Source of the DNA: Holophagae bacterium
GTDB lineage: Bacteria; Acidobacteriota; Holophagae; Acanthopleuribacterales; Acanthopleuribacteraceae
Direction of reading: 5' to 3'
Length of the DNA stretch: 64,000 bases
Assembly (NCBI GenBank): GCA_029263455.1
Contig: JAJCXM010000019.1
Coordinates: 1-64,000, forward strand
In this document: piece after piece, positions 1 to 64,000 of the stretch
Position numbering within the stretch: the first letter of the stretch is position 1
How the letters are laid out: each line of letters begins with the position of its first letter
The notes under the pieces: generated by a model
Database searches by the model: none
Told to the model about the DNA's origin: nothing
The model's input: only the letters and a program-made list of their open reading frames with translations
Program-made: the position numbers and the translations under genes

Positions 1-508
1 CCGGTGGAGGGGCGATCTTCACCGTCTGCGCGTCTCCGTCTTCCACCCCTTCACAAGCCTTACAGGTGTATTTCGGTCGCACATCGACGATCACTTTGAA
101 CTGGCGGGGGATCACTTCCAAACGTTCGGCCGACTCGCGACTGATCTCGCTCATCTCGGCACCGCAGGCACAGACCTTATCCGCTTCCGGGATGTCGTGA
201 ACCCGCTCTTCGCGTGGCAACTTGTCCGAGAAAGGACGTGTGGGCTTGGATCGCGGCTTCCTCGGCTTGTGTTCCTCTTCTGGCTTCTCTTCGCAAGGGC
301 ACTCCAACTCACCCTCGAACAAGCCCAGCTGTTCATCCGTCAGCTTGTCGGCTTTGGGACCGAACTTGCCGAATCGAAGAAAGCGATTTTCCTCGCGCAG
401 CAGACGTAGTTCCGCTTCCTTCGCCGCGCTTTGTTCCTGCAACTCCATGACCATCTTTTTAAGTAACGCGGGGTCGTCGGGAAGAGCTTTTCGCCTGCTT
501 GACTTCAT
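1..508 (-). CDS. tnpC: IS66 transposase TnpC, N-terminal part
   Basis: An open frame of at least 169 codons starts at ATG 508 and continues past position 1. It starts MKSSRRKALPDDPALLKKM, then has a leucine/glutamate-rich coiled-coil segment, FLRFGKFGPKADKL, an acidic linker, and a zinc-binding region with CACG and, further on, KYTCKAC. This is the standard N-terminus of the IS66 DDE transposase (leucine zipper, then zf-IS66). The catalytic DDE domain is outside the window. The ORF is intact as far as it can be seen. Confidence 0.88.
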   Translation of the reverse strand, partial: MKSSRRKALPDDPALLKKMVMELQEQSAAKEAELRLLREENRFLRFGKFGPKADKLTDEQLGLFEGELECPCEEKPEEEHKPRKPRSKPTRPFSDKLPREERVHDIPEADKVCACGAEMSEISRESAERLEVIPRQFKVIVDVRPKYTCKACEGVEDGDAQTVKIAPPP

Positions 509-574
509 GTGTATTTATACCACAAATACCTGATATTAAACAAGTTAAGTGAAACCATGAGTCAACTTTTTTGC

Positions 575-919
575 TCACGCAAGCATCTCGTATTGCAGTC
601 TTTGATGGGCTTGGCGGATATCCAAGCCAGCCAGCAACCAGTCCAACTCTCGGGCTTTGATTTCCAGCACTTCGTCAGCGCTCTTGGGCCACTTGAAGCG
701 GGACTCCTCCAACCGTTTGTGCCACAGACAGAAGCCGTTCTCGTCCCAGTAGAGGGCCTTCACCATATTCGACCGGCGGTTGCAGAAGACAAATAGATCA
801 CCGCGGAAAACATCGTAGCCGAACCGCTCATGAACTAGGATCGAAAGCCCGTTGATCGCTTTGCGCATATCGGTGGCACCCACAGCCAGAAACACGCGGC
901 GCCCCTGGCCCCATCTCAA
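575..919 (-). CDS. tnpB: IS66 accessory protein TnpB (Orf2)
   Basis: The 114-residue protein carries the IS66 Orf2 signature VFLAVGATDMRKAINGLS near its start and the ALYWDENGFCLWHKRLE segment in the middle. The length matches the family (about 110-120 residues). The start is TTG at 919, which overlaps the TGA stop of tnpA, so translation is probably coupled. TnpB is required with TnpA for transposition of IS66 elements, but its biochemical role is unknown. The gene is intact, so the copy may still be active if tnpC is complete. Confidence 0.9.
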   Translation of the reverse strand: MRWGQGRRVFLAVGATDMRKAINGLSILVHERFGYDVFRGDLFVFCNRRSNMVKALYWDENGFCLWHKRLEESRFKWPKSADEVLEIKARELDWLLAGLDIRQAHQRLQYEMLA

Positions 920-1284
920 CGCACCGCCCCAACCGCACGGAGCACCATGGCGAGGGTTTGTTCCCCCGTCCCATCATTCACCTCGATCACAAAATCACGC
1001 CATCCCAGCCGGACGTTGGCAACGCTTGTCCTTGGGCCTGGAAACTGAACGAAGCGGACACTCTCGCTCTCATCTTCTTGAGTGCTCGATACGAACCGTT
1101 TTTTCCAGTAGATGAATTGCGCGAGCGGGATGTCACGGTCACGACAAAACCCCGTCGCCGTTTCGGCGCTGGTCTCCCACGATGCGATGACCTCTTTCCA
1201 AAACGACCGCTTCTCCGCCCGCGACGCACCTTTCAGTACGAAACGGCTCTCCTTCTCTGGGACCTGAACTTGCTGATTCAACAT
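916..1284 (-). CDS. tnpA: IS66 accessory protein TnpA (Orf1)
   Basis: This 122-residue protein has the IS66 TnpA-type helix-turn-helix region (KRSFWKEVIASWETSAETATGFCRDRDI, given here by its key residues W, SG-like turn and FYYWKKR-type end, here FIYWKKRF). It starts at ATG 1284 behind a strong ribosome-binding site (GGAGGTGACACC). It lies first in the IS66 gene order and overlaps tnpB by four bases. The family role is DNA binding within the transposition complex. Confidence 0.82.
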   Translation of the reverse strand: MLNQQVQVPEKESRFVLKGASRAEKRSFWKEVIASWETSAETATGFCRDRDIPLAQFIYWKKRFVSSTQEDESESVRFVQFPGPRTSVANVRLGWRDFVIEVNDGTGEQTLAMVLRAVGAVR

Positions 1285-1334
1285 GGTGTCACCTCCATGC
1301 CGTCAGTTTGACCCAACGCTCTACTGCCGCCTAG

Positions 1335-1991
1335 ATGCGGTTCTCCTCCCGCTTACAACGATCGATGCTGCGAGCGCTGTACCGCGCTGATGAGAACAAT
1401 GTCCGCCGACTCGTGAAACTTAACCCCAATTTAATCAATACCCGCGCCCCAGGCGGAAAAATTGCGCTGCACTATGTCATTTCTTGTGCGAACGACCAGC
1501 TATTCTGGGATACGAGCCCGATAAGCATGGGATGGCTGGATCGCAAAGAACTGTCGCTGGTAGAAGAGCGATTGAAACAACGATGGCAGCGCGTCGCGAA
1601 CATTCAAGACATACTCAAACACATCAATATGGATAATACCGACCGTGCTCAGGCGTTCGTAGCCGCATGTCAAAGTGGACAACACGAATTGATCGTAGCC
1701 CTCATTGCTCAGGGTTGGGACGTTAACTTGGAAATTGAATGGGACCCCAGGACGCCATTGCGAGCGTTCGTGAATTCAAGAGCTGCCAAGATCAAAACCT
1801 TACGCCTGCTGTTGGCGGAAGGTGCCGAATTGGGGCATTCAAAGCGCTCGATCGATTTCGATCGTCGAGAGTTTGAGTCGCTGGAATACATCAGGCAAAT
1901 TCTTAGCACTCAACCACTCCCAAACGCCTGGAATGAAGAGACGTTGCTATCAAAAATATGCGACTTCTCATTTAATTGCGGTCCAGAGTAG
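1335..1991 (+). CDS. Ankyrin-repeat-like protein whose 5' end is supplied by the IS66 end
   Basis: The 218-residue reading frame shows two ankyrin-like stretches: ALYRADENNVRRLVKLNP with ALHYVI near the start, and AFVAACQSGQHELIVALIAQ followed by TLRLLLAEGAEL around residues 105-165. No signal peptide is visible. The first ATG (1335) lies inside the predicted IS66 terminus; the next in-frame ATG is 1365, just outside it, and neither has a clear ribosome-binding site. The gene has therefore probably lost its true start to the insertion and may be a 3' remnant. Ankyrin repeats mediate protein binding; the partner is unknown. Confidence 0.6.
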   Translation: MRFSSRLQRSMLRALYRADENNVRRLVKLNPNLINTRAPGGKIALHYVISCANDQLFWDTSPISMGWLDRKELSLVEERLKQRWQRVANIQDILKHINMDNTDRAQAFVAACQSGQHELIVALIAQGWDVNLEIEWDPRTPLRAFVNSRAAKIKTLRLLLAEGAELGHSKRSIDFDRREFESLEYIRQILSTQPLPNAWNEETLLSKICDFSFNCGPE

Positions 1992-2010
1992 AGGCGTGCC
2001 GAAGTTAGGA

Positions 2011-2307
2011 ATGACCAGGGAACAAGCGGCTCTTCTACAGACATGCCAATCTGTAATCCTAATAATTCGACTGATGGGCTACAAGGGCCAAAATGGAGCG
2101 GGATTGAGTGCGCAGGACAGTATTCTATTAGCAGACCTGGCCGACGCGATCCTCAATATCCCATTGGCATTGGCAAATGATGAATTTGACCTGAGTTTTC
2201 ACACAGACATCATGCTGGGCGGGTTCGAAGAGAAACACAGGGACGCTGTTTTCAAGCCACTGCAATATTATAGAAATCATTTAGAGTCTAATCAGCTGGA
2301 TTCATGA
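2011..2307 (+). CDS. Small hypothetical protein downstream of the ankyrin-like gene
   Basis: ATG 2011 opens a 98-codon frame with a leucine/isoleucine-rich helical start (LLQTCQSVILIIRLMGYKG) and the segment LADLADAILNIPLAL. The frame is open further upstream without a good start. AGGA lies one base before the ATG, which is too close for an ideal site. It follows the ankyrin-like gene by 19 bases and could be its operon partner, or part of the same decayed gene after a frameshift. I do not recognise a family. Confidence 0.45.
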   Translation: MTREQAALLQTCQSVILIIRLMGYKGQNGAGLSAQDSILLADLADAILNIPLALANDEFDLSFHTDIMLGGFEEKHRDAVFKPLQYYRNHLESNQLDS

Positions 2308-2347
2308 TAAAGCCTTGCCCTGCGTTGCCTGTGTTTGAGGCGAACCA

Positions 2348-2761
2348 ATGATACTCAAAGCCGTCATGCTCGAGTTCTTCGAATGCGAGCGGCAATATGC
2401 GTCCTGTGACTCGCGCCAACTAGAGCGCCAGATTTGCCTTATCTTCGATGCGGCTGAGCCAATCCATATCTCCTGGACTTGGGAACGTCAAATCGGCCCA
2501 TCTGATCCACCCTATTCTATTGGGTACAAGAACGAGTCGTTCTTCGACACTGCGCCCGATATCGTCATCGACGCCTCGTCGGCTGATATTTGGCGTGTGC
2601 TTATAGGTGAACGCCTAGCCTTTGCTCACCCGGATCAGGAGGCGCAAATTCTACGATTGAAGTCACCAAGCGCTCAGGTTTTCTGTTACACGTGGGGCAA
2701 GGACAGCGTCTCGATATCTGCAATTGATCCACGGGAGCATACGTCATACCCTGAGAGTTAG
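2348..2761 (+). CDS. Hypothetical soluble protein (137 aa)
   Basis: The frame starts at ATG 2348 behind a good ribosome-binding site (TTGAGGCGAACCA). The protein is mixed alpha/beta in appearance and rich in aromatic residues (SWTWERQIG, DIWRVLIGERLAF, VFCYTWGKDSVSI), with no signal peptide or membrane segment. It follows two other small genes on the same strand 41 bases downstream. I do not recognise it. The small acidic proteins in this cluster would fit immunity-type proteins, but nothing in the sequence proves that. Confidence 0.55.
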   Translation: MILKAVMLEFFECERQYASCDSRQLERQICLIFDAAEPIHISWTWERQIGPSDPPYSIGYKNESFFDTAPDIVIDASSADIWRVLIGERLAFAHPDQEAQILRLKSPSAQVFCYTWGKDSVSISAIDPREHTSYPES

Positions 2762-2858
2762 TACCGACCGTAAATAAACAAGATTTGTGCATCTAAACCG
2801 ACCAAAATTTCTACTCACTTCCATACCTTTTACTCCAGTCGCACGTTTTCGATCCTTT

Positions 2859-4127
2859 CTACTTGATACAGAAATCTTTGTGGAGAAGACTCCAGTGATA
2901 TTTGAGTTTAGACTTGTGCTCCGCATTCATCGGCAGGTCTTCAATCGCTGAAGGCCATAGGTCTCTTGCCTTTTCCATGGCTTCGTCAAGATGAGGCTTA
3001 ATCGAACGCCACACAATGCCAGCTCGATCTGCCCAATGTTGGAAATCTATAAATGAGCATTGATACCAATGGTTGTTTTTCGCCAGTTTGAGTGCAAATT
3101 GTTGCTCGTCTTGCATATATACACTGGTTGTCAGGATATCGTAAGCTGGCGAGAGCCTAGGCGTTACCCTGTCTGGATAAAACAAACTCCAGTTCTTAAG
3201 GTGCGCGTCACCATTCGCAAGCAGAATATTTACCAACAATCGTCGCGCGAATTGCTGTACATCGGCCAATCCATCGGCGGAATACTCATAAAGGATTCTA
3301 CCGATTTGCTCATAGTTGGCAGAGTTATATTTCTCGTGCGCGTATTTCACCAATACTTGCGCAAAATCTTCCATATGAATCCGCCGGTCTATGTCTCGAT
3401 CAAAACGCTTGATGGCGAAAGCGTATTGCTCGTCGGGGAATTTGATTTGAGGCAGGTTATCTAATCTATCCAGCCCGACGAGCTTAATTTCAGGGATATC
3501 GACACCTACTAGTGCGGCCAGTTTCATAGCTGTGTACTCGTTTAATGGCACATCCCTATGTACAGTCGAAGGTGTCTTGATAATCCAATCACCGAGTTGG
3601 TCGCCCGTAAACAGGTTATAACGGCCATCCTTTTCCTTCATAGAGAACTTCATCTGTACTCCGGCCAGCGAGAACCTCCTTTCCTGCGTGACCTTTTCGA
3701 ACATAACCAGTTTTGCGTCTCGATGACTTAACAATACGCTCTTAGGTACATCAGCTGGGTCCAACGGCGTGGCAATAAGCGCCCCCGGTAGATCAGCGCC
3801 CAGATAAGTTAATATTTGGAATTCATTATCTAAATGAACCTTAAGTCCTCGTGCGATCAGCTCCCTCAATGAGCCTTCCGGCAACAAATTGGATAGTGAG
3901 GGATACAGCTTCTGGTTCCGCGCCAGCGGTGTCGCCATTAGCCTATCTGAGCGTGGAAAGTTAGGATGAGTTATGAGGCTGAATGTAGGGCGATCAGGGT
4001 CCTGGGCAAACTCATTAGCAAAGCTCAACTGGTTACGTCCATCGTGATAGCCGACCAAATGGCCCACTAATATTCCGTGCAAAGTAATTTTGAGTACATT
4101 GACTTCGTTAGCCTTGTTGTGACTCAA
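2859..4127 (-). CDS. hipA: HipA-type serine/threonine kinase toxin
   Basis: The protein (422 residues from TTG 4127) has the HipA architecture: an N-terminal couplet-like domain (LPEGSLRELIARG), the activation region around RFSLAGVQMKF, the catalytic loop NGDAHLKNW near residues 305-313, and the metal-binding aspartate in PAYDIL near 330. HipA kinases phosphorylate aminoacyl-tRNA synthetases or similar targets and stop growth. The start was chosen at TTG 4127 because it overlaps the hipB stop (TTGA) and has GAGGA six bases upstream; an alternative TTG lies at 4154. All key kinase residues are present, so the toxin looks active. Confidence 0.9.
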   Translation of the reverse strand: MSHNKANEVNVLKITLHGILVGHLVGYHDGRNQLSFANEFAQDPDRPTFSLITHPNFPRSDRLMATPLARNQKLYPSLSNLLPEGSLRELIARGLKVHLDNEFQILTYLGADLPGALIATPLDPADVPKSVLLSHRDAKLVMFEKVTQERRFSLAGVQMKFSMKEKDGRYNLFTGDQLGDWIIKTPSTVHRDVPLNEYTAMKLAALVGVDIPEIKLVGLDRLDNLPQIKFPDEQYAFAIKRFDRDIDRRIHMEDFAQVLVKYAHEKYNSANYEQIGRILYEYSADGLADVQQFARRLLVNILLANGDAHLKNWSLFYPDRVTPRLSPAYDILTTSVYMQDEQQFALKLAKNNHWYQCSFIDFQHWADRAGIVWRSIKPHLDEAMEKARDLWPSAIEDLPMNAEHKSKLKYHWSLLHKDFCIK

Positions 4128-4471
4128 TTCTCGTCCTCGAGCAAATCCTGCCAAGGATCGTCGCCTAGATTGCTCTCGGCAACGTTTTCGTTATACGAAG
4201 GCTTACGATGGGTATAACCGGTATCGTCACTCTCAAGTGCCGCCTTCACGGCACTAAGCTTTTCTTTGGGAATGAGCATTAACTCGCTGTTTAGGCCTTT
4301 GGCGATCAGTTCCAACGTGTTTAGCCTAGGGTTGCCGCTAGACTCTAGACGCTGATATTGCTGACGCAACATGCCCACACGCATAATCATATCGCCTTGT
4401 TTAAGGGCTAATGCCATACGCCTCTTTTTGATTTGCTGCAGTAAAGACTGCGTATTCGTAATCATATACAT
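4124..4471 (-). CDS. hipB: HipB-type antitoxin, XRE-family DNA-binding protein
   Basis: This 115-residue protein has an N-terminal helix-turn-helix of the Cro/cI type (QQIKKRRMALALKQGDMIMRVGML, with the recognition stretch RQQYQRLESSGNPRLNTLELIAKGL) and an acidic disordered tail ending DPWQDLLEDEN. It precedes hipA and overlaps it by four bases, the standard antitoxin-first layout. By analogy it binds HipA and represses its own operon through the repeats just upstream. ATG 4471 is used; ATG 4465 is a possible alternative. Confidence 0.85.
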   Translation of the reverse strand: MYMITNTQSLLQQIKKRRMALALKQGDMIMRVGMLRQQYQRLESSGNPRLNTLELIAKGLNSELMLIPKEKLSAVKAALESDDTGYTHRKPSYNENVAESNLGDDPWQDLLEDEN

Positions 4472-4486
4472 TGCTTTCTAATCAAT

Positions 4487-4583
4487 ATGCAACATATTAG
4501 TTTCTTTTATTTATTTATGCAACATATAGATTGCAACTACTTCAAATATTAGCTGAAAATGCACAAAGCGACATATGTGTTGC
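4487..4583 (-). promoter_or_regulatory. Predicted HipB operator repeats upstream of hipBA
   Basis: Two near-identical direct repeats, ATGCAACATATTAG (4487-4500) and ATGCAACATATAGA (4517-4530), are exactly 30 bp apart, about three helical turns. The second is part of an imperfect palindrome GCAACATATAGATTGC (4519-4534), and another palindromic site with an ACATATGT core lies at 4568-4583. HipB-type repressors bind repeated palindromes in their own promoter, so these are the likely operators. Binding is inferred. Confidence 0.55.
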
Positions 4584-4719
4584 TTCTTCAAGAGTGGGTC
4601 GTCGAAGGGTCCGTTGCCAGGTAAAGTCAACAAAATACTACCGATCGGGAATAAAAGTAGTTGGTGGAACCGAATATCAACAAGATGTTACCGGTCAGTG
4701 ACATCTATCCGCGAGATCG

Positions 4720-5315
4720 CCTTTTACAGATGCGCTCCGGTAGGATCTGTCCTAGCTAGCACTGGAAGCGACCTAGGCCCGTAATTCGACGGCTTGATGT
4801 GTCGCCCGATGGGGCTCAGGATTCTTTTCTGACATATCCCGACCTCACGGTCGGGGTTATATCCTGTCGCGGTATGACGCTTGGGAGGCCATGAGAGACA
4901 AGCGAAATGCAACCATCTAGGTTGTTTGCGCCACATCGCGAATTCGGACAGCGAAAACCGTGGTAGACGAACCGGGTGATGGAGAGAGAAACCCAAGCGT
5001 CGGAGGTGGAAGTTTTGTTGCTGGGTTGTGTCCGCATGGGACAACATGCGCGCCAATGTTTTGAGCCTCAAAGAGGCGGCAGATAATAGCCCCGGTCGTA
5101 AGGCCAGGGTTTCGCCCAACACCCGCACAGAGCCCCTTCGGGCGGCAAAAGGTTGGCTAAACTAACGAGTTTAGACCAAGGCCGTTCACTGACCAACAAT
5201 GCGGAATGAACCGCTAGTCCTAGGAGATTGAAACACCGTGAATCTGAGTCAAGTTTCATCGGTTGACATTGCCCTAACTTTAGCCGCATAACTGTCCACT
5301 GAGCACGGCGTTGAG
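4720..5315 (+). other. Hairpin-rich region without a convincing gene; possible structured RNA
   Basis: No frame here has a supported start, yet many hairpins occur on the plus strand: CCCGACC-TCAC-GGTCGGG (about 4838-4857), GTTGTGTCC-gcat-GGGACAAC (5022-5043), CCTC-AAA-GAGG, GGTC-GTAA-GGCC with a GNRA loop, a stem closed by a TTCG loop (about 5129-5145), and CTAAACT-AACG-AGTTTAG (about 5157-5175). GNRA and UUCG loops read correctly only on this strand. I see no group II intron domain V, tmRNA, RNase P or rRNA signature. It could be an unrecognised structured RNA or remnants of a mobile element. Confidence 0.3.
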
Positions 5316-5324
5316 GAGACATCC

Positions 5325-5864
5325 ATGAAGTATCTGTTTAATATTTCTTTATTAGCGGCAGTAGCCCTATTGTGCGTTAGTTGTGGTGAAACAAGCGCAC
5401 AGATAGAAAGTCCAAAGTCCTATGACAACGCAGGTCTTCAGTTCGAATATCCCGGGAACTGGGAAGTCGCAGAGGATGTTCAACAAGAACATAGTCGCTA
5501 TCTTTTTGTCGAGTCGCCAGGAGACGCTATTTTGATAATCCAAGTATTCTCAGCAGATGATGCAACTGATATTAAAGATTACGCGAAAAATTTTGCTCAA
5601 TCGGCCAAAAACGCAACTCCCAGTTTGGATTTCGCCGACTCGGCATTTAGCAGTGTAGATGAATCAGGTGGTTACGAGATTCTTACAGAGAAATTCTCGG
5701 TGGAAAATTTGGGTGTAAAGATAGCTCATTTTAGGAAATACCGACGTAAGGTTGTGTCTAACCGAGTCTGCTTTATTATTGAGCAGGTAGCAGAAGAGGA
5801 TCGCGACAAGGTAACAAAGGGATTCGAGCTTATCGTTTCAAGCTTCAATTACAGCATTCCCTAA
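5325..5864 (+). CDS. Lipoprotein, PsbP-like fold possible
   Basis: The 179-residue product starts at ATG 5325 after GAGGAGACATCC. A hydrophobic signal ends in a lipobox (LCVSC, cysteine near residue 20), so the mature protein is lipid-anchored. The body begins with YDNAGLQFEYPGNWEVAED, a pattern common in periplasmic PsbP/DUF1795-like proteins, and ends in an antiparallel-looking VCFIIEQVAEEDRDKVTKGF segment. No catalytic motif is visible. It stands alone, with a MITE-like repeat 86 bp downstream. The function is unknown. Confidence 0.75.
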   Translation: MKYLFNISLLAAVALLCVSCGETSAQIESPKSYDNAGLQFEYPGNWEVAEDVQQEHSRYLFVESPGDAILIIQVFSADDATDIKDYAKNFAQSAKNATPSLDFADSAFSSVDESGGYEILTEKFSVENLGVKIAHFRKYRRKVVSNRVCFIIEQVAEEDRDKVTKGFELIVSSFNYSIP

Positions 5865-5949
5865 CAAGTAAGTATCAACTAGGGAGTCGTCGCAGCAAAG
5901 CCAAATAGGCTATTACCCGCATAACCTATCCTTGTAGCACAGGCGTCTC

Positions 5950-6099
5950 GAGGCTGTCTCATAAGTGCCGATTCTTGACGTGACGGTTAAAGTGACCATC
6001 CGAGGTTGGCGTAATTAACTAAAAACAAAATGCATATAACCTCTGGCTGGAAGCCAAACTCACGTTCTTGAACCTTGACGCGAGATATGGGACAGCCTC
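5950..6099. repeat. MITE-like repeat, copy A (150 bp)
   Basis: The element starts GAGGCTGTCTCATAAGT and ends with the imperfect inverse (revcomp GAGGCTGTCCCATATCTCG). It shares the internal motif ATAACCTCTGGCTGG and the segment ACTCACGTTCTTGA with copies at 15285-15565. The flanks also carry an inverted CACAGGCG at 5938-5945 and 6104-6111, so the inverted repeat may extend further. No ORF is present. This fits a non-autonomous element moved by a transposase elsewhere. Confidence 0.65.
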
Positions 6100-6480
6100 G
6101 TCTCGCCTGTGATGAAATAGTTTGATTTAAAACAACTTACTCCCTTATTTGCCAGCGGCAAACGGAGTGCGCGAGTCGACGGGAGTGCAGCGACCGAGGC
6201 TCCGCTTTAGACGAAGGAGTCGCCAAACTAAAGAGCCCCCACCGGGCATCGAACGCAGTGAGGTGCCCGGGCAAGTGGCGTAAAATCACACACACCTCCC
6301 ATTTCTCTCGCGATCGAACTTCGCTGCGCTATTCGGCTGGCGACTTAAGTCGAATTTAAGCGTGCCCTCGTTTGTACCGCAGATAATTTAGATCCATAAG
6401 TCTGGTCCTAAACGCGGATCGATATCTCACTCGATGCAACCAGCACTGCGAAAATGGCAGGAGTCGGCTCCGGCCACTTC
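6100..6480. other. Intergenic stretch without a recognisable gene
   Basis: This stretch lies between the MITE-like copy and the terminator of the exported-protein gene. It holds a hairpin CCGGGCA/TGCCCGG (about 6241-6271) and several short G/C-rich inverted words (for example cttcgctgcgct near 6319). No frame has a start with a ribosome-binding site. It looks like decayed repeat sequence. Confidence 0.4.
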
Positions 6481-6518
6481 ATTTGAAAAGGGGGCCTACA
6501 CGCGGCCCCTTTTCAAAT
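6481..6518 (-). terminator. Intrinsic terminator-like hairpin
   Basis: A long inverted repeat, ATTTGAAAAGGGG and its complement with one bulged G and a 7-base loop, lies 15 bp beyond the stop of the minus-strand gene 6533-7213. On the minus strand the 3' arm ends in CTTTTCAAAT. It probably ends that transcript. Confidence 0.65.
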
Positions 6519-6532
6519 GTAACCTTTTGTTC

Positions 6533-7213
6533 TTAGGCGGCTAGGCGGCGACGCATCGCCAAACCGACACCCGCTATTCCCAACAATACGCTAAATACAA
6601 TCAACATCGTTTGGGACATGGTAGGTATCACGATGCTTGGGCTGTAATAGACGGTGCCATTCCACTCACGTGGAAAAAACGAGCCGCTAAAAGCTGGACT
6701 AGCCTGTCCGGTGTTTGTCGTAATCGAAAAGACACCGTTAGAATAGACTGTGGGCCCACCGTTGGTGTAGTTGACATTACTGCCTCCGCCATCCGTTGTC
6801 CCATCCGTACCTTCGTCATGATCGCCCGGTTGTGAACCGTCGGTCGCGTATGATACAAGATCGACATAGATGCCATACACCTGACCGGGATCCATAGCCA
6901 ATCCTCCAACCGCTACCGCAGTCGGTAAATCCACACCAGCAGGAGTGACGGCGCTGTCGGTACCAAGAAGGGTCCATGCACCTGACGTATTTTCAAAACC
7001 GACCGATGTTCCAAGTTTGTAATAGACGGCAACCGTTTGTGTCGTTACGCCGCCAATGTTGCAGTCGAACGAATCAATCGTAACGGCATCGGTCGACACC
7101 ACATCAAAAGTGTTACCGGCAAAACTGTTATTCGCTGCGAACTGTGTTGTCACGGACTGTGCTAACAGCGCTACCGAGCTAAACGTAATAAGGAACAAAA
7201 CAAAATTCTTCAT
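6533..7213 (-). CDS. Exported protein with IPTL-CTERM-like sorting tail
   Basis: The product (226 residues from ATG 7213) has a signal peptide (MKNFVLFLITFSSVALLAQS) and a beta-rich, aspartate/glycine/threonine-rich body. Its C-terminus reads IPTMSQ, then a hydrophobic helix, then MRRRLAA. This is the tripartite layout of IPTL-CTERM (TIGR04174-type) sorting signals, with IPTM in place of IPTL. In known cases an exosortase-type enzyme processes such tails; none is in this window. The body has segments like GQVYGIYVDLVSY that recur in surface proteins of this kind. TTG 7219 is an alternative start, but ATG 7213 gives the better signal peptide. Confidence 0.8.
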   Translation of the reverse strand: MKNFVLFLITFSSVALLAQSVTTQFAANNSFAGNTFDVVSTDAVTIDSFDCNIGGVTTQTVAVYYKLGTSVGFENTSGAWTLLGTDSAVTPAGVDLPTAVAVGGLAMDPGQVYGIYVDLVSYATDGSQPGDHDEGTDGTTDGGGSNVNYTNGGPTVYSNGVFSITTNTGQASPAFSGSFFPREWNGTVYYSPSIVIPTMSQTMLIVFSVLLGIAGVGLAMRRRLAA

Positions 7214-7219
7214 GACCAA

Positions 7220-7744
7220 TCAACCTCAATGTATGCAGTATTTTCAAAGTGGAAATAGAATCTGTGAACTAGGCACTACGAGAATTATACCGCAGCAGGA
7301 ATGGGCTTGTCCCGTCAAAAGCAGCGAAACTGGCAATGTGGGCAATTGAGGGTGCGTCTGATGGCTCTTCTTTTGTCGATTTCTATGCAGCGTTTCAATC
7401 CAATGTCGTTGCCTACCCCCGGTGCAGCGCCGTATTCTTACCCGTGTTTTAGGCGAACGGACGGCCGTTTTCTTGTTGCCGTGCGGATGGATTCTGCTCA
7501 AAACTGCTTCGCTCAGATTGCCGATCGGTTCAGATTTGGAGAAGGACGATCGACTGCCGCATGTTTTCCAGAAGCCACCCGACCCCGACCTCCGACGGCG
7601 GCTTTTTGACCGACGACAGGTCAGTTAGTAAGCCTAATGCTGGTAGCTGTTGCCTTTCGAACGTAATCGCACGATCAGAAATTCAACGATCTAAATAGAC
7701 GGCAAGCTATTTGTCGCTATCAAGCCAAAGGATTTCACAGCCCT
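7220..7744. other. Intergenic stretch, nothing supported
   Basis: Several frames of 60-100 codons are open on both strands, but none has a ribosome-binding site, a plausible composition or a known motif; the translations are rich in arginine, proline and cysteine as expected of random frames. The promoter of the minus-strand gene starting at 7213 should lie at the left edge. Confidence 0.4.
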
Positions 7745-8074
7745 CTATACCGCGACTTTCCTGCCATTACTGACGAGTTCCGCCTTGTACCAGCCACCAT
7801 GCTGCCACGAATAGTAAAGCAGTGCGGAACAATCCGGATGCCTGCTCATAATGCTCTTCCACAACAGGTTTGAAGCCATCAAATCGGTTAAGACATGTGC
7901 GAAATTGACATCGAACCGGCTGGCTGGGGCAACCTCTTCTAACGCCGAGTCCCGTATCTGAACACGTACAAAGAACTCCGCGCAGATATTCTCCGCCGTA
8001 CTTGGCAGAGCTGGAAAAAGATCGCAATTCGATTCCAATCCCAACGTAATAAGCAAAACTAAATATCCAAACAT
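7745..8074 (-). CDS. Small exported hypothetical protein
   Basis: The frame encodes 109 residues, starting at ATG 8074 with AGGAAACC immediately upstream as ribosome-binding site. The N-terminus (MFGYLVLLITLGLES) is a short hydrophobic signal. The body contains four cysteines counting the one after the signal and ends GGWYKAELVSNGRKVAV, with no family I recognise. A periplasmic or surface location is inferred from the signal only. Confidence 0.55.
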   Translation of the reverse strand: MFGYLVLLITLGLESNCDLFPALPSTAENICAEFFVRVQIRDSALEEVAPASRFDVNFAHVLTDLMASNLLWKSIMSRHPDCSALLYYSWQHGGWYKAELVSNGRKVAV

Positions 8075-8217
8075 AGGTTTCCTGTTTACAACTTAGCGCT
8101 ATGGCACCAACGAGAGTTTAACGCCAACAAGCGCTTAACGCACGGATTCATGGAGACTGGCGTGCTAACATCGTGGACGCCCAGAGGGTTGTTGAGTTCT
8201 GAGTTGCAATCCCTTGT

Positions 8218-8766
8218 ATGCCGACCGATTTTTTTGGGAGCGTTGCCATCAAGATTCTCTTACTAACCTTATCGTTGTGTTTGGGCGCTTGCCGTTCCGT
8301 CGACGTGCAGGATTACGTGCATGAAGCGACCCATGATATTCGCCAGAGCTTGGTTTATAGCAGTCATCAGAAAATTGAAGGCATCAAAGACCGTCAGTTT
8401 GTTGTGGTACCAAACTTCAGGACATTTACCCCTTCGTACACAGCTAATCGTGCCCTTTTGATCATCGTTTCAAAGGGGGCCACCAGCGTCCACATGGACA
8501 ACGCGAAACTGGTCAACAAAGATACTGGAGCGATTAAAGTCATCGACATAGACCAGACCTACGAGGTCGCAAAGTCAGTACCCAACACCGATTTTTACCT
8601 GGGATTTGTATCGCTATTAAAGGAAGACTTTGATGGTTTTGCTGATTTCAACCAAGCCAAGCAGATCGAGTTAACGGTGAACTATCGCCTCGTGGACGGT
8701 AAAGCAGTCACGGAAACCATGCTGTTGAAACTCGTGGTTGAAAAACAGACGGCCTGGGCTACCTAA
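8218..8766 (+). CDS. Lipoprotein of unknown function
   Basis: The 182-residue product has a hydrophobic leader ending in a lipobox (CLGAC, cysteine near residue 25), so it should be lipid-modified. The mature part is alpha/beta with a long basic/acidic first helix (YVHEATHDIRQSL) and strands such as RALLIIVSKGATSV. The ribosome-binding site is weak, and no other start retains the leader. It precedes two tiny membrane ORFs on the same strand. I do not recognise the family. Confidence 0.65.
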   Translation: MPTDFFGSVAIKILLLTLSLCLGACRSVDVQDYVHEATHDIRQSLVYSSHQKIEGIKDRQFVVVPNFRTFTPSYTANRALLIIVSKGATSVHMDNAKLVNKDTGAIKVIDIDQTYEVAKSVPNTDFYLGFVSLLKEDFDGFADFNQAKQIELTVNYRLVDGKAVTETMLLKLVVEKQTAWAT

Positions 8767-8807
8767 AAACAGAGACCTAGCTCTACGCACAGGGCTGGGA
8801 GTTGATC

Positions 8808-8963
8808 ATGGTTCAAAAAACGACAGCTTTATTTGTCCTCTTCACGTTCTCGACGATCTTCTTTGCCAGTGACTATAGTTCGATTGCGAGCCCAACCATT
8901 TGCTCGGCGCTCTTGGGTTTGGTGATAGGGCTTTGCTTCCTATGGTTTTCAAGAACCGGATAA
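8808..8963 (+). CDS. 51-residue membrane protein
   Basis: ATG 8808 has GGGAG seven bases upstream. The peptide has two hydrophobic stretches (TALFVLFTFSTIFFA and ICSALLGLVIGLCFLWF) separated by a short polar turn, and ends SRTG. It lies 41 bases after the lipoprotein gene and may be in its operon. A second hydrophobic frame (8942-9064) overlaps its end in another phase, so the two could be one three-helix protein split by a frameshift. Confidence 0.5.
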   Translation: MVQKTTALFVLFTFSTIFFASDYSSIASPTICSALLGLVIGLCFLWFSRTG

Positions 8964-9064
8964 AATCGGGGAAATCGTATTTGGTTTGGTGTCCCGTGTC
9001 GGGTATCGTGTTTTGCCTTATATTCGGGGTCATCGGATTAATTTTCGCCTTCGCGATGCTCTAA
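8942..9064 (+). CDS. 40-residue hydrophobic ORF overlapping the previous one
   Basis: ATG 8942 lies inside the end of the 51-codon ORF in another frame. It encodes a basic start (MVFKNRIKSGKS) and a single transmembrane segment (GIVFCLIFGVIGLIFAFAML). There is no separate ribosome-binding site. It is either a translationally coupled micropeptide or the displaced C-terminus of the upstream protein. Confidence 0.35.
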   Translation: MVFKNRIKSGKSYLVWCPVSGIVFCLIFGVIGLIFAFAML

Positions 9065-9253
9065 TTGGCGTCAGCAGCACTCTAATCGTGCAACCTAGGC
9101 AGGGAATCTACAGTTACCAATCAATAGAGATACCTGCCCAATAAGACCGGTCCTTGCACAACCTCAAGCAAATCCCAATTGGTCAATATGTGTGATGAAC
9201 AGACAACACAATCAATTCAAATTGACGTCCAACGACAGCGTGTAGGAACGCGG

Positions 9254-9838
9254 CTATTCGATCGAAAACGAGACCAGCTCAACCGGCACATTTACGTCTC
9301 GAATGGTAAAGAAATCGGCGTTCGGGCCGCTCCCCCACGTATAGGTCACCGTGGGTACTAGACCCAACGAAGCTATTGTACCTGCTATCGTCAACGTTCC
9401 AGAGATAGGTGTGCCGGATACATACGTTGTCGGAAGATTAACGCCACCGCCGGCAAAGCTTCCGGGTTCACGAACGCCAAAGTCGTCACCGGTACTAGAG
9501 CCAGCAATAAACGCGCTGGTCCCGAATGAAGCTGGTCCTGCAAATGTCGCGTCGTTCCAAAGCACGCCCGCAGCTGATGATTGGAGCAGGCCCGACGAAG
9601 CAAAAACAAACGAACCCGTGGCAGAGTTTCCGGAATCGGTCAGGTCGGTTGTATTGATACTACCGGAGGCAGTGAATACGACGTTTGCCCCCACCTCTTC
9701 GTAAGTAACAGTTACGCCAGCCCATGCGGTATTCGCACATGCACACAACAGGACAGCCACCATAAATGCCAACGGTCTTCGAGAACTGGCGGGGCCCAGG
9801 TTTCCTGTCTTAGCAATGGGTCTTTTTTGGTTGTTCAT
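9254..9838 (-). CDS. Exported beta-rich hypothetical protein
   Basis: ATG 9838 follows AAAGGTC and gives a 194-residue protein. A basic N-region (KRPIAKTGNLGPASSRRP) and a hydrophobic core end in a clean signal peptidase site (NTAWA-G). The mature part is rich in Gly, Ser, Thr and Ala with regular beta-type periodicity, and ends VPVELVSFSIE. Phrases like PVELVSF often come just before C-terminal sorting domains, but no such domain follows here, so the protein may be released. GTG 9871 is an alternative upstream start. Confidence 0.65.
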   Translation of the reverse strand: MNNQKRPIAKTGNLGPASSRRPLAFMVAVLLCACANTAWAGVTVTYEEVGANVVFTASGSINTTDLTDSGNSATGSFVFASSGLLQSSAAGVLWNDATFAGPASFGTSAFIAGSSTGDDFGVREPGSFAGGGVNLPTTYVSGTPISGTLTIAGTIASLGLVPTVTYTWGSGPNADFFTIRDVNVPVELVSFSIE

Positions 9839-10118
9839 ACTATAAGACCTTTCATAGTTAAATTTCGCCACTCAATTAAATCGATCATCATCCATTTGGG
9901 CATGTATGAGTATAGGTTTTCAGTATGGCTCTGACAACACATTCAGTTTAACGTTGGTAATTTTGAGCCAGGCTACGCAGTCTGATATGCCCAACGATAC
10001 CCTTCCCGGAACCTCCAGCTATAGTCAGATTAAACATTGAGAATTTGCCGGGTCCTTGCCAATGCAAAAGCAATTTGATTACATCCGAAAGCCCTTTTTA
10101 CCTCACCTGAAATGCGAT

Positions 10119-10583
10119 TCAGGGCCCAAAGAACTGAATAATGTTGCCTTCTGGATCCTTGATGGCGAACGTTCTAGTTCCATCCGATGCATTAACGATT
10201 CCGAAGAAATGGGTCAATTTTCGTGATTGCACTTCCTTAAAGAGGGCGTCCAGATCCTTTACACTAAACCCGATCTTGAAATACCCATGGACTTCATGAG
10301 ATTCCAAGCTAGGTGCCAAGGAATTTAAGCTAACGGCCGACTCGAATTCTGCTAGTTCAATAGTCACATGATGGCCTTTAAGAATGGCTCCCTTACGCTG
10401 CTCATTTCCGCCTTGCGAAACCAATTCAAATCCTAGCTCTTGAATGTACCAATCCTTCATGTTTTCAATGTTTTGCACGGATAGGGCAAAAAATGTGCCT
10501 TGCGTGTTGTTGCTTAGCAAATCATTTTCTTGGGGAGGTGCGTTTTGGATTAGTAGGGAGATGGCGAGGGCAACAAAACTCAT
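10119..10583 (-). CDS. Exported VOC-superfamily (glyoxalase-like) protein
   Basis: The 154-residue product begins with a hydrophobic segment (FVALAISLLIQ), then one VOC domain: GTFFALSVQNIENMKDWYIQ at its start and the typical end FAIKDPEGNIIQFFGP. The VOC fold binds a metal with His/Glu residues; the C-terminal glutamate is replaced by Gln (IIQFF), and the first position is F rather than H, so metal binding is doubtful. It overlaps the upstream gene by ATGA and is probably co-translated with it. Bleomycin-resistance-type proteins share the fold, but substrate is unknown. Confidence 0.72.
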   Translation of the reverse strand: MSFVALAISLLIQNAPPQENDLLSNNTQGTFFALSVQNIENMKDWYIQELGFELVSQGGNEQRKGAILKGHHVTIELAEFESAVSLNSLAPSLESHEVHGYFKIGFSVKDLDALFKEVQSRKLTHFFGIVNASDGTRTFAIKDPEGNIIQFFGP

Positions 10584-11044
10584 ATTTTTTCCTTTTCTCT
10601 GGGATGTTTGACTCTCGTGAGCTCGTAGCGTCCAAGCACGGCACTAGGGTCACTATCGAACCCCATTGGGGGCGGCACTTCGGCGTCCTGGCTTACGACC
10701 AAAGTTAGGGTATCGCCCTCAATCTTGTAAATGACGAGGACCATCGAGCCGACGCTGGCATTGTCATGATCTTTAACAATGGTCGCGAGGAGCTGGGGCG
10801 GATCGGTTTCGGTTCGCAGCGTAAAGGTGGTCTCGTACCAAAAATCCTCTCGCTCATGGAAATTGAGCCTATTGCCCTCAATGGTGATGGAGCACTTGCC
10901 ATTGGCCCCATCGCCTTCCCAGTGACCCTGAAGTCGCGTTAAGTCGGGGGCCAGTTGCGCAAAGCTGTTTGGGACGAGGGTGAATAACGTCGCGATCAAA
11001 CTCAAAGTCCGCAACCAGTTCCAGCTGGTAGGTGTTTGCATCAT
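10580..11044 (-). CDS. Exported lipocalin-like / TIGR03067-like protein
   Basis: ATG 11044 has AAAGGAGAG upstream and starts a signal peptide (WNWLRTLSLIATLFTLVPNSFA-Q). The mature part begins LAPDLTRLQGHWEGDGANGKCSITIEGNRL, with the pattern 'LQG.W...I.G..L' seen in small beta-barrel proteins of the TIGR03067 type from Planctomycetes and related phyla, followed by TLTLVVSQDAEVPP. An earlier ATG (11089) would spoil the signal. It is co-transcribed with the VOC gene. Function unknown. Confidence 0.65.
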   Translation of the reverse strand: MMQTPTSWNWLRTLSLIATLFTLVPNSFAQLAPDLTRLQGHWEGDGANGKCSITIEGNRLNFHEREDFWYETTFTLRTETDPPQLLATIVKDHDNASVGSMVLVIYKIEGDTLTLVVSQDAEVPPPMGFDSDPSAVLGRYELTRVKHPREKEKI

Positions 11045-11119
11045 CGATTCAAACTCTCCTTTGGGGTTATTCATTGGTTTGCAAGGCAATGGTAGTGAAT
11101 GCGGTTTCTTGTTTTGTGT

Positions 11120-11911
11120 TTAGTTGACCAGTTCAATGGCATCACCGACTGAAACAACGCCTTCGACGAGCACGGCGCAATAAACGCCTGCTGATGCTTG
11201 GTGGGTTTGAGCAACCTTGCGTAAGACTTCCGGATTGTGTTCGCCCGAGTTCGGGTCAAGTGAGATCATCTTGCAACGGGGGTCGCGTTCTAAGATGGCT
11301 ATTTCGGCCTTTGGTCCCAGACGCAATCTGCGGCCCACCCATTCATCCTCGGTGAAGCCGACGCCCGATGTCAGGTCGATATAGATATTTGACCGGAAGC
11401 GGCGCTTATCCAACGGCTTACCCAATTCCCCTTCAATCTGCTTAACGGTTTGCAGACTGATCAGTGACACGGGGCGGCAATCGGTCAAGGCCCGGTCTGA
11501 ACGCACCAAGGTGAGATGATTCTCGCCGCGCAGCCCTGCTACCAGCATCTCGATGAGTGCAGGATCATTGATCGCGAGCACCTCACCAGCTGGCGTCACC
11601 ACATCTAAAGCCATGTCCTCGGGTTCAGCGTTTGCATAAGTTACACCGGGATCGATGGCTGCCGCTTCGATTAGGTTGGGCGGTTTGGCGGCTCGCTGAG
11701 GATCACGAAACTTAGGCTGATAGAGCAGCATCTGTGGCTCGACGACGGCATTTAGGTATGGAAAGCCTTTCCGTGCCGCCGAATTCTTGAAGCCATAGCA
11801 GCGGTCGCCGTAAAAGCCCGAGTACCCTATGAACGCCTCGGAAAGTGTCTCGCCGCTCATACTCTTCACCGGGTAGCGCCACAAACTTTCAATCGAGCCA
11901 ACGGTTTTCAT
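11120..11911 (-). CDS. MOSC-domain protein
   Basis: The 263-residue protein starts SIESLWRYPVKSMSGE, the N-terminal beta-barrel signature of MOSC proteins, continues with GDRCYGF, and has a C-terminal MOSC part with FRSNIYIDL, W.GRRLRLG and ERDPRCKMISLDPNSGEHNPEVLR. The conserved cysteine (C in DPRCKM) that in MOSC enzymes carries sulfur or contacts molybdopterin is present. Family members include mARC/YiiM/YcbX-type molybdenum enzymes. The protein is soluble. It is followed 30 bp downstream by the TIGR03067-like gene. Confidence 0.85.
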   Translation of the reverse strand: MKTVGSIESLWRYPVKSMSGETLSEAFIGYSGFYGDRCYGFKNSAARKGFPYLNAVVEPQMLLYQPKFRDPQRAAKPPNLIEAAAIDPGVTYANAEPEDMALDVVTPAGEVLAINDPALIEMLVAGLRGENHLTLVRSDRALTDCRPVSLISLQTVKQIEGELGKPLDKRRFRSNIYIDLTSGVGFTEDEWVGRRLRLGPKAEIAILERDPRCKMISLDPNSGEHNPEVLRKVAQTHQASAGVYCAVLVEGVVSVGDAIELVN

Positions 11912-12807
11912 CTCGACACCTCGCCTAGCCTAATTGCATGCACCCACATGAGCCAAATGCTTATCTTACTATTACATTACTCTTCGTACGAAACGTAACA
12001 TCAGTCGATCTGTGCCCCGCAATAGCACCGATATCCGTCACGCCCTTTCAGGGCTCGAATTTCCTTTGGATTTCTGACCCTGGGCTGCCATATTTGGCCC
12101 TTTCAGGGCTAGGGAACTGCCGACATATTTGAATAAGAAAACTGTATGCTGGCCGCCATAATTGTTAATTTTATCTGAGAACACAATGCTTAGAACCTCA
12201 GGCTAATCGGCTTCACCGGTTCCGCCCTGACACAGAAGCTCGGATTCACATTGAAGTGAATGAGCCTGCATTTGCAACCTCCCCAGGAAAGTTGGACTCA
12301 ATATTCGTGCCCACTTCATAAAGAATGTCGGGCCCAACGCCAAGTGAAATGTGGTCCATCAGCCCAGAAGGGGCACCACAATTCCATTCGTCAATCAAAG
12401 ACGTATCGATCGTCAAAAGGCACGTTGTATCGTTTCAGTAAAGACAGGAATTCCTCTTGAAAACTTATATCGCGGTGGTGTTCCTCTTGGTTCTTGATTA
12501 ATGGCTGACTTTGTCAACATGACCTGGACTCACACTAAAGACTCCGTAACCTTTCTGCCAATAAAGCTAGGGCGATTGAGGTGCTCGGGTAAGTGCCTAG
12601 AAATCAATCGCACCTTCCCTTCCCCAGCGCTTGCGAACCTCGCTGCGCTCGATTCACAGACGGGGTAACTTCAACTCAGTCCAACCTCTTCGGCGAAAGC
12701 TGTACCTCAATCGCAAGCTCATGTCGGCACGAGCACTCCGTCGGAAACACATCGAACCCCACCTAAAAGACTTCCTTGTGCCTCGATGCAGGTGATGCAA
12801 TTGGCCT
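11912..12807. other. Long intergenic region with repeats, no supported gene
   Basis: None of the open frames in this 0.9 kb has a good start or a coding appearance. The stretch holds a duplicated palindromic word (entry 12042-12110) and an inverted pair GCGATTGA/TCAATCGC near 12570 and 12603. The rest looks like unconstrained or decayed sequence. Confidence 0.4.
12042..12110. repeat. Duplicated palindrome GCCCTTTCAGGGCT
   Basis: The 14-base word GCCCTTTCAGGGCT, itself a palindrome around CTTTCAG, occurs at 12042-12055 and 12097-12110, 55 bp apart. Between them is ACCCTGGGCTG (near 12077-12087). Paired 'CCCTGAAAGGGC' and 'CCCTGGGCT' words like this are seen as dispersed palindromic repeats in many environmental bacteria. 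No other copy was noticed in the window. Confidence 0.5.
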
Positions 12808-13267
12808 TTGACAGACCTAAACCTCATTCCATTGATCCTGATCGTCGCGAACACCATGTCGCACCATAGTCATACGCCAGCCCTTTACGCTGTGCTCGAT
12901 CAAAACGACGTCAACAAAAAGGACCTAAAGATATTGCCAACGGTGGATTCAATAGCCATCTACACCGACGGGACCAAAACCAGGGTTCTGTTTGCTGGCC
13001 CTGCTGACCGGTTGGATGTGATTGAATTGGAATATTTCGTGGGATGAAACCGCAACCACGCTCAGTACTCTGCCTGATGGAATGGCATTCGAGCCTGATC
13101 AAATTGGTGGGATAACCGGCGGGCCAGTGGGATGTTGGAGAGAAAAAAACGGTATCCGATACGTCGACATGATCGGCATTGTTGTTGAGTATCACACTCA
13201 AACAGATGCATTGATGATCAGAACTTTTGAAGTCCTGAACAAGGACCTCAGTTTTGTTAATCTGTAG
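12808..13267 (+). pseudogene. Frameshifted trypsin-like protein remnant
   Basis: Two overlapping frames form one protein. The first (12808-13047) starts MTDLNLIPLILIVANTMSHH and runs to GPADRLDVIELEYFVG; the second picks up at WDETATTLSTLPDGMAFEP and ends at 13267 with RTFEVLNKDLSFVNL. Removing one G from the GGG near 13040 joins them. The second part has GGITGGPVGCW followed by MIGIVVEYHTQTDALM, the layout of the serine-protease GxSGGP site with Thr in place of Ser. The protein is thus both frameshifted and altered at the nucleophile. A nuclease- or transporter-like reading was not supported. Confidence 0.55.
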
Positions 13268-13297
13268 CCATCTGATCAATATTTGTTACTCTCTACG

Positions 13298-14986
13298 TTA
13301 CTCGGCAGCCGTGCTCTGCAACCACGTCGTATGTTTCTGGTCTATTAGTTTCAGGGGCATGGGGCCTGTTTCCAGGATGAAACGGTGGAAAGCCTTGACG
13401 TCTTTTTTCTTGTCATTGCTAGCCAAGGTTTTGGCTTTCAGGTCCAAAATGAAGCGCTCCCCTACTTTGTAAGTCAACGCCTGGGCTGGCCAACCAATGT
13501 AACGAATCACCTCTCGTGTCGGTCGATAGCCCAACTTATCCTCAAAATAGGCCAACGCTTGCTGCTGGCTCCAACCCTTACTGTGGATACCGGTATCGAC
13601 CACAAGCCTTATGGCGCGGAACAGTTCGGAATGGAGTTGGTCGACGCGGTCATGGGCGTTTTTGTACAGTCCCAACTCGTTGCCTAGACTCTCGGCATAC
13701 AGTCCCCAACCCTCGGCAAAAGCGTAGTTGAAATAGTTCTTTCTAAACTTGGGCAAGTCACGTTCGTATTGCAGCGAGATTTGGTAATGGTGGCCCGGTA
13801 TCGCTTCATGCAAGAACAAGGCTTCACTGACGGAACTAGGCGATGACTCGATATCCGCCGTATAGATCATGAACATGCCGGGGCGTGTACCGTCGTTGGA
13901 ACCAGGACGATAGTAGGCGCCTCGATGGGAACCCTTAAAGGTTAAGGGTGATTTTGGCGCGAATCCGAAGAGCTTGTTGAGGCCCGGCTCGATGCCGCGC
14001 AGCATGTGCTGATAGGCTGCTAGAAGCTCGGCTTCATTGTCGTATCGCTCGGGTGCCTCTTCTTTTTTGGCCTCTTGGTTGGCTTTTTCATAGAGAGGCC
14101 CAATGCGTTCCACCTCTTTGAGGCCTATCTGGTGAATATCGTCTGGCCTCAACTTCGTTGTTGTCCAGGACTTAACCAGAAAACGATACCAGTTTTCGCC
14201 GTTTGGGAGTCGATTCCAGCCGACGGTTTGCCGCGTCTTTGGCAGGTATGAATCTTTGAGGTAGCTAATGAGTTTTTGGTACGCGGGGTAAATTGACGTT
14301 TTGACAAGCTGTTCGTAGGTCGTCTTCAAGCTCTTGTAACGGTCGCTTTTGCTATCTAGTCCGTCTTCGTCGAAGGCTTGCAAGAAGATCGACTTTGCGA
14401 CGTCACTTTCGGCGACGGGTCTTTCGATTAATTTGATGGCCGCTTCAATGACGACGGCTGTCATGGTAACGCCGGTAGTGAGACCTTTGTCCATGTTTGC
14501 GATAGCCAAGTCTACCCAGTCCGAGAAGTGCTTCATGCGGCCCAGAAAGGTTTCGAGTTCATCAAGCGAGGTGAGTGGGACATTGCCTTCACCGGAACAT
14601 TCGGTGGCGAACTCGTCGGGGAAACAGACGATGGTGCTGATAGGCATCAGATGATCGGGAAACTTAAGTCTCTCCAACTCGATGTCCAGTAGTTCATTGA
14701 GCACAGCGACGCTGATTTGCTGGCTTGCAGTCAAACATTGAGGCAATAGGGTTAACTGGTGCTGAGTTTCCAAATAGAGCTTGCGCATGTCATTTCGATG
14801 CTGATCGCTGATATTGATTTCTAGCTTGTCATTGAAGCGGTTGTCGCCGATGGATGAAGCGTAGGTGGGATTAAGCGCCAACAGCTTTTCAAAATAGCTT
14901 TCAAAGAGTGCGTCAGCTTGGGGACAGGGCGCCTCGTCGGCGTGGACGGTCATTAGAAAGCAAAGGCTTAGCAGCAGGATATTCAT
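13298..14986 (-). CDS. DUF885-family exported zinc metallopeptidase
   Basis: The 562-residue protein has a signal peptide (MNILLLSLCFLMTVHA) and the DUF885 hallmark HEAIPGHHYQ near residues 392-401, followed by NYAFAEGWGLYAESLG and IRLVVDTGIHSKGWS. HExxPGHH with the downstream glutamate fits a gluzincin-like zinc site; the family is treated as M32-like carboxypeptidases. The length is typical. A periplasmic role in peptide degradation is likely. The gene stands alone, with the MITE array upstream. Confidence 0.88.
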   Translation of the reverse strand: MNILLLSLCFLMTVHADEAPCPQADALFESYFEKLLALNPTYASSIGDNRFNDKLEINISDQHRNDMRKLYLETQHQLTLLPQCLTASQQISVAVLNELLDIELERLKFPDHLMPISTIVCFPDEFATECSGEGNVPLTSLDELETFLGRMKHFSDWVDLAIANMDKGLTTGVTMTAVVIEAAIKLIERPVAESDVAKSIFLQAFDEDGLDSKSDRYKSLKTTYEQLVKTSIYPAYQKLISYLKDSYLPKTRQTVGWNRLPNGENWYRFLVKSWTTTKLRPDDIHQIGLKEVERIGPLYEKANQEAKKEEAPERYDNEAELLAAYQHMLRGIEPGLNKLFGFAPKSPLTFKGSHRGAYYRPGSNDGTRPGMFMIYTADIESSPSSVSEALFLHEAIPGHHYQISLQYERDLPKFRKNYFNYAFAEGWGLYAESLGNELGLYKNAHDRVDQLHSELFRAIRLVVDTGIHSKGWSQQQALAYFEDKLGYRPTREVIRYIGWPAQALTYKVGERFILDLKAKTLASNDKKKDVKAFHRFILETGPMPLKLIDQKHTTWLQSTAAE

Positions 14987-15284
14987 GCGGTACCTGTCAT
15001 AGGCAAAGTTATGGTTATCTTAAGGTGTTACGTTTGGAGCTGGCAAAAAGTCCGGACTATTTAGCCCTTCATGGCAATGTTCATGGATAGATGACACAGA
15101 ACATGAATGTAATCTTCGACACCTCCTATAACGAAAGCGGGTGATTTCATGTGATTACATATGCCAGCTTAGTTCGAAGTGATCAACAACTCTGACATTT
15201 TCTTCGTGATAAACACCAACACCGGAGACGACATGGCTAAGGCGGCTTGCTATGAAGGCTGACAGCCGAACCTCCGACACGGAT

Positions 15285-15386
15285 GAGGCTGTCTCGTAAG
15301 TCCTAATAACTCGACGAAACGATTAGAACGACTATCCCATTTATTGTATCTACCTGAATAAAACGGATCATAACCTCTGGCTAGAA
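15285..15386. repeat. MITE-like repeat, copy B (5' half)
   Basis: The copy begins GAGGCTGTCTCGTAAGTCC and runs through a body closely matching copy C (ACGATTAGAACGACTATCC, then ATAACCTCTGGCTAGA), where it is cut off by the start of copy C. The right half is missing, which suggests insertion of copy C into copy B or an unequal exchange. Confidence 0.65.
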
Positions 15387-15565
15387 GAGGCTGTCTCATA
15401 AGTCCTAATAATTCGATGTAGCGATTAAGATGACTATCCTATTTATTGTATTTACCTGAATATAAACGGATTATAACCTCTGGCTGGCCGGCTTCACACA
15501 TTACGCCGCGCCGAGGAAGCCAGACTCACATTCTTGAGCCTTGACGCGAGTTATGCGACAGCCTC
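15387..15565. repeat. MITE-like repeat, copy C (179 bp), with partial right ends beyond
   Basis: This is a complete copy: left end GAGGCTGTCTCATAAGTCC, right end revcomp GAGGCTGTCGCATAACTCG. It carries about 29 bp more than copy A in the middle (around 15487-15515). Two further degenerate right-end motifs follow (ACTCACATTCTTAAGG...GACAGCC near 15578-15616 and CTCACGTTCTTGAGG near 15630), so the site has collected repeated fragments. No ORF. Confidence 0.65.
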
Positions 15566-15663
15566 ACGGATGTCGGACTCACATTCTTAAGGCTTTATGC
15601 GAGTTGTAAGACAGCCTTCGGACGCCTGTCTCACGTTCTTGAGGCAAGTCCGTGTCCATAAAA

Positions 15664-15694
15664 AAAAGGGCCGTTGACTTGCAACGGCCCTTTT
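15664..15694 (-). terminator. Intrinsic terminator of the Kbp-like gene
   Basis: A 13-bp perfect stem (AAAAGGGCCGTTG and its complement) with a 5-base loop lies 24 bp beyond the minus-strand stop at 15718, with an A/T run on each side. It would work in either direction. Confidence 0.85.
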
Positions 15695-15717
15695 CTATTA
15701 AGAGTGATCAGTAACGC

Positions 15718-16104
15718 TTATGCGACGACGTCTTTGAGTGGTAGTTTCAGTTGTTGGCCTACACGAATGACGTCTGGGTTCTTGAGCACGTCGCGGTTGG
15801 CTTCGAAGATTTCGTTGTAGCGATTGCCTTTACCAAAATGGTTCTGTGAGATTTTCCACAAAGTATCGCCTGAAGCGACCGTGTAGACACCGTAAATGTC
15901 GGTATTGGCCACTTTAATATCGGCTTCCAATTCTGTTTCCCAATTGTCGTAGGACTTTATCTTGTCCCACATCAGGTCTTTATCGAGTTGATATGGCGTA
16001 GTTCCGCCAACGCGTAACTTGCCGTCCCTCTCTTCAACATAACCGTCTTGAACGTTTAGTGACTCACCAAGCTTAAGTAATTCATCGTACTTTTCCTTGA
16101 GCAT
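15718..16104 (-). CDS. Kbp/YgaU-like BON-LysM protein
   Basis: The 128-residue protein has an N-terminal BON-like half (LLKLGESLNVQDGYVEERDGKLRVGG) and a C-terminal LysM domain (YTVASGDTLWKISQNHFGKGNRYNEIFEANR, ending IRVGQQLKLPL, described by its key residues). Size and domain order match the potassium-binding protein Kbp of Enterobacteria, a cytoplasmic K+ sensor; no signal peptide is visible, which fits. ATG 16104 has AAGGGGAGA upstream. It sits between the terminator and the phosphate-transport operon on the same strand but has its own spacing of 68 bp. Confidence 0.78.
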   Translation of the reverse strand: MLKEKYDELLKLGESLNVQDGYVEERDGKLRVGGTTPYQLDKDLMWDKIKSYDNWETELEADIKVANTDIYGVYTVASGDTLWKISQNHFGKGNRYNEIFEANRDVLKNPDVIRVGQQLKLPLKDVVA

Positions 16105-16172
16105 AGGTCTCCCCTTCTGGATGGAAATTTATCTGCTGGCTAATTAGAGAACTATCTTAACTGATCCCTTCA

Positions 16173-17438
16173 TCAAGCACCAAAAATAGCACGTAAGATG
16201 AAGAAAAAGATCATCGACAAGACAGCGCCTACCGGCAAGGTGACCAGCCAGGAAATGACAATACGGCCAACCACGCGCAGGTCAAGGGCTGCGATACCGC
16301 GCGCCATACCAACGCCCATAACCGCGCCCACGGTTACGTGGGTGGTGGAAACCGGAATGCCTGATCTAGATGCAATCACCACTGTAGCTGCCGCTGCCAA
16401 TTCCGCACAAAATCCACGGCTAGGTGTAAGTTCGGTGATCTCTTTACCGATCGTCTTCATAACGCGAACACCCATGGTGGCCAAACCAACCACAATCCCT
16501 ATTCCGCCTAATAACAGCACCCAATTGGGGAGCGGCGAGTCTTGAATAACCTGTCCGGTCTCAACGATACTGATGACGGCTGCTAAAGGTCCAACGCCAT
16601 TGGCAACATCGTTGGAACCATGGGCAAATGCCATGGAACAAGCAGTAAAAATCTGCATAGGCGCAAAGACTTTCTCAACGCTGGCGTAATGGAATCGTTT
16701 GTCTGCTTTAGGGTCAACTTTGACCCGCCTAATAAATAAGTAGCCCAAAAAGGCGATGAACACGCCGACAACGGCCGACCAGAGCAAACTTTCGAGCGTG
16801 GATAATTGAATATCCAGATGGGTTAACCCTTTGAATAACGTCACTGACGAGATCAGGAAGCCCACTAAAAACAGGAAGAAGGGCCCGTATCGGCGCGCAT
16901 TATCAAAGGGATGTTCTGTGTTCAAGACCAGTTTCATGACGATGAGCATCAACATGAAGGCGATCACGCCACCTAACAAAGGTGAAACCACCCAGCTGGC
17001 CACAATCTGCAATAACTTATCCCACTTAACAGAATCGACGCCAATGCCTGCGATCGAGAAGCCTACCAATGCGCCTACAATCGAATGGGTGGTGGAAACA
17101 GGCCAACCTCGCCACGAGGCGATCATTAGCCAAAGCCCGGCGGCTAAGAGCGATGCCAGCATGCCGTAAACAAGGATATGAGGCTGATCCAGCACCATAG
17201 TTGGATCGATGATGCCTTTGCGAATGGTTTTGGTGACGTGGCCGCCCGCCAATACAACGCCTGCAAACTCAAAAATAGCGGCAATAATGATAGCCATGGT
17301 GACTGTAACCGCTTTGGATCCAACCGAGGTACCCATTGCATTGGCCACATCGTTTGCGCCAATACCCCAACACATATACACGCCAAAAATCAGTGCCATT
17401 GCAATGAGGGTATGGCCATGCATCGTTAGGATATCCAT
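16173..17438 (-). CDS. pit: PiT-family inorganic phosphate transporter
   Basis: The 421-residue membrane protein has the duplicated PiT signature: GIGANDVANAMGTSVGSKAVT near the start and FAHGSNDVANGVGPLAAV in the second half, with RGWPVSTTHSIVGALVG and SGIPVSTTHVTVGAV repeats. Around ten hydrophobic helices are evident. PiT proteins carry phosphate with H+ or Na+ across the inner membrane. The gene follows the DUF47 gene by 37 bp in one operon, the usual PiT partner. ATG 17438 follows GGAGTAGTTA. Confidence 0.92.
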   Translation of the reverse strand: MDILTMHGHTLIAMALIFGVYMCWGIGANDVANAMGTSVGSKAVTVTMAIIIAAIFEFAGVVLAGGHVTKTIRKGIIDPTMVLDQPHILVYGMLASLLAAGLWLMIASWRGWPVSTTHSIVGALVGFSIAGIGVDSVKWDKLLQIVASWVVSPLLGGVIAFMLMLIVMKLVLNTEHPFDNARRYGPFFLFLVGFLISSVTLFKGLTHLDIQLSTLESLLWSAVVGVFIAFLGYLFIRRVKVDPKADKRFHYASVEKVFAPMQIFTACSMAFAHGSNDVANGVGPLAAVISIVETGQVIQDSPLPNWVLLLGGIGIVVGLATMGVRVMKTIGKEITELTPSRGFCAELAAAATVVIASRSGIPVSTTHVTVGAVMGVGMARGIAALDLRVVGRIVISWLVTLPVGAVLSMIFFFILRAIFGA

Positions 17439-17475
17439 TAACTACTCCGATCCAACTAATTAAGTATCTTAAGTG

Positions 17476-18150
17476 TCAACGTGCGAGCATCAACCGTAAT
17501 CGGTCACCCGCTTTTTCAGCATGGTCGGCCAAGTCCCCTAACCAACCAATCAACTCGTACCACAGCATGATGGAGACGGGGTCAATGCGGGCTTCTGCTT
17601 TAAATAGAGCGGTCAGCGCGTTAGCGACATCCACGTCAGACAAGGCTTCCAAACGGTTGAGCTCAGATAACATGGTTTCAACGTGGTCACGTTCGCGTCC
17701 ACCAAATCCGGTTTCAACCAGTTCGTCAAATTCCTCGACCATCCTGGAACATTGCTTACACACCAACATTACCGATGTAACCAATTCATCGACCGGTTTG
17801 GAGATCTCGTCGGGGAATGGCATGGTGCGCATGATTAAGGTGCCAGCAATATCTTCAGCCACATTCGCGATGGAGTCCTGGGCTTCCAGGATACCTAAGA
17901 TATCGCGGCGGTCTACTGGTAAAAAGAAGCTCTTTGGTAGGTGCTGACGAAGATCGGCTTCAACTGCGTCCGCTTCACTTTCAAGCCGTGCAATTTCGGC
18001 AGCTTCTGCCTGTAAACGTGCCTGATCGTTGGCCTTCAAGGCTTCAAATAAGGGCTCCACATGTTTGACACATTTTGCGACTACGCGCATGTGCCTCTGG
18101 ATTGAAGAAAACGGTGATTTCCCAAACAGCTTTGACAGCGGACTTGACAA
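17476..18150 (-). CDS. DUF47 (PhoU-like) partner of PiT
   Basis: The 224-residue all-helical protein starts FGKSPFSSIQRHMRVV and contains ARLESEADAVEADLRQHLPKSFFLPVDRRDILGILEAQD, the conserved DUF47/TIGR00153 core with its acidic motif ESEAD and DRRDI. PhoU-like folds bind metals and regulate phosphate uptake. The start is TTG 18150 with GGGAGG eight bases upstream. It is the first gene of the operon with pit. Confidence 0.88.
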   Translation of the reverse strand: MSSPLSKLFGKSPFSSIQRHMRVVAKCVKHVEPLFEALKANDQARLQAEAAEIARLESEADAVEADLRQHLPKSFFLPVDRRDILGILEAQDSIANVAEDIAGTLIMRTMPFPDEISKPVDELVTSVMLVCKQCSRMVEEFDELVETGFGGRERDHVETMLSELNRLEALSDVDVANALTALFKAEARIDPVSIMLWYELIGWLGDLADHAEKAGDRLRLMLAR

Positions 18151-18395
18151 GCGATGCCTCCCTCACTAAACCTTCGCCATCCTAACAAAAACCCAACAAC
18201 GGGGGTAGCCTCAGTTTGCCTGCCGTCAAATTTAGCGGCTCTGTGACGGCCGTATGCCCCTAAGCCATACTATTCAAACGATTTATTTGTGATTCATGAA
18301 TATCCAAGCTCCTATTGGACATAAAGCAAAGCGATCCACGGATTTAACCTCTTTCTTAATCATGGAAAAAGCGACGAATGTTACAAAAAAAGTCC

Positions 18396-18423
18396 TTGCA
18401 TCCCAATTTGTCCATGTTAGAAT
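18396..18423 (+). promoter_or_regulatory. Sigma70-type promoter of the small RNA candidate
   Basis: TTGCAT at 18396-18401 and TAGAAT at 18418-18423 are 16 bp apart, each differing from the consensus at one base or two. The predicted start is near 18430. No protein start with a ribosome-binding site lies before the strong terminator at 18482. Confidence 0.6.
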
Positions 18424-18429
18424 TTGGCT

Positions 18430-18507
18430 GCCCTTACAATTCAGTTTACCTCCCCCTCTATTGGTAAACCTTTTTGGGCAAGGCCCGCTTTTCGCGGGCC
18501 TTTTTAT
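18430..18507 (+). ncRNA. Candidate small RNA with a C-rich hairpin loop
   Basis: The segment between the promoter and the terminator is about 78 nt. It forms one hairpin, GTTTACC (18444-18450) paired with GGTAAAC (18463-18469), with the loop TCCCCCTCTATT, then a Rho-independent terminator. C-rich loops of this kind can pair with Shine-Dalgarno sequences (GGGGGAGG), a mode used by several C-rich regulatory RNAs. The location is upstream of the T6SS FHA gene and away from any ORF. It could instead be a leader ending in an attenuator for 18659; no expression data exist. Confidence 0.5.
18482..18505 (+). terminator. Rho-independent terminator
   Basis: The stem GGCCCGC/GCGGGCC with a TTTTC loop is followed by TTTTTATTTG, a textbook terminator on the plus strand. 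It ends the small RNA candidate and separates it from the FHA gene 154 bp downstream. Confidence 0.9.
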
Positions 18508-18658
18508 TTGTTTAAGCGCACAGTCTTAATCGCCTATGGCACTCAGATCTTTAGCTTTGTGTTCGCACGGCAGCCACTGGCATTGCTAGACTTCGGCTTG
18601 TTTAAAGTCTATAGTGGAACGGCATGACCTTTAAACTATTTGGCGAGTTTTTCAGAGT

Positions 18659-20671
18659 ATGAAACGCACGGTTCAGATCATCTCTGGCCCATTAGAGGGT
18701 CATTCCTTTACGATTGAGCACGGTAAACCTTTAACGGTCGGTCGCGGACCCCAAAACCATGTGGTTGTGGGCCACGATCCCTGTATGTCGACCAGTCACG
18801 CGATCTTACGGGTGAACCATCAACAATTTGAAGTGAGCGATCAGAGCTCATCAAATGGCACGTTTGTCGACAGCCACAAACTGAACCCGAACAAGTTCTA
18901 TCCGGTTAGTGATTTCCTTGTCCTGGGTTCCACGGTGATGACCATTCAGAAGACGTCTGAAGAAAACCACCTGACACCGGTTGGAGCAGACAATCCCAAA
19001 TGCAAAATATGGGAAAAATACGACGTCTACAACAAAGCGGTCGCCTATGCCCGCTCCGTGAAAGACCCCTATGTGGGCGTATTCCATCTGTTCATGGCAT
19101 TTAACGAGTTGCATCCCAAAGACGTCGCCCAATTCTTGAAGCCACTCGGACAAACGGCCAAAGACGTGGAGCTCCGCTGGAGTAAGAACCAGTATTTCGA
19201 GATACCTAGCCGTTGGTTAAACGATTTCGTCAAATTCCAGCTGACATCACAACCAGGAAACTCATTTTTTGTGACCCCAAAGGTGCAAGCCACCATGGAA
19301 ATACAAAACTTGATTGGCGACTTGGAGCCTGCCCGTTTCATAAAGTTATTGTTAGACGAAGACTACAACCTGCTATTTGCGCTGATGGACTGGCACGAGA
19401 ACAAACGCAAATGGTTCAGTGAACGAAAAACCAGTACCTCTACCAAGTCCCAGACGTCGACATTAGGGACGGGCCCATTAGATGCCGCGCAAGATTTGGT
19501 CTTGCCGCCTCAATTCTGGGCCGATATCGGCAATTCAGTGGCTCGCTCGGGCCTGGTCGTTATCCAAGGCAGCAAGGGCTGCGGCAAAACGTCCGTGATG
19601 CATAAGATGTTCCATCCGTTGGGCCATTTCCAGTTCCCACGCACCTTCGCGGAGGAACCTATTCTCTATGACTCCCGCGTGTTTGTGATCTTCAATAAAC
19701 CAGAGCATTTACGACTTTATGTGGATGCCATGATTCGGTCCTTAGCCAAGGATTGTGTGGTAGGTATTGACCACATAGATCATCTTTTGCAGTCGCTGCA
19801 AGAATGCTATTTGGATCGTGGACCACTGATCCACGCGATTCGCAATCGCCGCGCCAATTTGGTCGTTTCCATTCGTGACATCCACATTCAGATGATCCAT
19901 GATTTGTTCAAAGAGATGGCCGTGCTTGAATTGGATCGCTATGTCACCGAAGTCAACCACGAGATCCACGCTAGATTACTCAAGAATTTCGAACACAACG
20001 TGCGCTGCCTGGTTTCCAACGAGGCCAGAGAATTTTTCAACGAATTCATTGTTCAACCTTCGCCAAACAATATCGACGCACTGGAAGATTACCTAAACTT
20101 GTGCGCCAACCGTTCTCACGGCATCAATTTCCCTTTCAAAGAGTTGGCCGAAGAGACACGCGCCATGGGTATGCTAGGCAAAGCCTTCTTTCGTGACGTC
20201 TACGACGAGTGGATTGGGAAGACCAAAGCAACCACAAGTAAACAGCCGATCGTAACGCGGGCACCAAACCCGGAAAATCAACAAATCGATGTGCTCATTC
20301 AACTGGAAACCCTTGTCCAGACATTTGTCAAAAACGAATTCAAAGTGTCGTTGCATTACTCAGATCAAACCCGCAGCCTCACTGAAGAACGGATGTTGAC
20401 TCAAGAACAGAAGATTGAAGAGCTCAAATCACATATGGTTGTGCTACTGACCGCTTATCAATCGAGTTTTCGACATTGGTTTGACACCTTTTGGCCACGC
20501 TTAGAACCAGAATCACTCAAACAGGTTCCTGGCGTAGGTAATAACGCCAAGAAGTTATGGGCCGAATACGTGAATCGAGCTAACTTAATCGATACTGCAT
20601 ATGCCGAAGACCATTTCCATGAAGTCGCAGCCCGAGTCTTTATGGATATGTGGAAGTCACGCCGTACCTAG
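18659..20671 (+). CDS. FHA - Clp_N-like - AAA-type ATPase protein of the T6SS locus
   Basis: The 670-residue protein begins with an FHA domain (GRGPQNHVV near 29, SSSNGTFV near 63-70). Residues about 115-250 resemble the double Clp_N repeat of ClpB/ClpV (AVAYARSVKDPYVGVFHLFMAF and FFVTPKVQATMEIQNL). Then comes a P-loop GSKGCGKT (304-311) and a Walker-B-like CVVGIDHIDHLL (366-377) with His instead of the catalytic Glu. The C-terminal 130 residues are helical. FHA domains read phospho-threonine. The convergent neighbour is the sheath-fusion gene, whose stop codon directly abuts this one. I know no characterised T6SS protein with this order; a scaffold or regulatory ATPase is my guess. Confidence 0.75.
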   Translation: MKRTVQIISGPLEGHSFTIEHGKPLTVGRGPQNHVVVGHDPCMSTSHAILRVNHQQFEVSDQSSSNGTFVDSHKLNPNKFYPVSDFLVLGSTVMTIQKTSEENHLTPVGADNPKCKIWEKYDVYNKAVAYARSVKDPYVGVFHLFMAFNELHPKDVAQFLKPLGQTAKDVELRWSKNQYFEIPSRWLNDFVKFQLTSQPGNSFFVTPKVQATMEIQNLIGDLEPARFIKLLLDEDYNLLFALMDWHENKRKWFSERKTSTSTKSQTSTLGTGPLDAAQDLVLPPQFWADIGNSVARSGLVVIQGSKGCGKTSVMHKMFHPLGHFQFPRTFAEEPILYDSRVFVIFNKPEHLRLYVDAMIRSLAKDCVVGIDHIDHLLQSLQECYLDRGPLIHAIRNRRANLVVSIRDIHIQMIHDLFKEMAVLELDRYVTEVNHEIHARLLKNFEHNVRCLVSNEAREFFNEFIVQPSPNNIDALEDYLNLCANRSHGINFPFKELAEETRAMGMLGKAFFRDVYDEWIGKTKATTSKQPIVTRAPNPENQQIDVLIQLETLVQTFVKNEFKVSLHYSDQTRSLTEERMLTQEQKIEELKSHMVVLLTAYQSSFRHWFDTFWPRLEPESLKQVPGVGNNAKKLWAEYVNRANLIDTAYAEDHFHEVAARVFMDMWKSRRT

Positions 20672-22225
20672 TTATTCGATGCCGACTACCACATCGGGAC
20701 ACAGGCCAAAAATAGTGAAGCTGGGTTTGACGCGGAAATAGGACTGTCCGTCCTCTTGCTCCAAAACCACATCCTCTTCCGCTTTGGCACCGACGAACTC
20801 TTTGATTTTGGCGATCGCATCCGCCTCGCCGGCCACAGACCGAATATAGCGAGACAAGCAGCCAACAAAGAATGAATAGCTAAGCGTGAATTCAACAAAG
20901 TCTCTTGCGCCAGGAGACTGTCCTATGCCAATTTTGACGGTGGCAAGACAGTTCATGCCGAGGACGGTGAGGCGCTCGCCGGATTCGGTGCCCGTGAAAC
21001 TACAGAAGCCTTCGTAACCAAGTTCGCTTGCCTGTTCTTCGCTTAAGATAATGGCCGAACCGCCAGCGTCATCCAAGCGACCATGAGGTCCCATCAACTC
21101 ACCGGGCCAAATACCACGAGCCAGTACTTTCGCTAAGACGGAGGCAAACACAAACGAGCCCGCTGCCAATACCTGTTCTGATTGATCTTCGCCGTCTTTG
21201 ACGACCTGTTCATTGACACACACAAATAGCCAACGGGAACCTAGCTCATCGCGCTGTTTCCGCCACTTGGCATATTCGGGACCACTTACGCGACCGCTAT
21301 AGTCGCGAATATGTTGTAGGAGACGGGTATTTCTAGCACCAAAAATTTGAGGATCTGCGTTCATCAGAAAGGGTACGGCTAGTGACTCGGACATGCGTCC
21401 CAGGTGATGGAGAATATGCAGGTCGGAGTCTGTCTTTTGAAACGCAAATGTTGTGAGAAGCAAATCAATTGAGGCGGGATCACCTTCTTCGGGTTTGATG
21501 AAGGTTAAGAAAGTGGCATCGCATAACTCGTCCTTAGGACAATCAATCAGGCTCAAAGACACGTTCTTTTCGGTGGCTGCATGCAGATTCTTCAGGCCAC
21601 GCCAATGGGACTCTAAAGAGACATATTCCGCACTTTTCATAACCTGATTAGCCGCATCATCAACGATAGTTATGACTTCACTAGCCGCCGCTTCGCGCTT
21701 GTGGCCTGTGAATTTTGACGCTGAGAAGACCTTCTTGACGTATTTCAGCTGGGGACCGGTTTCCTCGGCAGCACCCAAATCGACCATGTTTAGCAGATCC
21801 AATGCTTCGCCTTCAGTGAATTGGGAAGCCATCGTTTTCAGTACATTGAGTTGAGGATGCTTGGCAACCATGTCATCCACATCAAGTGGGTTATCTTCCG
21901 ACGCTTGGCGTAACGAATTTGAAAAGGCGGTCAGATCGTTGAGAAAGGCGATTTGACTGGTGATGCCTTTTAACGAGAAATCGGCTAAGCGAGCAAAGAC
22001 GATGCGGTTCTCAAAATCACGCACACCTTCAAGCGAGATGGTCACGGTGATGGCGGGTTTTAATTGCTCAAAGAGGCCATCCCATGAGTTGCGATTAACG
22101 GCCATCAACGGGTAGGCCGATCGCTCGTCAGTCAACCCTGAAAAGTTACCTAAACAAGTGAAATGAAACTGTAACTCGTCAACGGGTCGTGCGTTTCCAA
22201 TTGCTGGCTGGATATCTACCGTCAT
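20672..22225 (-). CDS. TssB-TssC-like fusion sheath protein
   Basis: The N-terminal 150 of 517 residues follow the TssB pattern: ELQFHFTCLGNFSG, PLMAVNRNSWDGLFEQLKP, then ARLADFSLKGITSQIAFL. Residues about 195-517 follow TssC: SAEYVSLESHWRGLKNLHAAT, LIDCPKDEL, then an MGPHG-like loop and a final strand VKPSFTIFGLCPDVVVGIE. The gene is the last of the sheath operon, 9 bp after the activator gene. In phage tails and Afp-type machines one protein makes the sheath, whereas T6SS uses two, so a fused form is striking. The sequence is far from both partners, so a cap, adaptor or minor sheath subunit is more likely than a main one. Confidence 0.75.
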   Translation of the reverse strand: MTVDIQPAIGNARPVDELQFHFTCLGNFSGLTDERSAYPLMAVNRNSWDGLFEQLKPAITVTISLEGVRDFENRIVFARLADFSLKGITSQIAFLNDLTAFSNSLRQASEDNPLDVDDMVAKHPQLNVLKTMASQFTEGEALDLLNMVDLGAAEETGPQLKYVKKVFSASKFTGHKREAAASEVITIVDDAANQVMKSAEYVSLESHWRGLKNLHAATEKNVSLSLIDCPKDELCDATFLTFIKPEEGDPASIDLLLTTFAFQKTDSDLHILHHLGRMSESLAVPFLMNADPQIFGARNTRLLQHIRDYSGRVSGPEYAKWRKQRDELGSRWLFVCVNEQVVKDGEDQSEQVLAAGSFVFASVLAKVLARGIWPGELMGPHGRLDDAGGSAIILSEEQASELGYEGFCSFTGTESGERLTVLGMNCLATVKIGIGQSPGARDFVEFTLSYSFFVGCLSRYIRSVAGEADAIAKIKEFVGAKAEEDVVLEQEDGQSYFRVKPSFTIFGLCPDVVVGIE

Positions 22226-22234
22226 GATGAACCT

Positions 22235-23707
22235 CTATCCCTGAATTCCGTATTTGTTGAGCATACTGTAGAAGGTAGTACGCGCCAATCCCAGTCGCTT
22301 CATAGCCTTCGTCTTATTGCCACCGCAAGCTTCGATGGCAGATTCAATTACTTGGCGAGCAAATCGGTTGATCTGTTCCTCATACTCAATGGCATCGGAC
22401 ATCTCCATGGCTGAACTGGTACTGATGTCTTCTCGCAAGAAGTCCGGGCCAATGAGATCTGGATCGTCCTCAAAAACCATCGCGCGTTCGATCATATGTT
22501 TAAGTTCACGCACATTCCCGTCGCGGTAGTCGCGTTCATTGAGTACGTCCAAAGCCTCTGTCCTCAGACCCTTATAGTTGAGTCCTAGTTTGGTATTGAA
22601 GGACTTCACAAAATGGTTGGCAAGCAACGGAATATCGCTACGACGATCTCTCAATGACGGAACTTCGATAGTAATGCCTCGAATTCTTTGATAGAGATCG
22701 TTACGAAAAGTCCGATTGGCGGCCATATGAGATAGGTCACGGTGAGTTGCGGCGATGATGCGCGTGCTCACGTTCTCCACGCGATCCGACCCAACTGGCA
22801 TGATCTCTCCCAGCTCTAAGGTCCGCAAAAGCGCGACTTGGATATCCAGAGCCATCTCGCCCACTTCATCCATGAACAAAATACCGTCTTGTGCTTTTTT
22901 GAAAAGACCTTCTCGATCCCGATGAGCACCGGTAAAACTGCCTTTCAAGTGGCCAAACAGCTCACTCTTCATGAGGCTGTGTTCGATGGCGCCGCAGTTC
23001 ATGGAAATATATGGACCTTTTAAGCCAGACAAGTTGTAGATGGCGCGTCCAACCAACTCTTTCCCTGTCCCCGACTCGCCGTGGATAAGGACGGTTGAGG
23101 GCACCTTCGCTAATTTCGTGATTTGATTGAATAACCTCAACATGCTGGCATGGTTGGAGATCATATTGATCTTTGCCATGTTGATTTCGTCTTTCATTTG
23201 GTTCATTTCAAATGATTGACGCTGATACTTCCAACTGTTGCTGAGAATTAGTTCCACGTCCTGAAAAACGTCGGTTACCATTTTGATTTCATTGGGCGCA
23301 AAGCCAGGCTGCGATGCGCCCCGCTCCAAATAACCGACACCAACGACTTCACCGCGATTGAGCGTGGGGACACATAACAGATTCTTGATCTCAAAACGGC
23401 TAAACGAACTGCCAATCCCGCGACCTCGAGGCGTTATCGGCATCTTGGCAGCGAAGTGTTGGCGACTCTGTGGTACTTTTTTCAGGATATCAAATGGCAG
23501 AACGTCCTGGATGTTTTGCACATCTGTGCCTGCTGCCGTACGCGCAATCAGACAGCGTAAATTACCAGCGCCGACCGCCAAATAAGCACCACGATCCGCT
23601 TGCAGCTCGGTCGTCAGTTCTTGCATGGTTGAACGCAGAACCGACTCAGACGACGACAAATCGCACTGAGTGACTATCTGGTGAAAGATTCGAAAACGAT
23701 CAATCAA
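22235..23707 (-). CDS. vasH: Sigma54-dependent activator of the T6SS locus (VasH-like)
   Basis: Domains in order: a GAF-like sensor (residues 1-160), an AAA+ domain with Walker A GESGTGKE (210-217), the sigma54-contact loop GSFTGA (256-261, Ala replaced by Ser at position 2), Walker B ILFMDE (276-281), and a C-terminal Fis-type HTH (NKTKAMKRLGLARTTFYSMLNKYG). It lies inside the sheath operon, 23 bp after clpV, where VasH-type activators are found in sigma54-controlled T6SS loci. It should act on the promoter at 32868-32883 with RpoN. The signal read by the GAF domain is unknown. Confidence 0.87.
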   Translation of the reverse strand: MIDRFRIFHQIVTQCDLSSSESVLRSTMQELTTELQADRGAYLAVGAGNLRCLIARTAAGTDVQNIQDVLPFDILKKVPQSRQHFAAKMPITPRGRGIGSSFSRFEIKNLLCVPTLNRGEVVGVGYLERGASQPGFAPNEIKMVTDVFQDVELILSNSWKYQRQSFEMNQMKDEINMAKINMISNHASMLRLFNQITKLAKVPSTVLIHGESGTGKELVGRAIYNLSGLKGPYISMNCGAIEHSLMKSELFGHLKGSFTGAHRDREGLFKKAQDGILFMDEVGEMALDIQVALLRTLELGEIMPVGSDRVENVSTRIIAATHRDLSHMAANRTFRNDLYQRIRGITIEVPSLRDRRSDIPLLANHFVKSFNTKLGLNYKGLRTEALDVLNERDYRDGNVRELKHMIERAMVFEDDPDLIGPDFLREDISTSSAMEMSDAIEYEEQINRFARQVIESAIEACGGNKTKAMKRLGLARTTFYSMLNKYGIQG

Positions 23708-23730
23708 TGAGCACGTCCCGACTGTGCAAG

Positions 23731-26313
23731 CTAGGAGAATTCCAGGGTAAAGGAACCATCTTCATGGCCGATGGTCAATTGTTCACCCACGTCACCATCC
23801 ATCAGCTGAGCAAGAATCTCGTTTGCAATGAGTGGCAGCAGTTCGCCGTTAATGATGTGATCGATATTACGAGCGCCAGCCTCAACCAAACGACACCGAT
23901 CCGAGATGGACTGGATGACGGCTGGCTCTACTTTGGTAGTCACGCCATGATTGTTCTTCAAGCGCACAACTACTTTACGCAGCTTCAAACCCACAATGCG
24001 TTTCATCACTTTTTCCGAGATTGGGAAGTAAGGTAAGACCGTCATGCGTGCGATCAGAGCGGGCTTCAAGAATTGGTTCAACGTCGGACGGATGGCTGTC
24101 AATAATTCCTCGACCTCTGGCCATTCGTCGCCTGAACACATGTCTTCAATGATCTGACTACCCAAGTTACTGGTCATCATGATAACGGTATTACGGAAAT
24201 CAATGATGCGGCCTTCACCATCCGCCAAATGCCCTTTATCGAACACCTGGTAGAAGAGGTTCATGACGTCTGGATGCCCTTTTTCCACTTCATCTAACAA
24301 GACCACCGTGTAAGGTCGCTGACGGACTGCTTCAGAAAGAACTCCGCCCTCTCCGTAGCCGACATAGCCTGGAGGTGAGCCAATCATGCGGGAAACCGTG
24401 TGTTTCTCCTGGTATTCGGACATATTGATCTGAACGACGAAGCGTTCGCCACCGAATAAGGCATCAGCTAGAGTGAGTGCCATCTCCGTTTTACCGGTAC
24501 CCGAAGGTCCCACGGCTAGGAAGACACCGATCGGCGTATCGGGATTATTTACTTTAGCTTTAGATGCTTTGATGGAACGAGCAATGCGTTCAGCTGCATG
24601 ATCTTGACCCAACACCCGTTCTTTAAGTTTATCTTCAACCCGAATGATATCGGAGAGTTCGTTCTTAACCATTTTGCCGACCGGAATACCGGTCCATTGG
24701 CTCACGATTGTGGATACGGTTGGCGCCGTCACACGGTACTCAACCAAACGATTGTCACCAGCCGTGCTCTCCAGTTTCGTTTGCTGTTCTTTCAATTGTT
24801 CTGCAAACCCAGGTCGGCTAGCATCGTCCGCGTCGTTAATTTGAAGTTCTAGTTCAACGATTTGGGTGACGATCTCTTTTTGAGCTTCCCATTTTGATTG
24901 GATGTCGTCACATTCGGTCTTTAATTCAGTTAGCTTACTCTCTAGATCTGGAATAGCTTTATGGGCCACTCCAGTTAACTCAACTTCATGTTTCTTATCA
25001 TCAATTTCACGTTCTAAGTTGATGATGTGATTCTTTAATGACGTCAGTTCAAAAGGCATGGAGTTGAGCGAAAGACGGACCCGAGCGCAGGAAGTATCCA
25101 GCAAATCGATGGCTTTGTCTGGTAACTGACGGCCCGAGATGTATTTTCCAGCTAACATGGCAGCGGCTTCGATGGCCGAATCCACAATCTTCACTTTGTG
25201 ATGGTCTTCGTATTTGCTCTTGATGCCGCGTAACATGGCGGTCGCTTTTTCTACGCTTGGTTCATTGATCTTGACGACCTGGAACCGGCGTTCCAGAGCC
25301 GCGTCCTTCTCTATATACTTCTTATATTCTGACCAAGTGGTCGCCGCAATGGTCCTTAGTTGACCGCGAGCCAGTGCAGGCTTCAATAAGTTAGCCGCAT
25401 CGCCCGAACCAGCAGCGCCGCCAGCCCCAATTAGTGTGTGCGCTTCATCGATGAAAAGGATGATGGGCGTAGGAGACGCCTGCACAGAATCGATGACGTT
25501 CTTTAATCGGTCCTCGAATTCGCCTTTCATGGAGGCGCCAGCCTTAAGTTGACCTAGATCCAAATTTCGGATTTGAACTTTCTCCAGCACAGGCGGCACG
25601 TTGCCTTCAGCTACCTGCAAAGCCAAGCCCTCAACAATGGCAGACTTACCTACGCCTGGCTCACCTACCAGGATTGGGTTGTTCTTGCGACGGCGGGTAA
25701 GGATATCAATGACTTGGTGGATTTCATGGTCTCGGCCAATGACAGGATCCACGCGGCCTTCGCGGGCTTCGGCAACCAAGTCGACCGTGAATTCGTCTAA
25801 GATGCCGGCACTCTCTTTTGAGGTCACTTTCTTGACAGCCACTTCTTCGCTTGCTTGGGTTAATTCTTCGAAACGAGCCGCGACATCGGAGTCATTCGCG
25901 CTCAAGAAAGCGGTAATCCCCGAGCCTGTCACCCACATCTTGTCGCGCAACAGAGCAACCACAAAATGGCCTGAGCGTACTTTGCTTTCTGACCGTTCTA
26001 AACTGCCAAAGTTCCAGGCCTGTGCGATCGATTCCAATAAGATGGAAGAAAAACGTGGTTTCGAAAAATTACCGTCTTTCAAAGAGACGAGTCCCTTTTC
26101 GACATCGGCACGAATGGATTCCACATTGGCACCAAGTGCTTCCAACATCACGGACGCGTCTGAACGTGGATTATCGAGTAGTTTCAACAACAAGTGTTCG
26201 ACAGAAATTTCGAAGTGACTTCGTTGAATACAAGTGCCCGCAGCGGCTTCCATCGCTTTGGTCATGGTTCCATTCAATTTTCCAATCAATGCCTTAATAT
26301 TCTGAGCATCCAT
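23731..26313 (-). CDS. tssH: T6SS recycling ATPase ClpV
   Basis: The 860-residue protein has a Clp_N domain (1-150), AAA1 with Walker A GEPGVGKS (217-224) and Walker B ILFIDEAH (285-292), a ClpB-like middle coiled coil (about 420-510), AAA2 with GPSGTGKT (602-609) and [11 protein letters not shown], and a C-terminal D2-small domain. Length is usual for ClpV. ClpV disassembles the contracted sheath by pulling on the TssC N-terminus. The gene is in the middle of the sheath operon, 3 bp after tssC2. The N-domain starts with [21 protein letters not shown], as in ClpV rather than ClpB. Confidence 0.93.
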
Positions 26314-26316
26314 GTC

Positions 26317-27660
26317 TTACTCCTTACTGCGAGGTAACTTTGATATAAGTGTTAATTCGGCGTTCACGCCTTCTAGTTGAAGATGGGGTTGCAGGACCAA
26401 ATGAAGATCAAAAAAGCCCGGATTACTGGGATCTTCACTCACCTTGACGCTTCCGCCACTTAAAGGGAAACGACTTCGGATGTCGATGTTGGGATCGGGC
26501 ATCGATGTTACTAATTTTTTTAACCATACCGAAAGTTCATTCTCCAACTGTTGCGATTCTTTCACCGTGCCAACGTTCTCCCGTTGAATCACTTTCTGAT
26601 AATGGGCAATACGTGAAACCAGATAGATATACGGCAAGCTTGCTGCCAGCCGATCGTTGCTGTTGAAGCTCCTTGACCGATCACGGAGATAACTCTGAAT
26701 CGTAGGCGCTGAAAAGACACAAGGTCGTTGTAATTCTTTGAAATAGTTTAACACGATCAGACCCTGTTCACTTAGCTTGTGTTCCTGATAATCAGAGAAG
26801 ACAATCTCCATGGGATAACGCGTCAATTCGTAACCGTGACAGCCTATCGGCATGGGTGTCATCTCTTCTAATAACCCGCCTGTTCGAGGCCCCCGAATAT
26901 GCACACACCAGCCAAACTTAGAGAAGCTATGACTGAGGATCATGGCAAAGCCATAGGTTGCAAACGTCCAGCTGAAGTCGTTGATATCTTCGGCTTTTTC
27001 GTTGAATCGATAGCTTTCAAAGACATGTTGGTCGTAGGGACGGCGCGCAAGTAAACGCGGTAGTATGAGCGCCAAGTAGCGGGCGTCTTCGCTGCTTCTA
27101 AGTGCTCGCCACTTGGTAAACTCGCGCGCCTCAAATAAGAGATCAAAATCTTCGATTTCTTCAACCGCATGGTAGTCGCGCGCATTGAATAGATCGGGAG
27201 ACGCATTGGCCACCGCCGGGCAATGGCAGCTGGCGGCCACCTTGGAAATCATCTTCAGCAAATTTAGATCGGAAGCTTTGTTGGCGAACTCGTATTGCAA
27301 CAACACACTGCCGTATGGCTCGCCACCGGCTTGATCATATTCGGTTTTGTAGAGGTGGAAAAAGAGGCCGCTGTCGCTTAGATCGAAGAATTCTTCAAAA
27401 TCATCTAAGAGCGCCTGCTTGGACGCATTAAGCATCTCGATTTTTACCAGCGGTAAGTCGCCAATGTCATCGGCAACCATGGCAAGACCAATCCAGGAAG
27501 ACTCCATCTGTTGAAACCTAGGGTGATGAATAATCTCGTTGAGTTGGCCCTCAACGGCAATATTGATCTCCATGATGACGCTGTCCAAGTAGGTCCAGAT
27601 CTCGTCTTGATCCCCTTCGAGAATCGTCGTCAAATGCTCAAATATGGTCTCGCTACTCAT
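26317..27660 (-). CDS. Second TssC-type sheath protein, N-terminally short
   Basis: The 447-residue protein aligns with the whole of TssC from the helix that leads into PRFQQMESSWIGLAMVADDI onward, including EYDQAGGEPYGSVLLQYEF, KWRALRSSEDARYLALILPRLL, WCVHIRGPRTGGLLEEM, QRENVGTVKESQQLENELSVWLKKLV and the C-terminal LQPHLQLEGVNAELTLISKLP. Compared with the main TssC it lacks about 60-70 N-terminal residues, where ClpV binds and where neighbouring subunits interlock. It overlaps tssE by 8 bp, in the same operon. It could form a special ring at the base or end of the sheath. Confidence 0.85.
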   Translation of the reverse strand: MSSETIFEHLTTILEGDQDEIWTYLDSVIMEINIAVEGQLNEIIHHPRFQQMESSWIGLAMVADDIGDLPLVKIEMLNASKQALLDDFEEFFDLSDSGLFFHLYKTEYDQAGGEPYGSVLLQYEFANKASDLNLLKMISKVAASCHCPAVANASPDLFNARDYHAVEEIEDFDLLFEAREFTKWRALRSSEDARYLALILPRLLARRPYDQHVFESYRFNEKAEDINDFSWTFATYGFAMILSHSFSKFGWCVHIRGPRTGGLLEEMTPMPIGCHGYELTRYPMEIVFSDYQEHKLSEQGLIVLNYFKELQRPCVFSAPTIQSYLRDRSRSFNSNDRLAASLPYIYLVSRIAHYQKVIQRENVGTVKESQQLENELSVWLKKLVTSMPDPNIDIRSRFPLSGGSVKVSEDPSNPGFFDLHLVLQPHLQLEGVNAELTLISKLPRSKE

Positions 27661-28075
27661 ACTGGTTTACCACAAACGCATCGGCAGATCCGTCACGTAA
27701 AACCTCTGTTTGGAAGGTGATGCGAGACACGCGGCTGCCCTCTTTTACTTCACCCACAATATGGTACGTGGCTCGAAATGTATCTGTCGCTTTTTCAACA
27801 AACTTAACGTGCACTTTCACCAAACGCGGTTCGTATTTCTCTAACGCTTTCTGTATTTCCAAACCCAAATGGTCCAATGACTTAGGCAAAGAAGAATAGA
27901 CATAGTGAATATCGGGAAGGCCGAAATCTGGAATGTGACCAACCATGCCTTGTCGCGTATTGAGGATCTGGATTAGGTTTGCCTGGATAGATTCAATTAG
28001 GCTTTCCTCTTGATTGAGCCTCAAATTCTGACCCGTGATCTTTTTCAGGAAATTATAGCCGTGGTTGAGTGTCAT
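27653..28075 (-). CDS. tssE: T6SS baseplate protein TssE (gp25-like)
   Basis: The 140-residue protein contains the gp25/TssE features: SLIESIQANLIQILNTRQGMVGHIPDFGLPD and the conserved EPR motif in EKYEPRLVKVHVKF. TssE sits in the baseplate and starts sheath polymerisation. It overlaps tssG by four bases and the downstream tssC2 by eight, so translation is coupled. The length is normal. Confidence 0.9.
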   Translation of the reverse strand: MTLNHGYNFLKKITGQNLRLNQEESLIESIQANLIQILNTRQGMVGHIPDFGLPDIHYVYSSLPKSLDHLGLEIQKALEKYEPRLVKVHVKFVEKATDTFRATYHIVGEVKEGSRVSRITFQTEVLRDGSADAFVVNQYE

Positions 28076-29001
28076 AACGGACCCCCCAGAACGACCAGCG
28101 CAGCTTGATCAGCCGCACCACTTAAAGCCCAGCAATTGGCACTCAAAACGCGATTCCCCAGTTGCATTTTCGGAATTTCATCGGCTCTCAGCTCCAATTT
28201 AAGTCCACACGCCCATTGATCTTCAGTATAGGACTTCACGATGCCGGATACGAGTTCGTGCCAATCGCCGCCCGGAAGGAAACGCATGTAGCTGGCGTAG
28301 TCAAGATCGGCCACTTTAATTGAGAATCGTCCATTAATGTCGCGAATGCGCGTCCCGATTAGCATATTTCCCTGTTTGCCTATGGCCAGTTTAAAGTCGC
28401 CACCTAGTTTGGCGCGCTGAAATGAGGGGATGGGAATGAACCTTTCTTCGTGCTCTTCAAACTCGAAGTCCACACCGTCAAAGAAGGAAGTCAGCACATT
28501 GGCCAGGCCTAGCACGGTCTTTTCGCGCCTTTGATAAAGAGAAAAATGATGTCGACGCAAACACTTGATGTACAACGGAATTTGGTCTTCATGTGAAGGA
28601 ACACCAGCCAGTGCACGTAGAAACTGGTCGAATTCTTGGTTGTCAGTCTCTTTGGCTTCCACACCATTCTCAAGAAAGATCTGCGATGAGCGCCAAATAT
28701 CGAAGAGCGCTTCAATGATGCGGTGATTAAAAATGTCGAGGAAGTCTCGCAGCGCGTTAACTTCATCCGTTTGATGCAGTATTTCATCGGAAAAGTAACC
28801 GGGCAGGGCCCCGAGTCCGCCGTATAGTCCCTCAAAATTGATGCAGACATTCCACTGCTCATCCGTACGTTCTACATGCTCAACCACGCGCGGTTCAAAT
28901 ACCCGACTTGGACTCTGAATGACTTTAAGCGTCGCGTTGTGATCGCGTGCTTCGCGTTTCAGCCGTCGTAACTCTTGAAAAAGATGGTCAATATTTATCA
29001 T
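28072..29001 (-). CDS. tssG: T6SS baseplate protein TssG
   Basis: The 309-residue protein has the TssG pattern: FEGLYGGLGALPGYFSDEI, LRDFLDIFNHRIIEALFDIWRSSQ, and a C-terminal half with FQRAKLGGDFKLAIGKQGNMLIGTRIRD. TssF2-TssG1 form the wedge of the baseplate together with TssE and TssK. It is located 2 bp after tssF and overlaps tssE. Length is usual (300-340 residues). Confidence 0.88.
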   Translation of the reverse strand: MINIDHLFQELRRLKREARDHNATLKVIQSPSRVFEPRVVEHVERTDEQWNVCINFEGLYGGLGALPGYFSDEILHQTDEVNALRDFLDIFNHRIIEALFDIWRSSQIFLENGVEAKETDNQEFDQFLRALAGVPSHEDQIPLYIKCLRRHHFSLYQRREKTVLGLANVLTSFFDGVDFEFEEHEERFIPIPSFQRAKLGGDFKLAIGKQGNMLIGTRIRDINGRFSIKVADLDYASYMRFLPGGDWHELVSGIVKSYTEDQWACGLKLELRADEIPKMQLGNRVLSANCWALSGAADQAALVVLGGPL

Positions 29002-29003
29002 GG

Positions 29004-30737
29004 TTAATAGGACGCGATGTGGGTCAACCGATCAGACTGATCAGAGTTGGTAACAACCAATCTAATAAAGGAGTTGATCGGTGAATAGGCGCGCAAGAAA
29101 TGACCAAACACCTGTGAAAACAGAGCTAAATCGCCATCGTGCTGAAAATAGCTTTCAGAACAGTTGATTTCCATCAGTCGTCCGGCCACGCTTTGTCCAA
29201 ACATGATGAGGTGGTCTTTGGCGTCGTGAACTTTATTGATGCCCATAATCTTGCGCTTGCCTGACTCACTCTGTGGAATGTTGTAGAGCTCTAATAGACG
29301 GCGTACGCCCTCAGTCGAGGCAAGGTCAGTGAAGTTCAATGCGAGATGGGAAATAAAGTCCCAGTCACCTTTGGTGTGAATTTCCGGCCAATAAGCTTTG
29401 GTCGCTTGCGTGATGTTACGAGCCGATATGGTTTCGGGCACATCTTGAGAGGGCTGATTGATTTGGCCGATCTTAAGGCTTTGAGCAAAGTGTCGGTTTG
29501 TACAGCGCGTATTGACTGAGATCACCTGGTCACGCAACGCGTCTGGGCTCTCATCATCAAGATCAAGAAATCGAATATAGGTCTCCCAGCCCTGTTCAAA
29601 GCTTTTCTCACGCCGTAAGGTATAAAACCAACGTTTATCTGAAGCGACGCCAGCATGAGAGAACTGGTAATAAGGACGAACGTCCGATCGTAGCTGTTCC
29701 TTACTTGCCAGGACGCGATCCAGAGAGAAAACCTCAAAGTCAGGACGAGTCAGGTCAGGACTAATCAAATATTCAATCTGTTTACCTGTCACCTTAAAGG
29801 GTTCACAGGGTTTCAAAAAGACGTTCTGAACAGGACAACAGAATAACTTCAGCGAGTCATTGCGGTACTGGTAGCCCGACGAGAAGGGTTTCTTAAAGAT
29901 AAAGTTAATTTGAAAAGATGTGAGGTCTTTGGCCTTTGGCATCAGGTAAGGTCGCAGTCCCTTTACCTTGAAAAACAGGAACTTCTGTGGGAAATCAAAA
30001 TAGTCACGCAAGTGATGAAGCTGCGAGAAATGGTGATCCTCATCCTGACTTAGGCTGTGGTCGGATTCGAAGCCAGACCATTGCAGTTCCAAAGTACCAG
30101 GAACGGTTGCCACACCTTTGATTTCGATTCCTTGCACGAATCGAGACATTTGATGGTAGAGCTCATAGCTGGCGCTAGGGTCGCCGTGAATATAGAACTC
30201 GATGGCTTCCCAATCGAGCGATTCCGCTTGAGCGCCCGGATGCAATTTGAATTCGGCCGAAAGTGAAAAATCCGCTCTCGTGTCCGGATCCACAAAAACC
30301 CTACTCAATGTGATCGGTTGTACAACAACTTCTTGAGTCGTTGTGAACTCGTAGCGTACGCCTTTCGGACCAACAGGATCACTAAAAACCGGTGTTGAGC
30401 GAGCGATGTTGACCGGTTTATCGAGCATACTCTCTTGCGGCGTAAATTGGACAATTGTTTTGGTGGGAAGCGGCCGCAGGTAGGCTGGATAGATTAAGTT
30501 GAAGAGTGAATGCACCAACTCAGAGAATTGATGTCCCATAAAGCGGCGCAGCCGCCCAATAAGAAACGCAAAGCCTTCGAGTATGCGCTCAGAGTGCGGG
30601 TCCCTTAGCTCGGGATTAAGACCTTCGAGCCCGAGATAGCGCGCAATATCGGGATGACGAGTTGCAAATACCTGGCCTTCTTTGGCCAGGTACCGCAGCT
30701 CTTCTTCGTAGTAGATACGATCGTCACGAGAAACCAT
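29004..30737 (-). CDS. tssF: T6SS baseplate protein TssF
   Basis: The 577-residue protein starts YYEEELRYLAKEGQVFATRHPDIARYLGL, then DPHSERILEGFAFLIGRLRRF and LVHSLFNLIYPAYLRPLPT, all hallmarks of TssF. The middle has beta-domain segments (TLSRVFVDPDTRADFSLSAEFKL). Length is typical. It lies between tssC and tssG in the minus-strand operon. The ribosome-binding site is weak (GAGAACC), so coupling to tssC may help. Confidence 0.9.
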   Translation of the reverse strand: MVSRDDRIYYEEELRYLAKEGQVFATRHPDIARYLGLEGLNPELRDPHSERILEGFAFLIGRLRRFMGHQFSELVHSLFNLIYPAYLRPLPTKTIVQFTPQESMLDKPVNIARSTPVFSDPVGPKGVRYEFTTTQEVVVQPITLSRVFVDPDTRADFSLSAEFKLHPGAQAESLDWEAIEFYIHGDPSASYELYHQMSRFVQGIEIKGVATVPGTLELQWSGFESDHSLSQDEDHHFSQLHHLRDYFDFPQKFLFFKVKGLRPYLMPKAKDLTSFQINFIFKKPFSSGYQYRNDSLKLFCCPVQNVFLKPCEPFKVTGKQIEYLISPDLTRPDFEVFSLDRVLASKEQLRSDVRPYYQFSHAGVASDKRWFYTLRREKSFEQGWETYIRFLDLDDESPDALRDQVISVNTRCTNRHFAQSLKIGQINQPSQDVPETISARNITQATKAYWPEIHTKGDWDFISHLALNFTDLASTEGVRRLLELYNIPQSESGKRKIMGINKVHDAKDHLIMFGQSVAGRLMEINCSESYFQHDGDLALFSQVFGHFLRAYSPINSFIRLVVTNSDQSDRLTHIASY

Positions 30738-30752
30738 GAATAGTTAGGTTCT

Positions 30753-32264
30753 CTATTTATCTTTACCTTTCGGCATCTTTGAGACCAGCGAGAGAGCGAC
30801 GTTCACACCTTCCACTTGGAAGTGGGGGCGAATGAACATCTCAACGTTGTACCAACCCGGTGATTCCGGGATGTCGGAAACGTTAATTTTTGCTTCTCTC
30901 AGTGGGCGTTCAGCTTTCAGTTCGGCACCCGCATTTGGCATGGTGGTAACCAGTTTCTGAATCCAAATATCCAGCTCTTTCTGTAGGTCAGCCTTCTCTT
31001 TGGCGGCCCCGATATTTTCGCGTTGGATCACCTTCAGGTAATGCGAGAGGCGGGACGCCAGGAACAGGTAAGGTAGGTTAGAAGAGAGCTTGGCGTTGGC
31101 CGTTGCTTCAGCAGTGTTGTATTTCTTAGGTTTCTGCGTGGATTGTGCAGAAAAGAAACAGGCATAGTCTCTATTCTTATAGAAGGTTAACGGGATGAAG
31201 CCCGCTTCCGCCAGTTCCAGTTCTTGACGATCAGAAATCATGACCTCGGTAGGAATCTTGATTTTCTGTTCGCCTTCGTCTTCAAACATATGCAGCGGTA
31301 AATCGTCTACGACGCCGCCAGCTTGAGGTCCGCGGATATTCACACACCAACCATTCTTACCGAAGCTTTCGGTAAGCCGACTAGCAAAGGCCATGGAGGC
31401 ATTGCCCCACAGGTAACGGTCGTGTTCTTTGCCAGTGACACTCTCGGTGAAGTTGAATGTCTTGGTCGGATTGTTTTCTGGATCATAGGGTGATCGCAGT
31501 AGGAATCGCGGGAAGGTTAAGCCCAAGTAGCGCGCATCTTCGCTCTCGCGCAAAGCTCGCCATTTCGTGTATTCCATCTGACCAAAAAGGTCTTCCATGT
31601 CCTTGACTTTATGTAGGTCAGGCGCGGAATCGAGCCCAAACATATTGGAGTCAATAGAACCGATGAAGGGGCAATGACAGCCAGCCGCGATGCCAGACAT
31701 GTTCTTCAACATCGCAATATCGGCATTTGTCTGGTTGAAATAATAGTTACCTATGACGGCACCAATCGGTTCACCACCGGCCTGGTCGTACTCTTGTTTA
31801 TAGATATGTTGGAAAATGCCTGACTGTAATAACTCAGGAGCGTCTTCCATATCCGAACGCAAGTCTTCTTTGGAAAGATTAAGAAACTCAATCTTGATAT
31901 TGGTACGGAAATTAGTGCGATCAATGAGGAATTTCAGACTGCGCCACGAAGACTCCATTTTTTGGAAGTCTTCGTTGTGCATGATCTCGCTAACTTGGGA
32001 ACTCAGCTTGCCATCGAGCTCTTTAATGAGGCTATCGATATGGTCGCGATCAAGTTTTTCCACTTTCTGGCCAGACGACATGAGCGCTGAAATGAAGTGG
32101 TTAACGGCTGTCGCTATTCTCTGACTCTGATCGGCGCCTTCAACTTGGGAAGCACGCCCAATTCCCGCTTTTGGTGCCGCAAGATCGACTTTGTCCAACA
32201 GACTCTCGAGCAGGGAAAATTCCTGTTCTTGTCCTTGAGCTTGTTGTTCTTTGGACTTCGCCAT
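30753..32264 (-). CDS. tssC: T6SS sheath large subunit TssC (VipB)
   Basis: The 503-residue protein begins with the segment FSLLESLLDKVDLAAP near 17-32, which matches the position of the ClpV-binding helix of VipB, and continues with HFISALMSSGQKVEKLDRDHI, EDFQKMESSWRSLKFLID, KEYDQAGGEPIGAVIGNYYF-like core, QAGGVVDDLP, and the C-terminal IRPHFQVEGVNVALSLVSKMP. Size and motifs are standard. TssC pairs with TssB to form the contractile sheath. ATG 32264 has AGGAGA upstream. Confidence 0.93.
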   Translation of the reverse strand: MAKSKEQQAQGQEQEFSLLESLLDKVDLAAPKAGIGRASQVEGADQSQRIATAVNHFISALMSSGQKVEKLDRDHIDSLIKELDGKLSSQVSEIMHNEDFQKMESSWRSLKFLIDRTNFRTNIKIEFLNLSKEDLRSDMEDAPELLQSGIFQHIYKQEYDQAGGEPIGAVIGNYYFNQTNADIAMLKNMSGIAAGCHCPFIGSIDSNMFGLDSAPDLHKVKDMEDLFGQMEYTKWRALRESEDARYLGLTFPRFLLRSPYDPENNPTKTFNFTESVTGKEHDRYLWGNASMAFASRLTESFGKNGWCVNIRGPQAGGVVDDLPLHMFEDEGEQKIKIPTEVMISDRQELELAEAGFIPLTFYKNRDYACFFSAQSTQKPKKYNTAEATANAKLSSNLPYLFLASRLSHYLKVIQRENIGAAKEKADLQKELDIWIQKLVTTMPNAGAELKAERPLREAKINVSDIPESPGWYNVEMFIRPHFQVEGVNVALSLVSKMPKGKDK

Positions 32265-32311
32265 AGGGGCTCTCCTTCTAGTTCAATATCTTCAGGTAGT
32301 CGTTAAATGGA

Positions 32312-32827
32312 TCAGCTATCATCACGTTCGATGAGTGGAGCGATCTTGTCGAGTTGACTGCGGATCGCTTCAATTTTGGCTGGATCTTCCAGAATCTTGC
32401 TCAGTTCACGTCTAAAGTCAGTGTTATTAACCACACGACCCTTAAGATCCATCAGCAGTTTGCGTACTTCTAATAGTACTTGCAGATCTGGAACTTGACT
32501 GGCGATATTCTCTGGCATGAAATCATCGAGTGACTCGAAATTGAGATCAACTGCCATTTCGTCGCCTTCTTCACCAGAAAGCACGTTCTTGACGCTGAAG
32601 TTCAAGCCCAATTTTTGTTCTTTCATGACGGCGTTAAAGTTGTTTTTGTTAACGTTAATTTTTTTGCGATCTTCCACCGGCGTATCATCTTCACGCATGG
32701 TGTAATCGCCCACTAACAATAGCTTTAGAGGGAGTTCAACTTCCTCTTGCGCATCGCCAACGTACTTGACATATTTAATGTTTACCCTAGAAGCGGGTAT
32801 TTCGTCTTGGTAACTACCCTTTGCCAT
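32312..32827 (-). CDS. tssB: T6SS sheath small subunit TssB (VipA)
   Basis: The 171-residue protein starts MAKGSYQDEIPASRVNIKYV and has the TssB core LPLKLLLVGDYT, RKKINVNKNNFNAVMKEQKLGLNFSV, then MAVDLNFESLDDFMPENIASQVPDLQVLLEVRKLLMDLKG. ATG 32827 is chosen over the earlier frame start (32872) because GGAGGTAGCC lies just before it. TssB is the partner of TssC in the sheath. It is the first gene of the sheath operon and follows the sigma54 promoter. Confidence 0.93.
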   Translation of the reverse strand: MAKGSYQDEIPASRVNIKYVKYVGDAQEEVELPLKLLLVGDYTMREDDTPVEDRKKINVNKNNFNAVMKEQKLGLNFSVKNVLSGEEGDEMAVDLNFESLDDFMPENIASQVPDLQVLLEVRKLLMDLKGRVVNNTDFRRELSKILEDPAKIEAIRSQLDKIAPLIERDDS

Positions 32828-32867
32828 GGCTACCTCCACATAGGAATCGGTTTGTTTGGAGACTGTT

Positions 32868-32883
32868 GGCAACTAGGTTACCA
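32868..32883 (-). promoter_or_regulatory. Sigma54 promoter of the sheath operon
   Basis: On the minus strand the sequence TGGTAACCTAGTTGCC (32883 to 32868) has the -24 GG and -12 GC dinucleotides separated by exactly ten bases, and matches the consensus TGG...TTGC in seven of its eight most conserved bases. It is about 40 bp upstream of tssB. The activator gene in the same operon supports sigma54 control. This is a motif match, not a mapped start. Confidence 0.72.
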
Positions 32884-32890
32884 TATTTGA

Positions 32891-32906
32891 GCTGTCTGCC
32901 TACAGC
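32891..32906. promoter_or_regulatory. Palindrome upstream of the sigma54 promoter
   Basis: GCTGT-CTGCCT-ACAGC is a perfect 5-bp inverted repeat centred 6 bp apart, starting 8 bp upstream of the -24 element. It could be a binding site for the Fis-type domain of the activator, though such sites are usually farther away (80-150 bp), so this is tentative. Confidence 0.3.
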
Positions 32907-32990
32907 CAATATTGCGAGCTTTTTGTGATCAAAAGCACGTCGTCAAAAAGATTTCTAGGCCGATCAAAATGACTTAGCTAAAAAGGACCA

Positions 32991-33551
32991 ATGGCTCACA
33001 TGCAAACGCAACCTCCGCAAGCCCTACGAATATGTCGTGCACAGCAAAACGACGCGGCAAAAATTGCCGCACTTGGCGAAAAAACATTTTTCGAGAGTTT
33101 CGCCAAAGACAATGACTTAAAAGATATGCATAGCTATCTGTCACAGGCCTTTACTACAGCTCAAATCAGGATGGAAATGGCCGAAGTGGGGTCCGTCTTC
33201 TTGCTGGCTTATAAGGGACAAGACATTTGCGGTTACGCTAAAACACAAATTGGTAAAGCTGATACCAGCACGTTTGGGCCTAACCCCATTGAATTGATGC
33301 GCTTGTATGTCGACGGCTCCCATCAGAGATCGGGTGTCGGCGCCATCCTCATCCGTCGTGTAATTGAAATGGGTATCGAAGACGGTTACCAGACCATGTG
33401 GTTAGGTGTATGGGAAAAGAATGTGCAAGCCCAAAAATTCTATCAAAGGCATGGATTCGATGTTGTGGGCAAAAAACAGTTTGTTTTGGGTCAAGACGTA
33501 CAGACAGATCTCATCATGACCCGCGCATTGAGCCATACCGCATCTCATTAG
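32991..33551 (+). CDS. GNAT-family N-acetyltransferase
   Basis: The 186-residue protein has the GNAT fold: motif A ELMRLYVDGSHQRSGVGAILIRRVI, with the acetyl-CoA-binding Q/RxxGxG/A (here QRSGVG), and motif B GVWEKNVQAQKFYQRHGFDVVG. Family members acetylate amines or protein N-termini; the closest look is to the PaiA/SpeG-like group, but I cannot assign a substrate. It is divergent from the sheath operon across a 163-bp gap and starts at ATG 32991 after AAAAAGGACCA. Confidence 0.88.
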   Translation: MAHMQTQPPQALRICRAQQNDAAKIAALGEKTFFESFAKDNDLKDMHSYLSQAFTTAQIRMEMAEVGSVFLLAYKGQDICGYAKTQIGKADTSTFGPNPIELMRLYVDGSHQRSGVGAILIRRVIEMGIEDGYQTMWLGVWEKNVQAQKFYQRHGFDVVGKKQFVLGQDVQTDLIMTRALSHTASH

Positions 33552-33578
33552 TGGTCATTCATTCCGAGCTGACAACAC

Positions 33579-34790
33579 CTATTCTACAAATCCCAGCTCT
33601 CGGTTTAGGTCCGCTCTGAACTGAGACCAGCTCTGTTGTAGCTCTGGTAGCGCCAACCAACCGTGGCGAGCGCGTTCTGCCTGATCGATAAGGAGATCCA
33701 GTTTTTCGGCTAACCTCTTGAGGCCAGCATCTAATTGGTCATTATGTTCATTGGAAGACTCGATTGTTTTGGTGGCATTAATGATTTTTCTCAAACGGTC
33801 ATAGTGAACGGAAAGTCGTCCTTCAAGTTCAGCGATATTCGATTCCGTGGTGGTCACCGACCATCTATTTAAGGCGCGCTCTATTTCCTTTAACAGTTTC
33901 CTAAGTGAATCGTTGTCGTGTCTCTCTTCTCGGACTCGGTACAAGGCGACACGTAATTCACTCATGTGCCAATCCAGTTTGGATGGGTCGGCCTCAGCCA
34001 CCTTTCCTGCCGTTTTCTGTATCGACGAAGCCTGTTCACTGAGCTCAAATAAGCGCTGCCTCAAGTAAGTGTGGGTACTTCGGCCAGCTTGTGCGCTTGC
34101 GCGCTGAGCCGCAGCGGCGAGACGCTCAACAAAGGTGGCCACATAGCTAGGTGTTTGTAAACTGACATCGCGCTCAATCATTGAAAAGGTGTCAGATACG
34201 GTGCTGGCTGACTGCCCATCAGCATGATCTCGCCGGGCTGTGCGCACAAGCGCTAAGACTAGCTGTGCGCCTTGCAGTTCAACGACTTTATCGGCCTTAA
34301 AAAAATGTTTTTCTACCAAGCGGATATCATTCAGGTTGATGACCACAAAACGATCGCTTGATTCACCAAAGTCGTCGATCGAGAGTTGAATCGCTTCATG
34401 AGTGCCCGTGATCCACTCAAATTTAGATACATCCTCTTCACGGACGTCGATCTCTAACGTTTGAATTGGCTTGGGCTGCAATTCGCAATATTCACTGTCT
34501 TTAAATTGAAAGGTTGAGAGACGATCACTGGGTAGATCTAAATTGCAGACCAACAGTCTGCGCGACTGGCCATCTATTCTAATGTCGACCACAATCTCTT
34601 CAGAACCGCTGGCATCAAATTCACCGCCGATTACCAACTCATCTACGCGCATGAAATAGGCATCGCTGTCGTTAGACTTTCCGGTCAAGAAGCTCGCGGG
34701 CCCTTGCGCCCACAACGTCACAGCCAAGTTGGCCAGACAAACGACAAGCAGTATTCGAAAACAAGCGATCGGGTCAAAGCGTTTATTCAT
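33579..34790 (-). CDS. Exported coiled-coil protein of unknown function
   Basis: The 403-residue protein has a signal peptide (FRILLVVCLANLAVTLWA-Q). Residues 40-170 are beta-rich (VDELVIGGEFDASGSEEIVVDIRIDG), and residues 190-400 are helical with repeated heptads (ERLAAAAQRASAQAGRSTHTYLRQRLFELSEQASS and DAGLKRLAEKLDLLIDQAERARH). No enzymatic motif is visible. It lies between the two T6SS operons on the minus strand, but nothing ties it to secretion. The function is unknown. Confidence 0.6.
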   Translation of the reverse strand: MNKRFDPIACFRILLVVCLANLAVTLWAQGPASFLTGKSNDSDAYFMRVDELVIGGEFDASGSEEIVVDIRIDGQSRRLLVCNLDLPSDRLSTFQFKDSEYCELQPKPIQTLEIDVREEDVSKFEWITGTHEAIQLSIDDFGESSDRFVVINLNDIRLVEKHFFKADKVVELQGAQLVLALVRTARRDHADGQSASTVSDTFSMIERDVSLQTPSYVATFVERLAAAAQRASAQAGRSTHTYLRQRLFELSEQASSIQKTAGKVAEADPSKLDWHMSELRVALYRVREERHDNDSLRKLLKEIERALNRWSVTTTESNIAELEGRLSVHYDRLRKIINATKTIESSNEHNDQLDAGLKRLAEKLDLLIDQAERARHGWLALPELQQSWSQFRADLNRELGFVE

Positions 34791-34889
34791 AAGCCAATTA
34801 TATATCTATTGATTTGAGCTTGCGTTTGGGTCTTAAACAAATGCCCCGTGATATATTGCAGCTAGCGCGAGATCAGAGGCGAAAAGGCA

Positions 34890-35381
34890 TTGTCCAACAC
34901 ACTGAGCACCTATTTATGCGATCACTTAAGCGATACCCGCAAAGTAACCCAAGAAGTGCTGGTGACCGCGCTGTTCACCGTCCACAAATGGAAAACAGGC
35001 AACGCAGACGGCGCACCTGATCAAATTAAAGATGCACTTGAAGCCGAGAAGTTTGACGACAAAGTCATGGACCTCATTCAGCAATACCTAATCTCGTTTG
35101 CCAAGCTAAGCGGCTCAGGTAATTTATTCCAATTGTGCCTCGACGTTTTAGGCGAATACGCTGATCCCCGTATCCAAATGCAGCTAACTGAATGGCTACA
35201 GGCACGGGTGCAATCCATGATTACGGCCAACCGTGAAGCGTATCAGTTAACGCGCTTGATTGAGTCGATGGGCGAACTGGTCTTTGACGATCCACAACGG
35301 GAAGTGACAGACATTAATCTCAACGTCAATGATTGGCGCCGATATTTGCGTGACAAAACGGGAAGCAGACTACCTTGGTAA
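34890..35381 (+). CDS. Hypothetical cytoplasmic protein (163 aa)
   Basis: The start is a TTG at 34890, with AAAAGG just upstream. The product is alpha-helical (IQQYLISFAKLSGSGNLFQLCLDVLGEYADPRIQMQLTEWL) and ends NVNDWRRYLRDKTGSRLPW. There is no signal peptide or membrane segment. The next gene starts at the base after the stop (TAAATG), so the two are in one operon. I do not recognise the family. Confidence 0.6.
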   Translation: MSNTLSTYLCDHLSDTRKVTQEVLVTALFTVHKWKTGNADGAPDQIKDALEAEKFDDKVMDLIQQYLISFAKLSGSGNLFQLCLDVLGEYADPRIQMQLTEWLQARVQSMITANREAYQLTRLIESMGELVFDDPQREVTDINLNVNDWRRYLRDKTGSRLPW

Positions 35382-36353
35382 ATGCTGTTCCAACAAAAGA
35401 TGGATAAACGTGCATACACCCGAGTCGGACTGTGGATCATTTTTGGACTGAGTACCCTCGGCTATTTGTTAGGTTATTTAGGTAACTTGTCGTGGTCACT
35501 TGATCTGCTTGCACACTTTCGTATGCTTTATTGCACGACGATGGCTGCCTGCGTTTCGGTTGCATGGTTGATGCGGTATTGGCGAACAGGCCTTAGCATG
35601 TTGGCCATCTGTATCATCCCCATCACGGGCTTGTGGCCCTATGTCATTGATTGGAGTCAACCCGGGCAGGACTGGAAGTTACACATCTTGCATCACAACC
35701 TGAACCACGTGACGGCTGACAAACAGGCGTTCCTGCAGCATTTGAATGCGAGTGAGGCGGATCTTGTCTTCATCCAAGAGTACGACGCTGCTTTGGCCGA
35801 AATATTGGACCAAGGGCTGGAGCATCATGAAGTGATGTTGGCCCAGCCGCGTCATGACGCTTTTGGCATTGCTGTCCTGCGCCACAAGCAAAGCAAATTG
35901 CCCCAAGAAACGCGTTTCGAATGGCTGCCATCGCCTAGCTCACAAGCACAGGTATCCGCCATCGCCGTCAGTACTAGGATGTCCGATAGCGAACTCACCA
36001 TATTGAGCCTGCACGCATTGCCACCTATCAGTGAGTCCTACGCTGCGACGCGAGACCAACAAATCTCGGATGCCGGTTTGTGGCTCTCCCAACGGCAAGG
36101 CGATAAGGTGCTGGTGGGTGATTTGAATGCCACACCTTGGTGCGCGCCATTTCGTAAGTTAAAAGAAATGGGATTCTTAGATACAGCCGTAGGCCGCGGG
36201 TGGAAGCCAACCTGGCCAGCCAGCTTGGGCCCATTCGGCATACCCATCGATCACTGTTTGGTTAGCTCGGATCGCCTGATCTCACAACGTGAACTTGGCC
36301 CTAGTTTTGATTCTGACCATCGATCGGTATCTATTTATCTACGTCATCATTAA
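35382..36353 (+). CDS. Membrane-anchored endonuclease/exonuclease/phosphatase family protein
   Basis: Residues 15-95 contain three hydrophobic helices (VGLWIIFGLSTLGYLLGYLG and others). The C-terminal 220 residues form an EEP domain: VFIQEYDAAL (metal-binding Glu), LSLHALPP, VLVGDLNATPW, IPIDHCLVS and the catalytic SDHRSVSIYL. This is the layout of membrane-anchored EEP proteins such as YafD. Substrate may be nucleic acid, a phosphoinositide-like lipid or another phosphodiester. ATG follows the stop of the preceding gene without a gap; ATG 35400 is also possible. Confidence 0.82.
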   Translation: MLFQQKMDKRAYTRVGLWIIFGLSTLGYLLGYLGNLSWSLDLLAHFRMLYCTTMAACVSVAWLMRYWRTGLSMLAICIIPITGLWPYVIDWSQPGQDWKLHILHHNLNHVTADKQAFLQHLNASEADLVFIQEYDAALAEILDQGLEHHEVMLAQPRHDAFGIAVLRHKQSKLPQETRFEWLPSPSSQAQVSAIAVSTRMSDSELTILSLHALPPISESYAATRDQQISDAGLWLSQRQGDKVLVGDLNATPWCAPFRKLKEMGFLDTAVGRGWKPTWPASLGPFGIPIDHCLVSSDRLISQRELGPSFDSDHRSVSIYLRHH

Positions 36354-36515
36354 GCATTCACCGAGCTGCCGCAGCGCGTAGGCAGCCATCTGACTGATGG
36401 TCGCGAACACGCATTAAGCGGCACATGATTAGATTGTTTTCATTGCCTAACCGAGCAATCCACTATTCCTTTTGTTTTCAGTTGAAACCAGAAAACATGA
36501 TTCCCACCAGCGCGG

Positions 36516-36544
36516 TTGACACAGCTGTCCCCTTTCAATAGACT
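36516..36544 (+). promoter_or_regulatory. Sigma70-type promoter of the tssJ operon
   Basis: TTGACA (36516-36521) is a perfect -35 box and TAGACT (36539-36544) a -10-like box at the ideal 17-bp spacing. The start is expected about 36551, leaving a 5' leader of about 47 nt before ATG 36598, which has GGAGAGGAG upstream. No GG-N10-GC site is seen here. Confidence 0.7.
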
Positions 36545-36597
36545 TAAACCACTTTTGCACCCCTTATTTTGCATACACAGGAGAGGAGTTACACGCC

Positions 36598-37053
36598 ATG
36601 AAGCGCTTCGGACTCGCATGTACCCTACTTGTTTCTGTCTTCGCTTGCGGACCTAGACCATTTTCTAATCTATATTTGTTGAGCATGCCGGAAACTAATC
36701 AAGGGCGTGCTCTCCCACTTGACGTGATTCCCGTCGACAAAACCCTGCTCATAAAAATCTCCAACGTCAAACCAGAAGAATGGTTTGTCAGCGAAATGCG
36801 CGATACCACCTCAGGCATCAAAAAGCGCGTTTTTCAAGGAGCCCAAAACGAACCTGTACGCGTCGAACGGCAAAATGACCGTAACGATTTTGTTATCGTC
36901 GTCGACTACGCCGATTCTGAAGATGTCGATGCCCAGCGTTTGGTGATCGGTGAAGAGTACCGGCGAGCCAAAGACATCTATGTTTTGGTGACCAAGAACT
37001 CTATTCGCATCGTTGACAAGAAGGTCTATGAAGACTTTCGCCATTCACGGTAA
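36598..37053 (+). CDS. tssJ: T6SS outer-membrane lipoprotein TssJ
   Basis: The 151-residue protein begins MKRFGLACTLLVSVFACGP, a lipoprotein leader with a lipobox cysteine near residue 17. The mature part has the segment NQGRALPLDVIPVDKTLL, like the beta-sandwich start of SciN/TssJ, and further strands DFVIVVDYAD, IYVLVTKNSIRIVD. The order before tssK-tssL-tssM supports TssJ. Sequence similarity to TssJ is weak, so the call rests partly on position. It connects the TssLM complex to the outer membrane. Confidence 0.75.
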   Translation: MKRFGLACTLLVSVFACGPRPFSNLYLLSMPETNQGRALPLDVIPVDKTLLIKISNVKPEEWFVSEMRDTTSGIKKRVFQGAQNEPVRVERQNDRNDFVIVVDYADSEDVDAQRLVIGEEYRRAKDIYVLVTKNSIRIVDKKVYEDFRHSR

Positions 37054-37068
37054 TGGATTGAGGGAAAC

Positions 37069-38415
37069 GTGGTAAGCGGCCGAGACATCAGCTGGTCCGA
37101 GGGTCAATTCATACAACCTCACCATTTCCAACAGGCGGCCTTACACGCAGAAGGTCACCTGGGTGACTTGATTCGCGATTATCAGCCCCACGGATATGGT
37201 GTCGCTCACATTAGTATCGCCGATGGCGACTGCGAAAATTACGTGCTGCACATTCTTGAACTTGAATGCCGACTGACCGATGGTACGCGTATTCGCTTTC
37301 CAGAGAACGCGGTCATCGAGTCGCGCAGTTTCAAAGACATCATCGACACATACCAGGGTCGGGTCGAAGTGTTTTTGGGTTTACCTATCATCACCGAACT
37401 TGAACCCAACTGCCTGCGCTTCAATCAAACGCCCATGGGCGGCATTAAGTATCGCTATGTCACCAAGGTGATTGAGGCCAATGACGTCAATAGCGGCTCA
37501 AATCCGCAACAGTTAGAAGTGAAACTGTTCAATCCGAAAATATTGTTTTCGGGCGAATCCACCTACGGTTACGAAGCCGTCAAGATCGCAGAGGTTGAAC
37601 GTTCCGCGAAGTACGGAAGTACGCCAAAGATTCGTAAAGAGTTCGTGCCGCCAACGATTACGCTGAGTTCGTCGCCGCTCCTATTGAATGTGATGCGCGA
37701 GACCGGTAACCGACTTTTAGCCAAGAATCGTATCTTACGCAGCTATTGGAAACACAAGAACACGGCCACGTTAATGAAAGCGCGTGATGCACTTAAGGTT
37801 CAAGCAATTGCCGCTGCGACCAACGCCTTTATGCAGTTTTCCAGCATTGATCGTATCCATCCTTTCACCATCTATCTGAAGATGGCTGAGATTATTGGCA
37901 TGCTATCGATATACAGCGAAAACGATGCCCATGTTGAAGTGCCCACTTACGATCATGACAATCTGGGTGAGTGTTTCAGCAAGGCAGAGTCGTGTATTGT
38001 CAAACTGCTAGCCATGCTAGAGGAAGCCAGCTTCGAGTCGCGTGTCTTTGAACCAAAAGATGGCATGCTGGCATGCCCCATCGAAATGGCATGGTTCGAC
38101 GAAAAATATGAGCTTTACATATGCTTTGAATCTAAACAGGACGAAGCTGAAGTGACACGTCAAGTTTACGGACTCAAGATATCACCAGAGAGCCACATGG
38201 CTTTGCTCAATCAACGTCGTATCCGAGGCATGGACACAGAAGGCCCTATCCACCATTTACCGGCCCTGCCAGCCTCGCCTCATCACCACTATTACCGTGT
38301 CTCTAAACAACATCCCCTATTTGAAAAACTGCGAGAGAATCCGATCTTATCGATCTGGGGACCCTTCCAATTCTCTGAACTTACTACGTTATTTATCGTG
38401 GAACGAAGTTCGTAA
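37069..38415 (+). CDS. tssK: T6SS baseplate-membrane connector TssK
   Basis: The 448-residue protein begins ISWSEGQFIQPHHFQQAALHAE, the hallmark start of TssK, and includes LPIITELEPNCLRFNQTP. TssK trimers bind the baseplate wedges and the TssL/TssM cytoplasmic domains. GTG 37069 is 15 bp after tssJ with GAGGGAAAC upstream. Length is usual (about 445). No truncation or oddity. Confidence 0.92.
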   Translation: MVSGRDISWSEGQFIQPHHFQQAALHAEGHLGDLIRDYQPHGYGVAHISIADGDCENYVLHILELECRLTDGTRIRFPENAVIESRSFKDIIDTYQGRVEVFLGLPIITELEPNCLRFNQTPMGGIKYRYVTKVIEANDVNSGSNPQQLEVKLFNPKILFSGESTYGYEAVKIAEVERSAKYGSTPKIRKEFVPPTITLSSSPLLLNVMRETGNRLLAKNRILRSYWKHKNTATLMKARDALKVQAIAAATNAFMQFSSIDRIHPFTIYLKMAEIIGMLSIYSENDAHVEVPTYDHDNLGECFSKAESCIVKLLAMLEEASFESRVFEPKDGMLACPIEMAWFDEKYELYICFESKQDEAEVTRQVYGLKISPESHMALLNQRRIRGMDTEGPIHHLPALPASPHHHYYRVSKQHPLFEKLRENPILSIWGPFQFSELTTLFIVERSS

Positions 38416-38453
38416 ACAACGCTTCGATATCATTACAACCAAGGTGAACCGAC

Positions 38454-39158
38454 ATGCAATTGCGCCAAGTCATTGTCGATCTTTTCCTGTTCGTCGCAAC
38501 CTTTAAGGAGCGACTCGACCAGGGTGCCCCGCCCAGTCTCGAAGAGGTCTACAGCGAAGTTAAATCGATCATTTCAGCCATGGACCAAAAAGTGCTGGCC
38601 GACAGCGTGCTCAAAGCGCGCTATGACCGCGTTAGGTTTGGCCTAATCGCGTTAGTCGACGAAGTCATTGTGACTTCTACCTGGCAGCACGCCCCGCAGT
38701 GGCCCGTCCTAGAAATGGAATTCTACGGAACCAAAGTCGCTGGCAACAAGTTCTACGACTTTATTGCCGAACTCACTCCTGCCGACAAAGAACTGATAGA
38801 AGCCACTTTTTATGTCTTAACCTTGGGTTTCCGCGGTGCTTATGTGTTTGATGAGGCGAAATGGGAACAAACCGTTACCTACCTATATCAACAACTACCG
38901 AATCCCATCGGCCAAGAGCCCTTTAAGCTGGCACCGGAGGCGTATCATGTGATCAAGAAGAAATCACAACGCCTTGACCCCCTCTTTTCGTTGGGCCGAT
39001 CGGTCATTATCTTCATGGCGACCATCTTTTTGCTAGCCATCTTTTATCAAGTCGTTTGGTCCAGTATCGTTAGCGATGTCAAAGCCAAGTCCGAACAAGC
39101 CAAAGCTCAAATCCAAGACGAGTCGTTGAAAGATTCGCTAAAGGAGACTAGCGAATGA
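38454..39158 (+). CDS. tssL: T6SS inner-membrane protein TssL (DotU-like)
   Basis: The 234-residue protein has the DotU cytoplasmic helical domain (QVIVDLFLFVATFKERLDQGAPPSLEEVYSEVK and ALVDEVIVTSTWQHAPQWPVLEMEFYGTKVAGNKFYDF) and one C-terminal transmembrane helix (VIIFMATIFLLAIFYQVVW, about 183-201). No OmpA-like peptidoglycan-binding domain follows, so this is the short form. Its stop overlaps the tssM start (ATGA). Confidence 0.92.
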   Translation: MQLRQVIVDLFLFVATFKERLDQGAPPSLEEVYSEVKSIISAMDQKVLADSVLKARYDRVRFGLIALVDEVIVTSTWQHAPQWPVLEMEFYGTKVAGNKFYDFIAELTPADKELIEATFYVLTLGFRGAYVFDEAKWEQTVTYLYQQLPNPIGQEPFKLAPEAYHVIKKKSQRLDPLFSLGRSVIIFMATIFLLAIFYQVVWSSIVSDVKAKSEQAKAQIQDESLKDSLKETSE

Positions 39159-42100
39159 CACGTCTCCTAGACCTCTTTCGGTTAATTCCAGGCTCGGCAC
39201 GTGTTGTCAGCCTCATGCTCATTTTTGGCGGCGCGATCTATTTTGTTTATTACCAGTTCGGTTTGAAACCCGCCCTGTTCCTCGCAGGCGCCATCGTCAT
39301 CATTTTTCTGCTTATTTTCTTATATAACATCGTACTCAAAGCCAGTGAACGACAGAACGGGATTGCCTTCGGTAAAGCGATCAGCAATGCACAGGTTGGT
39401 GCATCGGCTGCCGAAGTTAAATCTGCTGTGGGCGCCCTAGGCCAAAAGTGGCGTGAAGCTGCCGTTAATTTAAAGAACGCTGGCCTGGATATGTACCAAT
39501 TGCCTTGGTACATGTTGATTGGCGAACCCCAATCAGGTAAGTCAACCACACTCAAGTTCTCCGGCATCAAGTTCCCTATCGGCATGGAATCTATTTCCGG
39601 AGGCGGAGGCACACGTAACTGCGATTGGTGGTTCACCGAGCAGTCCGTCATTCTTGATACGGCTGGGCGCTTAACCTTCCAGGAAGAGAATGCGACCGAC
39701 GCAGCCGAATGGATACACTTCCTCAATCTGCTCGCAAAACATAGACCTTACTGCCCCATTAACGGTGTGTTACTGGTGATTCCTGCCACGTCCCTGTTAG
39801 GCGACGATGTGGCGACCCGCCAAATGAAGGCTCGTAATATCAGCGGGAAATTACTGAATATTCAACGCACCATGGCCATTCAGTTCCCGGTGTTTGTGGT
39901 CATTACCAAAGCCGATACGATTTATGGATTCACCCAGTTCTTCAATAAACTGAACGTGGATCAGCAACGCGAGATGTTTGGTTGGTCTACCGCTACCTTG
40001 GAGTCTGGCTTCAACCTGAACTCCTTTGACCAGAGCTTTGGGCAAATGATGGAGCGGGTCGATCAAATCCGCAATCGTAACTTAAGTCGAACACATTACA
40101 GTGACGACGCCAACAAGACCTACATTTTCCCTGAAGAATTTGGTGCTCTTTATCAACCGCTCCGCGAATACATGAGCATTATTTTTGAAGACAGCGTGTA
40201 TCGGGCGCCAATGTTCTTCCGCGGTTACTACTTCACCTCTGGAATGCAGGAAGGACAGCCGATCGCTAACGCCTGTAAGGCGCTATTGCAAAAAGGCACC
40301 GTCATACCTAATCTGGAACAGGTTTTCAGTAAGTCTCGCGCTTTCTTCATTCGCGATTTCTACACGGAGAAAGTTTTTCCTGAGATGGGTCTAGTGCAAC
40401 GTGCATTCCATCATGTACGCGCAGACAAAATTAAACGTCGTGTCATTTACGGCCTCAACATTTCGTTTGTTGTATTGGGCGCAATTTTCATGACGATCAT
40501 GTACCGCAGCCTCAATGCACGACTGGCAGGACCCAAGAAGGCCATCGACGAAACGCTAACCATGTTTAGAGGAAACGACGGCACCTTCTTCTCCAACGAT
40601 AGTGACCGTGAAGACGTGTACAAAAACCTCAAGAACCTGCAGGAGGCTATTGGCGCCGGACAAGAGAGCAGTGTGTTTAATCTGTTCAAAGGGCGCCAGA
40701 ACACCTTGACCGCCCATTTACAGGACACCTTCTCATATGTCTACCTGGACCGGTTCCTGGTCGGTCTCTACGATTCAGTTAATCATCAACTCAAGAAGTT
40801 TCAACTACAAGCGCCAGCCACGCCACGCCAAAGTGAAAAGGAACTGGAGATCTTGCTAACGGCTCTTGCTGAGATTAACAATTGGCGATTCCATGCCAAG
40901 AACGGCTCATTGGACGATCTAGAACCGACGTTAACGCCCTTCTTAGACATGGCCATTGATCACGAATGGAATGCTGATCTGGCGCAGTATTTGGGCGCCA
41001 ATAACTTGAATGATCAACTAGAGCTTTGGTTTCAAAATGTACACGCACGTAGTTCCAGCAGTGTTAAGCGCTTTGTGATTGAGGCGATGGTTGAACGTAG
41101 CGAAGAATTATTTACCGACCTAGACAAATCGGTGCTGGCTTTTTACGAAAAGCAACCTGAAATGAAACGCTATACAGACAAGCTAAAAGTTCTTCAGGAC
41201 TTAGATAAAGCCTACCTAGATTGCCGCGGCTCATACCTTTCGCCGACTACCTATCATGAGAGCTTGATGACCTTTGCCACTTTTTTCTCGGATCAGAATC
41301 AAGACATGTTAGCTCCGGGCGGAGATATATATCTGAAAATACCTGAGATCGTAGAAAAAACAGCTGCCGCGCTTGGCGCACCTTTTGAAACATTAGGTAC
41401 CGAAGCAGATAACCCGAGTTCACGCGAAAAGAAACGCATGGATTTACAGCCTGAAACGGTGACCTTTATGCGTCTCATTCGTGCTTACAAAGCCGATCAG
41501 TTCCGCGACCCTCGCAAAGAGCGCGAAGGCGATACGCCAAATCCTGAAGGGCTCACCTATAGTCCTGAAATTCGTTCTTTCTGGGACCATGTTGTTAAGG
41601 GTTACAGCGAAACATTGGCCAAGAGCCTGGAGCCATATTCCGATTTACCGGTTGCCACGGATAGCCGCGATGCAAACCTGAAATCGCTCTTCCGTTTGGG
41701 CTTTGAGCGCATGATTGTCATCAATCATATTGCTGGCAATGGCATAGACGATCACGTCAAACACATGACAGATGAGCGCGATTCCAAACGTTTGGAAACC
41801 AATCTACAGGAATACTCAGATTACCTTGAGGTCAAGGAAAGGCGAGAATTCTCAAGCGGTCTCGTTCGCTGTATCGACGAGAGCACGCTCAAAGTGCAAC
41901 CACCGGGCTCGCGCAGCTGGGGTAGTTTCGTAAGCGACTTAAACACAAAAACTGAACGTGGCCGACGATTTGAGCTCTTTACCGCTCCCGCTGAAACGCT
42001 TCGTGACCTTTTCCGAGATTACGACAGCGAAAGTGAAGCTATCTTTGGAATTGGCATCGGTAAATCCATCAAAGATTACGAAAAGGATGTCGAAGACAGC

Positions 42101-43036
42101 GCGTCCAAGTATTACTCAGCCGTAAGCGCCCTGGCGCGGATCGACTCAAGTGAAATTGCTCAGAATCGCGCTCAATATCGGGGTAACTTCCCAGGCCGCC
42201 GCGAAATTGAAGATCTGAGCAGTGTCTCAACCGAGGAGCTGCCCTTCTTCGAAACTCATCGAGTATCGCTTGAGGAGTGGGTGCAAACGGCGATCGACGC
42301 CTTCGAATCCAGCGTGGGTTCCGCGGATCCTTGCCCGCAGTGTTCGCGCGACATTTCAGAAATCCGTGCTAAAGCCAGTGCCATAGGCAACGCGTTTCCT
42401 GTGTCCGTGCACAACGTGCTGAAGATCAATCAAGATGAGGCTGGACTGAGCAACGCTTGGGTCACACTGGCAGATCCAGACGATCTAAACAAATTGGTGG
42501 CTGCCATCGATCGCTTCCGGGGTGGGGACACGAACCGTGAACGATTCTTGAAAACGCGCAAGATTGAAACGCCCATGAAGCGCGCCATCGAATGGGCCGA
42601 TATGGTTAAAAAAATTCAAGCTGGTCAAATTACGGTTCGCTACAAAATGGAACCTTCATCGGACGCAGACGCGGCTTCTCGCGAGTTTTCCTTTTGTGAT
42701 TTAAGCGGTTACTACAAAGCGCGCAGGCTTGGACTTAACTCACCAAGTTTCCGTGACATTGAGATCAATCCGGAAGCCGATGAAAGCAATATCAGCGCAA
42801 CATTCAGACTATTTAACGATACGGAAGGTAACGATTCGGAATCGCGGATCGTGGTCCACGGTAAAGAGTACGCACTCTTTGGTTTTGTGCTAGCCGATAC
42901 CTCGTCTAACTCTGGAGATACCTTTGATCGGCATATGGAGATACCCCTCAACTATGCCAACCGCTCTGTAAAAGGTCTCTTCCGCTTCAAATTCTCTGAA
43001 CCCATTGCCATTCCCCCCGATTGGACTGAATTTTAG
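39155..43036 (+). CDS. tssM: T6SS inner-membrane protein TssM (IcmF)
   Basis: The 1293-residue protein has two N-terminal membrane helices (15-60), a cytoplasmic NTPase-like region with Walker A GEPQSGKST (about 122-130) and Walker B SVILDTAGR, a third transmembrane helix (IYGLNISFVVLGAIFMTIMY, about 429-448), and a large periplasmic domain ending with beta-rich segments. A CPQC motif occurs near 1060 in the periplasmic part. Size and topology are normal. TssM spans the envelope and binds TssJ at its C-terminal end. Confidence 0.94.
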   Translation: MTRLLDLFRLIPGSARVVSLMLIFGGAIYFVYYQFGLKPALFLAGAIVIIFLLIFLYNIVLKASERQNGIAFGKAISNAQVGASAAEVKSAVGALGQKWREAAVNLKNAGLDMYQLPWYMLIGEPQSGKSTTLKFSGIKFPIGMESISGGGGTRNCDWWFTEQSVILDTAGRLTFQEENATDAAEWIHFLNLLAKHRPYCPINGVLLVIPATSLLGDDVATRQMKARNISGKLLNIQRTMAIQFPVFVVITKADTIYGFTQFFNKLNVDQQREMFGWSTATLESGFNLNSFDQSFGQMMERVDQIRNRNLSRTHYSDDANKTYIFPEEFGALYQPLREYMSIIFEDSVYRAPMFFRGYYFTSGMQEGQPIANACKALLQKGTVIPNLEQVFSKSRAFFIRDFYTEKVFPEMGLVQRAFHHVRADKIKRRVIYGLNISFVVLGAIFMTIMYRSLNARLAGPKKAIDETLTMFRGNDGTFFSNDSDREDVYKNLKNLQEAIGAGQESSVFNLFKGRQNTLTAHLQDTFSYVYLDRFLVGLYDSVNHQLKKFQLQAPATPRQSEKELEILLTALAEINNWRFHAKNGSLDDLEPTLTPFLDMAIDHEWNADLAQYLGANNLNDQLELWFQNVHARSSSSVKRFVIEAMVERSEELFTDLDKSVLAFYEKQPEMKRYTDKLKVLQDLDKAYLDCRGSYLSPTTYHESLMTFATFFSDQNQDMLAPGGDIYLKIPEIVEKTAAALGAPFETLGTEADNPSSREKKRMDLQPETVTFMRLIRAYKADQFRDPRKEREGDTPNPEGLTYSPEIRSFWDHVVKGYSETLAKSLEPYSDLPVATDSRDANLKSLFRLGFERMIVINHIAGNGIDDHVKHMTDERDSKRLETNLQEYSDYLEVKERREFSSGLVRCIDESTLKVQPPGSRSWGSFVSDLNTKTERGRRFELFTAPAETLRDLFRDYDSESEAIFGIGIGKSIKDYEKDVEDSASKYYSAVSALARIDSSEIAQNRAQYRGNFPGRREIEDLSSVSTEELPFFETHRVSLEEWVQTAIDAFESSVGSADPCPQCSRDISEIRAKASAIGNAFPVSVHNVLKINQDEAGLSNAWVTLADPDDLNKLVAAIDRFRGGDTNRERFLKTRKIETPMKRAIEWADMVKKIQAGQITVRYKMEPSSDADAASREFSFCDLSGYYKARRLGLNSPSFRDIEINPEADESNISATFRLFNDTEGNDSESRIVVHGKEYALFGFVLADTSSNSGDTFDRHMEIPLNYANRSVKGLFRFKFSEPIAIPPDWTEF

Positions 43037-43045
43037 GACAAACTT

Positions 43046-44188
43046 ATGGGCCTCTTCTCGTTTCACTCAAATACCATCAAGTTTCCCGAATTCACCGTAG
43101 GCGTGTTTGGTAAGCTTCCTTTTTATAAGGACTTCCTATACTCAAGCTTTGATAAGAGCTTTTCCGACTTACGCGATGCTTTTGACCACGGATTTGATAC
43201 GTTAATCCGATCACAGGCGTCGCGTCCGTATGTGGCACCAAATCGGCGATTGCTGATCCATCTGCCCAAGCACAAGGTGGATTTGGTTGGCTGTATTTGG
43301 GAAAGCGACGACGGCCTAAGAGGATTCCCTTTTCTGATCGCCACTGCCTTTCCGAAGAGATTCAAGAACGCTTCTTTCGCTTTCTATTGGCAAGCTTTGG
43401 AGGGATATTGGAAGTATCTTTCAGCCTATTACCAAGACCTGCGTTCACAAGACAATCCGACTGAGTTCTATAAACGTGTGCGAGGGATTGCCCATCAGCC
43501 ACCAATGATTAAAGCGGTGGAATGGACAATCAGCGAGCAAGCTCAATCAAATATATTGAGTGGCTCTATCAATGAGGGCTTCCTGACCCCTGTCGATCTG
43601 ACCGGCTTAGCCCCACACGAAGAAGCCGCTTTGTTACGTTCACTGACTATTAAGAGCAATCCGTCTTTTGTCTTATGGCCTAGCCCTGATTGGCGAGAAC
43701 GAGAAAACACCGAGATCATTGCCTATTTTGGTTCAAACGGAATAGATGACCTACGCTTCAATTTTTTCCTGCCGCCAGAACCTTCGCAACCCGAGAATCA
43801 AGTCGAAGATGCCAGTCAGCACGCCCCTTATCGCGACATTGATTTGGATGAGATCGCAGAGGCACCTGCCACCGCTCCAGAGCCACCCAACGAACCAGAA
43901 CCAGATGAGCTCACGGAACAGGCCACTGAAGAAAGTGTCCCTGCGGACCAGGAAAACAATGCAGAGACACTACGAATATCGCGCGCACTGGAAGATGCCA
44001 AGAATAAGGGCGAACTGGAGCACGAGTTGCCGACTCGCAGTATGGAAACTCAACAAGCTACCCCTTCTCAGAACGAAATTGAGACCACCGAGATCCCTTC
44101 CCGGCCTCCAGAAAATTCCGAGAAAACTAAATCTATCGACGATATTGACACACATAAAATGCCGATCGATCGCGACCAGTACAAATAA
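43046..44188 (+). CDS. tagF: T6SS-associated protein TagF with acidic tail
   Basis: The N-terminal 230 residues form the TagF domain: PEFTVGVFGKLPFYKDFLYSSFDKSFSDLRDAFDHGFDTL, VDLVGCIWESDDGLRGFPFLIATAFP. The last about 130 residues (from PEPSQPENQVED) are rich in Glu, Pro and Asp and look disordered. TagF represses T6SS assembly posttranslationally in Pseudomonas, together with or instead of PpkA/PppA and Fha1. No PpkA or PppA gene is present in the window. It follows tssM by 9 bp. Confidence 0.88.
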   Translation: MGLFSFHSNTIKFPEFTVGVFGKLPFYKDFLYSSFDKSFSDLRDAFDHGFDTLIRSQASRPYVAPNRRLLIHLPKHKVDLVGCIWESDDGLRGFPFLIATAFPKRFKNASFAFYWQALEGYWKYLSAYYQDLRSQDNPTEFYKRVRGIAHQPPMIKAVEWTISEQAQSNILSGSINEGFLTPVDLTGLAPHEEAALLRSLTIKSNPSFVLWPSPDWRERENTEIIAYFGSNGIDDLRFNFFLPPEPSQPENQVEDASQHAPYRDIDLDEIAEAPATAPEPPNEPEPDELTEQATEESVPADQENNAETLRISRALEDAKNKGELEHELPTRSMETQQATPSQNEIETTEIPSRPPENSEKTKSIDDIDTHKMPIDRDQYK

Positions 44189-44199
44189 CGAGGCCATAT

Positions 44200-45798
44200 A
44201 TGGATTTGTCCACCGTCAAAGATGTCTGTCTGACCGATATACCTGGAGATAATCCGGTCGGTGAGGACCCAAAATACGATGCGATGTACGAAGCTATTCG
44301 CGAAGAAATCGCAAAAATGGCCGGCATTGGCCATGGCGCCACAGATTGGGACAAGGTATGTAAAGACTCAATTCAACTCCTAACTGAGAACGCCAAAGAA
44401 TTCAATTTGGCCATTTATTTGACGGCCGGACTTGGAATCACCCAGGGACTCAAGGGCTTACTTGTTGGTATTGAAGCCACCGACGCCTTCATGCACAAAT
44501 ACTGGGGTAGCATGTACCCGCCCATCAAGAAGATTAAGATCCGAGGCCGGGCACTTGATTGGCTTAACGAACGTCTTAGTGAGGCGAAGGACCAAGGGAA
44601 GTTAGCGAGCAAAGACCGCGACGACGTGAAACGTGGAATCGAGTTGCTAGACACATTCAAAGACACCATTTACGAATTTTTCGAAGACCCACCATCTAAT
44701 TTCAAGTCCTTACGCAACTGGCTGGATGAAGTATTGGCACAGATTCCTGAGCCAAAACCGGAGCCACCGCCAGCGCCAGAAACATCCGAATCCGAGTCAG
44801 GTTCCGAAGAAACAAGTTCTGAACCTGGTGAAACGGTGGCTGCCCCCGCAAAAACATCTTCAGCTGCCCAAGTTCAAGTTGATGCGCCAACCCTCTCCGA
44901 TGATGCCTCACTTGAAGATATCCTTGCTGCCTTACAACCTATCGCCGGTCAATTGATTGCCGCGGCACCAAAATCACCCGTCGGATACCAACTAGCCAGA
45001 CAAGCTCTATGGGGCGACGCGAAGGTTCCTAATCACAGTGACAGCTTAGAAACGTTCATCCCTGCACCCGCCGATGAAATACGTTCGAGTCTTAAAGCCA
45101 TGTTTGGCAAAGCAAACTGGGAAAATCTACTGCAACGCAGCCAAGACCTGTTTCAGCGGTATCCGCTCTGGCTTGATTTGCAGTTTTATGCAGCGCAGGC
45201 GAGTCAGAACATGGGCGATGAGTTTAAGCCTGTCATGCGCGTCTTACAGTACGAAACCTACCAGCTGGTTGAGCAACTACCCAAGTTAGCCCAACTAAAG
45301 TTTGACGACGCCAGCCCATTCGCATCGACGCAGACACGAGACTGGATTGAACAACTTGGCTCTGAGCTGGGTGGTGGTGGAGGCGCTGCCGCCGATCCAG
45401 TCGCTGCCATGAAAAGTGCTCTCATGCAAAAAGGCACTGACGCTTTTGCTGAGGCGCTGGCTGAGTCTCAGTTGGCAATTGCCAAAGCAGATTCAGCCCG
45501 TGATGCCATGCGTATGAAAGCCGAAGTCGCCGCATTCTGCCTAGAGGCCGAACAAGCGCATTGGGCGATTGCCATGTTGCAGTCGCTGGCTGAGTCGATC
45601 CAGCGTTTTCAGGTAGACGAATTTGAACCCAAGTTGGCGGCACGTGTCTGGTCGTTGATGGTTCGCAGCTGCCGAGAACTTCGTGAAGAGGGTCCTCAAT
45701 TTGTCGAATTGGAACGCTCTGCCATGATCCGCCTAGCCAACGTCGATGTGGGCTTGGCAGGTGAACTACGCGTATCAAAGAGTCCATTTTCAGACTGA
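44200..45798 (+). CDS. tssA: T6SS assembly protein TssA (ImpA-N type)
   Basis: The 532-residue protein starts DVCLTDIPGDNPVGEDPKYDAMYEAI, the ImpA_N signature, and has ITQGLKGLLVGIEATDAFMHKYWGSMYPPIKK. A Pro/Glu/Ser-rich linker (about 184-220) leads to the C-terminal half with LARQALWG and repeated alpha-helices (EALAESQLAIAKADSARDAMRMK), which resemble the VasJ/TssA C-terminal domain. TssA coordinates tail-tube/sheath polymerisation at the distal end. It is the last gene of the plus operon, 11 bp after tagF. Confidence 0.88.
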   Translation: MDLSTVKDVCLTDIPGDNPVGEDPKYDAMYEAIREEIAKMAGIGHGATDWDKVCKDSIQLLTENAKEFNLAIYLTAGLGITQGLKGLLVGIEATDAFMHKYWGSMYPPIKKIKIRGRALDWLNERLSEAKDQGKLASKDRDDVKRGIELLDTFKDTIYEFFEDPPSNFKSLRNWLDEVLAQIPEPKPEPPPAPETSESESGSEETSSEPGETVAAPAKTSSAAQVQVDAPTLSDDASLEDILAALQPIAGQLIAAAPKSPVGYQLARQALWGDAKVPNHSDSLETFIPAPADEIRSSLKAMFGKANWENLLQRSQDLFQRYPLWLDLQFYAAQASQNMGDEFKPVMRVLQYETYQLVEQLPKLAQLKFDDASPFASTQTRDWIEQLGSELGGGGGAAADPVAAMKSALMQKGTDAFAEALAESQLAIAKADSARDAMRMKAEVAAFCLEAEQAHWAIAMLQSLAESIQRFQVDEFEPKLAARVWSLMVRSCRELREEGPQFVELERSAMIRLANVDVGLAGELRVSKSPFSD

Positions 45799-45968
45799 AA
45801 GCTTAAGTTGAAATGACCATATCGATTGATCTATATTGGCCGTGGTTCGTCAATCTTTTTTCAGGTAGGCTGAATCTTAGAACAAAATTCTTGGAAAAAC
45901 TGTCCCGGACAAACGATCGAGCTTTATGGACACTGAGCTTGATGGCGATCGTAATTAAAGGAGTATTT

Positions 45969-46259
45969 ATGTCGACTACGAAGTTATTCATCGGAAATTT
46001 GCCGTTTTCCGCGACCGAAGACGAAGTTCGGGCGCTTTTTCAGGAACTAGGCGAAGTCCGCTCTATCCATCTTGTTAACGACCGTGAAACAGGCCGACCA
46101 CGAGGGTTCGGTTTTGTTGAGTTAGACACCGAAGCAGCCGAGAAAGCCGTACGAGATTTTGACGGTATGGAATTTAACGGCCGTACCTTAGTGATCAATG
46201 TAGCGCGGGAACGCAATGATCATCGGGACCGAGGTGACAGCCACTCGCAACGACGTTAA
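45969..46259 (+). CDS. Small RRM RNA-binding protein
   Basis: ATG 45969 follows AAAGGAGTATTT and gives a 96-residue protein with one RRM: TKLFIGNLPFSATEDEVRALFQELGEV (RNP2 KLFIGNLP) and RPRGFGFVELDTEAAEKAV (RNP1 RGFGFVEL). The tail is basic and histidine-rich (RDRGDSHSQRR), short like the cold-induced cyanobacterial Rbp proteins. Such proteins bind single-stranded RNA and often respond to cold. The gene lies 170 bp after tssA with its own leader and terminator, so it is probably independent of the T6SS. Confidence 0.92.
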   Translation: MSTTKLFIGNLPFSATEDEVRALFQELGEVRSIHLVNDRETGRPRGFGFVELDTEAAEKAVRDFDGMEFNGRTLVINVARERNDHRDRGDSHSQRR

Positions 46260-46276
46260 TCGCTACGCCATCAATT

Positions 46277-46306
46277 AAGGCGGCCTCTTCGAATGGTCGC
46301 CTTTTT
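46277..46306 (+). terminator. Rho-independent terminator of the RRM gene
   Basis: The stem AAGGCGGCC/GGTCGCCTT with a 9-base loop and one G-T type pair is followed by a run of T residues, ending about 18-45 bp after the RRM stop. It also separates the RRM gene from the convergent FHA gene. Confidence 0.85.
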
Positions 46307-46324
46307 TTGTTGCCAAAAAAAGTA

Positions 46325-46660
46325 CTAGGCGAAAAAGGTCTGATTCTGATCAATCTCTTCGGGTTCCGAACCGTCCGGCTTATATACCAAAGTGTAATCC
46401 TCAATATAGATACGATCGCCAGGACTTAAAGGTCGCGACCCTGATACCATGCCGTCGTTTACGCGCGTACCATTAGCACTTCGATCTTCAAGCATGTGAG
46501 ATCCTTCAGGCGTCGTGACAATCGCCGCATGAACGCGCGAAACTCGATCATGGGGTAATTGAATATCACAATCGGCCGACCGCCCAATAAGCACTTGATC
46601 GGTGCTCAAACGAATCTTCACATATAGTTTGAATGAGACATAAAAATCAAGTCGTGGCAT
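46325..46660 (-). CDS. Small FHA-domain protein
   Basis: The 111-residue protein is almost only an FHA domain: VLIGRSADCDIQLPHDRVSRVHAAIV (GRS...C.I..P...VSR.HA) and LEDRSANGTRVND (the S/T-N-G-T loop), ending with an acidic tail with DQNQTFFA. FHA domains bind phospho-threonine peptides, so it likely reads the output of a Ser/Thr kinase. None is in the window. The position next to the T6SS could be coincidence; Fha-type proteins do regulate some T6SS. A weak ribosome-binding site precedes ATG 46660. Confidence 0.8.
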   Translation of the reverse strand: MPRLDFYVSFKLYVKIRLSTDQVLIGRSADCDIQLPHDRVSRVHAAIVTTPEGSHMLEDRSANGTRVNDGMVSGSRPLSPGDRIYIEDYTLVYKPDGSEPEEIDQNQTFFA

Positions 46661-46741
46661 CGCGTACTCACTTTCTCATGATGATCGAATCATTAACGGT
46701 TGAACCTTCATAATAGACGCTACGTATTGGTAGAGGCAAGC

Positions 46742-47581
46742 CTACCCGTTAAACGCTTTTGCATGAAATGCGATGTGCTCGTCGATGAAACTTTGGATGA
46801 AATAGTAGGAATGATCAAAGCCTTCCCGAATCCTCAAGTTCAACGATTTGCCAGCTTGCTGCGCTGCTTTTATCAACAGGTTCGGCCGCAATTGCTCGTC
46901 AATAAACGAATCGGACGTGCCTTGGTCAACTAGAATCTCTTTATCCCAAAGAGAATCAGCCATCAACGCACAGGCGTCATACGCCCGCCAACTCGAAGGG
47001 TCTTCACCTAAGTAGTTAAGAAACGCCTTCTCACCCCATGCACACTGAGTGGGCGCACAAATGGGGGCAAAAGCCGAAACACTCATATATTTGTCAGGGT
47101 TCCTCAACGCCAGAATCAAGGCGCCATGACCGCCCATCGAGTGGCCAAAGATGGACCGCCTTGTGGTCACGTTAAAATTCGATTCAATCACTTGGGGAAG
47201 TTCATCGCGCACATAGTCGTACATTCTATAGTGTTGAGACCAGGGTGCTTGTGTTGCGTTCACATAAAAACCAGCACCGCTGCCCAAGTCCCATGCTCGG
47301 TCCTCGCCTTCAATGCCAGTCTCTCTGGGGCTGGTGTCTGGCACCACAAGGACCACATTATGTTCGCAAGCGGCACGAAACGCCGCTGCCTTCATCATGA
47401 AATTCTCATCGCTGCATGTCAGACCAGAAAGCCAATACAGCACCGGCAACTTTTCTTCGGGATTTGGGTGAAATATCGAGAAGCGCATAGGCGCATTGCA
47501 AACCCGTGATTCATGGATCCAAAAACCCAAATCGCCATCCCAAACGCGATACGCTGCTCTGCGTGTGATCGTCGGTTCCAT
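46742..47581 (-). CDS. fghA: S-formylglutathione hydrolase
   Basis: The 279-residue protein has the esterase-D fold with the nucleophile elbow GHSMGGHG (Ser148), the LYWLSGLTCSDENF oxyanion region, and catalytic Asp (DQGTSDSF) and His (GFDHSYYF) near the C-terminus. It hydrolyses S-formylglutathione to formate and glutathione. It follows frmA by 2 bp, the usual pair for glutathione-dependent formaldehyde detoxification. Length is typical. Confidence 0.93.
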   Translation of the reverse strand: MEPTITRRAAYRVWDGDLGFWIHESRVCNAPMRFSIFHPNPEEKLPVLYWLSGLTCSDENFMMKAAAFRAACEHNVVLVVPDTSPRETGIEGEDRAWDLGSGAGFYVNATQAPWSQHYRMYDYVRDELPQVIESNFNVTTRRSIFGHSMGGHGALILALRNPDKYMSVSAFAPICAPTQCAWGEKAFLNYLGEDPSSWRAYDACALMADSLWDKEILVDQGTSDSFIDEQLRPNLLIKAAQQAGKSLNLRIREGFDHSYYFIQSFIDEHIAFHAKAFNG

Positions 47582-47583
47582 GA

Positions 47584-48726
<1,143 letters not shown>

Positions 48727-48840
48727 TTATTCTCCCATACAAATCCGACATGGATCCAGTTGAAGCTTAGGCTGATCATCGCAAAATTCTTCGGTCAGGT
48801 TGAGTGCTCGGTGCTCGCGGTTCTCGGGTCCAAAGCAGGC

Positions 48841-49335
48841 CTATTGAGGCAATTGCTTTTCGATGGTTTCGACACGCAACTGACGGAGATCTGATTTATA
48901 GGTTTCCACCAAAATTGGTGCCCCGGCCATGCTTTTGGAAAACCATAGACGCATTAAACCGTCGGGTTGTTGAACTTCATATAACCAGCAAGCTTGCTTA
49001 CCGAAAACGGATTCAAGTTCCACTTCAGACCGTTTTGTACTTGAAGCTGGAAACAGGGCATGCTGACGCAGGTCCTCCCAAGTGGCCTGACTCACGCTTG
49101 ATTCTCCGACCGCTTCACCAGTCTCCGAACAAGGTTGGCTCGTAAAATGAATCTCCGTCTCGTTTCCATCATGGAAGCGGATAACTAGATACGATACTTC
49201 ATTATCAGCAGCAGTGATTTTTGTCTTAACGACGGTTTCGTTAGGGTGAGCCTGCCTGATTTGAGCTGCCGTATACGGGGTCGGTAACATGTTGGCGGGA
49301 TCGCCAACCAACAATACAATTAATATCAAGATCAT
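48841..49335 (-). CDS. Exported hypothetical protein (164 aa)
   Basis: ATG 49335 with CGGAGGAGTCATTTCG upstream starts a signal peptide (MILILIVLLVGDPANM). The mature part contains EVSYLVIRFHDGNETEIHF, two cysteines (QPCSETG and KQACWLYE) and a C-terminal segment ETYKSDLRQLRVETIEKQL. No motif was recognised. The earlier start at 49383 would add a poorly charged extension. It lies between frmA and the divergent TetR gene. Confidence 0.65.
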   Translation of the reverse strand: MILILIVLLVGDPANMLPTPYTAAQIRQAHPNETVVKTKITAADNEVSYLVIRFHDGNETEIHFTSQPCSETGEAVGESSVSQATWEDLRQHALFPASSTKRSEVELESVFGKQACWLYEVQQPDGLMRLWFSKSMAGAPILVETYKSDLRQLRVETIEKQLPQ

Positions 49336-49668
49336 CGAAATGACTCCTCCGTAACGATCAGTCACATAATCAAAATTGTGCACTAAATTTGGCTGCCTTT
49401 AAACTGTCATTCTTCGATAACTATCATTTACATAATTGATTCTCGCCATAGGCGTCCATCGGCGCGCCTTCATGCGCCGACGGCACGTCAGGAACAAGCT
49501 CGCAGAATATGCAAGAAACATCTATTACCTGGCGCCTCACAGCAATAACTGAACTCCTTAGTTTCATATTTACGCAATAAGTGAAGTAATGTTTTGTCTT
49601 TGTTTTCAGTTGCGGCATTCAGCCCAGATTTATCGAACAAGGCACGATCCATATGCGACAATGATGTT

Positions 49669-50298
49669 ATGAGTGACGAAATACTTAGCAAGCGCCAAAG
49701 TAACTGGAACAACAAACACGATGGCATCGCAAACGCTGCTGCAAAGTTGTTCACGACGCATGGATATGAAGGCGTCAATATGGACCAGGTCGCCAGTGCG
49801 GCAAAGGTATCAAAGGCTACCGTTTACCGGCATTTTGACAGTAAAGACGATCTTTATGTCCATATCATCGAGCGCCTTTGCGATCAGGCCGATCAACGAA
49901 TTTTGCCCATCGACTTTGATCAGCCCGTGGCGGCCTTGACAATGATGGGTATGGCCTACTTTCGGCGCTTCAGTCACCCACAAATTAGGGCCTTAACGCA
50001 GACAGTGTCTTCGAGTTCGCGTAATTTCCCCATGGTCGGTGATCTTTTTTGGCGAACGGGACCCGGTTTTGGCTTTGATGTTATTAAGAAGATCTTAGCG
50101 AAACTTAAACAAAACTGTCCGCACATCTCGGTGGACGTGGAACTAGCTGCATGGATGTTTTTTGGGGCTATCACCGGGCGTCAGCTCATAGAAATGATCT
50201 GCCACAAGAACGAACTGATCGACGAAACGATCATGTTGAGCCGGGCCGAGACCATCGTTGATGTCTTTCTTAAAGGCATTGGCTACGACCCTACTTAA
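49669..50298 (+). CDS. TetR-family transcriptional regulator
   Basis: ATG 49669 gives a 209-residue protein with the TetR_N helix-turn-helix (GIANAAAKLFTTHGYEGVNMDQVASAAKVSKATVYRHFDSKDDLYVHII, key residues given) and a TetR_C-type effector domain that starts with DQADQRILPIDFDQP and includes FSHPQIRALTQTV. The start is chosen over 49594 because the extra N-terminal residues are not typical. It is divergent from 48841-49335 and precedes the exported gene 50443, either of which it may control. Confidence 0.87.
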   Translation: MSDEILSKRQSNWNNKHDGIANAAAKLFTTHGYEGVNMDQVASAAKVSKATVYRHFDSKDDLYVHIIERLCDQADQRILPIDFDQPVAALTMMGMAYFRRFSHPQIRALTQTVSSSSRNFPMVGDLFWRTGPGFGFDVIKKILAKLKQNCPHISVDVELAAWMFFGAITGRQLIEMICHKNELIDETIMLSRAETIVDVFLKGIGYDPT

Positions 50299-50442
50299 TC
50301 ACTGCGCGCTAACCACATAGCCTGGGCGAGACCTAGCAGCGAAGATGTGAAAGTATGTGAAAATCCAATCTCTGCATCCAAAAACCAGCGTAATCATATT
50401 ACAATACGAAACCGTATAGTTTTATTATTTAGAGGTGTTGGA

Positions 50443-51171
50443 ATGACAATTTTGATCGCTTTACTAAGTGTATTGATAACAGAGGGGATGGATCAGCAAA
50501 CATGGGGCATTATCTTGCCAACCGAATTAGAGATCAGGTTGGCACTGAGTGCAGCGCCACGACATCTGCAGCCAGAAGCGGGTATTTATGTACTTGAGGC
50601 CAAGGGCTATCGCAGGGTCAGGGCGTCAAAGAACGGATTTGAGTGTTTGGTGACACGGCCGGATTTCGGCACCCAATTGGGCTGTTTTGAGCCGCAGTGT
50701 TATGGACCTGAGGCTGTCAAAACGATCGTTCCGGCTGTGATAGAAAACGCGAGGCTCAGGGCCTTGGGTTTAAGCAATAAGGAAATCGATCGCCGCATGC
50801 GCGAGGGCTTTGATAGCGGCCGCTTTCAGAAACCCAGCAGACAGGGTGTTGTTTACATGTTGTCACCGGCTAACCGGGTTGCTTTGAGACAAGACGGCTT
50901 GATGGTTTCCGGCGGCGGAATTGTGCCAGCGCCTCCGCATATCATGTTTTTTGGGACGGACCTAGACAAGCAAGAACTTGGTATTCAGGTCTCGGGCGCG
51001 CGGCCAGCATGGCTGCCAATTCTAACTGCAGAAAACAGTTATTGGGCTTGGGTGGTCATGATGCTGGGTCCAGACGCAGAGCGTGAGATCCGCGAATATG
51101 ACGAAAACGTCAAGCTCGTCAAGGACATGGGTAAGTACTTAAATATGGATGCAACAGGTTCACACCACTAA
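50443..51171 (+). CDS. Exported hypothetical protein (242 aa)
   Basis: ATG 50443 with AGAGGTGTTGGA before it gives a signal-like start (MTILIALLSVLITEGMDQQ). The body has APRHLQPEAGIYVLEAKGYRRVRASKNGFECLVTR, two cysteine-containing loops (GCFEPQCYG) and PPHIMFFGTDLD. I do not recognise the family. It follows the TetR gene on the same strand and may be its target. The upstream extension to 50347 lacks a ribosome-binding site. Confidence 0.65.
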   Translation: MTILIALLSVLITEGMDQQTWGIILPTELEIRLALSAAPRHLQPEAGIYVLEAKGYRRVRASKNGFECLVTRPDFGTQLGCFEPQCYGPEAVKTIVPAVIENARLRALGLSNKEIDRRMREGFDSGRFQKPSRQGVVYMLSPANRVALRQDGLMVSGGGIVPAPPHIMFFGTDLDKQELGIQVSGARPAWLPILTAENSYWAWVVMMLGPDAEREIREYDENVKLVKDMGKYLNMDATGSHH

Positions 51172-51243
51172 GCGCACGAACCGTTGACTAGCTCCTTACC
51201 GGATTTGTCTTATCAAACATGAGGGCCCGATTCAGGGCCTTCA

Positions 51244-52908
51244 CTATAGCTTGTCAATGGTGGGAGGGCATGCCCCAACATTGACATATTGCACCAGATC
51301 GTGAATCGCTGGCACACGCTGAAGGCAGTCATCGACCGTCGAGTGCCAATGGGTGACAACAGTTGGTAGGGATAAGGAAGGATCAGGAGCCAGGATTCGA
51401 TAACGATGATTTGCTGGCAAGAAATAGCTATGCGAATTGCCATCGTTCCAATGAAGTTCCACATGAATCGGATCAGATTGATCGCCTACTCCAAAATGAG
51501 CAACCGCTTCACTGTTTCCAAGATAGTTTGCATTACCATTGATCTGAAAAGATTTTGACAGGGAACCAGCGTGCACGGTCACACGTGTGCCAAATCCGTC
51601 GATCGCCAAGTCATTTCGATGGCTCGTTTGCGCGCGAACCTGAAGCCACTTATTGCTTGAGTTGAGGTCGTTGCGGAATAATCGCATTGCTGCACCGTAA
51701 GAGAAAATTACGACATCCATATCACCATCGCGGTCGAAATCAAGATGAACCAACGATCGACCTTGATCGAAATGAATCAGGCCTAAAGATTGGCTTACCT
51801 CAGAAAAGGTAAGATCGCCGTTATTGCGAAAAACCGTGGTCGGATGGCTTGGGAAGGTGCTCCAGCCATTGGTCGATACAACATCAAGCCAACCATTGTG
51901 ATCATAATCTAAGCCCACGGTTCCCCAGGCCCAACCTCCAAAGCGCATGCCGCATGATTCCGGTAATACCAATAGTTGGTTTTTGCCTTGATTAATCATC
52001 AGGATGTTGCCGTCAAACAATCCGCCATTTCCCCTGAAAATCGAAGTAATATGCCAGTCCAAAAGATAGTCGTTATTGAAATCGCCGAGATATCCGCCCA
52101 TACCGTTGGTTTCCACGCAGCAGCCTGAAATGTCGGTGACGTCTGCAAAGGTCCCATCTCCCTGATTGGTGTAATAATGACTGGAATTGTAGTCAGCTGA
52201 AACCAGGATTTCCGGAAACAGATCATCGTTCATATCGCCAAAATGAACTGAGAACCCGTGCGTATTACTACGGTCTATGCCTGCCAGGTCTGTGACATCG
52301 GTAAAGGTTCCATCGCCGTTATTTTGAAATAATATGTTCCCCATTGATCCGAAGAACCAGCCGGTGACAAAAAGATCCAAGTCACCATCAAGATCGTAAT
52401 CGCCAAATGCAGAACTGTAACCGTCGTGTGTGTCTGGAGAGCTGGTCGTAACTCCTGCATTGGCCGCCATATCAACAAACGAAGTACCTTGAACATTACG
52501 ATACAAGCGATGGTGCCCTGGTCCCAAGTTTCCGGTCACGCCAAAACTGGTTATGTAGATGTCGGGCCAACCATCACGATCATAGTCACCCACTGCTGCA
52601 CCGACACCAAAGTGACTGTCTTGCACACCCCAACTTGCCGCCTGGTCACTAAAAGTTCCATCACCATTGTTTATGAACAAACCGTCTTCGACACCACCGC
52701 CTCCGAATACAAAAAGGTCAGGCCAACCGTCTCGATTAAAATCACCAACCGTCCCCCCTCCTTCCATGAGTTGCCCGGCGTGGGCTTCACCGGGCACATG
52801 ATTGAATAGGAGACCAGCGGCTATTGTTTGATCCGAAAATTGAGCAAATGAGCGCACGCTAGCTAGGACAACGCAACAGGATACGAACCAAGCCGCCGAA
52901 TTCTGCAT
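51244..52908 (-). CDS. Exported FG-GAP/VCBS beta-propeller with ASPIC/UnbV domain (CRTAC1-like)
   Basis: The 554-residue protein has a signal peptide (SCCVVLASVRSFA-Q). Repeats of the type DFNRDGWPDLFVFGGGG and DYDLDGDLDLFVTG are FG-GAP units binding calcium through DxDxDG. The C-terminal 120 residues carry the ASPIC/UnbV domain (KWLQVRAQ, GFGTRVTVHAG, HFGVGDQSDPIHVELHW). Such proteins are common in Acidobacteria, Planctomycetes and Bacteroidetes and are secreted; the ligand is unknown. Two cysteines near the C-terminus (DDCLQRVPA, NVGACPPT) may form a disulfide. Confidence 0.88.
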   Translation of the reverse strand: MQNSAAWFVSCCVVLASVRSFAQFSDQTIAAGLLFNHVPGEAHAGQLMEGGGTVGDFNRDGWPDLFVFGGGGVEDGLFINNGDGTFSDQAASWGVQDSHFGVGAAVGDYDRDGWPDIYITSFGVTGNLGPGHHRLYRNVQGTSFVDMAANAGVTTSSPDTHDGYSSAFGDYDLDGDLDLFVTGWFFGSMGNILFQNNGDGTFTDVTDLAGIDRSNTHGFSVHFGDMNDDLFPEILVSADYNSSHYYTNQGDGTFADVTDISGCCVETNGMGGYLGDFNNDYLLDWHITSIFRGNGGLFDGNILMINQGKNQLLVLPESCGMRFGGWAWGTVGLDYDHNGWLDVVSTNGWSTFPSHPTTVFRNNGDLTFSEVSQSLGLIHFDQGRSLVHLDFDRDGDMDVVIFSYGAAMRLFRNDLNSSNKWLQVRAQTSHRNDLAIDGFGTRVTVHAGSLSKSFQINGNANYLGNSEAVAHFGVGDQSDPIHVELHWNDGNSHSYFLPANHRYRILAPDPSLSLPTVVTHWHSTVDDCLQRVPAIHDLVQYVNVGACPPTIDKL

Positions 52909-53128
52909 TTCCCAACCTAACCTAATGTTTTCGCCATATTACGATGATTAAAGTATACGGCGATTCACTGATGAAAAGATAGAGACTTCGGTCTTGGTGC
53001 CAGTAGCGTTAGACTGTCACCTACCGCTCAATGGAATATTAGTAAGGTTATGTTCAATGACATAGGTTTATGTTGACAGTTCGGCTGGACTCTGTCATTT
53101 CCTTATCTGTTTTGCGTGGAGGAAAAGA

Positions 53129-55387
53129 ATGAAGGCAATGCAAAAGTTGGGAACAGCTCCTGTTTTTTTCGCAGCCATTTCGACGATTCTGGGCGCCATC
53201 ATGTTTCTACGCTTTGGCTACGCGGTGGGTCATGCCGGTTTTGCTGGGGCCCTGTTGATCATTCTGATGGGACATTTAGTGACCGTTCCAACCGCCATGG
53301 CTATTGCCGAGATCTCTACCAACCAGCGAGTCGAAGGCGGTGGTGAATACTTCATCATTTCCAGATCATTCGGTTTGATTATTGGCGGCGCCATCGGCAT
53401 TTCCTTGTTCATGTCGCAGGCTATTAGCGTCGCTTTTTACATCATTGCCTTTGCCCAGGCATTTGATCCCGTCTATGCTTGGGTAAACGAGCTTTGGGGT
53501 TTGGGCCTTTCGGACAAACGCATCATCACCATCCCGGCAACCTTAGGGCTCGGCATTCTGATCGTAACAAAGGGCGCTGATCTGGGTCTAAAGGCTCTTT
53601 ACGGCATCGTAGCTATCTTATTTGTTTCCATCATCATGTTCTTCTTGGGCAGCTCAATTGGAACCGCGGAACCTGGTGTTTCGAACCTAGTTGCAACGGT
53701 GGAAAACCCAGCTTCTCTGATAGCTGTTTTCGCTATCTGTTTTCCCGCATTCACTGGTATGACAGCCGGCGTTGGCTTGTCGGGCGACCTTAAAGATCCG
53801 CGGAAATCCATTCCCATGGGCACACTCTCCGCAACCTTAGTTGGTATGGTCATATATGTATTGATTGCCTATAAACTTGCGATTTCGGCCGATCCATCAG
53901 ATCTCGCAAACGATCAATTGGTTATGTCTCGAATTGCGCTGTGGGGTCCGATTATTCCAATCGGGTTAGCCGCTGCCACCATTTCATCGGCCATGGGCTC
54001 TAACATAGTGGCTCCACGAACTTTACAAGCACTCGCACAAGATGACCTTTTGCCCTGGAAAGGCATTTCAAAATGGTTGGCCAAAGGCGCAGGAGAACGG
54101 AACGAGCCAGTCAACGCAGCCATTGTCACGGCCGGTATCGCCCTCGTTTTTGCGGCCCTTGGAGATGTGAACATGGTAGCTCAGGTCATATCCATGTTCT
54201 TCATGGTCACCTATGGTTCCATTTGTTTGATTTCCTTCCTTGAGCATTTTGCGGCTGACCCAGCTTATCGACCCACCTTTCGCTCGCGCTGGTATGTCTC
54301 ACTATTTGGCGCAATTCTATGCGCATGGCTGATGTTCCAAATGAACGCGTTGTACGCAACCGTCGCTATCCTTGTTATGTTCGCGCTCTACGCCATCATT
54401 AGTATCCATAACCCGGATAAACGCGGCCTGTCCTCCATTGCACAAGGCGTGATTTTCCAATTGAGCCGCCAGCTTCAAGTCTTTCTACAAAAATCCGCCA
54501 AACAGGAAGAAGCCGGCTGGCGTCCGGCGATTGTAAGCCTTTCAGATGCGACATTCCAGCGCTTAGGATCGTTCGACATGTTGCGCTGGCTTTCTCATCG
54601 CTATGGCTTTGGAACTTACATCCATTTTGAACAAGGCTACCTATCCCGTAATACCAATGACGAAGCCCAAACGATTCAAAGGAGGATGGTAGATATTGTC
54701 AACGTAAGCGACAGCAACGTCTACGTTGACACCATTATCAGCCCCTCCTTTACGACCGCCATTTCACAGATTGTTCAACTTCCTGGCATATCTGGTCATG
54801 ACAACAACATGGTGCTCTTGGAATTCGATAAACGCACCATGGAAGGTGCCAACCAAATCGTGGATAATTTTCAGCTGATTTCGTCCACAGGATTTGACGT
54901 GGCTATCCTGGGATCCTCGACTCGTGGCTTTGGCTATCATCACCAAATCCACGTTTGGCTTACACCGGCCGATTTCGAAAATGCATCATTGATGATTTTG
55001 ATTGCTTACATCTTAATCGGGCATCCGGAATGGCGACACGGAGAAATCCGTATCTTTTCAACCTTACCGTCGCAAAAGGTTGAGGCGGAACAGGAACGTC
55101 TGTCCAAGTTGATTAGAGCCGGACGCTTACCCATATCTGAAAGTAATGTGGTTATGATTCCTCAGAAACAGGGAGTCACACGTCGCGCTGTTGTCTCAGA
55201 ACATTCACAGGACGCAGATTTAATCATTCTTGGGTTCCGCGGCAAAGCCATGAAACGTGAACGCGAAGAACTCTTTAAGGGTTATGAAGATGTGGGCAAT
55301 GTATTGTTCGTCAACACGTCTACCGAGCTCGAGCTGGTAGAAAGCGAGAAAGAAGAAATCGAAGAGGTTAGCGAAGCCCAATCTTAA
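53129..55387 (+). CDS. SLC12-like APC-superfamily transporter
   Basis: The 752-residue protein has about 12 hydrophobic helices in the first 430 residues, starting LGTAPVFFAAISTILGAIMFLRFGYAVGHAGF, with GGGEYFIISRSFGLIIGG and FAICFPAFTGMTAGVGLSGDLKDPRKSIPMGT, the pattern of cation-chloride cotransporter/amino-acid permease proteins (SLC12 type). The C-terminal 300 residues are hydrophilic with a USP-like segment DADLIILGFRGKAMKRER. Substrates may be K+/Cl- or amino acids. It starts at ATG 53129 behind GTGGAGGAAAAGA. Confidence 0.85.
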   Translation: MKAMQKLGTAPVFFAAISTILGAIMFLRFGYAVGHAGFAGALLIILMGHLVTVPTAMAIAEISTNQRVEGGGEYFIISRSFGLIIGGAIGISLFMSQAISVAFYIIAFAQAFDPVYAWVNELWGLGLSDKRIITIPATLGLGILIVTKGADLGLKALYGIVAILFVSIIMFFLGSSIGTAEPGVSNLVATVENPASLIAVFAICFPAFTGMTAGVGLSGDLKDPRKSIPMGTLSATLVGMVIYVLIAYKLAISADPSDLANDQLVMSRIALWGPIIPIGLAAATISSAMGSNIVAPRTLQALAQDDLLPWKGISKWLAKGAGERNEPVNAAIVTAGIALVFAALGDVNMVAQVISMFFMVTYGSICLISFLEHFAADPAYRPTFRSRWYVSLFGAILCAWLMFQMNALYATVAILVMFALYAIISIHNPDKRGLSSIAQGVIFQLSRQLQVFLQKSAKQEEAGWRPAIVSLSDATFQRLGSFDMLRWLSHRYGFGTYIHFEQGYLSRNTNDEAQTIQRRMVDIVNVSDSNVYVDTIISPSFTTAISQIVQLPGISGHDNNMVLLEFDKRTMEGANQIVDNFQLISSTGFDVAILGSSTRGFGYHHQIHVWLTPADFENASLMILIAYILIGHPEWRHGEIRIFSTLPSQKVEAEQERLSKLIRAGRLPISESNVVMIPQKQGVTRRAVVSEHSQDADLIILGFRGKAMKREREELFKGYEDVGNVLFVNTSTELELVESEKEEIEEVSEAQS

Positions 55388-55408
55388 GTTTTGTCCAATT
55401 GCAAACAG

Positions 55409-55927
55409 TCAGAATCTGACACGCAACCCTAATCGAATTTCCAAATCGGCCTTCTGCAATTTGAAATCGTTAATGAAGACTCTTTCATTAGAAGAGCGGT
55501 GAGTTAAGGCCAAGTCAATGGCCGTACTATCCGTAAGCATAAACTTGAGACCTGTTCCCGCTCCAAAAGTGAGACCTGACTGTTTTTCGTTTATATAGTT
55601 GAGCCAAGCCATGCCAAGAAGTACCCGCACGTAGGGCTGAAAACTGCCGTGCGCTTTAAACAGGTACTCACAAGCCACATCAAGCTCGCGAAACCTATAG
55701 TCTTTTTCCCCGGGTGCGATGTCCTCAACCGTCTTTAGCATCGCCAGCCCACTAATTAGTAACCGGTCCTTTATGAGCAAACCATAACCGGCATCAACCA
55801 CGATGGTATCGCCAGTAACCCCCTCAAAATCCGGTGAAACATACACTTGTAACTCTTGACGTCCATCGCTTGGATTCGGCGCAACAAACAACCACACATT
55901 CGAGAGCACTGCGGCAAGAAAAATCAT
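55409..55927 (-). CDS. Outer-membrane beta-barrel protein, possible PagL-like lipid A deacylase
   Basis: The 172-residue protein has a signal peptide (MIFLAAVLSNVWLFVA) and alternating hydrophobic strands ending LQKADLEIRLGLRVRF, a typical outer-membrane C-terminus with terminal Phe. The segment ALTHRSSNERVF has His and Ser two residues apart, as in the PagL catalytic site, in a similar C-terminal position; the third residue (Glu) is not clearly placed. So the deacylase reading is tentative. ATG 55927 has GGAGGTCAC upstream. Confidence 0.6.
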   Translation of the reverse strand: MIFLAAVLSNVWLFVAPNPSDGRQELQVYVSPDFEGVTGDTIVVDAGYGLLIKDRLLISGLAMLKTVEDIAPGEKDYRFRELDVACEYLFKAHGSFQPYVRVLLGMAWLNYINEKQSGLTFGAGTGLKFMLTDSTAIDLALTHRSSNERVFINDFKLQKADLEIRLGLRVRF

Positions 55928-56150
55928 GTGACCTCCGATCTAACCAATCAATATTGGTTTCTCAAGATGAACATTCGGTTAAGAAATGAATGTGATTGCT
56001 GGTAATTCGCTTTTCGGTTGGCTTAGATCCAAGTCGCTTTAGTCTTTGCAAGCGAAGCACACGAAAATTATGCCAACGTTGAATCCTATGATCACGCGAC
56101 AGGTGTCCGGAGTGCTATGACGCCTATTGAACTGACCTGCTTCGTCAGGC

Positions 56151-56717
56151 CTAGGACTGAGCATTCATTTCAACTTTCAGGAAGCGTTTGGCCGACTTCA
56201 AGTCGCGAGCCACCGTTGGCCGTGACACTTCAAGCACATCGGCGATTTGGTGTTCTGTCAAACCGGCAAAAAAATTGAGTTCGATCGCTTTGGCTTGACG
56301 AGGATGCTGATCTTCCAGCTGCTTCAGCGCATCATCTAAAGCGATCAAATCAACGCGAAACGAAACGCCCGTTTCATCAGCCATGGTGGGTTCTAATGGC
56401 ACTTGATCTTCCGAATTGATGCGTTTTCCAGATCTGCGCCGACGTTCATGATCGATTAGAATGCGTCGCATTGCCATGGCTGCCATGGCGAAGAAATGTC
56501 GTCGATTTTTCAACGTGATGGATTCAATGCCTATTAGGCGGACATAGGTTTCATGAACCAATTCTGTGGCCATCATCGAGTGATCTTTACGTTCACTCTT
56601 TAGGAAATGCGCCGCCAGTCGTTTCAGCTCCTTGTAAACCAGGGGCAAAACGTCTTGGATCGCTTCGGCAGCGTAGGCCGAATTCGCAAAGATACCGGAA
56701 ACAGTTTTTTTTTGCAT
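56151..56717 (-). CDS. ECF-type sigma factor (TIGR02999-like)
   Basis: The protein (188 residues from ATG 56717) begins AEAIQDVLPLVYKELKRLAAHFLKSERKDHSMMATELVHETYVRLIG, the sigma2 region of acidobacterial/planctomycete ECF factors, with HFFAMAAMAMRRILIDHERRRRSGKR, and a sigma4 region with EHQIADVLEVSRPTVARDLKSAKRFL. ATG 56723 is an alternative, and an in-frame stop lies just upstream of it. The ATG sits on an A9 run (complement 56705-56713), and an upstream ORF with a strong ribosome-binding site enters that run in another frame. No anti-sigma gene is seen. It is co-directional with the PQQ-propeller gene. Confidence 0.88.
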   Translation of the reverse strand: MQKKTVSGIFANSAYAAEAIQDVLPLVYKELKRLAAHFLKSERKDHSMMATELVHETYVRLIGIESITLKNRRHFFAMAAMAMRRILIDHERRRRSGKRINSEDQVPLEPTMADETGVSFRVDLIALDDALKQLEDQHPRQAKAIELNFFAGLTEHQIADVLEVSRPTVARDLKSAKRFLKVEMNAQS

Positions 56718-56808
56718 ACACATCCGTCACAAAAAATTTGGGTTTCCGGGAGAGCTTGACACCTTCAAGGTATTCTAACATCGCCAACATCTCATTTTTC
56801 AAATCCAT
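56593..56808 (-). CDS. Overlapping ORF in front of the sigma factor
   Basis: ATG 56808 has a perfect ribosome-binding site (GGAGGTGTGT, spacing 5-6) and starts inside the end of the PQQ gene. The ORF (71 codons) reads MDLKNEMLAMLEYLEGVKLS and then runs out of frame across the first 120 bases of the sigma gene. Its first 34 codons end at the A9 run. Loss of one A (or a +1 shift) would fuse it to the sigma factor. It is either a leader peptide, a frameshifted extension of the sigma factor, or an artefact. Confidence 0.4.
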   Translation of the reverse strand: MDLKNEMLAMLEYLEGVKLSRKPKFFVTDVYAKKNCFRYLCEFGLRCRSDPRRFAPGLQGAETTGGAFPKE

Positions 56809-58225
56809 ACACACCTCCGTGGATTTCAGCGACGACTAACATGTCTTGGCTATTAGCCGCTGCTGACGCAAATCCCCAAACCGCCTGGTCTGATGGCCTT
56901 GGGAGTTCAAAACGCCAATTGCATGTCCCTCTATTTCGATCAAGTGCATAAAGATAGGCTTCGTGGTCAACAAGGTAGTTGGCCACGCCGACTGTGCCAA
57001 TATAGAGATAGTTATCGACGATCCGCGGTTTTGCCCACACGGATCCCTGCGCTTCAAATTGCCACAACCTAGAACCAGACTCAGATGCAAATGCTGAAAC
57101 AAGCTGGGCATCTGATGAGCCCACGTAAACCTGCTGGTCAGTTACCACTGGAGTTGACTCGATCCAGGAAAACCAAAAGTATTGCGACCATTTTATGCTT
57201 CCAGTTTTTACGTCCAAGGCCATAAAGTCATAACTGCGACTACCAACGAAAAGCAAATCATTGGATACAGCTACAGATGAAGGGATCGCTGCTCCAGAAT
57301 CGTATTTCCAAATCGGCTTGCCTGTTCTACGATTTAGCGCATATATGTAGCCGTCGAAACTGGTTACCAACACAAGATTCTTTTCAACAACCGGTGTCCC
57401 TGTGATCAGGTCCGCCGCCTGAAATTTCCAGTTGGTTAGCCCGTTAAGATCTAGAGAGTAAACGGTACCGTCTCGAGCACCAACGAGAAGCCCATCTTTA
57501 TCTACCACGACAGCAGAAGATTGATGATCATAGCGAAAACCTGGCGAGCCAAAAGGGACACGGAAAACCGGCTCACTTACTTGTCGCGACCATAACCGTG
57601 ATCCGTCTTTCCAGTCGAGCGAATGCAGTTGTCCATCGTCGGTGCAAACGTAGAGCTTCGCTCCAGAAAACGTGGACTTCGAACGAATGGCTGACTCCAA
57701 GTTCGTTTCCCAGAGTAGCTCTCCGCTGTGTGGCTTGACTGCCATTAATCTACCGGCATCATTACCCACAAATATGAAGTCTTCATGACTACTAGGGTCC
57801 GACCATATCTGTGCACCCGAATCGAAGTGCCAAATCGGCAACTTGCTGAGATGAGTCACCGATGTCGACGTTGAATTTAATCCGTCCTTTGACACTAAAC
57901 GCTTGAATCGCACAGCGATTTTATGAACAGGTACGAAGCTGTCAGGCAGAAACCCTATTAGGTCACCTGTCAATGAATCCCAATTCAACTCCATTTGACC
58001 CACAATCACTTTTGAATCAAGCACTTTTACGGGACCCATAGGAATACGTGAAGAGCGGATGGACACAAGACTTACAAATGCAACATGTTCATCGCCTTCA
58101 TCATGTATTTCAAGTAGAACGCGACCGGTAGATCCCGCAAATCTGGTTTCAGCAAGCCAGGACCCCGGTAACTCAGGTCCGCCAAATGACAACTGTAGCA
58201 GACACAAAAGAGTGACAAACATCAT
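56792..58225 (-). CDS. Exported PQQ-like beta-propeller repeat protein
   Basis: The 477-residue protein has a signal peptide (MMFVTLLCLLQLSFG) and from residue 130 on repeated blades with the pattern GRLMAVKPHSGELLWE, GQLHSLDWKDGSRLWS, GYIYALNRRTGKPIWK, and YDFMALDVKTGSIKWS, typical of PQQ/BamB-like propellers. There is no sign of dehydrogenase catalytic residues. The first 120 residues form a separate beta domain (AETRFAGSTGRVLLEIHD). A periplasmic scaffold role is likely. The last 17 bases overlap the ORF leading to the sigma gene. Confidence 0.85.
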   Translation of the reverse strand: MMFVTLLCLLQLSFGGPELPGSWLAETRFAGSTGRVLLEIHDEGDEHVAFVSLVSIRSSRIPMGPVKVLDSKVIVGQMELNWDSLTGDLIGFLPDSFVPVHKIAVRFKRLVSKDGLNSTSTSVTHLSKLPIWHFDSGAQIWSDPSSHEDFIFVGNDAGRLMAVKPHSGELLWETNLESAIRSKSTFSGAKLYVCTDDGQLHSLDWKDGSRLWSRQVSEPVFRVPFGSPGFRYDHQSSAVVVDKDGLLVGARDGTVYSLDLNGLTNWKFQAADLITGTPVVEKNLVLVTSFDGYIYALNRRTGKPIWKYDSGAAIPSSVAVSNDLLFVGSRSYDFMALDVKTGSIKWSQYFWFSWIESTPVVTDQQVYVGSSDAQLVSAFASESGSRLWQFEAQGSVWAKPRIVDNYLYIGTVGVANYLVDHEAYLYALDRNRGTCNWRFELPRPSDQAVWGFASAAANSQDMLVVAEIHGGVYGFEK

Positions 58226-58358
58226 AAGCTCCTAATTGGGTACTAAGTTTTTCAACGAATCGGATCCAGGTGGGTTTCAAGCTGCGCAAGCCGGTCGCGG
58301 TCAAATCATTCTCTGCGCGTGGACATAACCGTTCGCGCATACAAACGTATGAAGCGAA

Positions 58359-59183
58359 ATGTGTGTATTTATCAGATTCATGTACTTCGTGGTTCTAATG
58401 CCCGTCGTTGGTGCCGATTCTCAGCTGAACGTGATTTATTTGGGTAATGAGGGTTTTTATATTTCATCTGATAGCTCAGCGGTCGTCATCGACGGGCTGC
58501 ACCAGCAACAGATTGACGCATATCAGCCAGTACCCGCTGCGATGCGCGAGAACATATTAAAGGGTGCAACGCCGTTTGAGCGACTCGATCTGTTATTAGT
58601 CACTCATTATCACAGCGATCACTTTGATGCCGATCTCACTGATCGCCTACTGGAAATGCGTCCGTTGACTTGGGTCGTTGCACCTCAGCAAGCAGCTCGC
58701 CAATAAATCAACAGAAGCCCTAAATTGATCTCCAACATGAGTAAGTTGGGGCCCTCACTGCCTCCTAATACGCGCGTCCTTCCACTTAAGATCCACCACG
58801 GTATCAACCGACCCATTGACCACTACGGTTATCTGGTGGAAATGGATGGGATGCGTTGGGTCCATTTTGGCGACACTGAAATTCAACCTGTCGAATTGAA
58901 AAACTACAGGGCCCATTTCGAAAGCCCAATTGAAGTCGCTTTTTTACCATTTTGGATGCTCTTCAATGATGAATGGAAAGTCCAACTCAATGACGTGCTG
59001 CCCTCCCATAAGGTAGTCGCGATGCACATTCCGATGGACCACAGACGTGACCGCTTTATGAAATCAAAAGGCGGTCTCAAAGGCATGCTTAAAGAAATGC
59101 AAGCGATTCACCCAGAAGTTTACGTCTTTGAGCGTCCTGGCCAAGACAAGATATTTAGATTTGGTTCCGGGCGGGGTGAGTAG
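58359..59183 (+). pseudogene. MBL-fold metallohydrolase gene with an in-frame stop
   Basis: The same frame holds both halves of a metallo-beta-lactamase-fold protein, with one TAA at 58704-58706 between them. The first half has a signal-like N-terminus (FMYFVVLMPVVGA) and THYHSDHFDADLTDRLL, the HxHxDH metal motif (residues 81-87). The second half continues with GYLVEMDGMRWVHFGDTEIQP and MHIPMDHRRDR, supplying Asp and His ligands. All core residues are present, so only the stop breaks it. Translation from ATG 58725 in the second half is possible but would lack the first metal site. Confidence 0.8.
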
Positions 59184-59287
59184 CCATACCCACGTTCGCA
59201 GCTTCAATATGAGCACTCCTACCTATCGCTTGCCTGAGAAGATATTGATAGTTTAGAACCATCAATTCACAAAAGAGATGGTGAAAT

Positions 59288-60784
59288 GTGATTGTTTGTT
59301 TGCTGTTCATATTGGCATTTGGGGATGCGGGGCAGTACATCCAGGAATCTGATCAATTCTTGAGCGATGAAGGTCGCTGGCGGGGCACGCACATCATTAC
59401 CAACGTCACGGTCATTCCCATGACTGATGACACGCCGCTGAGCTATGAGAATCGAGACGTTTGGATCAACAACGGCAAGATCATTATGATCGCCTCTCAC
59501 AAGCCCAGTCTCATCGAGAGACTACGCATGGTGCGCGATATTCAGATCACCGATGGAAGCAATCGGTACTTAATTCCAGGCCTCATCGATAGCCATACGC
59601 ATGTTTGGATGGGAGACGGACGTTATCCCTATTTCGACCACTATGATTTGTGGACCTTATATTTAAGCAACGGCATCACAACGATCCTAGAAATGATCGG
59701 AGCTGACCCCAACAACAACATCCGCTATTTCTTGTTTGATTGGCGAGACGAGGTGGCCAATGGCCATACCATTGGACCCACATTCTTTGTCGCCAGTCCA
59801 AGGTTTCGTGATGAATATCAAGGCAATGCCACTCAAATAGATCGCGCCGTTGAACTATACAAAAACGTCGGTTTCGACGCCATCAAAGTTCATGCGCCAA
59901 ATCGCCTCAACAACTACTTACGCCTATTCGAGAAAGCAGACGAATTTGGGATTAAGCCCATGGGCCATCCACCCTACCGCTCGCCCGATGTGCCTTTGGA
60001 AACAGTGGTTCAGTTGCAGGACATGATCTGTCACACCCAGCTCATCATCTGGCAGGCATATGGATTGGGTAACACCTTCATATCTGAATCACAAATGGAC
60101 GGTGTTGCCGACTTGATCGCAAGCCATAACAACTGGATCCAACCCACTAACTTCACCAATGCCATTTTCTATCTACACAAGGTTGACGCGTTATGGAACG
60201 TTCGTTCCACCTCGTCGTGGCTCAAGTACTTCCCGCAGCCATTGGTGAATGTATGGGTTAATCAGAATGACATCCGCAGTAATCCTAACTACACCGAGTC
60301 AGGTCAGCAACGCTACTGGAATGCCTTAATACAGCAGACAAAAAAGTTCCACGAACGTGGCATCGTGATGCTGGCGGGCTCTGATGCTGGCGGCGTCCAC
60401 CTTACGCCACACGGATTCATGATGGCCGAAGAACTGCTCTCATTTCAAAACGATATCGGTCTGTCACCGTGGGAAACGTTAAGAACCGCAACGATTAACA
60501 ATGCGCGCTGGTTGGGAATCGACGATCTGGTGGGCACCATCGAAATTGGCAAACGGGCGGACTTGGTACTACTCAATGCCAATCCGCTTCTAGATGTGGG
60601 CGCGGTTTCCGATGTCGAGTCCGTTTTTGTGCGTGGTCTAAAAATCGAACGAACACAATTTGACGATGCACTTGCGAATCTAGCCAATCGAATCGCTCAA
60701 GCCAAGCGAGACGATGCGCCCATGGCAGAGATCGAACGCCATTGTGATCATCAAGCTGAACAGCATGGCTGGCACGCAGATTAG
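59288..60784 (+). CDS. Exported metal-dependent amidohydrolase
   Basis: The 498-residue protein starts at GTG 59288 and has a signal-like start (MIVCLLFILAFGDAGQ). The amidohydrolase motifs are present: YLIPGLIDSHTHVWMG (HxH), FDAIKVHAPN (bridging Lys), MGHPPY and MICHTQ (His ligands), and MLAGSDAGGV (metal Asp). The C-terminal part has WLGIDDLVGTIEIGKRADLVLLNANPL, the usual beta-sandwich signature. Substrates in this family include dipeptides and cyclic amides; none can be named here. It may work in the periplasm. Confidence 0.9.
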   Translation: MIVCLLFILAFGDAGQYIQESDQFLSDEGRWRGTHIITNVTVIPMTDDTPLSYENRDVWINNGKIIMIASHKPSLIERLRMVRDIQITDGSNRYLIPGLIDSHTHVWMGDGRYPYFDHYDLWTLYLSNGITTILEMIGADPNNNIRYFLFDWRDEVANGHTIGPTFFVASPRFRDEYQGNATQIDRAVELYKNVGFDAIKVHAPNRLNNYLRLFEKADEFGIKPMGHPPYRSPDVPLETVVQLQDMICHTQLIIWQAYGLGNTFISESQMDGVADLIASHNNWIQPTNFTNAIFYLHKVDALWNVRSTSSWLKYFPQPLVNVWVNQNDIRSNPNYTESGQQRYWNALIQQTKKFHERGIVMLAGSDAGGVHLTPHGFMMAEELLSFQNDIGLSPWETLRTATINNARWLGIDDLVGTIEIGKRADLVLLNANPLLDVGAVSDVESVFVRGLKIERTQFDDALANLANRIAQAKRDDAPMAEIERHCDHQAEQHGWHAD

Positions 60785-61061
60785 ATAGCCGATATTCAGC
60801 ATATTCGGTCGACTTCGACCGCTATTAAAGGGCCTCACCTATACACAACGAGGCCAATAGCCCCTGCCCTTCTTTGTGCCCGACACCGAATTCGCTGTGT
60901 TGAACGCAAATGGATTTCAGGTGATATGATTTGCAACCCATTCTCAGTATCGCGAAATATTGGCCGATTGCGTACGACAAAACCCAATGCCTTATTGAGA
61001 TGGCCTATCGAATCTAAAGATTGACGCGCGGTTTAAGGCATCCTCCGGCTACAAGTGATCC

Positions 61062-62990
61062 ATGAAATTACCAGATTTTGTTAACAAAGCGATTGAGATT
61101 ACTGCTAGTAGCCGTCCATTTGTGTTGGCGTTCTGCTGGACTTGGACCTTTGTCTTTTTAGAATGGCTATTTCTTGTGACAAAACCTTCTTTTCTTTCGA
61201 CTCTAACGGGATTATCGAAGGTGTCGCTCTTACTGAATACTGCGACTGGGCTTGCGTTTTCGGCTGGCTGTATTGCCCTCATTTTTGACCTCAGCGCCAG
61301 GGAAAATCTTCGAAATCCATTCATGCAAAAGATCTTGCAGTTATGTAGCTATCTGCCGGGATCATTCATAGTCGCTTCTCTTGCACTGATCGTGGTCGAC
61401 AATTTCACCTACGCCGTATTTGCTTTTAATGTCTTTTACGCCAAAGGCGTCGTAGCCCTTGTTTACATCCTCATCTTTCTGCTCATGAATGCGTTGGTCC
61501 TTCATAAGAGCATGAACAATAGCCGATCACCTGACCTACTCGATCATCGTTTTGTACACACCATCTTATTCAGTCTCATTGCTTTCACCAGCGTCTGGTT
61601 ACCACTACAACACTTGATCATTGGCGAGGCAGCAAGACTCACGAAACCTTCAATCGAGCACAAGCCAAATATCCTCATCTTTTCCGCTGACGGCGTCAAT
61701 GCCAACCACATGAGCGCCTATGGCTACGCTAGAGACACGACACCCTTTCTAAATGAATTCGCCAACTCAAGCCTGTTATTTGAGAAACACCTTACAAACT
61801 CAGGTAACACAACGGGTGCCATTGCTGCATTACTGACGGGAAAATTACCCCTCAATACTCGAGTCATCTATCCGCCAGATATCCTAAAGGGCCGTGACTG
61901 TTTAGAACACCTACCTGGCATCCTACGAGAGAACGACTACCTGAATATCGACATCGGCGAACGTCACTACGCCGACGCCCGTGACCTAAATCTAAGAAAC
62001 GGTTTTCAATGGGGTAACGGGCGCAAAATTCACGAACTATTCAATATCAAAGGCCTTGAATACGAAGCCTACCTGCTCGAATTAATGCACCACAGAATCT
62101 GGAGTCGCTTACTGCATATTTTTCACATTGAGCGCACCCAAAACCCCTTCGATATCGTGGCCCAAGTGCAATGGGGTGAAGGAGATACAGCCAGGATGAG
62201 TCAATTATTCGAAGGCATTGAGCGTAGTGGTCATAGGGATACTGCAGTCTTTAGACAAGATCGACCCTTCTTTGCCCATATCCATTTGCTTGGCACTCAT
62301 GGCGCTAAATTCGAACCGACCCAAGCTGTTTTTTCAAAGGGCAAGACCCAGGACGATTATTGGATGGACGACTATTACGACGATGCCATTCTTGATATGG
62401 ACCGTCGCTTTGAGCAAGCGGTTGCGCACCTTAAAGAACTCGGCATATACGGCGAAACATTGATCATCTTCAACTCTGATCACGGCCAAAATTGGCGCAC
62501 AGATCGATACCTTCCCCTTATCATTAAGTTTCCAAACAACGAGCACACCGGTAGAAGCTCAGTCACAAGTCAAAGAGTAGATATCCCTACGACCATACTC
62601 GATTACCTAGGCAGCCCGATCCCTGAATGGATGGACGGCCAATCGCTGATTGATTCGCCACAAGAACAAACGATTTTCATGGTCAAGAACGGCGATACCT
62701 CAACCATTGGTGAACTGGTATTTGCCAAGAACTACATCGCCCCATTCTACAGTCTAGGATCCGTGTCGATCGCTTTCGCAGATGAATCTTATGCACTTAG
62801 TCTTATTTCCGGATCACTTTCACATCACACGCTCGATGGCTCTGAAGCGCGGGCCAAAAGAAATAGACAGGACGTATACAAACAGTTGTTTGAGTACCTT
62901 GTCGAAAATGGTTACCCAAGGTCAAAAATCCCACCATTGATGGCACTTGTTGCAGAAGACCCCATCATTACGAGCCCAAGGAACCCGTGA
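61062..62990 (+). CDS. Membrane sulfatase / phosphoglycerol-transferase-like enzyme
   Basis: The 642-residue protein has about five N-terminal transmembrane helices (residues 20-205), then an alkaline-phosphatase-superfamily domain: ILIFSADGVNANHMSAYGYARDTTPFLNEFA, with the metal-binding Asp; SGNTTGAIAALLTGKLP, where Thr takes the nucleophile position; HIHLLGTHG; and IIFNSDHGQNW, with the second metal Asp-His. Membrane anchoring plus Thr fits LTA-synthase/EptA-like transferases better than true sulfatases, which need Cys or Ser in CxPxR. It starts at ATG 61062. Confidence 0.82.
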   Translation: MKLPDFVNKAIEITASSRPFVLAFCWTWTFVFLEWLFLVTKPSFLSTLTGLSKVSLLLNTATGLAFSAGCIALIFDLSARENLRNPFMQKILQLCSYLPGSFIVASLALIVVDNFTYAVFAFNVFYAKGVVALVYILIFLLMNALVLHKSMNNSRSPDLLDHRFVHTILFSLIAFTSVWLPLQHLIIGEAARLTKPSIEHKPNILIFSADGVNANHMSAYGYARDTTPFLNEFANSSLLFEKHLTNSGNTTGAIAALLTGKLPLNTRVIYPPDILKGRDCLEHLPGILRENDYLNIDIGERHYADARDLNLRNGFQWGNGRKIHELFNIKGLEYEAYLLELMHHRIWSRLLHIFHIERTQNPFDIVAQVQWGEGDTARMSQLFEGIERSGHRDTAVFRQDRPFFAHIHLLGTHGAKFEPTQAVFSKGKTQDDYWMDDYYDDAILDMDRRFEQAVAHLKELGIYGETLIIFNSDHGQNWRTDRYLPLIIKFPNNEHTGRSSVTSQRVDIPTTILDYLGSPIPEWMDGQSLIDSPQEQTIFMVKNGDTSTIGELVFAKNYIAPFYSLGSVSIAFADESYALSLISGSLSHHTLDGSEARAKRNRQDVYKQLFEYLVENGYPRSKIPPLMALVAEDPIITSPRNP

Positions 62991-63023
62991 ATCAATGACC
63001 GTATCTTCTGATTTATTACTGGC

Positions 63024-64000
63024 CTAAATACACACAAAAGACAGCAGATTCAGAATGTTGTTCTGCGGCCAGCTAGCCAATTGCTGCAAGAAGTTGAGCT
63101 GACATGAGGCGTCTAGTTGAATAATCCAGTCCCTGATAAGTGCCTGTTCACCGACCGTCATCGCGTTGGTAGGGCGCATGCGATTACCTATTTGTGGCGT
63201 TTCACAGTTGATCTTTTCAAACAAAAAGCTGCGTTGTAAGCTGCCTGGCTGGACACGGTTCAGGCCGGTTGCGAAGGCACTCGGTTGGAAGACTAATTCG
63301 GAAAATGAAGCACCCGGAAGTAGATTTAGTCCGCCACTATTTCCTGCCGTTGCGTTATGGCAGCCCACGCAGTTGTCGTCAAAAATGGGCTGGATTTGCG
63401 AATCGAAATCGACATCTGCTGTCACGGGTTGCGCACTTAAGTCGTCACAATTATTGCCGCCACCGAAGCGGGCGATTTGCAATTCCAGATCCCAGGCAGG
63501 GCTCACCAAGCCGGAAGCGTTTTGACTGGCAAACTGAAGCTCTCCGGTATCGGCAACGGCATTTATCCAATAGGTGTCGGATCCTTGACTACTAGGAATG
63601 GCGAAATGGAAATAGCCAAAAAAATCGCTCGTCAACCGATGATCAAAACCCGTCGGCGATATACCAGAAGCTAACGTGTAATCACGTCCCCCAGCCACAT
63701 CGATCCAGTTGGCGGAGGTTGTTTTTGCCAATCCAACGTCAATCACGATCGGCTGTGAATTTAAATCAAGGGCACGTCCGCGAATCTGTAAGTCAGAAAG
63801 GTAGAAGGTAAGTGTTGGACTCACCGTTGACTGAGGTGCAGGAACTTCAATGGCGATGCTGGCATATTCCACCCCATCAGTTGGTGGTTCTCCAGCTGAT
63901 GCCAAGAAGCCATCAGCGGTCAAATTAAGCACGACACTACCGGCCACAACACCGGCCGAGACCAGAATACCATTCATGTTCGGACCAAGTCCGCCGGCTA
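63024..64000 (-). CDS. Exported cytochrome c-domain protein (partial, N-terminus outside)
   Basis: The frame is open to the window edge (AGGLGPN before the first Met), so the N-terminus is missing. Residues 20-190 are beta-rich (GVEYASIAIEVPAPQSTVSP and similar). Then comes FDSQIQPIFDDNCVGCHNATAGNSGGLNLLPGASF, the heme-binding CxxCH of planctomycete-type cytochrome C domains, with RMRPTNAMTVGEQALIRDWI providing the distal Met. An electron-transfer or sensor role is likely. The C-terminus is short (LQQLASWPQNN). Confidence 0.82.
   Translation of the reverse strand, partial: AGGLGPNMNGILVSAGVVAGSVVLNLTADGFLASAGEPPTDGVEYASIAIEVPAPQSTVSPTLTFYLSDLQIRGRALDLNSQPIVIDVGLAKTTSANWIDVAGGRDYTLASGISPTGFDHRLTSDFFGYFHFAIPSSQGSDTYWINAVADTGELQFASQNASGLVSPAWDLELQIARFGGGNNCDDLSAQPVTADVDFDSQIQPIFDDNCVGCHNATAGNSGGLNLLPGASFSELVFQPSAFATGLNRVQPGSLQRSFLFEKINCETPQIGNRMRPTNAMTVGEQALIRDWIIQLDASCQLNFLQQLASWPQNNILNLLSFVCI

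What the first reader, a model, noticed from the sequence alone, without database searches (positions are those of the whole stretch)
20672..22225. A natural TssB-TssC-like fusion in a T6SS operon
The 517-residue protein follows the TssB pattern in its first 150 residues (GNFSG, VNRNSWDGLF, ADFSLKGI) and the TssC pattern in the rest (VSLESHWRGL, final strand VKPSFTIFGL). The operon also has ordinary tssB and tssC. T6SS sheaths are normally built from two proteins, whereas phage tails and Afp-type machines use one. This could be a dedicated cap, base ring or adaptor of the sheath.
Basis: partly seen in the sequence, partly recalled or inferred. Interest (0 to 1): 0.75.

Follow-up and report, generated by a model that had tools for sequence, protein, structure and literature searches.

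The report
Fused sheath protein beside ordinary T6SS
A bacterial type VI secretion (molecular harpoon) gene cluster makes, besides its two ordinary sheath proteins, a third protein in which shortened versions of both are joined in one chain like a phage sheath; it is conserved and found almost only where the harpoon itself is present, so it is probably a special ring or adaptor of the sheath.

Summary
The 517-aa minus-strand ORF is a real, conserved gene whose N-terminal part is TssB-like (profile comparison 97.4%, E 1e-11) and whose remainder is TssC-like (99.5%, E 1e-22). Its AlphaFold model resembles single-chain sheaths (Afp, PVC, pyocin, eCIS), which align across residues 16-508, whereas TssC chains align only from about 161. 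The host belongs to Acidobacteriota (Acanthopleuribacterales). All 7 genomes of its family have the gene at the end of the same operon; dN/dS is about 0.08. One-chain fusions occur in 24 of 396 sampled Acidobacteriota (10 families), all 24 also with ordinary TssC, sometimes unlinked to it. It is therefore an accessory T6SS component, not a replacement sheath. A TssB/TssC fusion was published once (TssCL, roseobacters, 1,684 aa, PMC9515649); the Acidobacteriota form is compact, has one copy of each half, and falls in a different tree group. Its function is untested. Shortened donor arms with retained acceptor strands best fit a terminal sheath ring (about 45%); a ClpV- or assembly-directed adaptor is the main rival. 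Verdict: new variant of a known kind.

The parts
20672..22225 (-). TssB-TssC fusion protein, 517 aa
   Evidence: ORF; Pfam VipA+VipB (orthologues); hhalign; conserved in 7/7 family genomes
21902..22216 (-). TssB-like half, residues 4-108
   Evidence: PF05591 residues 4-107; hhalign vs TssB 97.4%; pLDDT 86-94 in the full model for residues 21-130
21773..21802 (-). Residues 142-151 LDLLNMVDLG: corresponds to the TssC N terminus, the ClpV-docking helix in V. cholerae VipB (LLDEIM)
   Evidence: hhalign TssC match starts here; L144, L145, M147, D149, G151 invariant in orthologues; motif from PMC4239648
20675..21799 (-). TssC-like half, residues 143-517, shorter than TssC
   Evidence: hhalign 99.5%; VIA Z about 13 to TssC chains; alignment
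20678..20770 (-). C-terminal strands 486-491, 494-499, 512-516, equivalent to TssC acceptor strands and a shortened donor strand
   Evidence: AF2 secondary structure; alignment to TssC C terminus; strand roles from PMC5807055
22235..23707 (-). GAF-sigma54 activator-HTH regulator, directly upstream in the operon
   Evidence: Pfam; synteny
23731..26313 (-). TssH/ClpV
   Evidence: TIGR03345 1119 bits
26317..27660 (-). second, short TssC (TssC2)
   Evidence: PF05943+PF18945; TIGR03355
27653..28075 (-). tssE (name from sequence and operon position; no family scan done)
   Evidence: conserved operon position in the 7 family genomes
28072..29001 (-). tssG (name from sequence and operon position; no family scan done)
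   Evidence: conserved operon position
29004..30737 (-). tssF (name from sequence and operon position; no family scan done)
   Evidence: conserved operon position
30753..32264 (-). ordinary TssC
   Evidence: PF05943 419 bits + PF18945; TIGR03355 666 bits
32312..32872 (-). ordinary TssB
   Evidence: PF05591 174 bits
44200..45798 (+). TssA (ImpA_N + VasJ)
   Evidence: Pfam
18659..20671 (+). FHA-AAA protein, convergent neighbour; homologue in 7/7 family genomes, adjacent only in the window's genus
   Evidence: Pfam; genome searches

Best explanation
The gene encodes a dedicated accessory sheath protein: a TssB-like and a TssC-like half joined in one chain, folding like a phage/Afp-type single-chain sheath subunit. 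Shown: both halves, conservation, operon membership, co-occurrence with ordinary TssC. Inferred: it does not build the main sheath, which TssB/TssC form, but makes a specialised ring at one end of the sheath (base ring on the TssEFGK platform or distal cap). It keeps the strands that accept a neighbour's arm, while its own donor arms (N-terminal TssB strand, C-terminal TssC strand) are shortened, so it can join a sheath end without passing the handshake on. The retained ClpV-helix-like segment would let it be recycled, or be recognised, by ClpV.
For: Both halves by profile. tblastn matches an adjacent Vibrio tssB-tssC gene pair co-linearly. AF2 pLDDT 86-94 for residues 21-130 and 83-92 for 161-270; single-chain sheaths align 16-508 with Z 11.5-13.4, TssC chains only from about 161 to 508. 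7/7 family genomes, same operon place. dN/dS 0.076-0.088. 24/24 sampled Acidobacteriota with a one-frame fusion also have ordinary TssC, against 34 of the other 372; in family f22, 34 of 38. Shortened arms in the alignment read with the strand map of PMC5807055.
Against: No experiment or complex model. Much of the C-terminal half of the model is weak (pLDDT mostly 33-58 for 301-450). TssA is already present, so there is no obvious vacancy for a cap. In families f18 and f22 the fusion is not near the TssC match, and the f22 form lacks VipB_2, which argues against a sheath-ring role there. Genomes of one phylum are not independent, so the co-occurrence P values overstate the case.
Confidence: 0.45

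Rival explanations
1. Soluble regulator or ClpV adaptor: it mimics a sheath protomer, does not enter the sheath, and binds ClpV or TssB/TssC to control assembly or recycling.
For: Conserved segment corresponding to the TssC N-terminal ClpV site; f22 fusions have NLLDAI in the same place, lack VipB_2 and lie away from the TssC gene yet track T6SS presence; the gene sits after clpV and a sigma54 regulator.
Against: The window-type protein keeps the C-terminal strands used for sheath interlacing, unnecessary for a simple decoy.
Confidence: 0.27
2. Chaperone or stabiliser of free TssB, TssC or TssC2 before assembly.
For: TssB and TssC41 of Agrobacterium stabilise each other (PMC3702570); a second TssC without its own TssB is in the operon.
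Against: No direct evidence; a protein that already holds both halves has little need of a free partner.
Confidence: 0.12
3. Alternative main sheath: under some conditions it polymerises alone as a phage-like single-chain sheath.
For: Single-chain sheath fold match over 16-508.
Against: Always accompanied by ordinary TssC in the phylum sample; donor arms shortened, N-terminal arm nearly absent in L046/L047.
Confidence: 0.08
4. Decaying duplicate of tssB-tssC without function.
For: Fast divergence: 35-51% identity between orthologues against 65-93% for TssB and TssC.
Against: dN/dS 0.076-0.088 and intact frame in every family genome.
Confidence: 0.03

Closest known systems
TssCL of roseobacters (Leisingera sp. 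ANG-M7; PMC9515649)
   Same: TssB and TssC domains in one chain, additional to ordinary tssB and tssC; function unknown.
   Different: TssCL is 1,684 aa with two VipA domains and one VipB; the two relatives read here are 1,205 and 1,063 aa with long extra N-terminal regions. The window protein is 517 aa with one of each and keeps a TssC-like C terminus. Separate groups in the tree; one joint clade neither shown nor rejected (p-AU 0.19).
TssB/TssC (VipA/VipB) T6SS sheath
   Same: Homologous halves, order and fold.
   Different: One chain; shortened arms and loops; TssB C-terminal helix region and the QRENIG segment of TssC missing.
Single-chain sheaths of Afp, PVC, R-pyocin and eCIS
   Same: Fold aligns across both halves, Z 11.5-13.4.
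   Different: Sequence is T6SS-type; identity to these chains 5-9%; sits in a T6SS operon with ClpV.
Second TssC paralogues (TssC40/TssC41 of Agrobacterium, PMC3702570; TssC2 of this window)
   Same: Extra sheath-type gene in a T6SS cluster.
   Different: Those are TssC only; this one carries TssB as well.

Membership tests
TssC (PF05943 / TIGR03355) | PF05943 match above cut-off | tested here: met
   73.4 bits vs 27
TssC (PF05943 / TIGR03355) | TIGR03355 equivalog cut-off (271.5 bits) | tested here: not met
   68.5 bits: not an ordinary TssC
TssC (PF05943 / TIGR03355) | VipB_2 (PF18945) C-terminal domain | tested here: not met
   No match up to E 1, although terminal strands are present in the model and alignment
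TssB (PF05591) | PF05591 above cut-off | tested here: inconclusive
   Window protein 19.6 bits, below 24; orthologues 25.2, 27.9, 24.4
TssB (PF05591) | Profile-profile match to TssB | tested here: met
   97.4%, E 1e-11
TssB-TssC fusion proteins (TssCL kind) | TssB and TssC domains in one uninterrupted frame, with ordinary tssB and tssC kept | tested here: met
TssB-TssC fusion proteins (TssCL kind) | TssCL architecture proper: two VipA domains and long extra regions | tested here: not met
   One VipA, one VipB, 517 aa
Single-chain contractile sheath (Afp/phage type) | Fold of both halves in one chain | tested here: met
   VIA Z 11.5-13.4 over 16-508; full-length model only; the isolated TssB half did not fold (pLDDT 46)
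Single-chain contractile sheath (Afp/phage type) | Polymerises into a contractile tube | not testable with these tools
   Needs purification and microscopy
ClpV substrate | Binding of the TssC N-terminal helix to the ClpV N domain | not testable with these tools
   Only the segment's position and conservation were seen

The most novel reading that the evidence does not exclude
T6SS machines of many Acidobacteriota, and some Proteobacteria, carry a third sheath component: a compact single-chain TssB-TssC protein that forms a distinct terminal ring, so that a two-protein sheath is started or ended by a phage-type one-chain subunit.
Probability: 0.35. Interest if true: 0.7.

Novelty: new variant of a known kind. 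Interest (0 to 1): 0.55.

Why it matters
T6SS sheaths are taken to be built from two proteins, and how a sheath is started and ended is not fully settled. A conserved one-chain sheath homologue that accompanies the two-protein sheath in ten sampled Acidobacteriota families gives a concrete candidate for an end component. It also bridges the two-chain T6SS sheath and one-chain phage/eCIS sheaths, and shows that TssB-TssC fusion, published as TssCL, is not a roseobacter peculiarity. Cultured hosts exist (Acanthopleuribacter pedis, Sulfidibacter corallicola).

Tried and rejected
Chance or mis-called ORF: rejected (orthologues in 7/7 family genomes, dN/dS about 0.08). The full-length plasmid hits in Vibrio sp. 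THAF were separate tssB and tssC genes in one frame, not fusions; G073 and many f22 hits with one stop inside are read here as the same case. TssC2 N-terminal extensions in L044 and L048 checked for another TssB domain: none. Replacement of a missing TssA: rejected, TssA is present. Isolated TssB half folded alone: low confidence (pLDDT 46), not informative. Viral structure library: nothing at E 0.001. PADLOC: no match for the fusion; one weak match for the FHA-AAA protein. Rfam: no match at gathering score. The first tree contained two wrongly chosen frames (C_L067, C_L025) and was rebuilt without them. Literature was searched only in open-licence PMC papers (8 searches), so an earlier report elsewhere cannot be excluded.

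Full report
Observation. ORF 20672-22225 (minus strand) encodes 517 aa with a plausible ribosome-binding site. It has two homologous parts. Residues 4-107 match PF05591 (TssB/VipA) at 19.6 bits, just under the cut-off of 24, while three orthologues pass it; the second part matches PF05943 (TssC/VipB) at 73.4 bits. Profile-profile comparison settles both: 97.4%, E 1e-11 with TssB over residues 6-108, and 99.5%, E 1.2e-22 with TssC over residues 143-463. The TssC alignment starts at DLLNMVDLG, which lines up with the N terminus of the window's own TssC (LLDKVDL), where ClpV docks in V. cholerae VipB (LLDEIM, PMC4239648). As an independent check, tblastn aligned the protein co-linearly to an adjacent, separate tssB-tssC gene pair of Vibrio.

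Host and conservation. Orthologues lie in Acanthopleuribacter pedis, Sulfidibacter corallicola and related MAGs. All 7 genomes of the family have the gene (35-51% identity to the window protein in the other six) and none outside it in the class has a full-length match. The order tssB-tssC-tssF-tssG-tssE-tssC2-clpV-sigma54-fusion is the same in all. dN/dS is 0.076 and 0.088 in two pairs. The FHA-AAA neighbour has a homologue in all 7 genomes but is adjacent only in the window's genus.

Fold. AlphaFold2 with 8 sequences gave mean pLDDT 70; residues 21-130 score 86-94 and 161-270 score 83-92, while 301-450 is mostly poor. Foldseek's top three are TssC chains (E 2e-6 to 5e-6), followed by TssB chains at weaker E-values (0.08 and above, probability 0.84-0.99). 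In VIA alignments TssC chains cover about 161-508 at most, whereas single-chain sheaths (Anabaena CIS, Streptomyces CIS, Afp, PVC, pyocin) cover 16-508 at Z 11.5-13.4.

What is kept and lost. Against TssB plus TssC (read with the strand map of PMC5807055), the fusion keeps the central sheet region of both, the ClpV-helix-like segment and the C-terminal strands. It lacks most of the TssB C-terminal helix region, several TssC loops and the QRENIG segment, and its N-terminal and C-terminal arms are shorter; in L046/L047 the N-terminal arm is nearly gone. That these arms are the handshake donors is taken from the paper; their effect here is inference.

Distribution. In a sample of 396 Acidobacteriota, 24 genomes of 10 families carry a fusion in one uninterrupted frame and all 24 also have ordinary TssC, against 34 of the other 372 (Fisher P 7e-23). 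In the families other than f18 and f22 the fusion lies on the same contig as a TssC match. In family f22 it is unlinked; in the locus scanned by Pfam (L075) it lies between mnmE and mnmG and lacks VipB_2. 38 of 119 f22 genomes have it and 34 of these also have ordinary TssC; the other four are 62-90% complete assemblies in 360-800 contigs. These P values ignore relatedness.

Relation to TssCL. A 2022 paper described TssCL, a 1,684-aa roseobacter protein with two VipA and one VipB domain, as an apparent TssB-TssC fusion found only in certain roseobacters/Alphaproteobacteria (PMC9515649). Plasmid searches here found such proteins in Leisingera (1,205 aa) and Qingshengfaniella (1,063 aa), and a 592-aa one in the betaproteobacterium Eleftheria terrae. 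In the tree, the window type groups with the fusions of G423 and G259, and the f22 fusions group with TssCL. One origin for all is neither shown nor rejected (p-AU 0.19); long branches make the window-type grouping unsure.

Interpretation. The protein is an accessory component that goes with an ordinary two-protein sheath, not a replacement. Kept acceptor strands with shortened donor arms favour a terminal ring; the ClpV-like segment and the unlinked f22 relatives favour an adaptor or regulator. I rate these about 45% and 27%. I found no functional test of any such fusion in the papers searched.

Noticed in passing
window 26317-27660; L044:3907-5805: A second, shorter TssC in the operon; in Acanthopleuribacter-type relatives it carries about 190 extra N-terminal residues rich in acidic residues, with no Pfam match.
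   Followed up: partly
L075:8852-10369 and the other f22 loci L074, L076-L079: TssB-TssC fusion lacking VipB_2; in L075 it lies between mnmE and mnmG, away from the T6SS genes, yet it tracks T6SS presence in the family.
   Followed up: partly
L091:6459-9650 (and L090:7944-9722 tail): TssCL-type proteins carry many acidic LDDLL-like repeats that resemble the ClpV-docking motif of TssC; could be multiple docking sites (inference from sequence).
   Followed up: no
f22 tssB-tssC pairs, e.g. G359:C70:38819-40390; L050:14947-16941: tssB and tssC often lie in the same reading frame with a single stop between them, an easy route to fusion.
   Followed up: no
window 33579-34790 and 34890-35381: Two genes inside the T6SS cluster without any Pfam match at E 0.01.
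   Followed up: no
window 18659-20671: 670-aa protein with FHA, weak AAA and weak T6SS_FHA_C matches; homologue in all 7 family genomes, mostly far from the fusion gene.
   Followed up: partly
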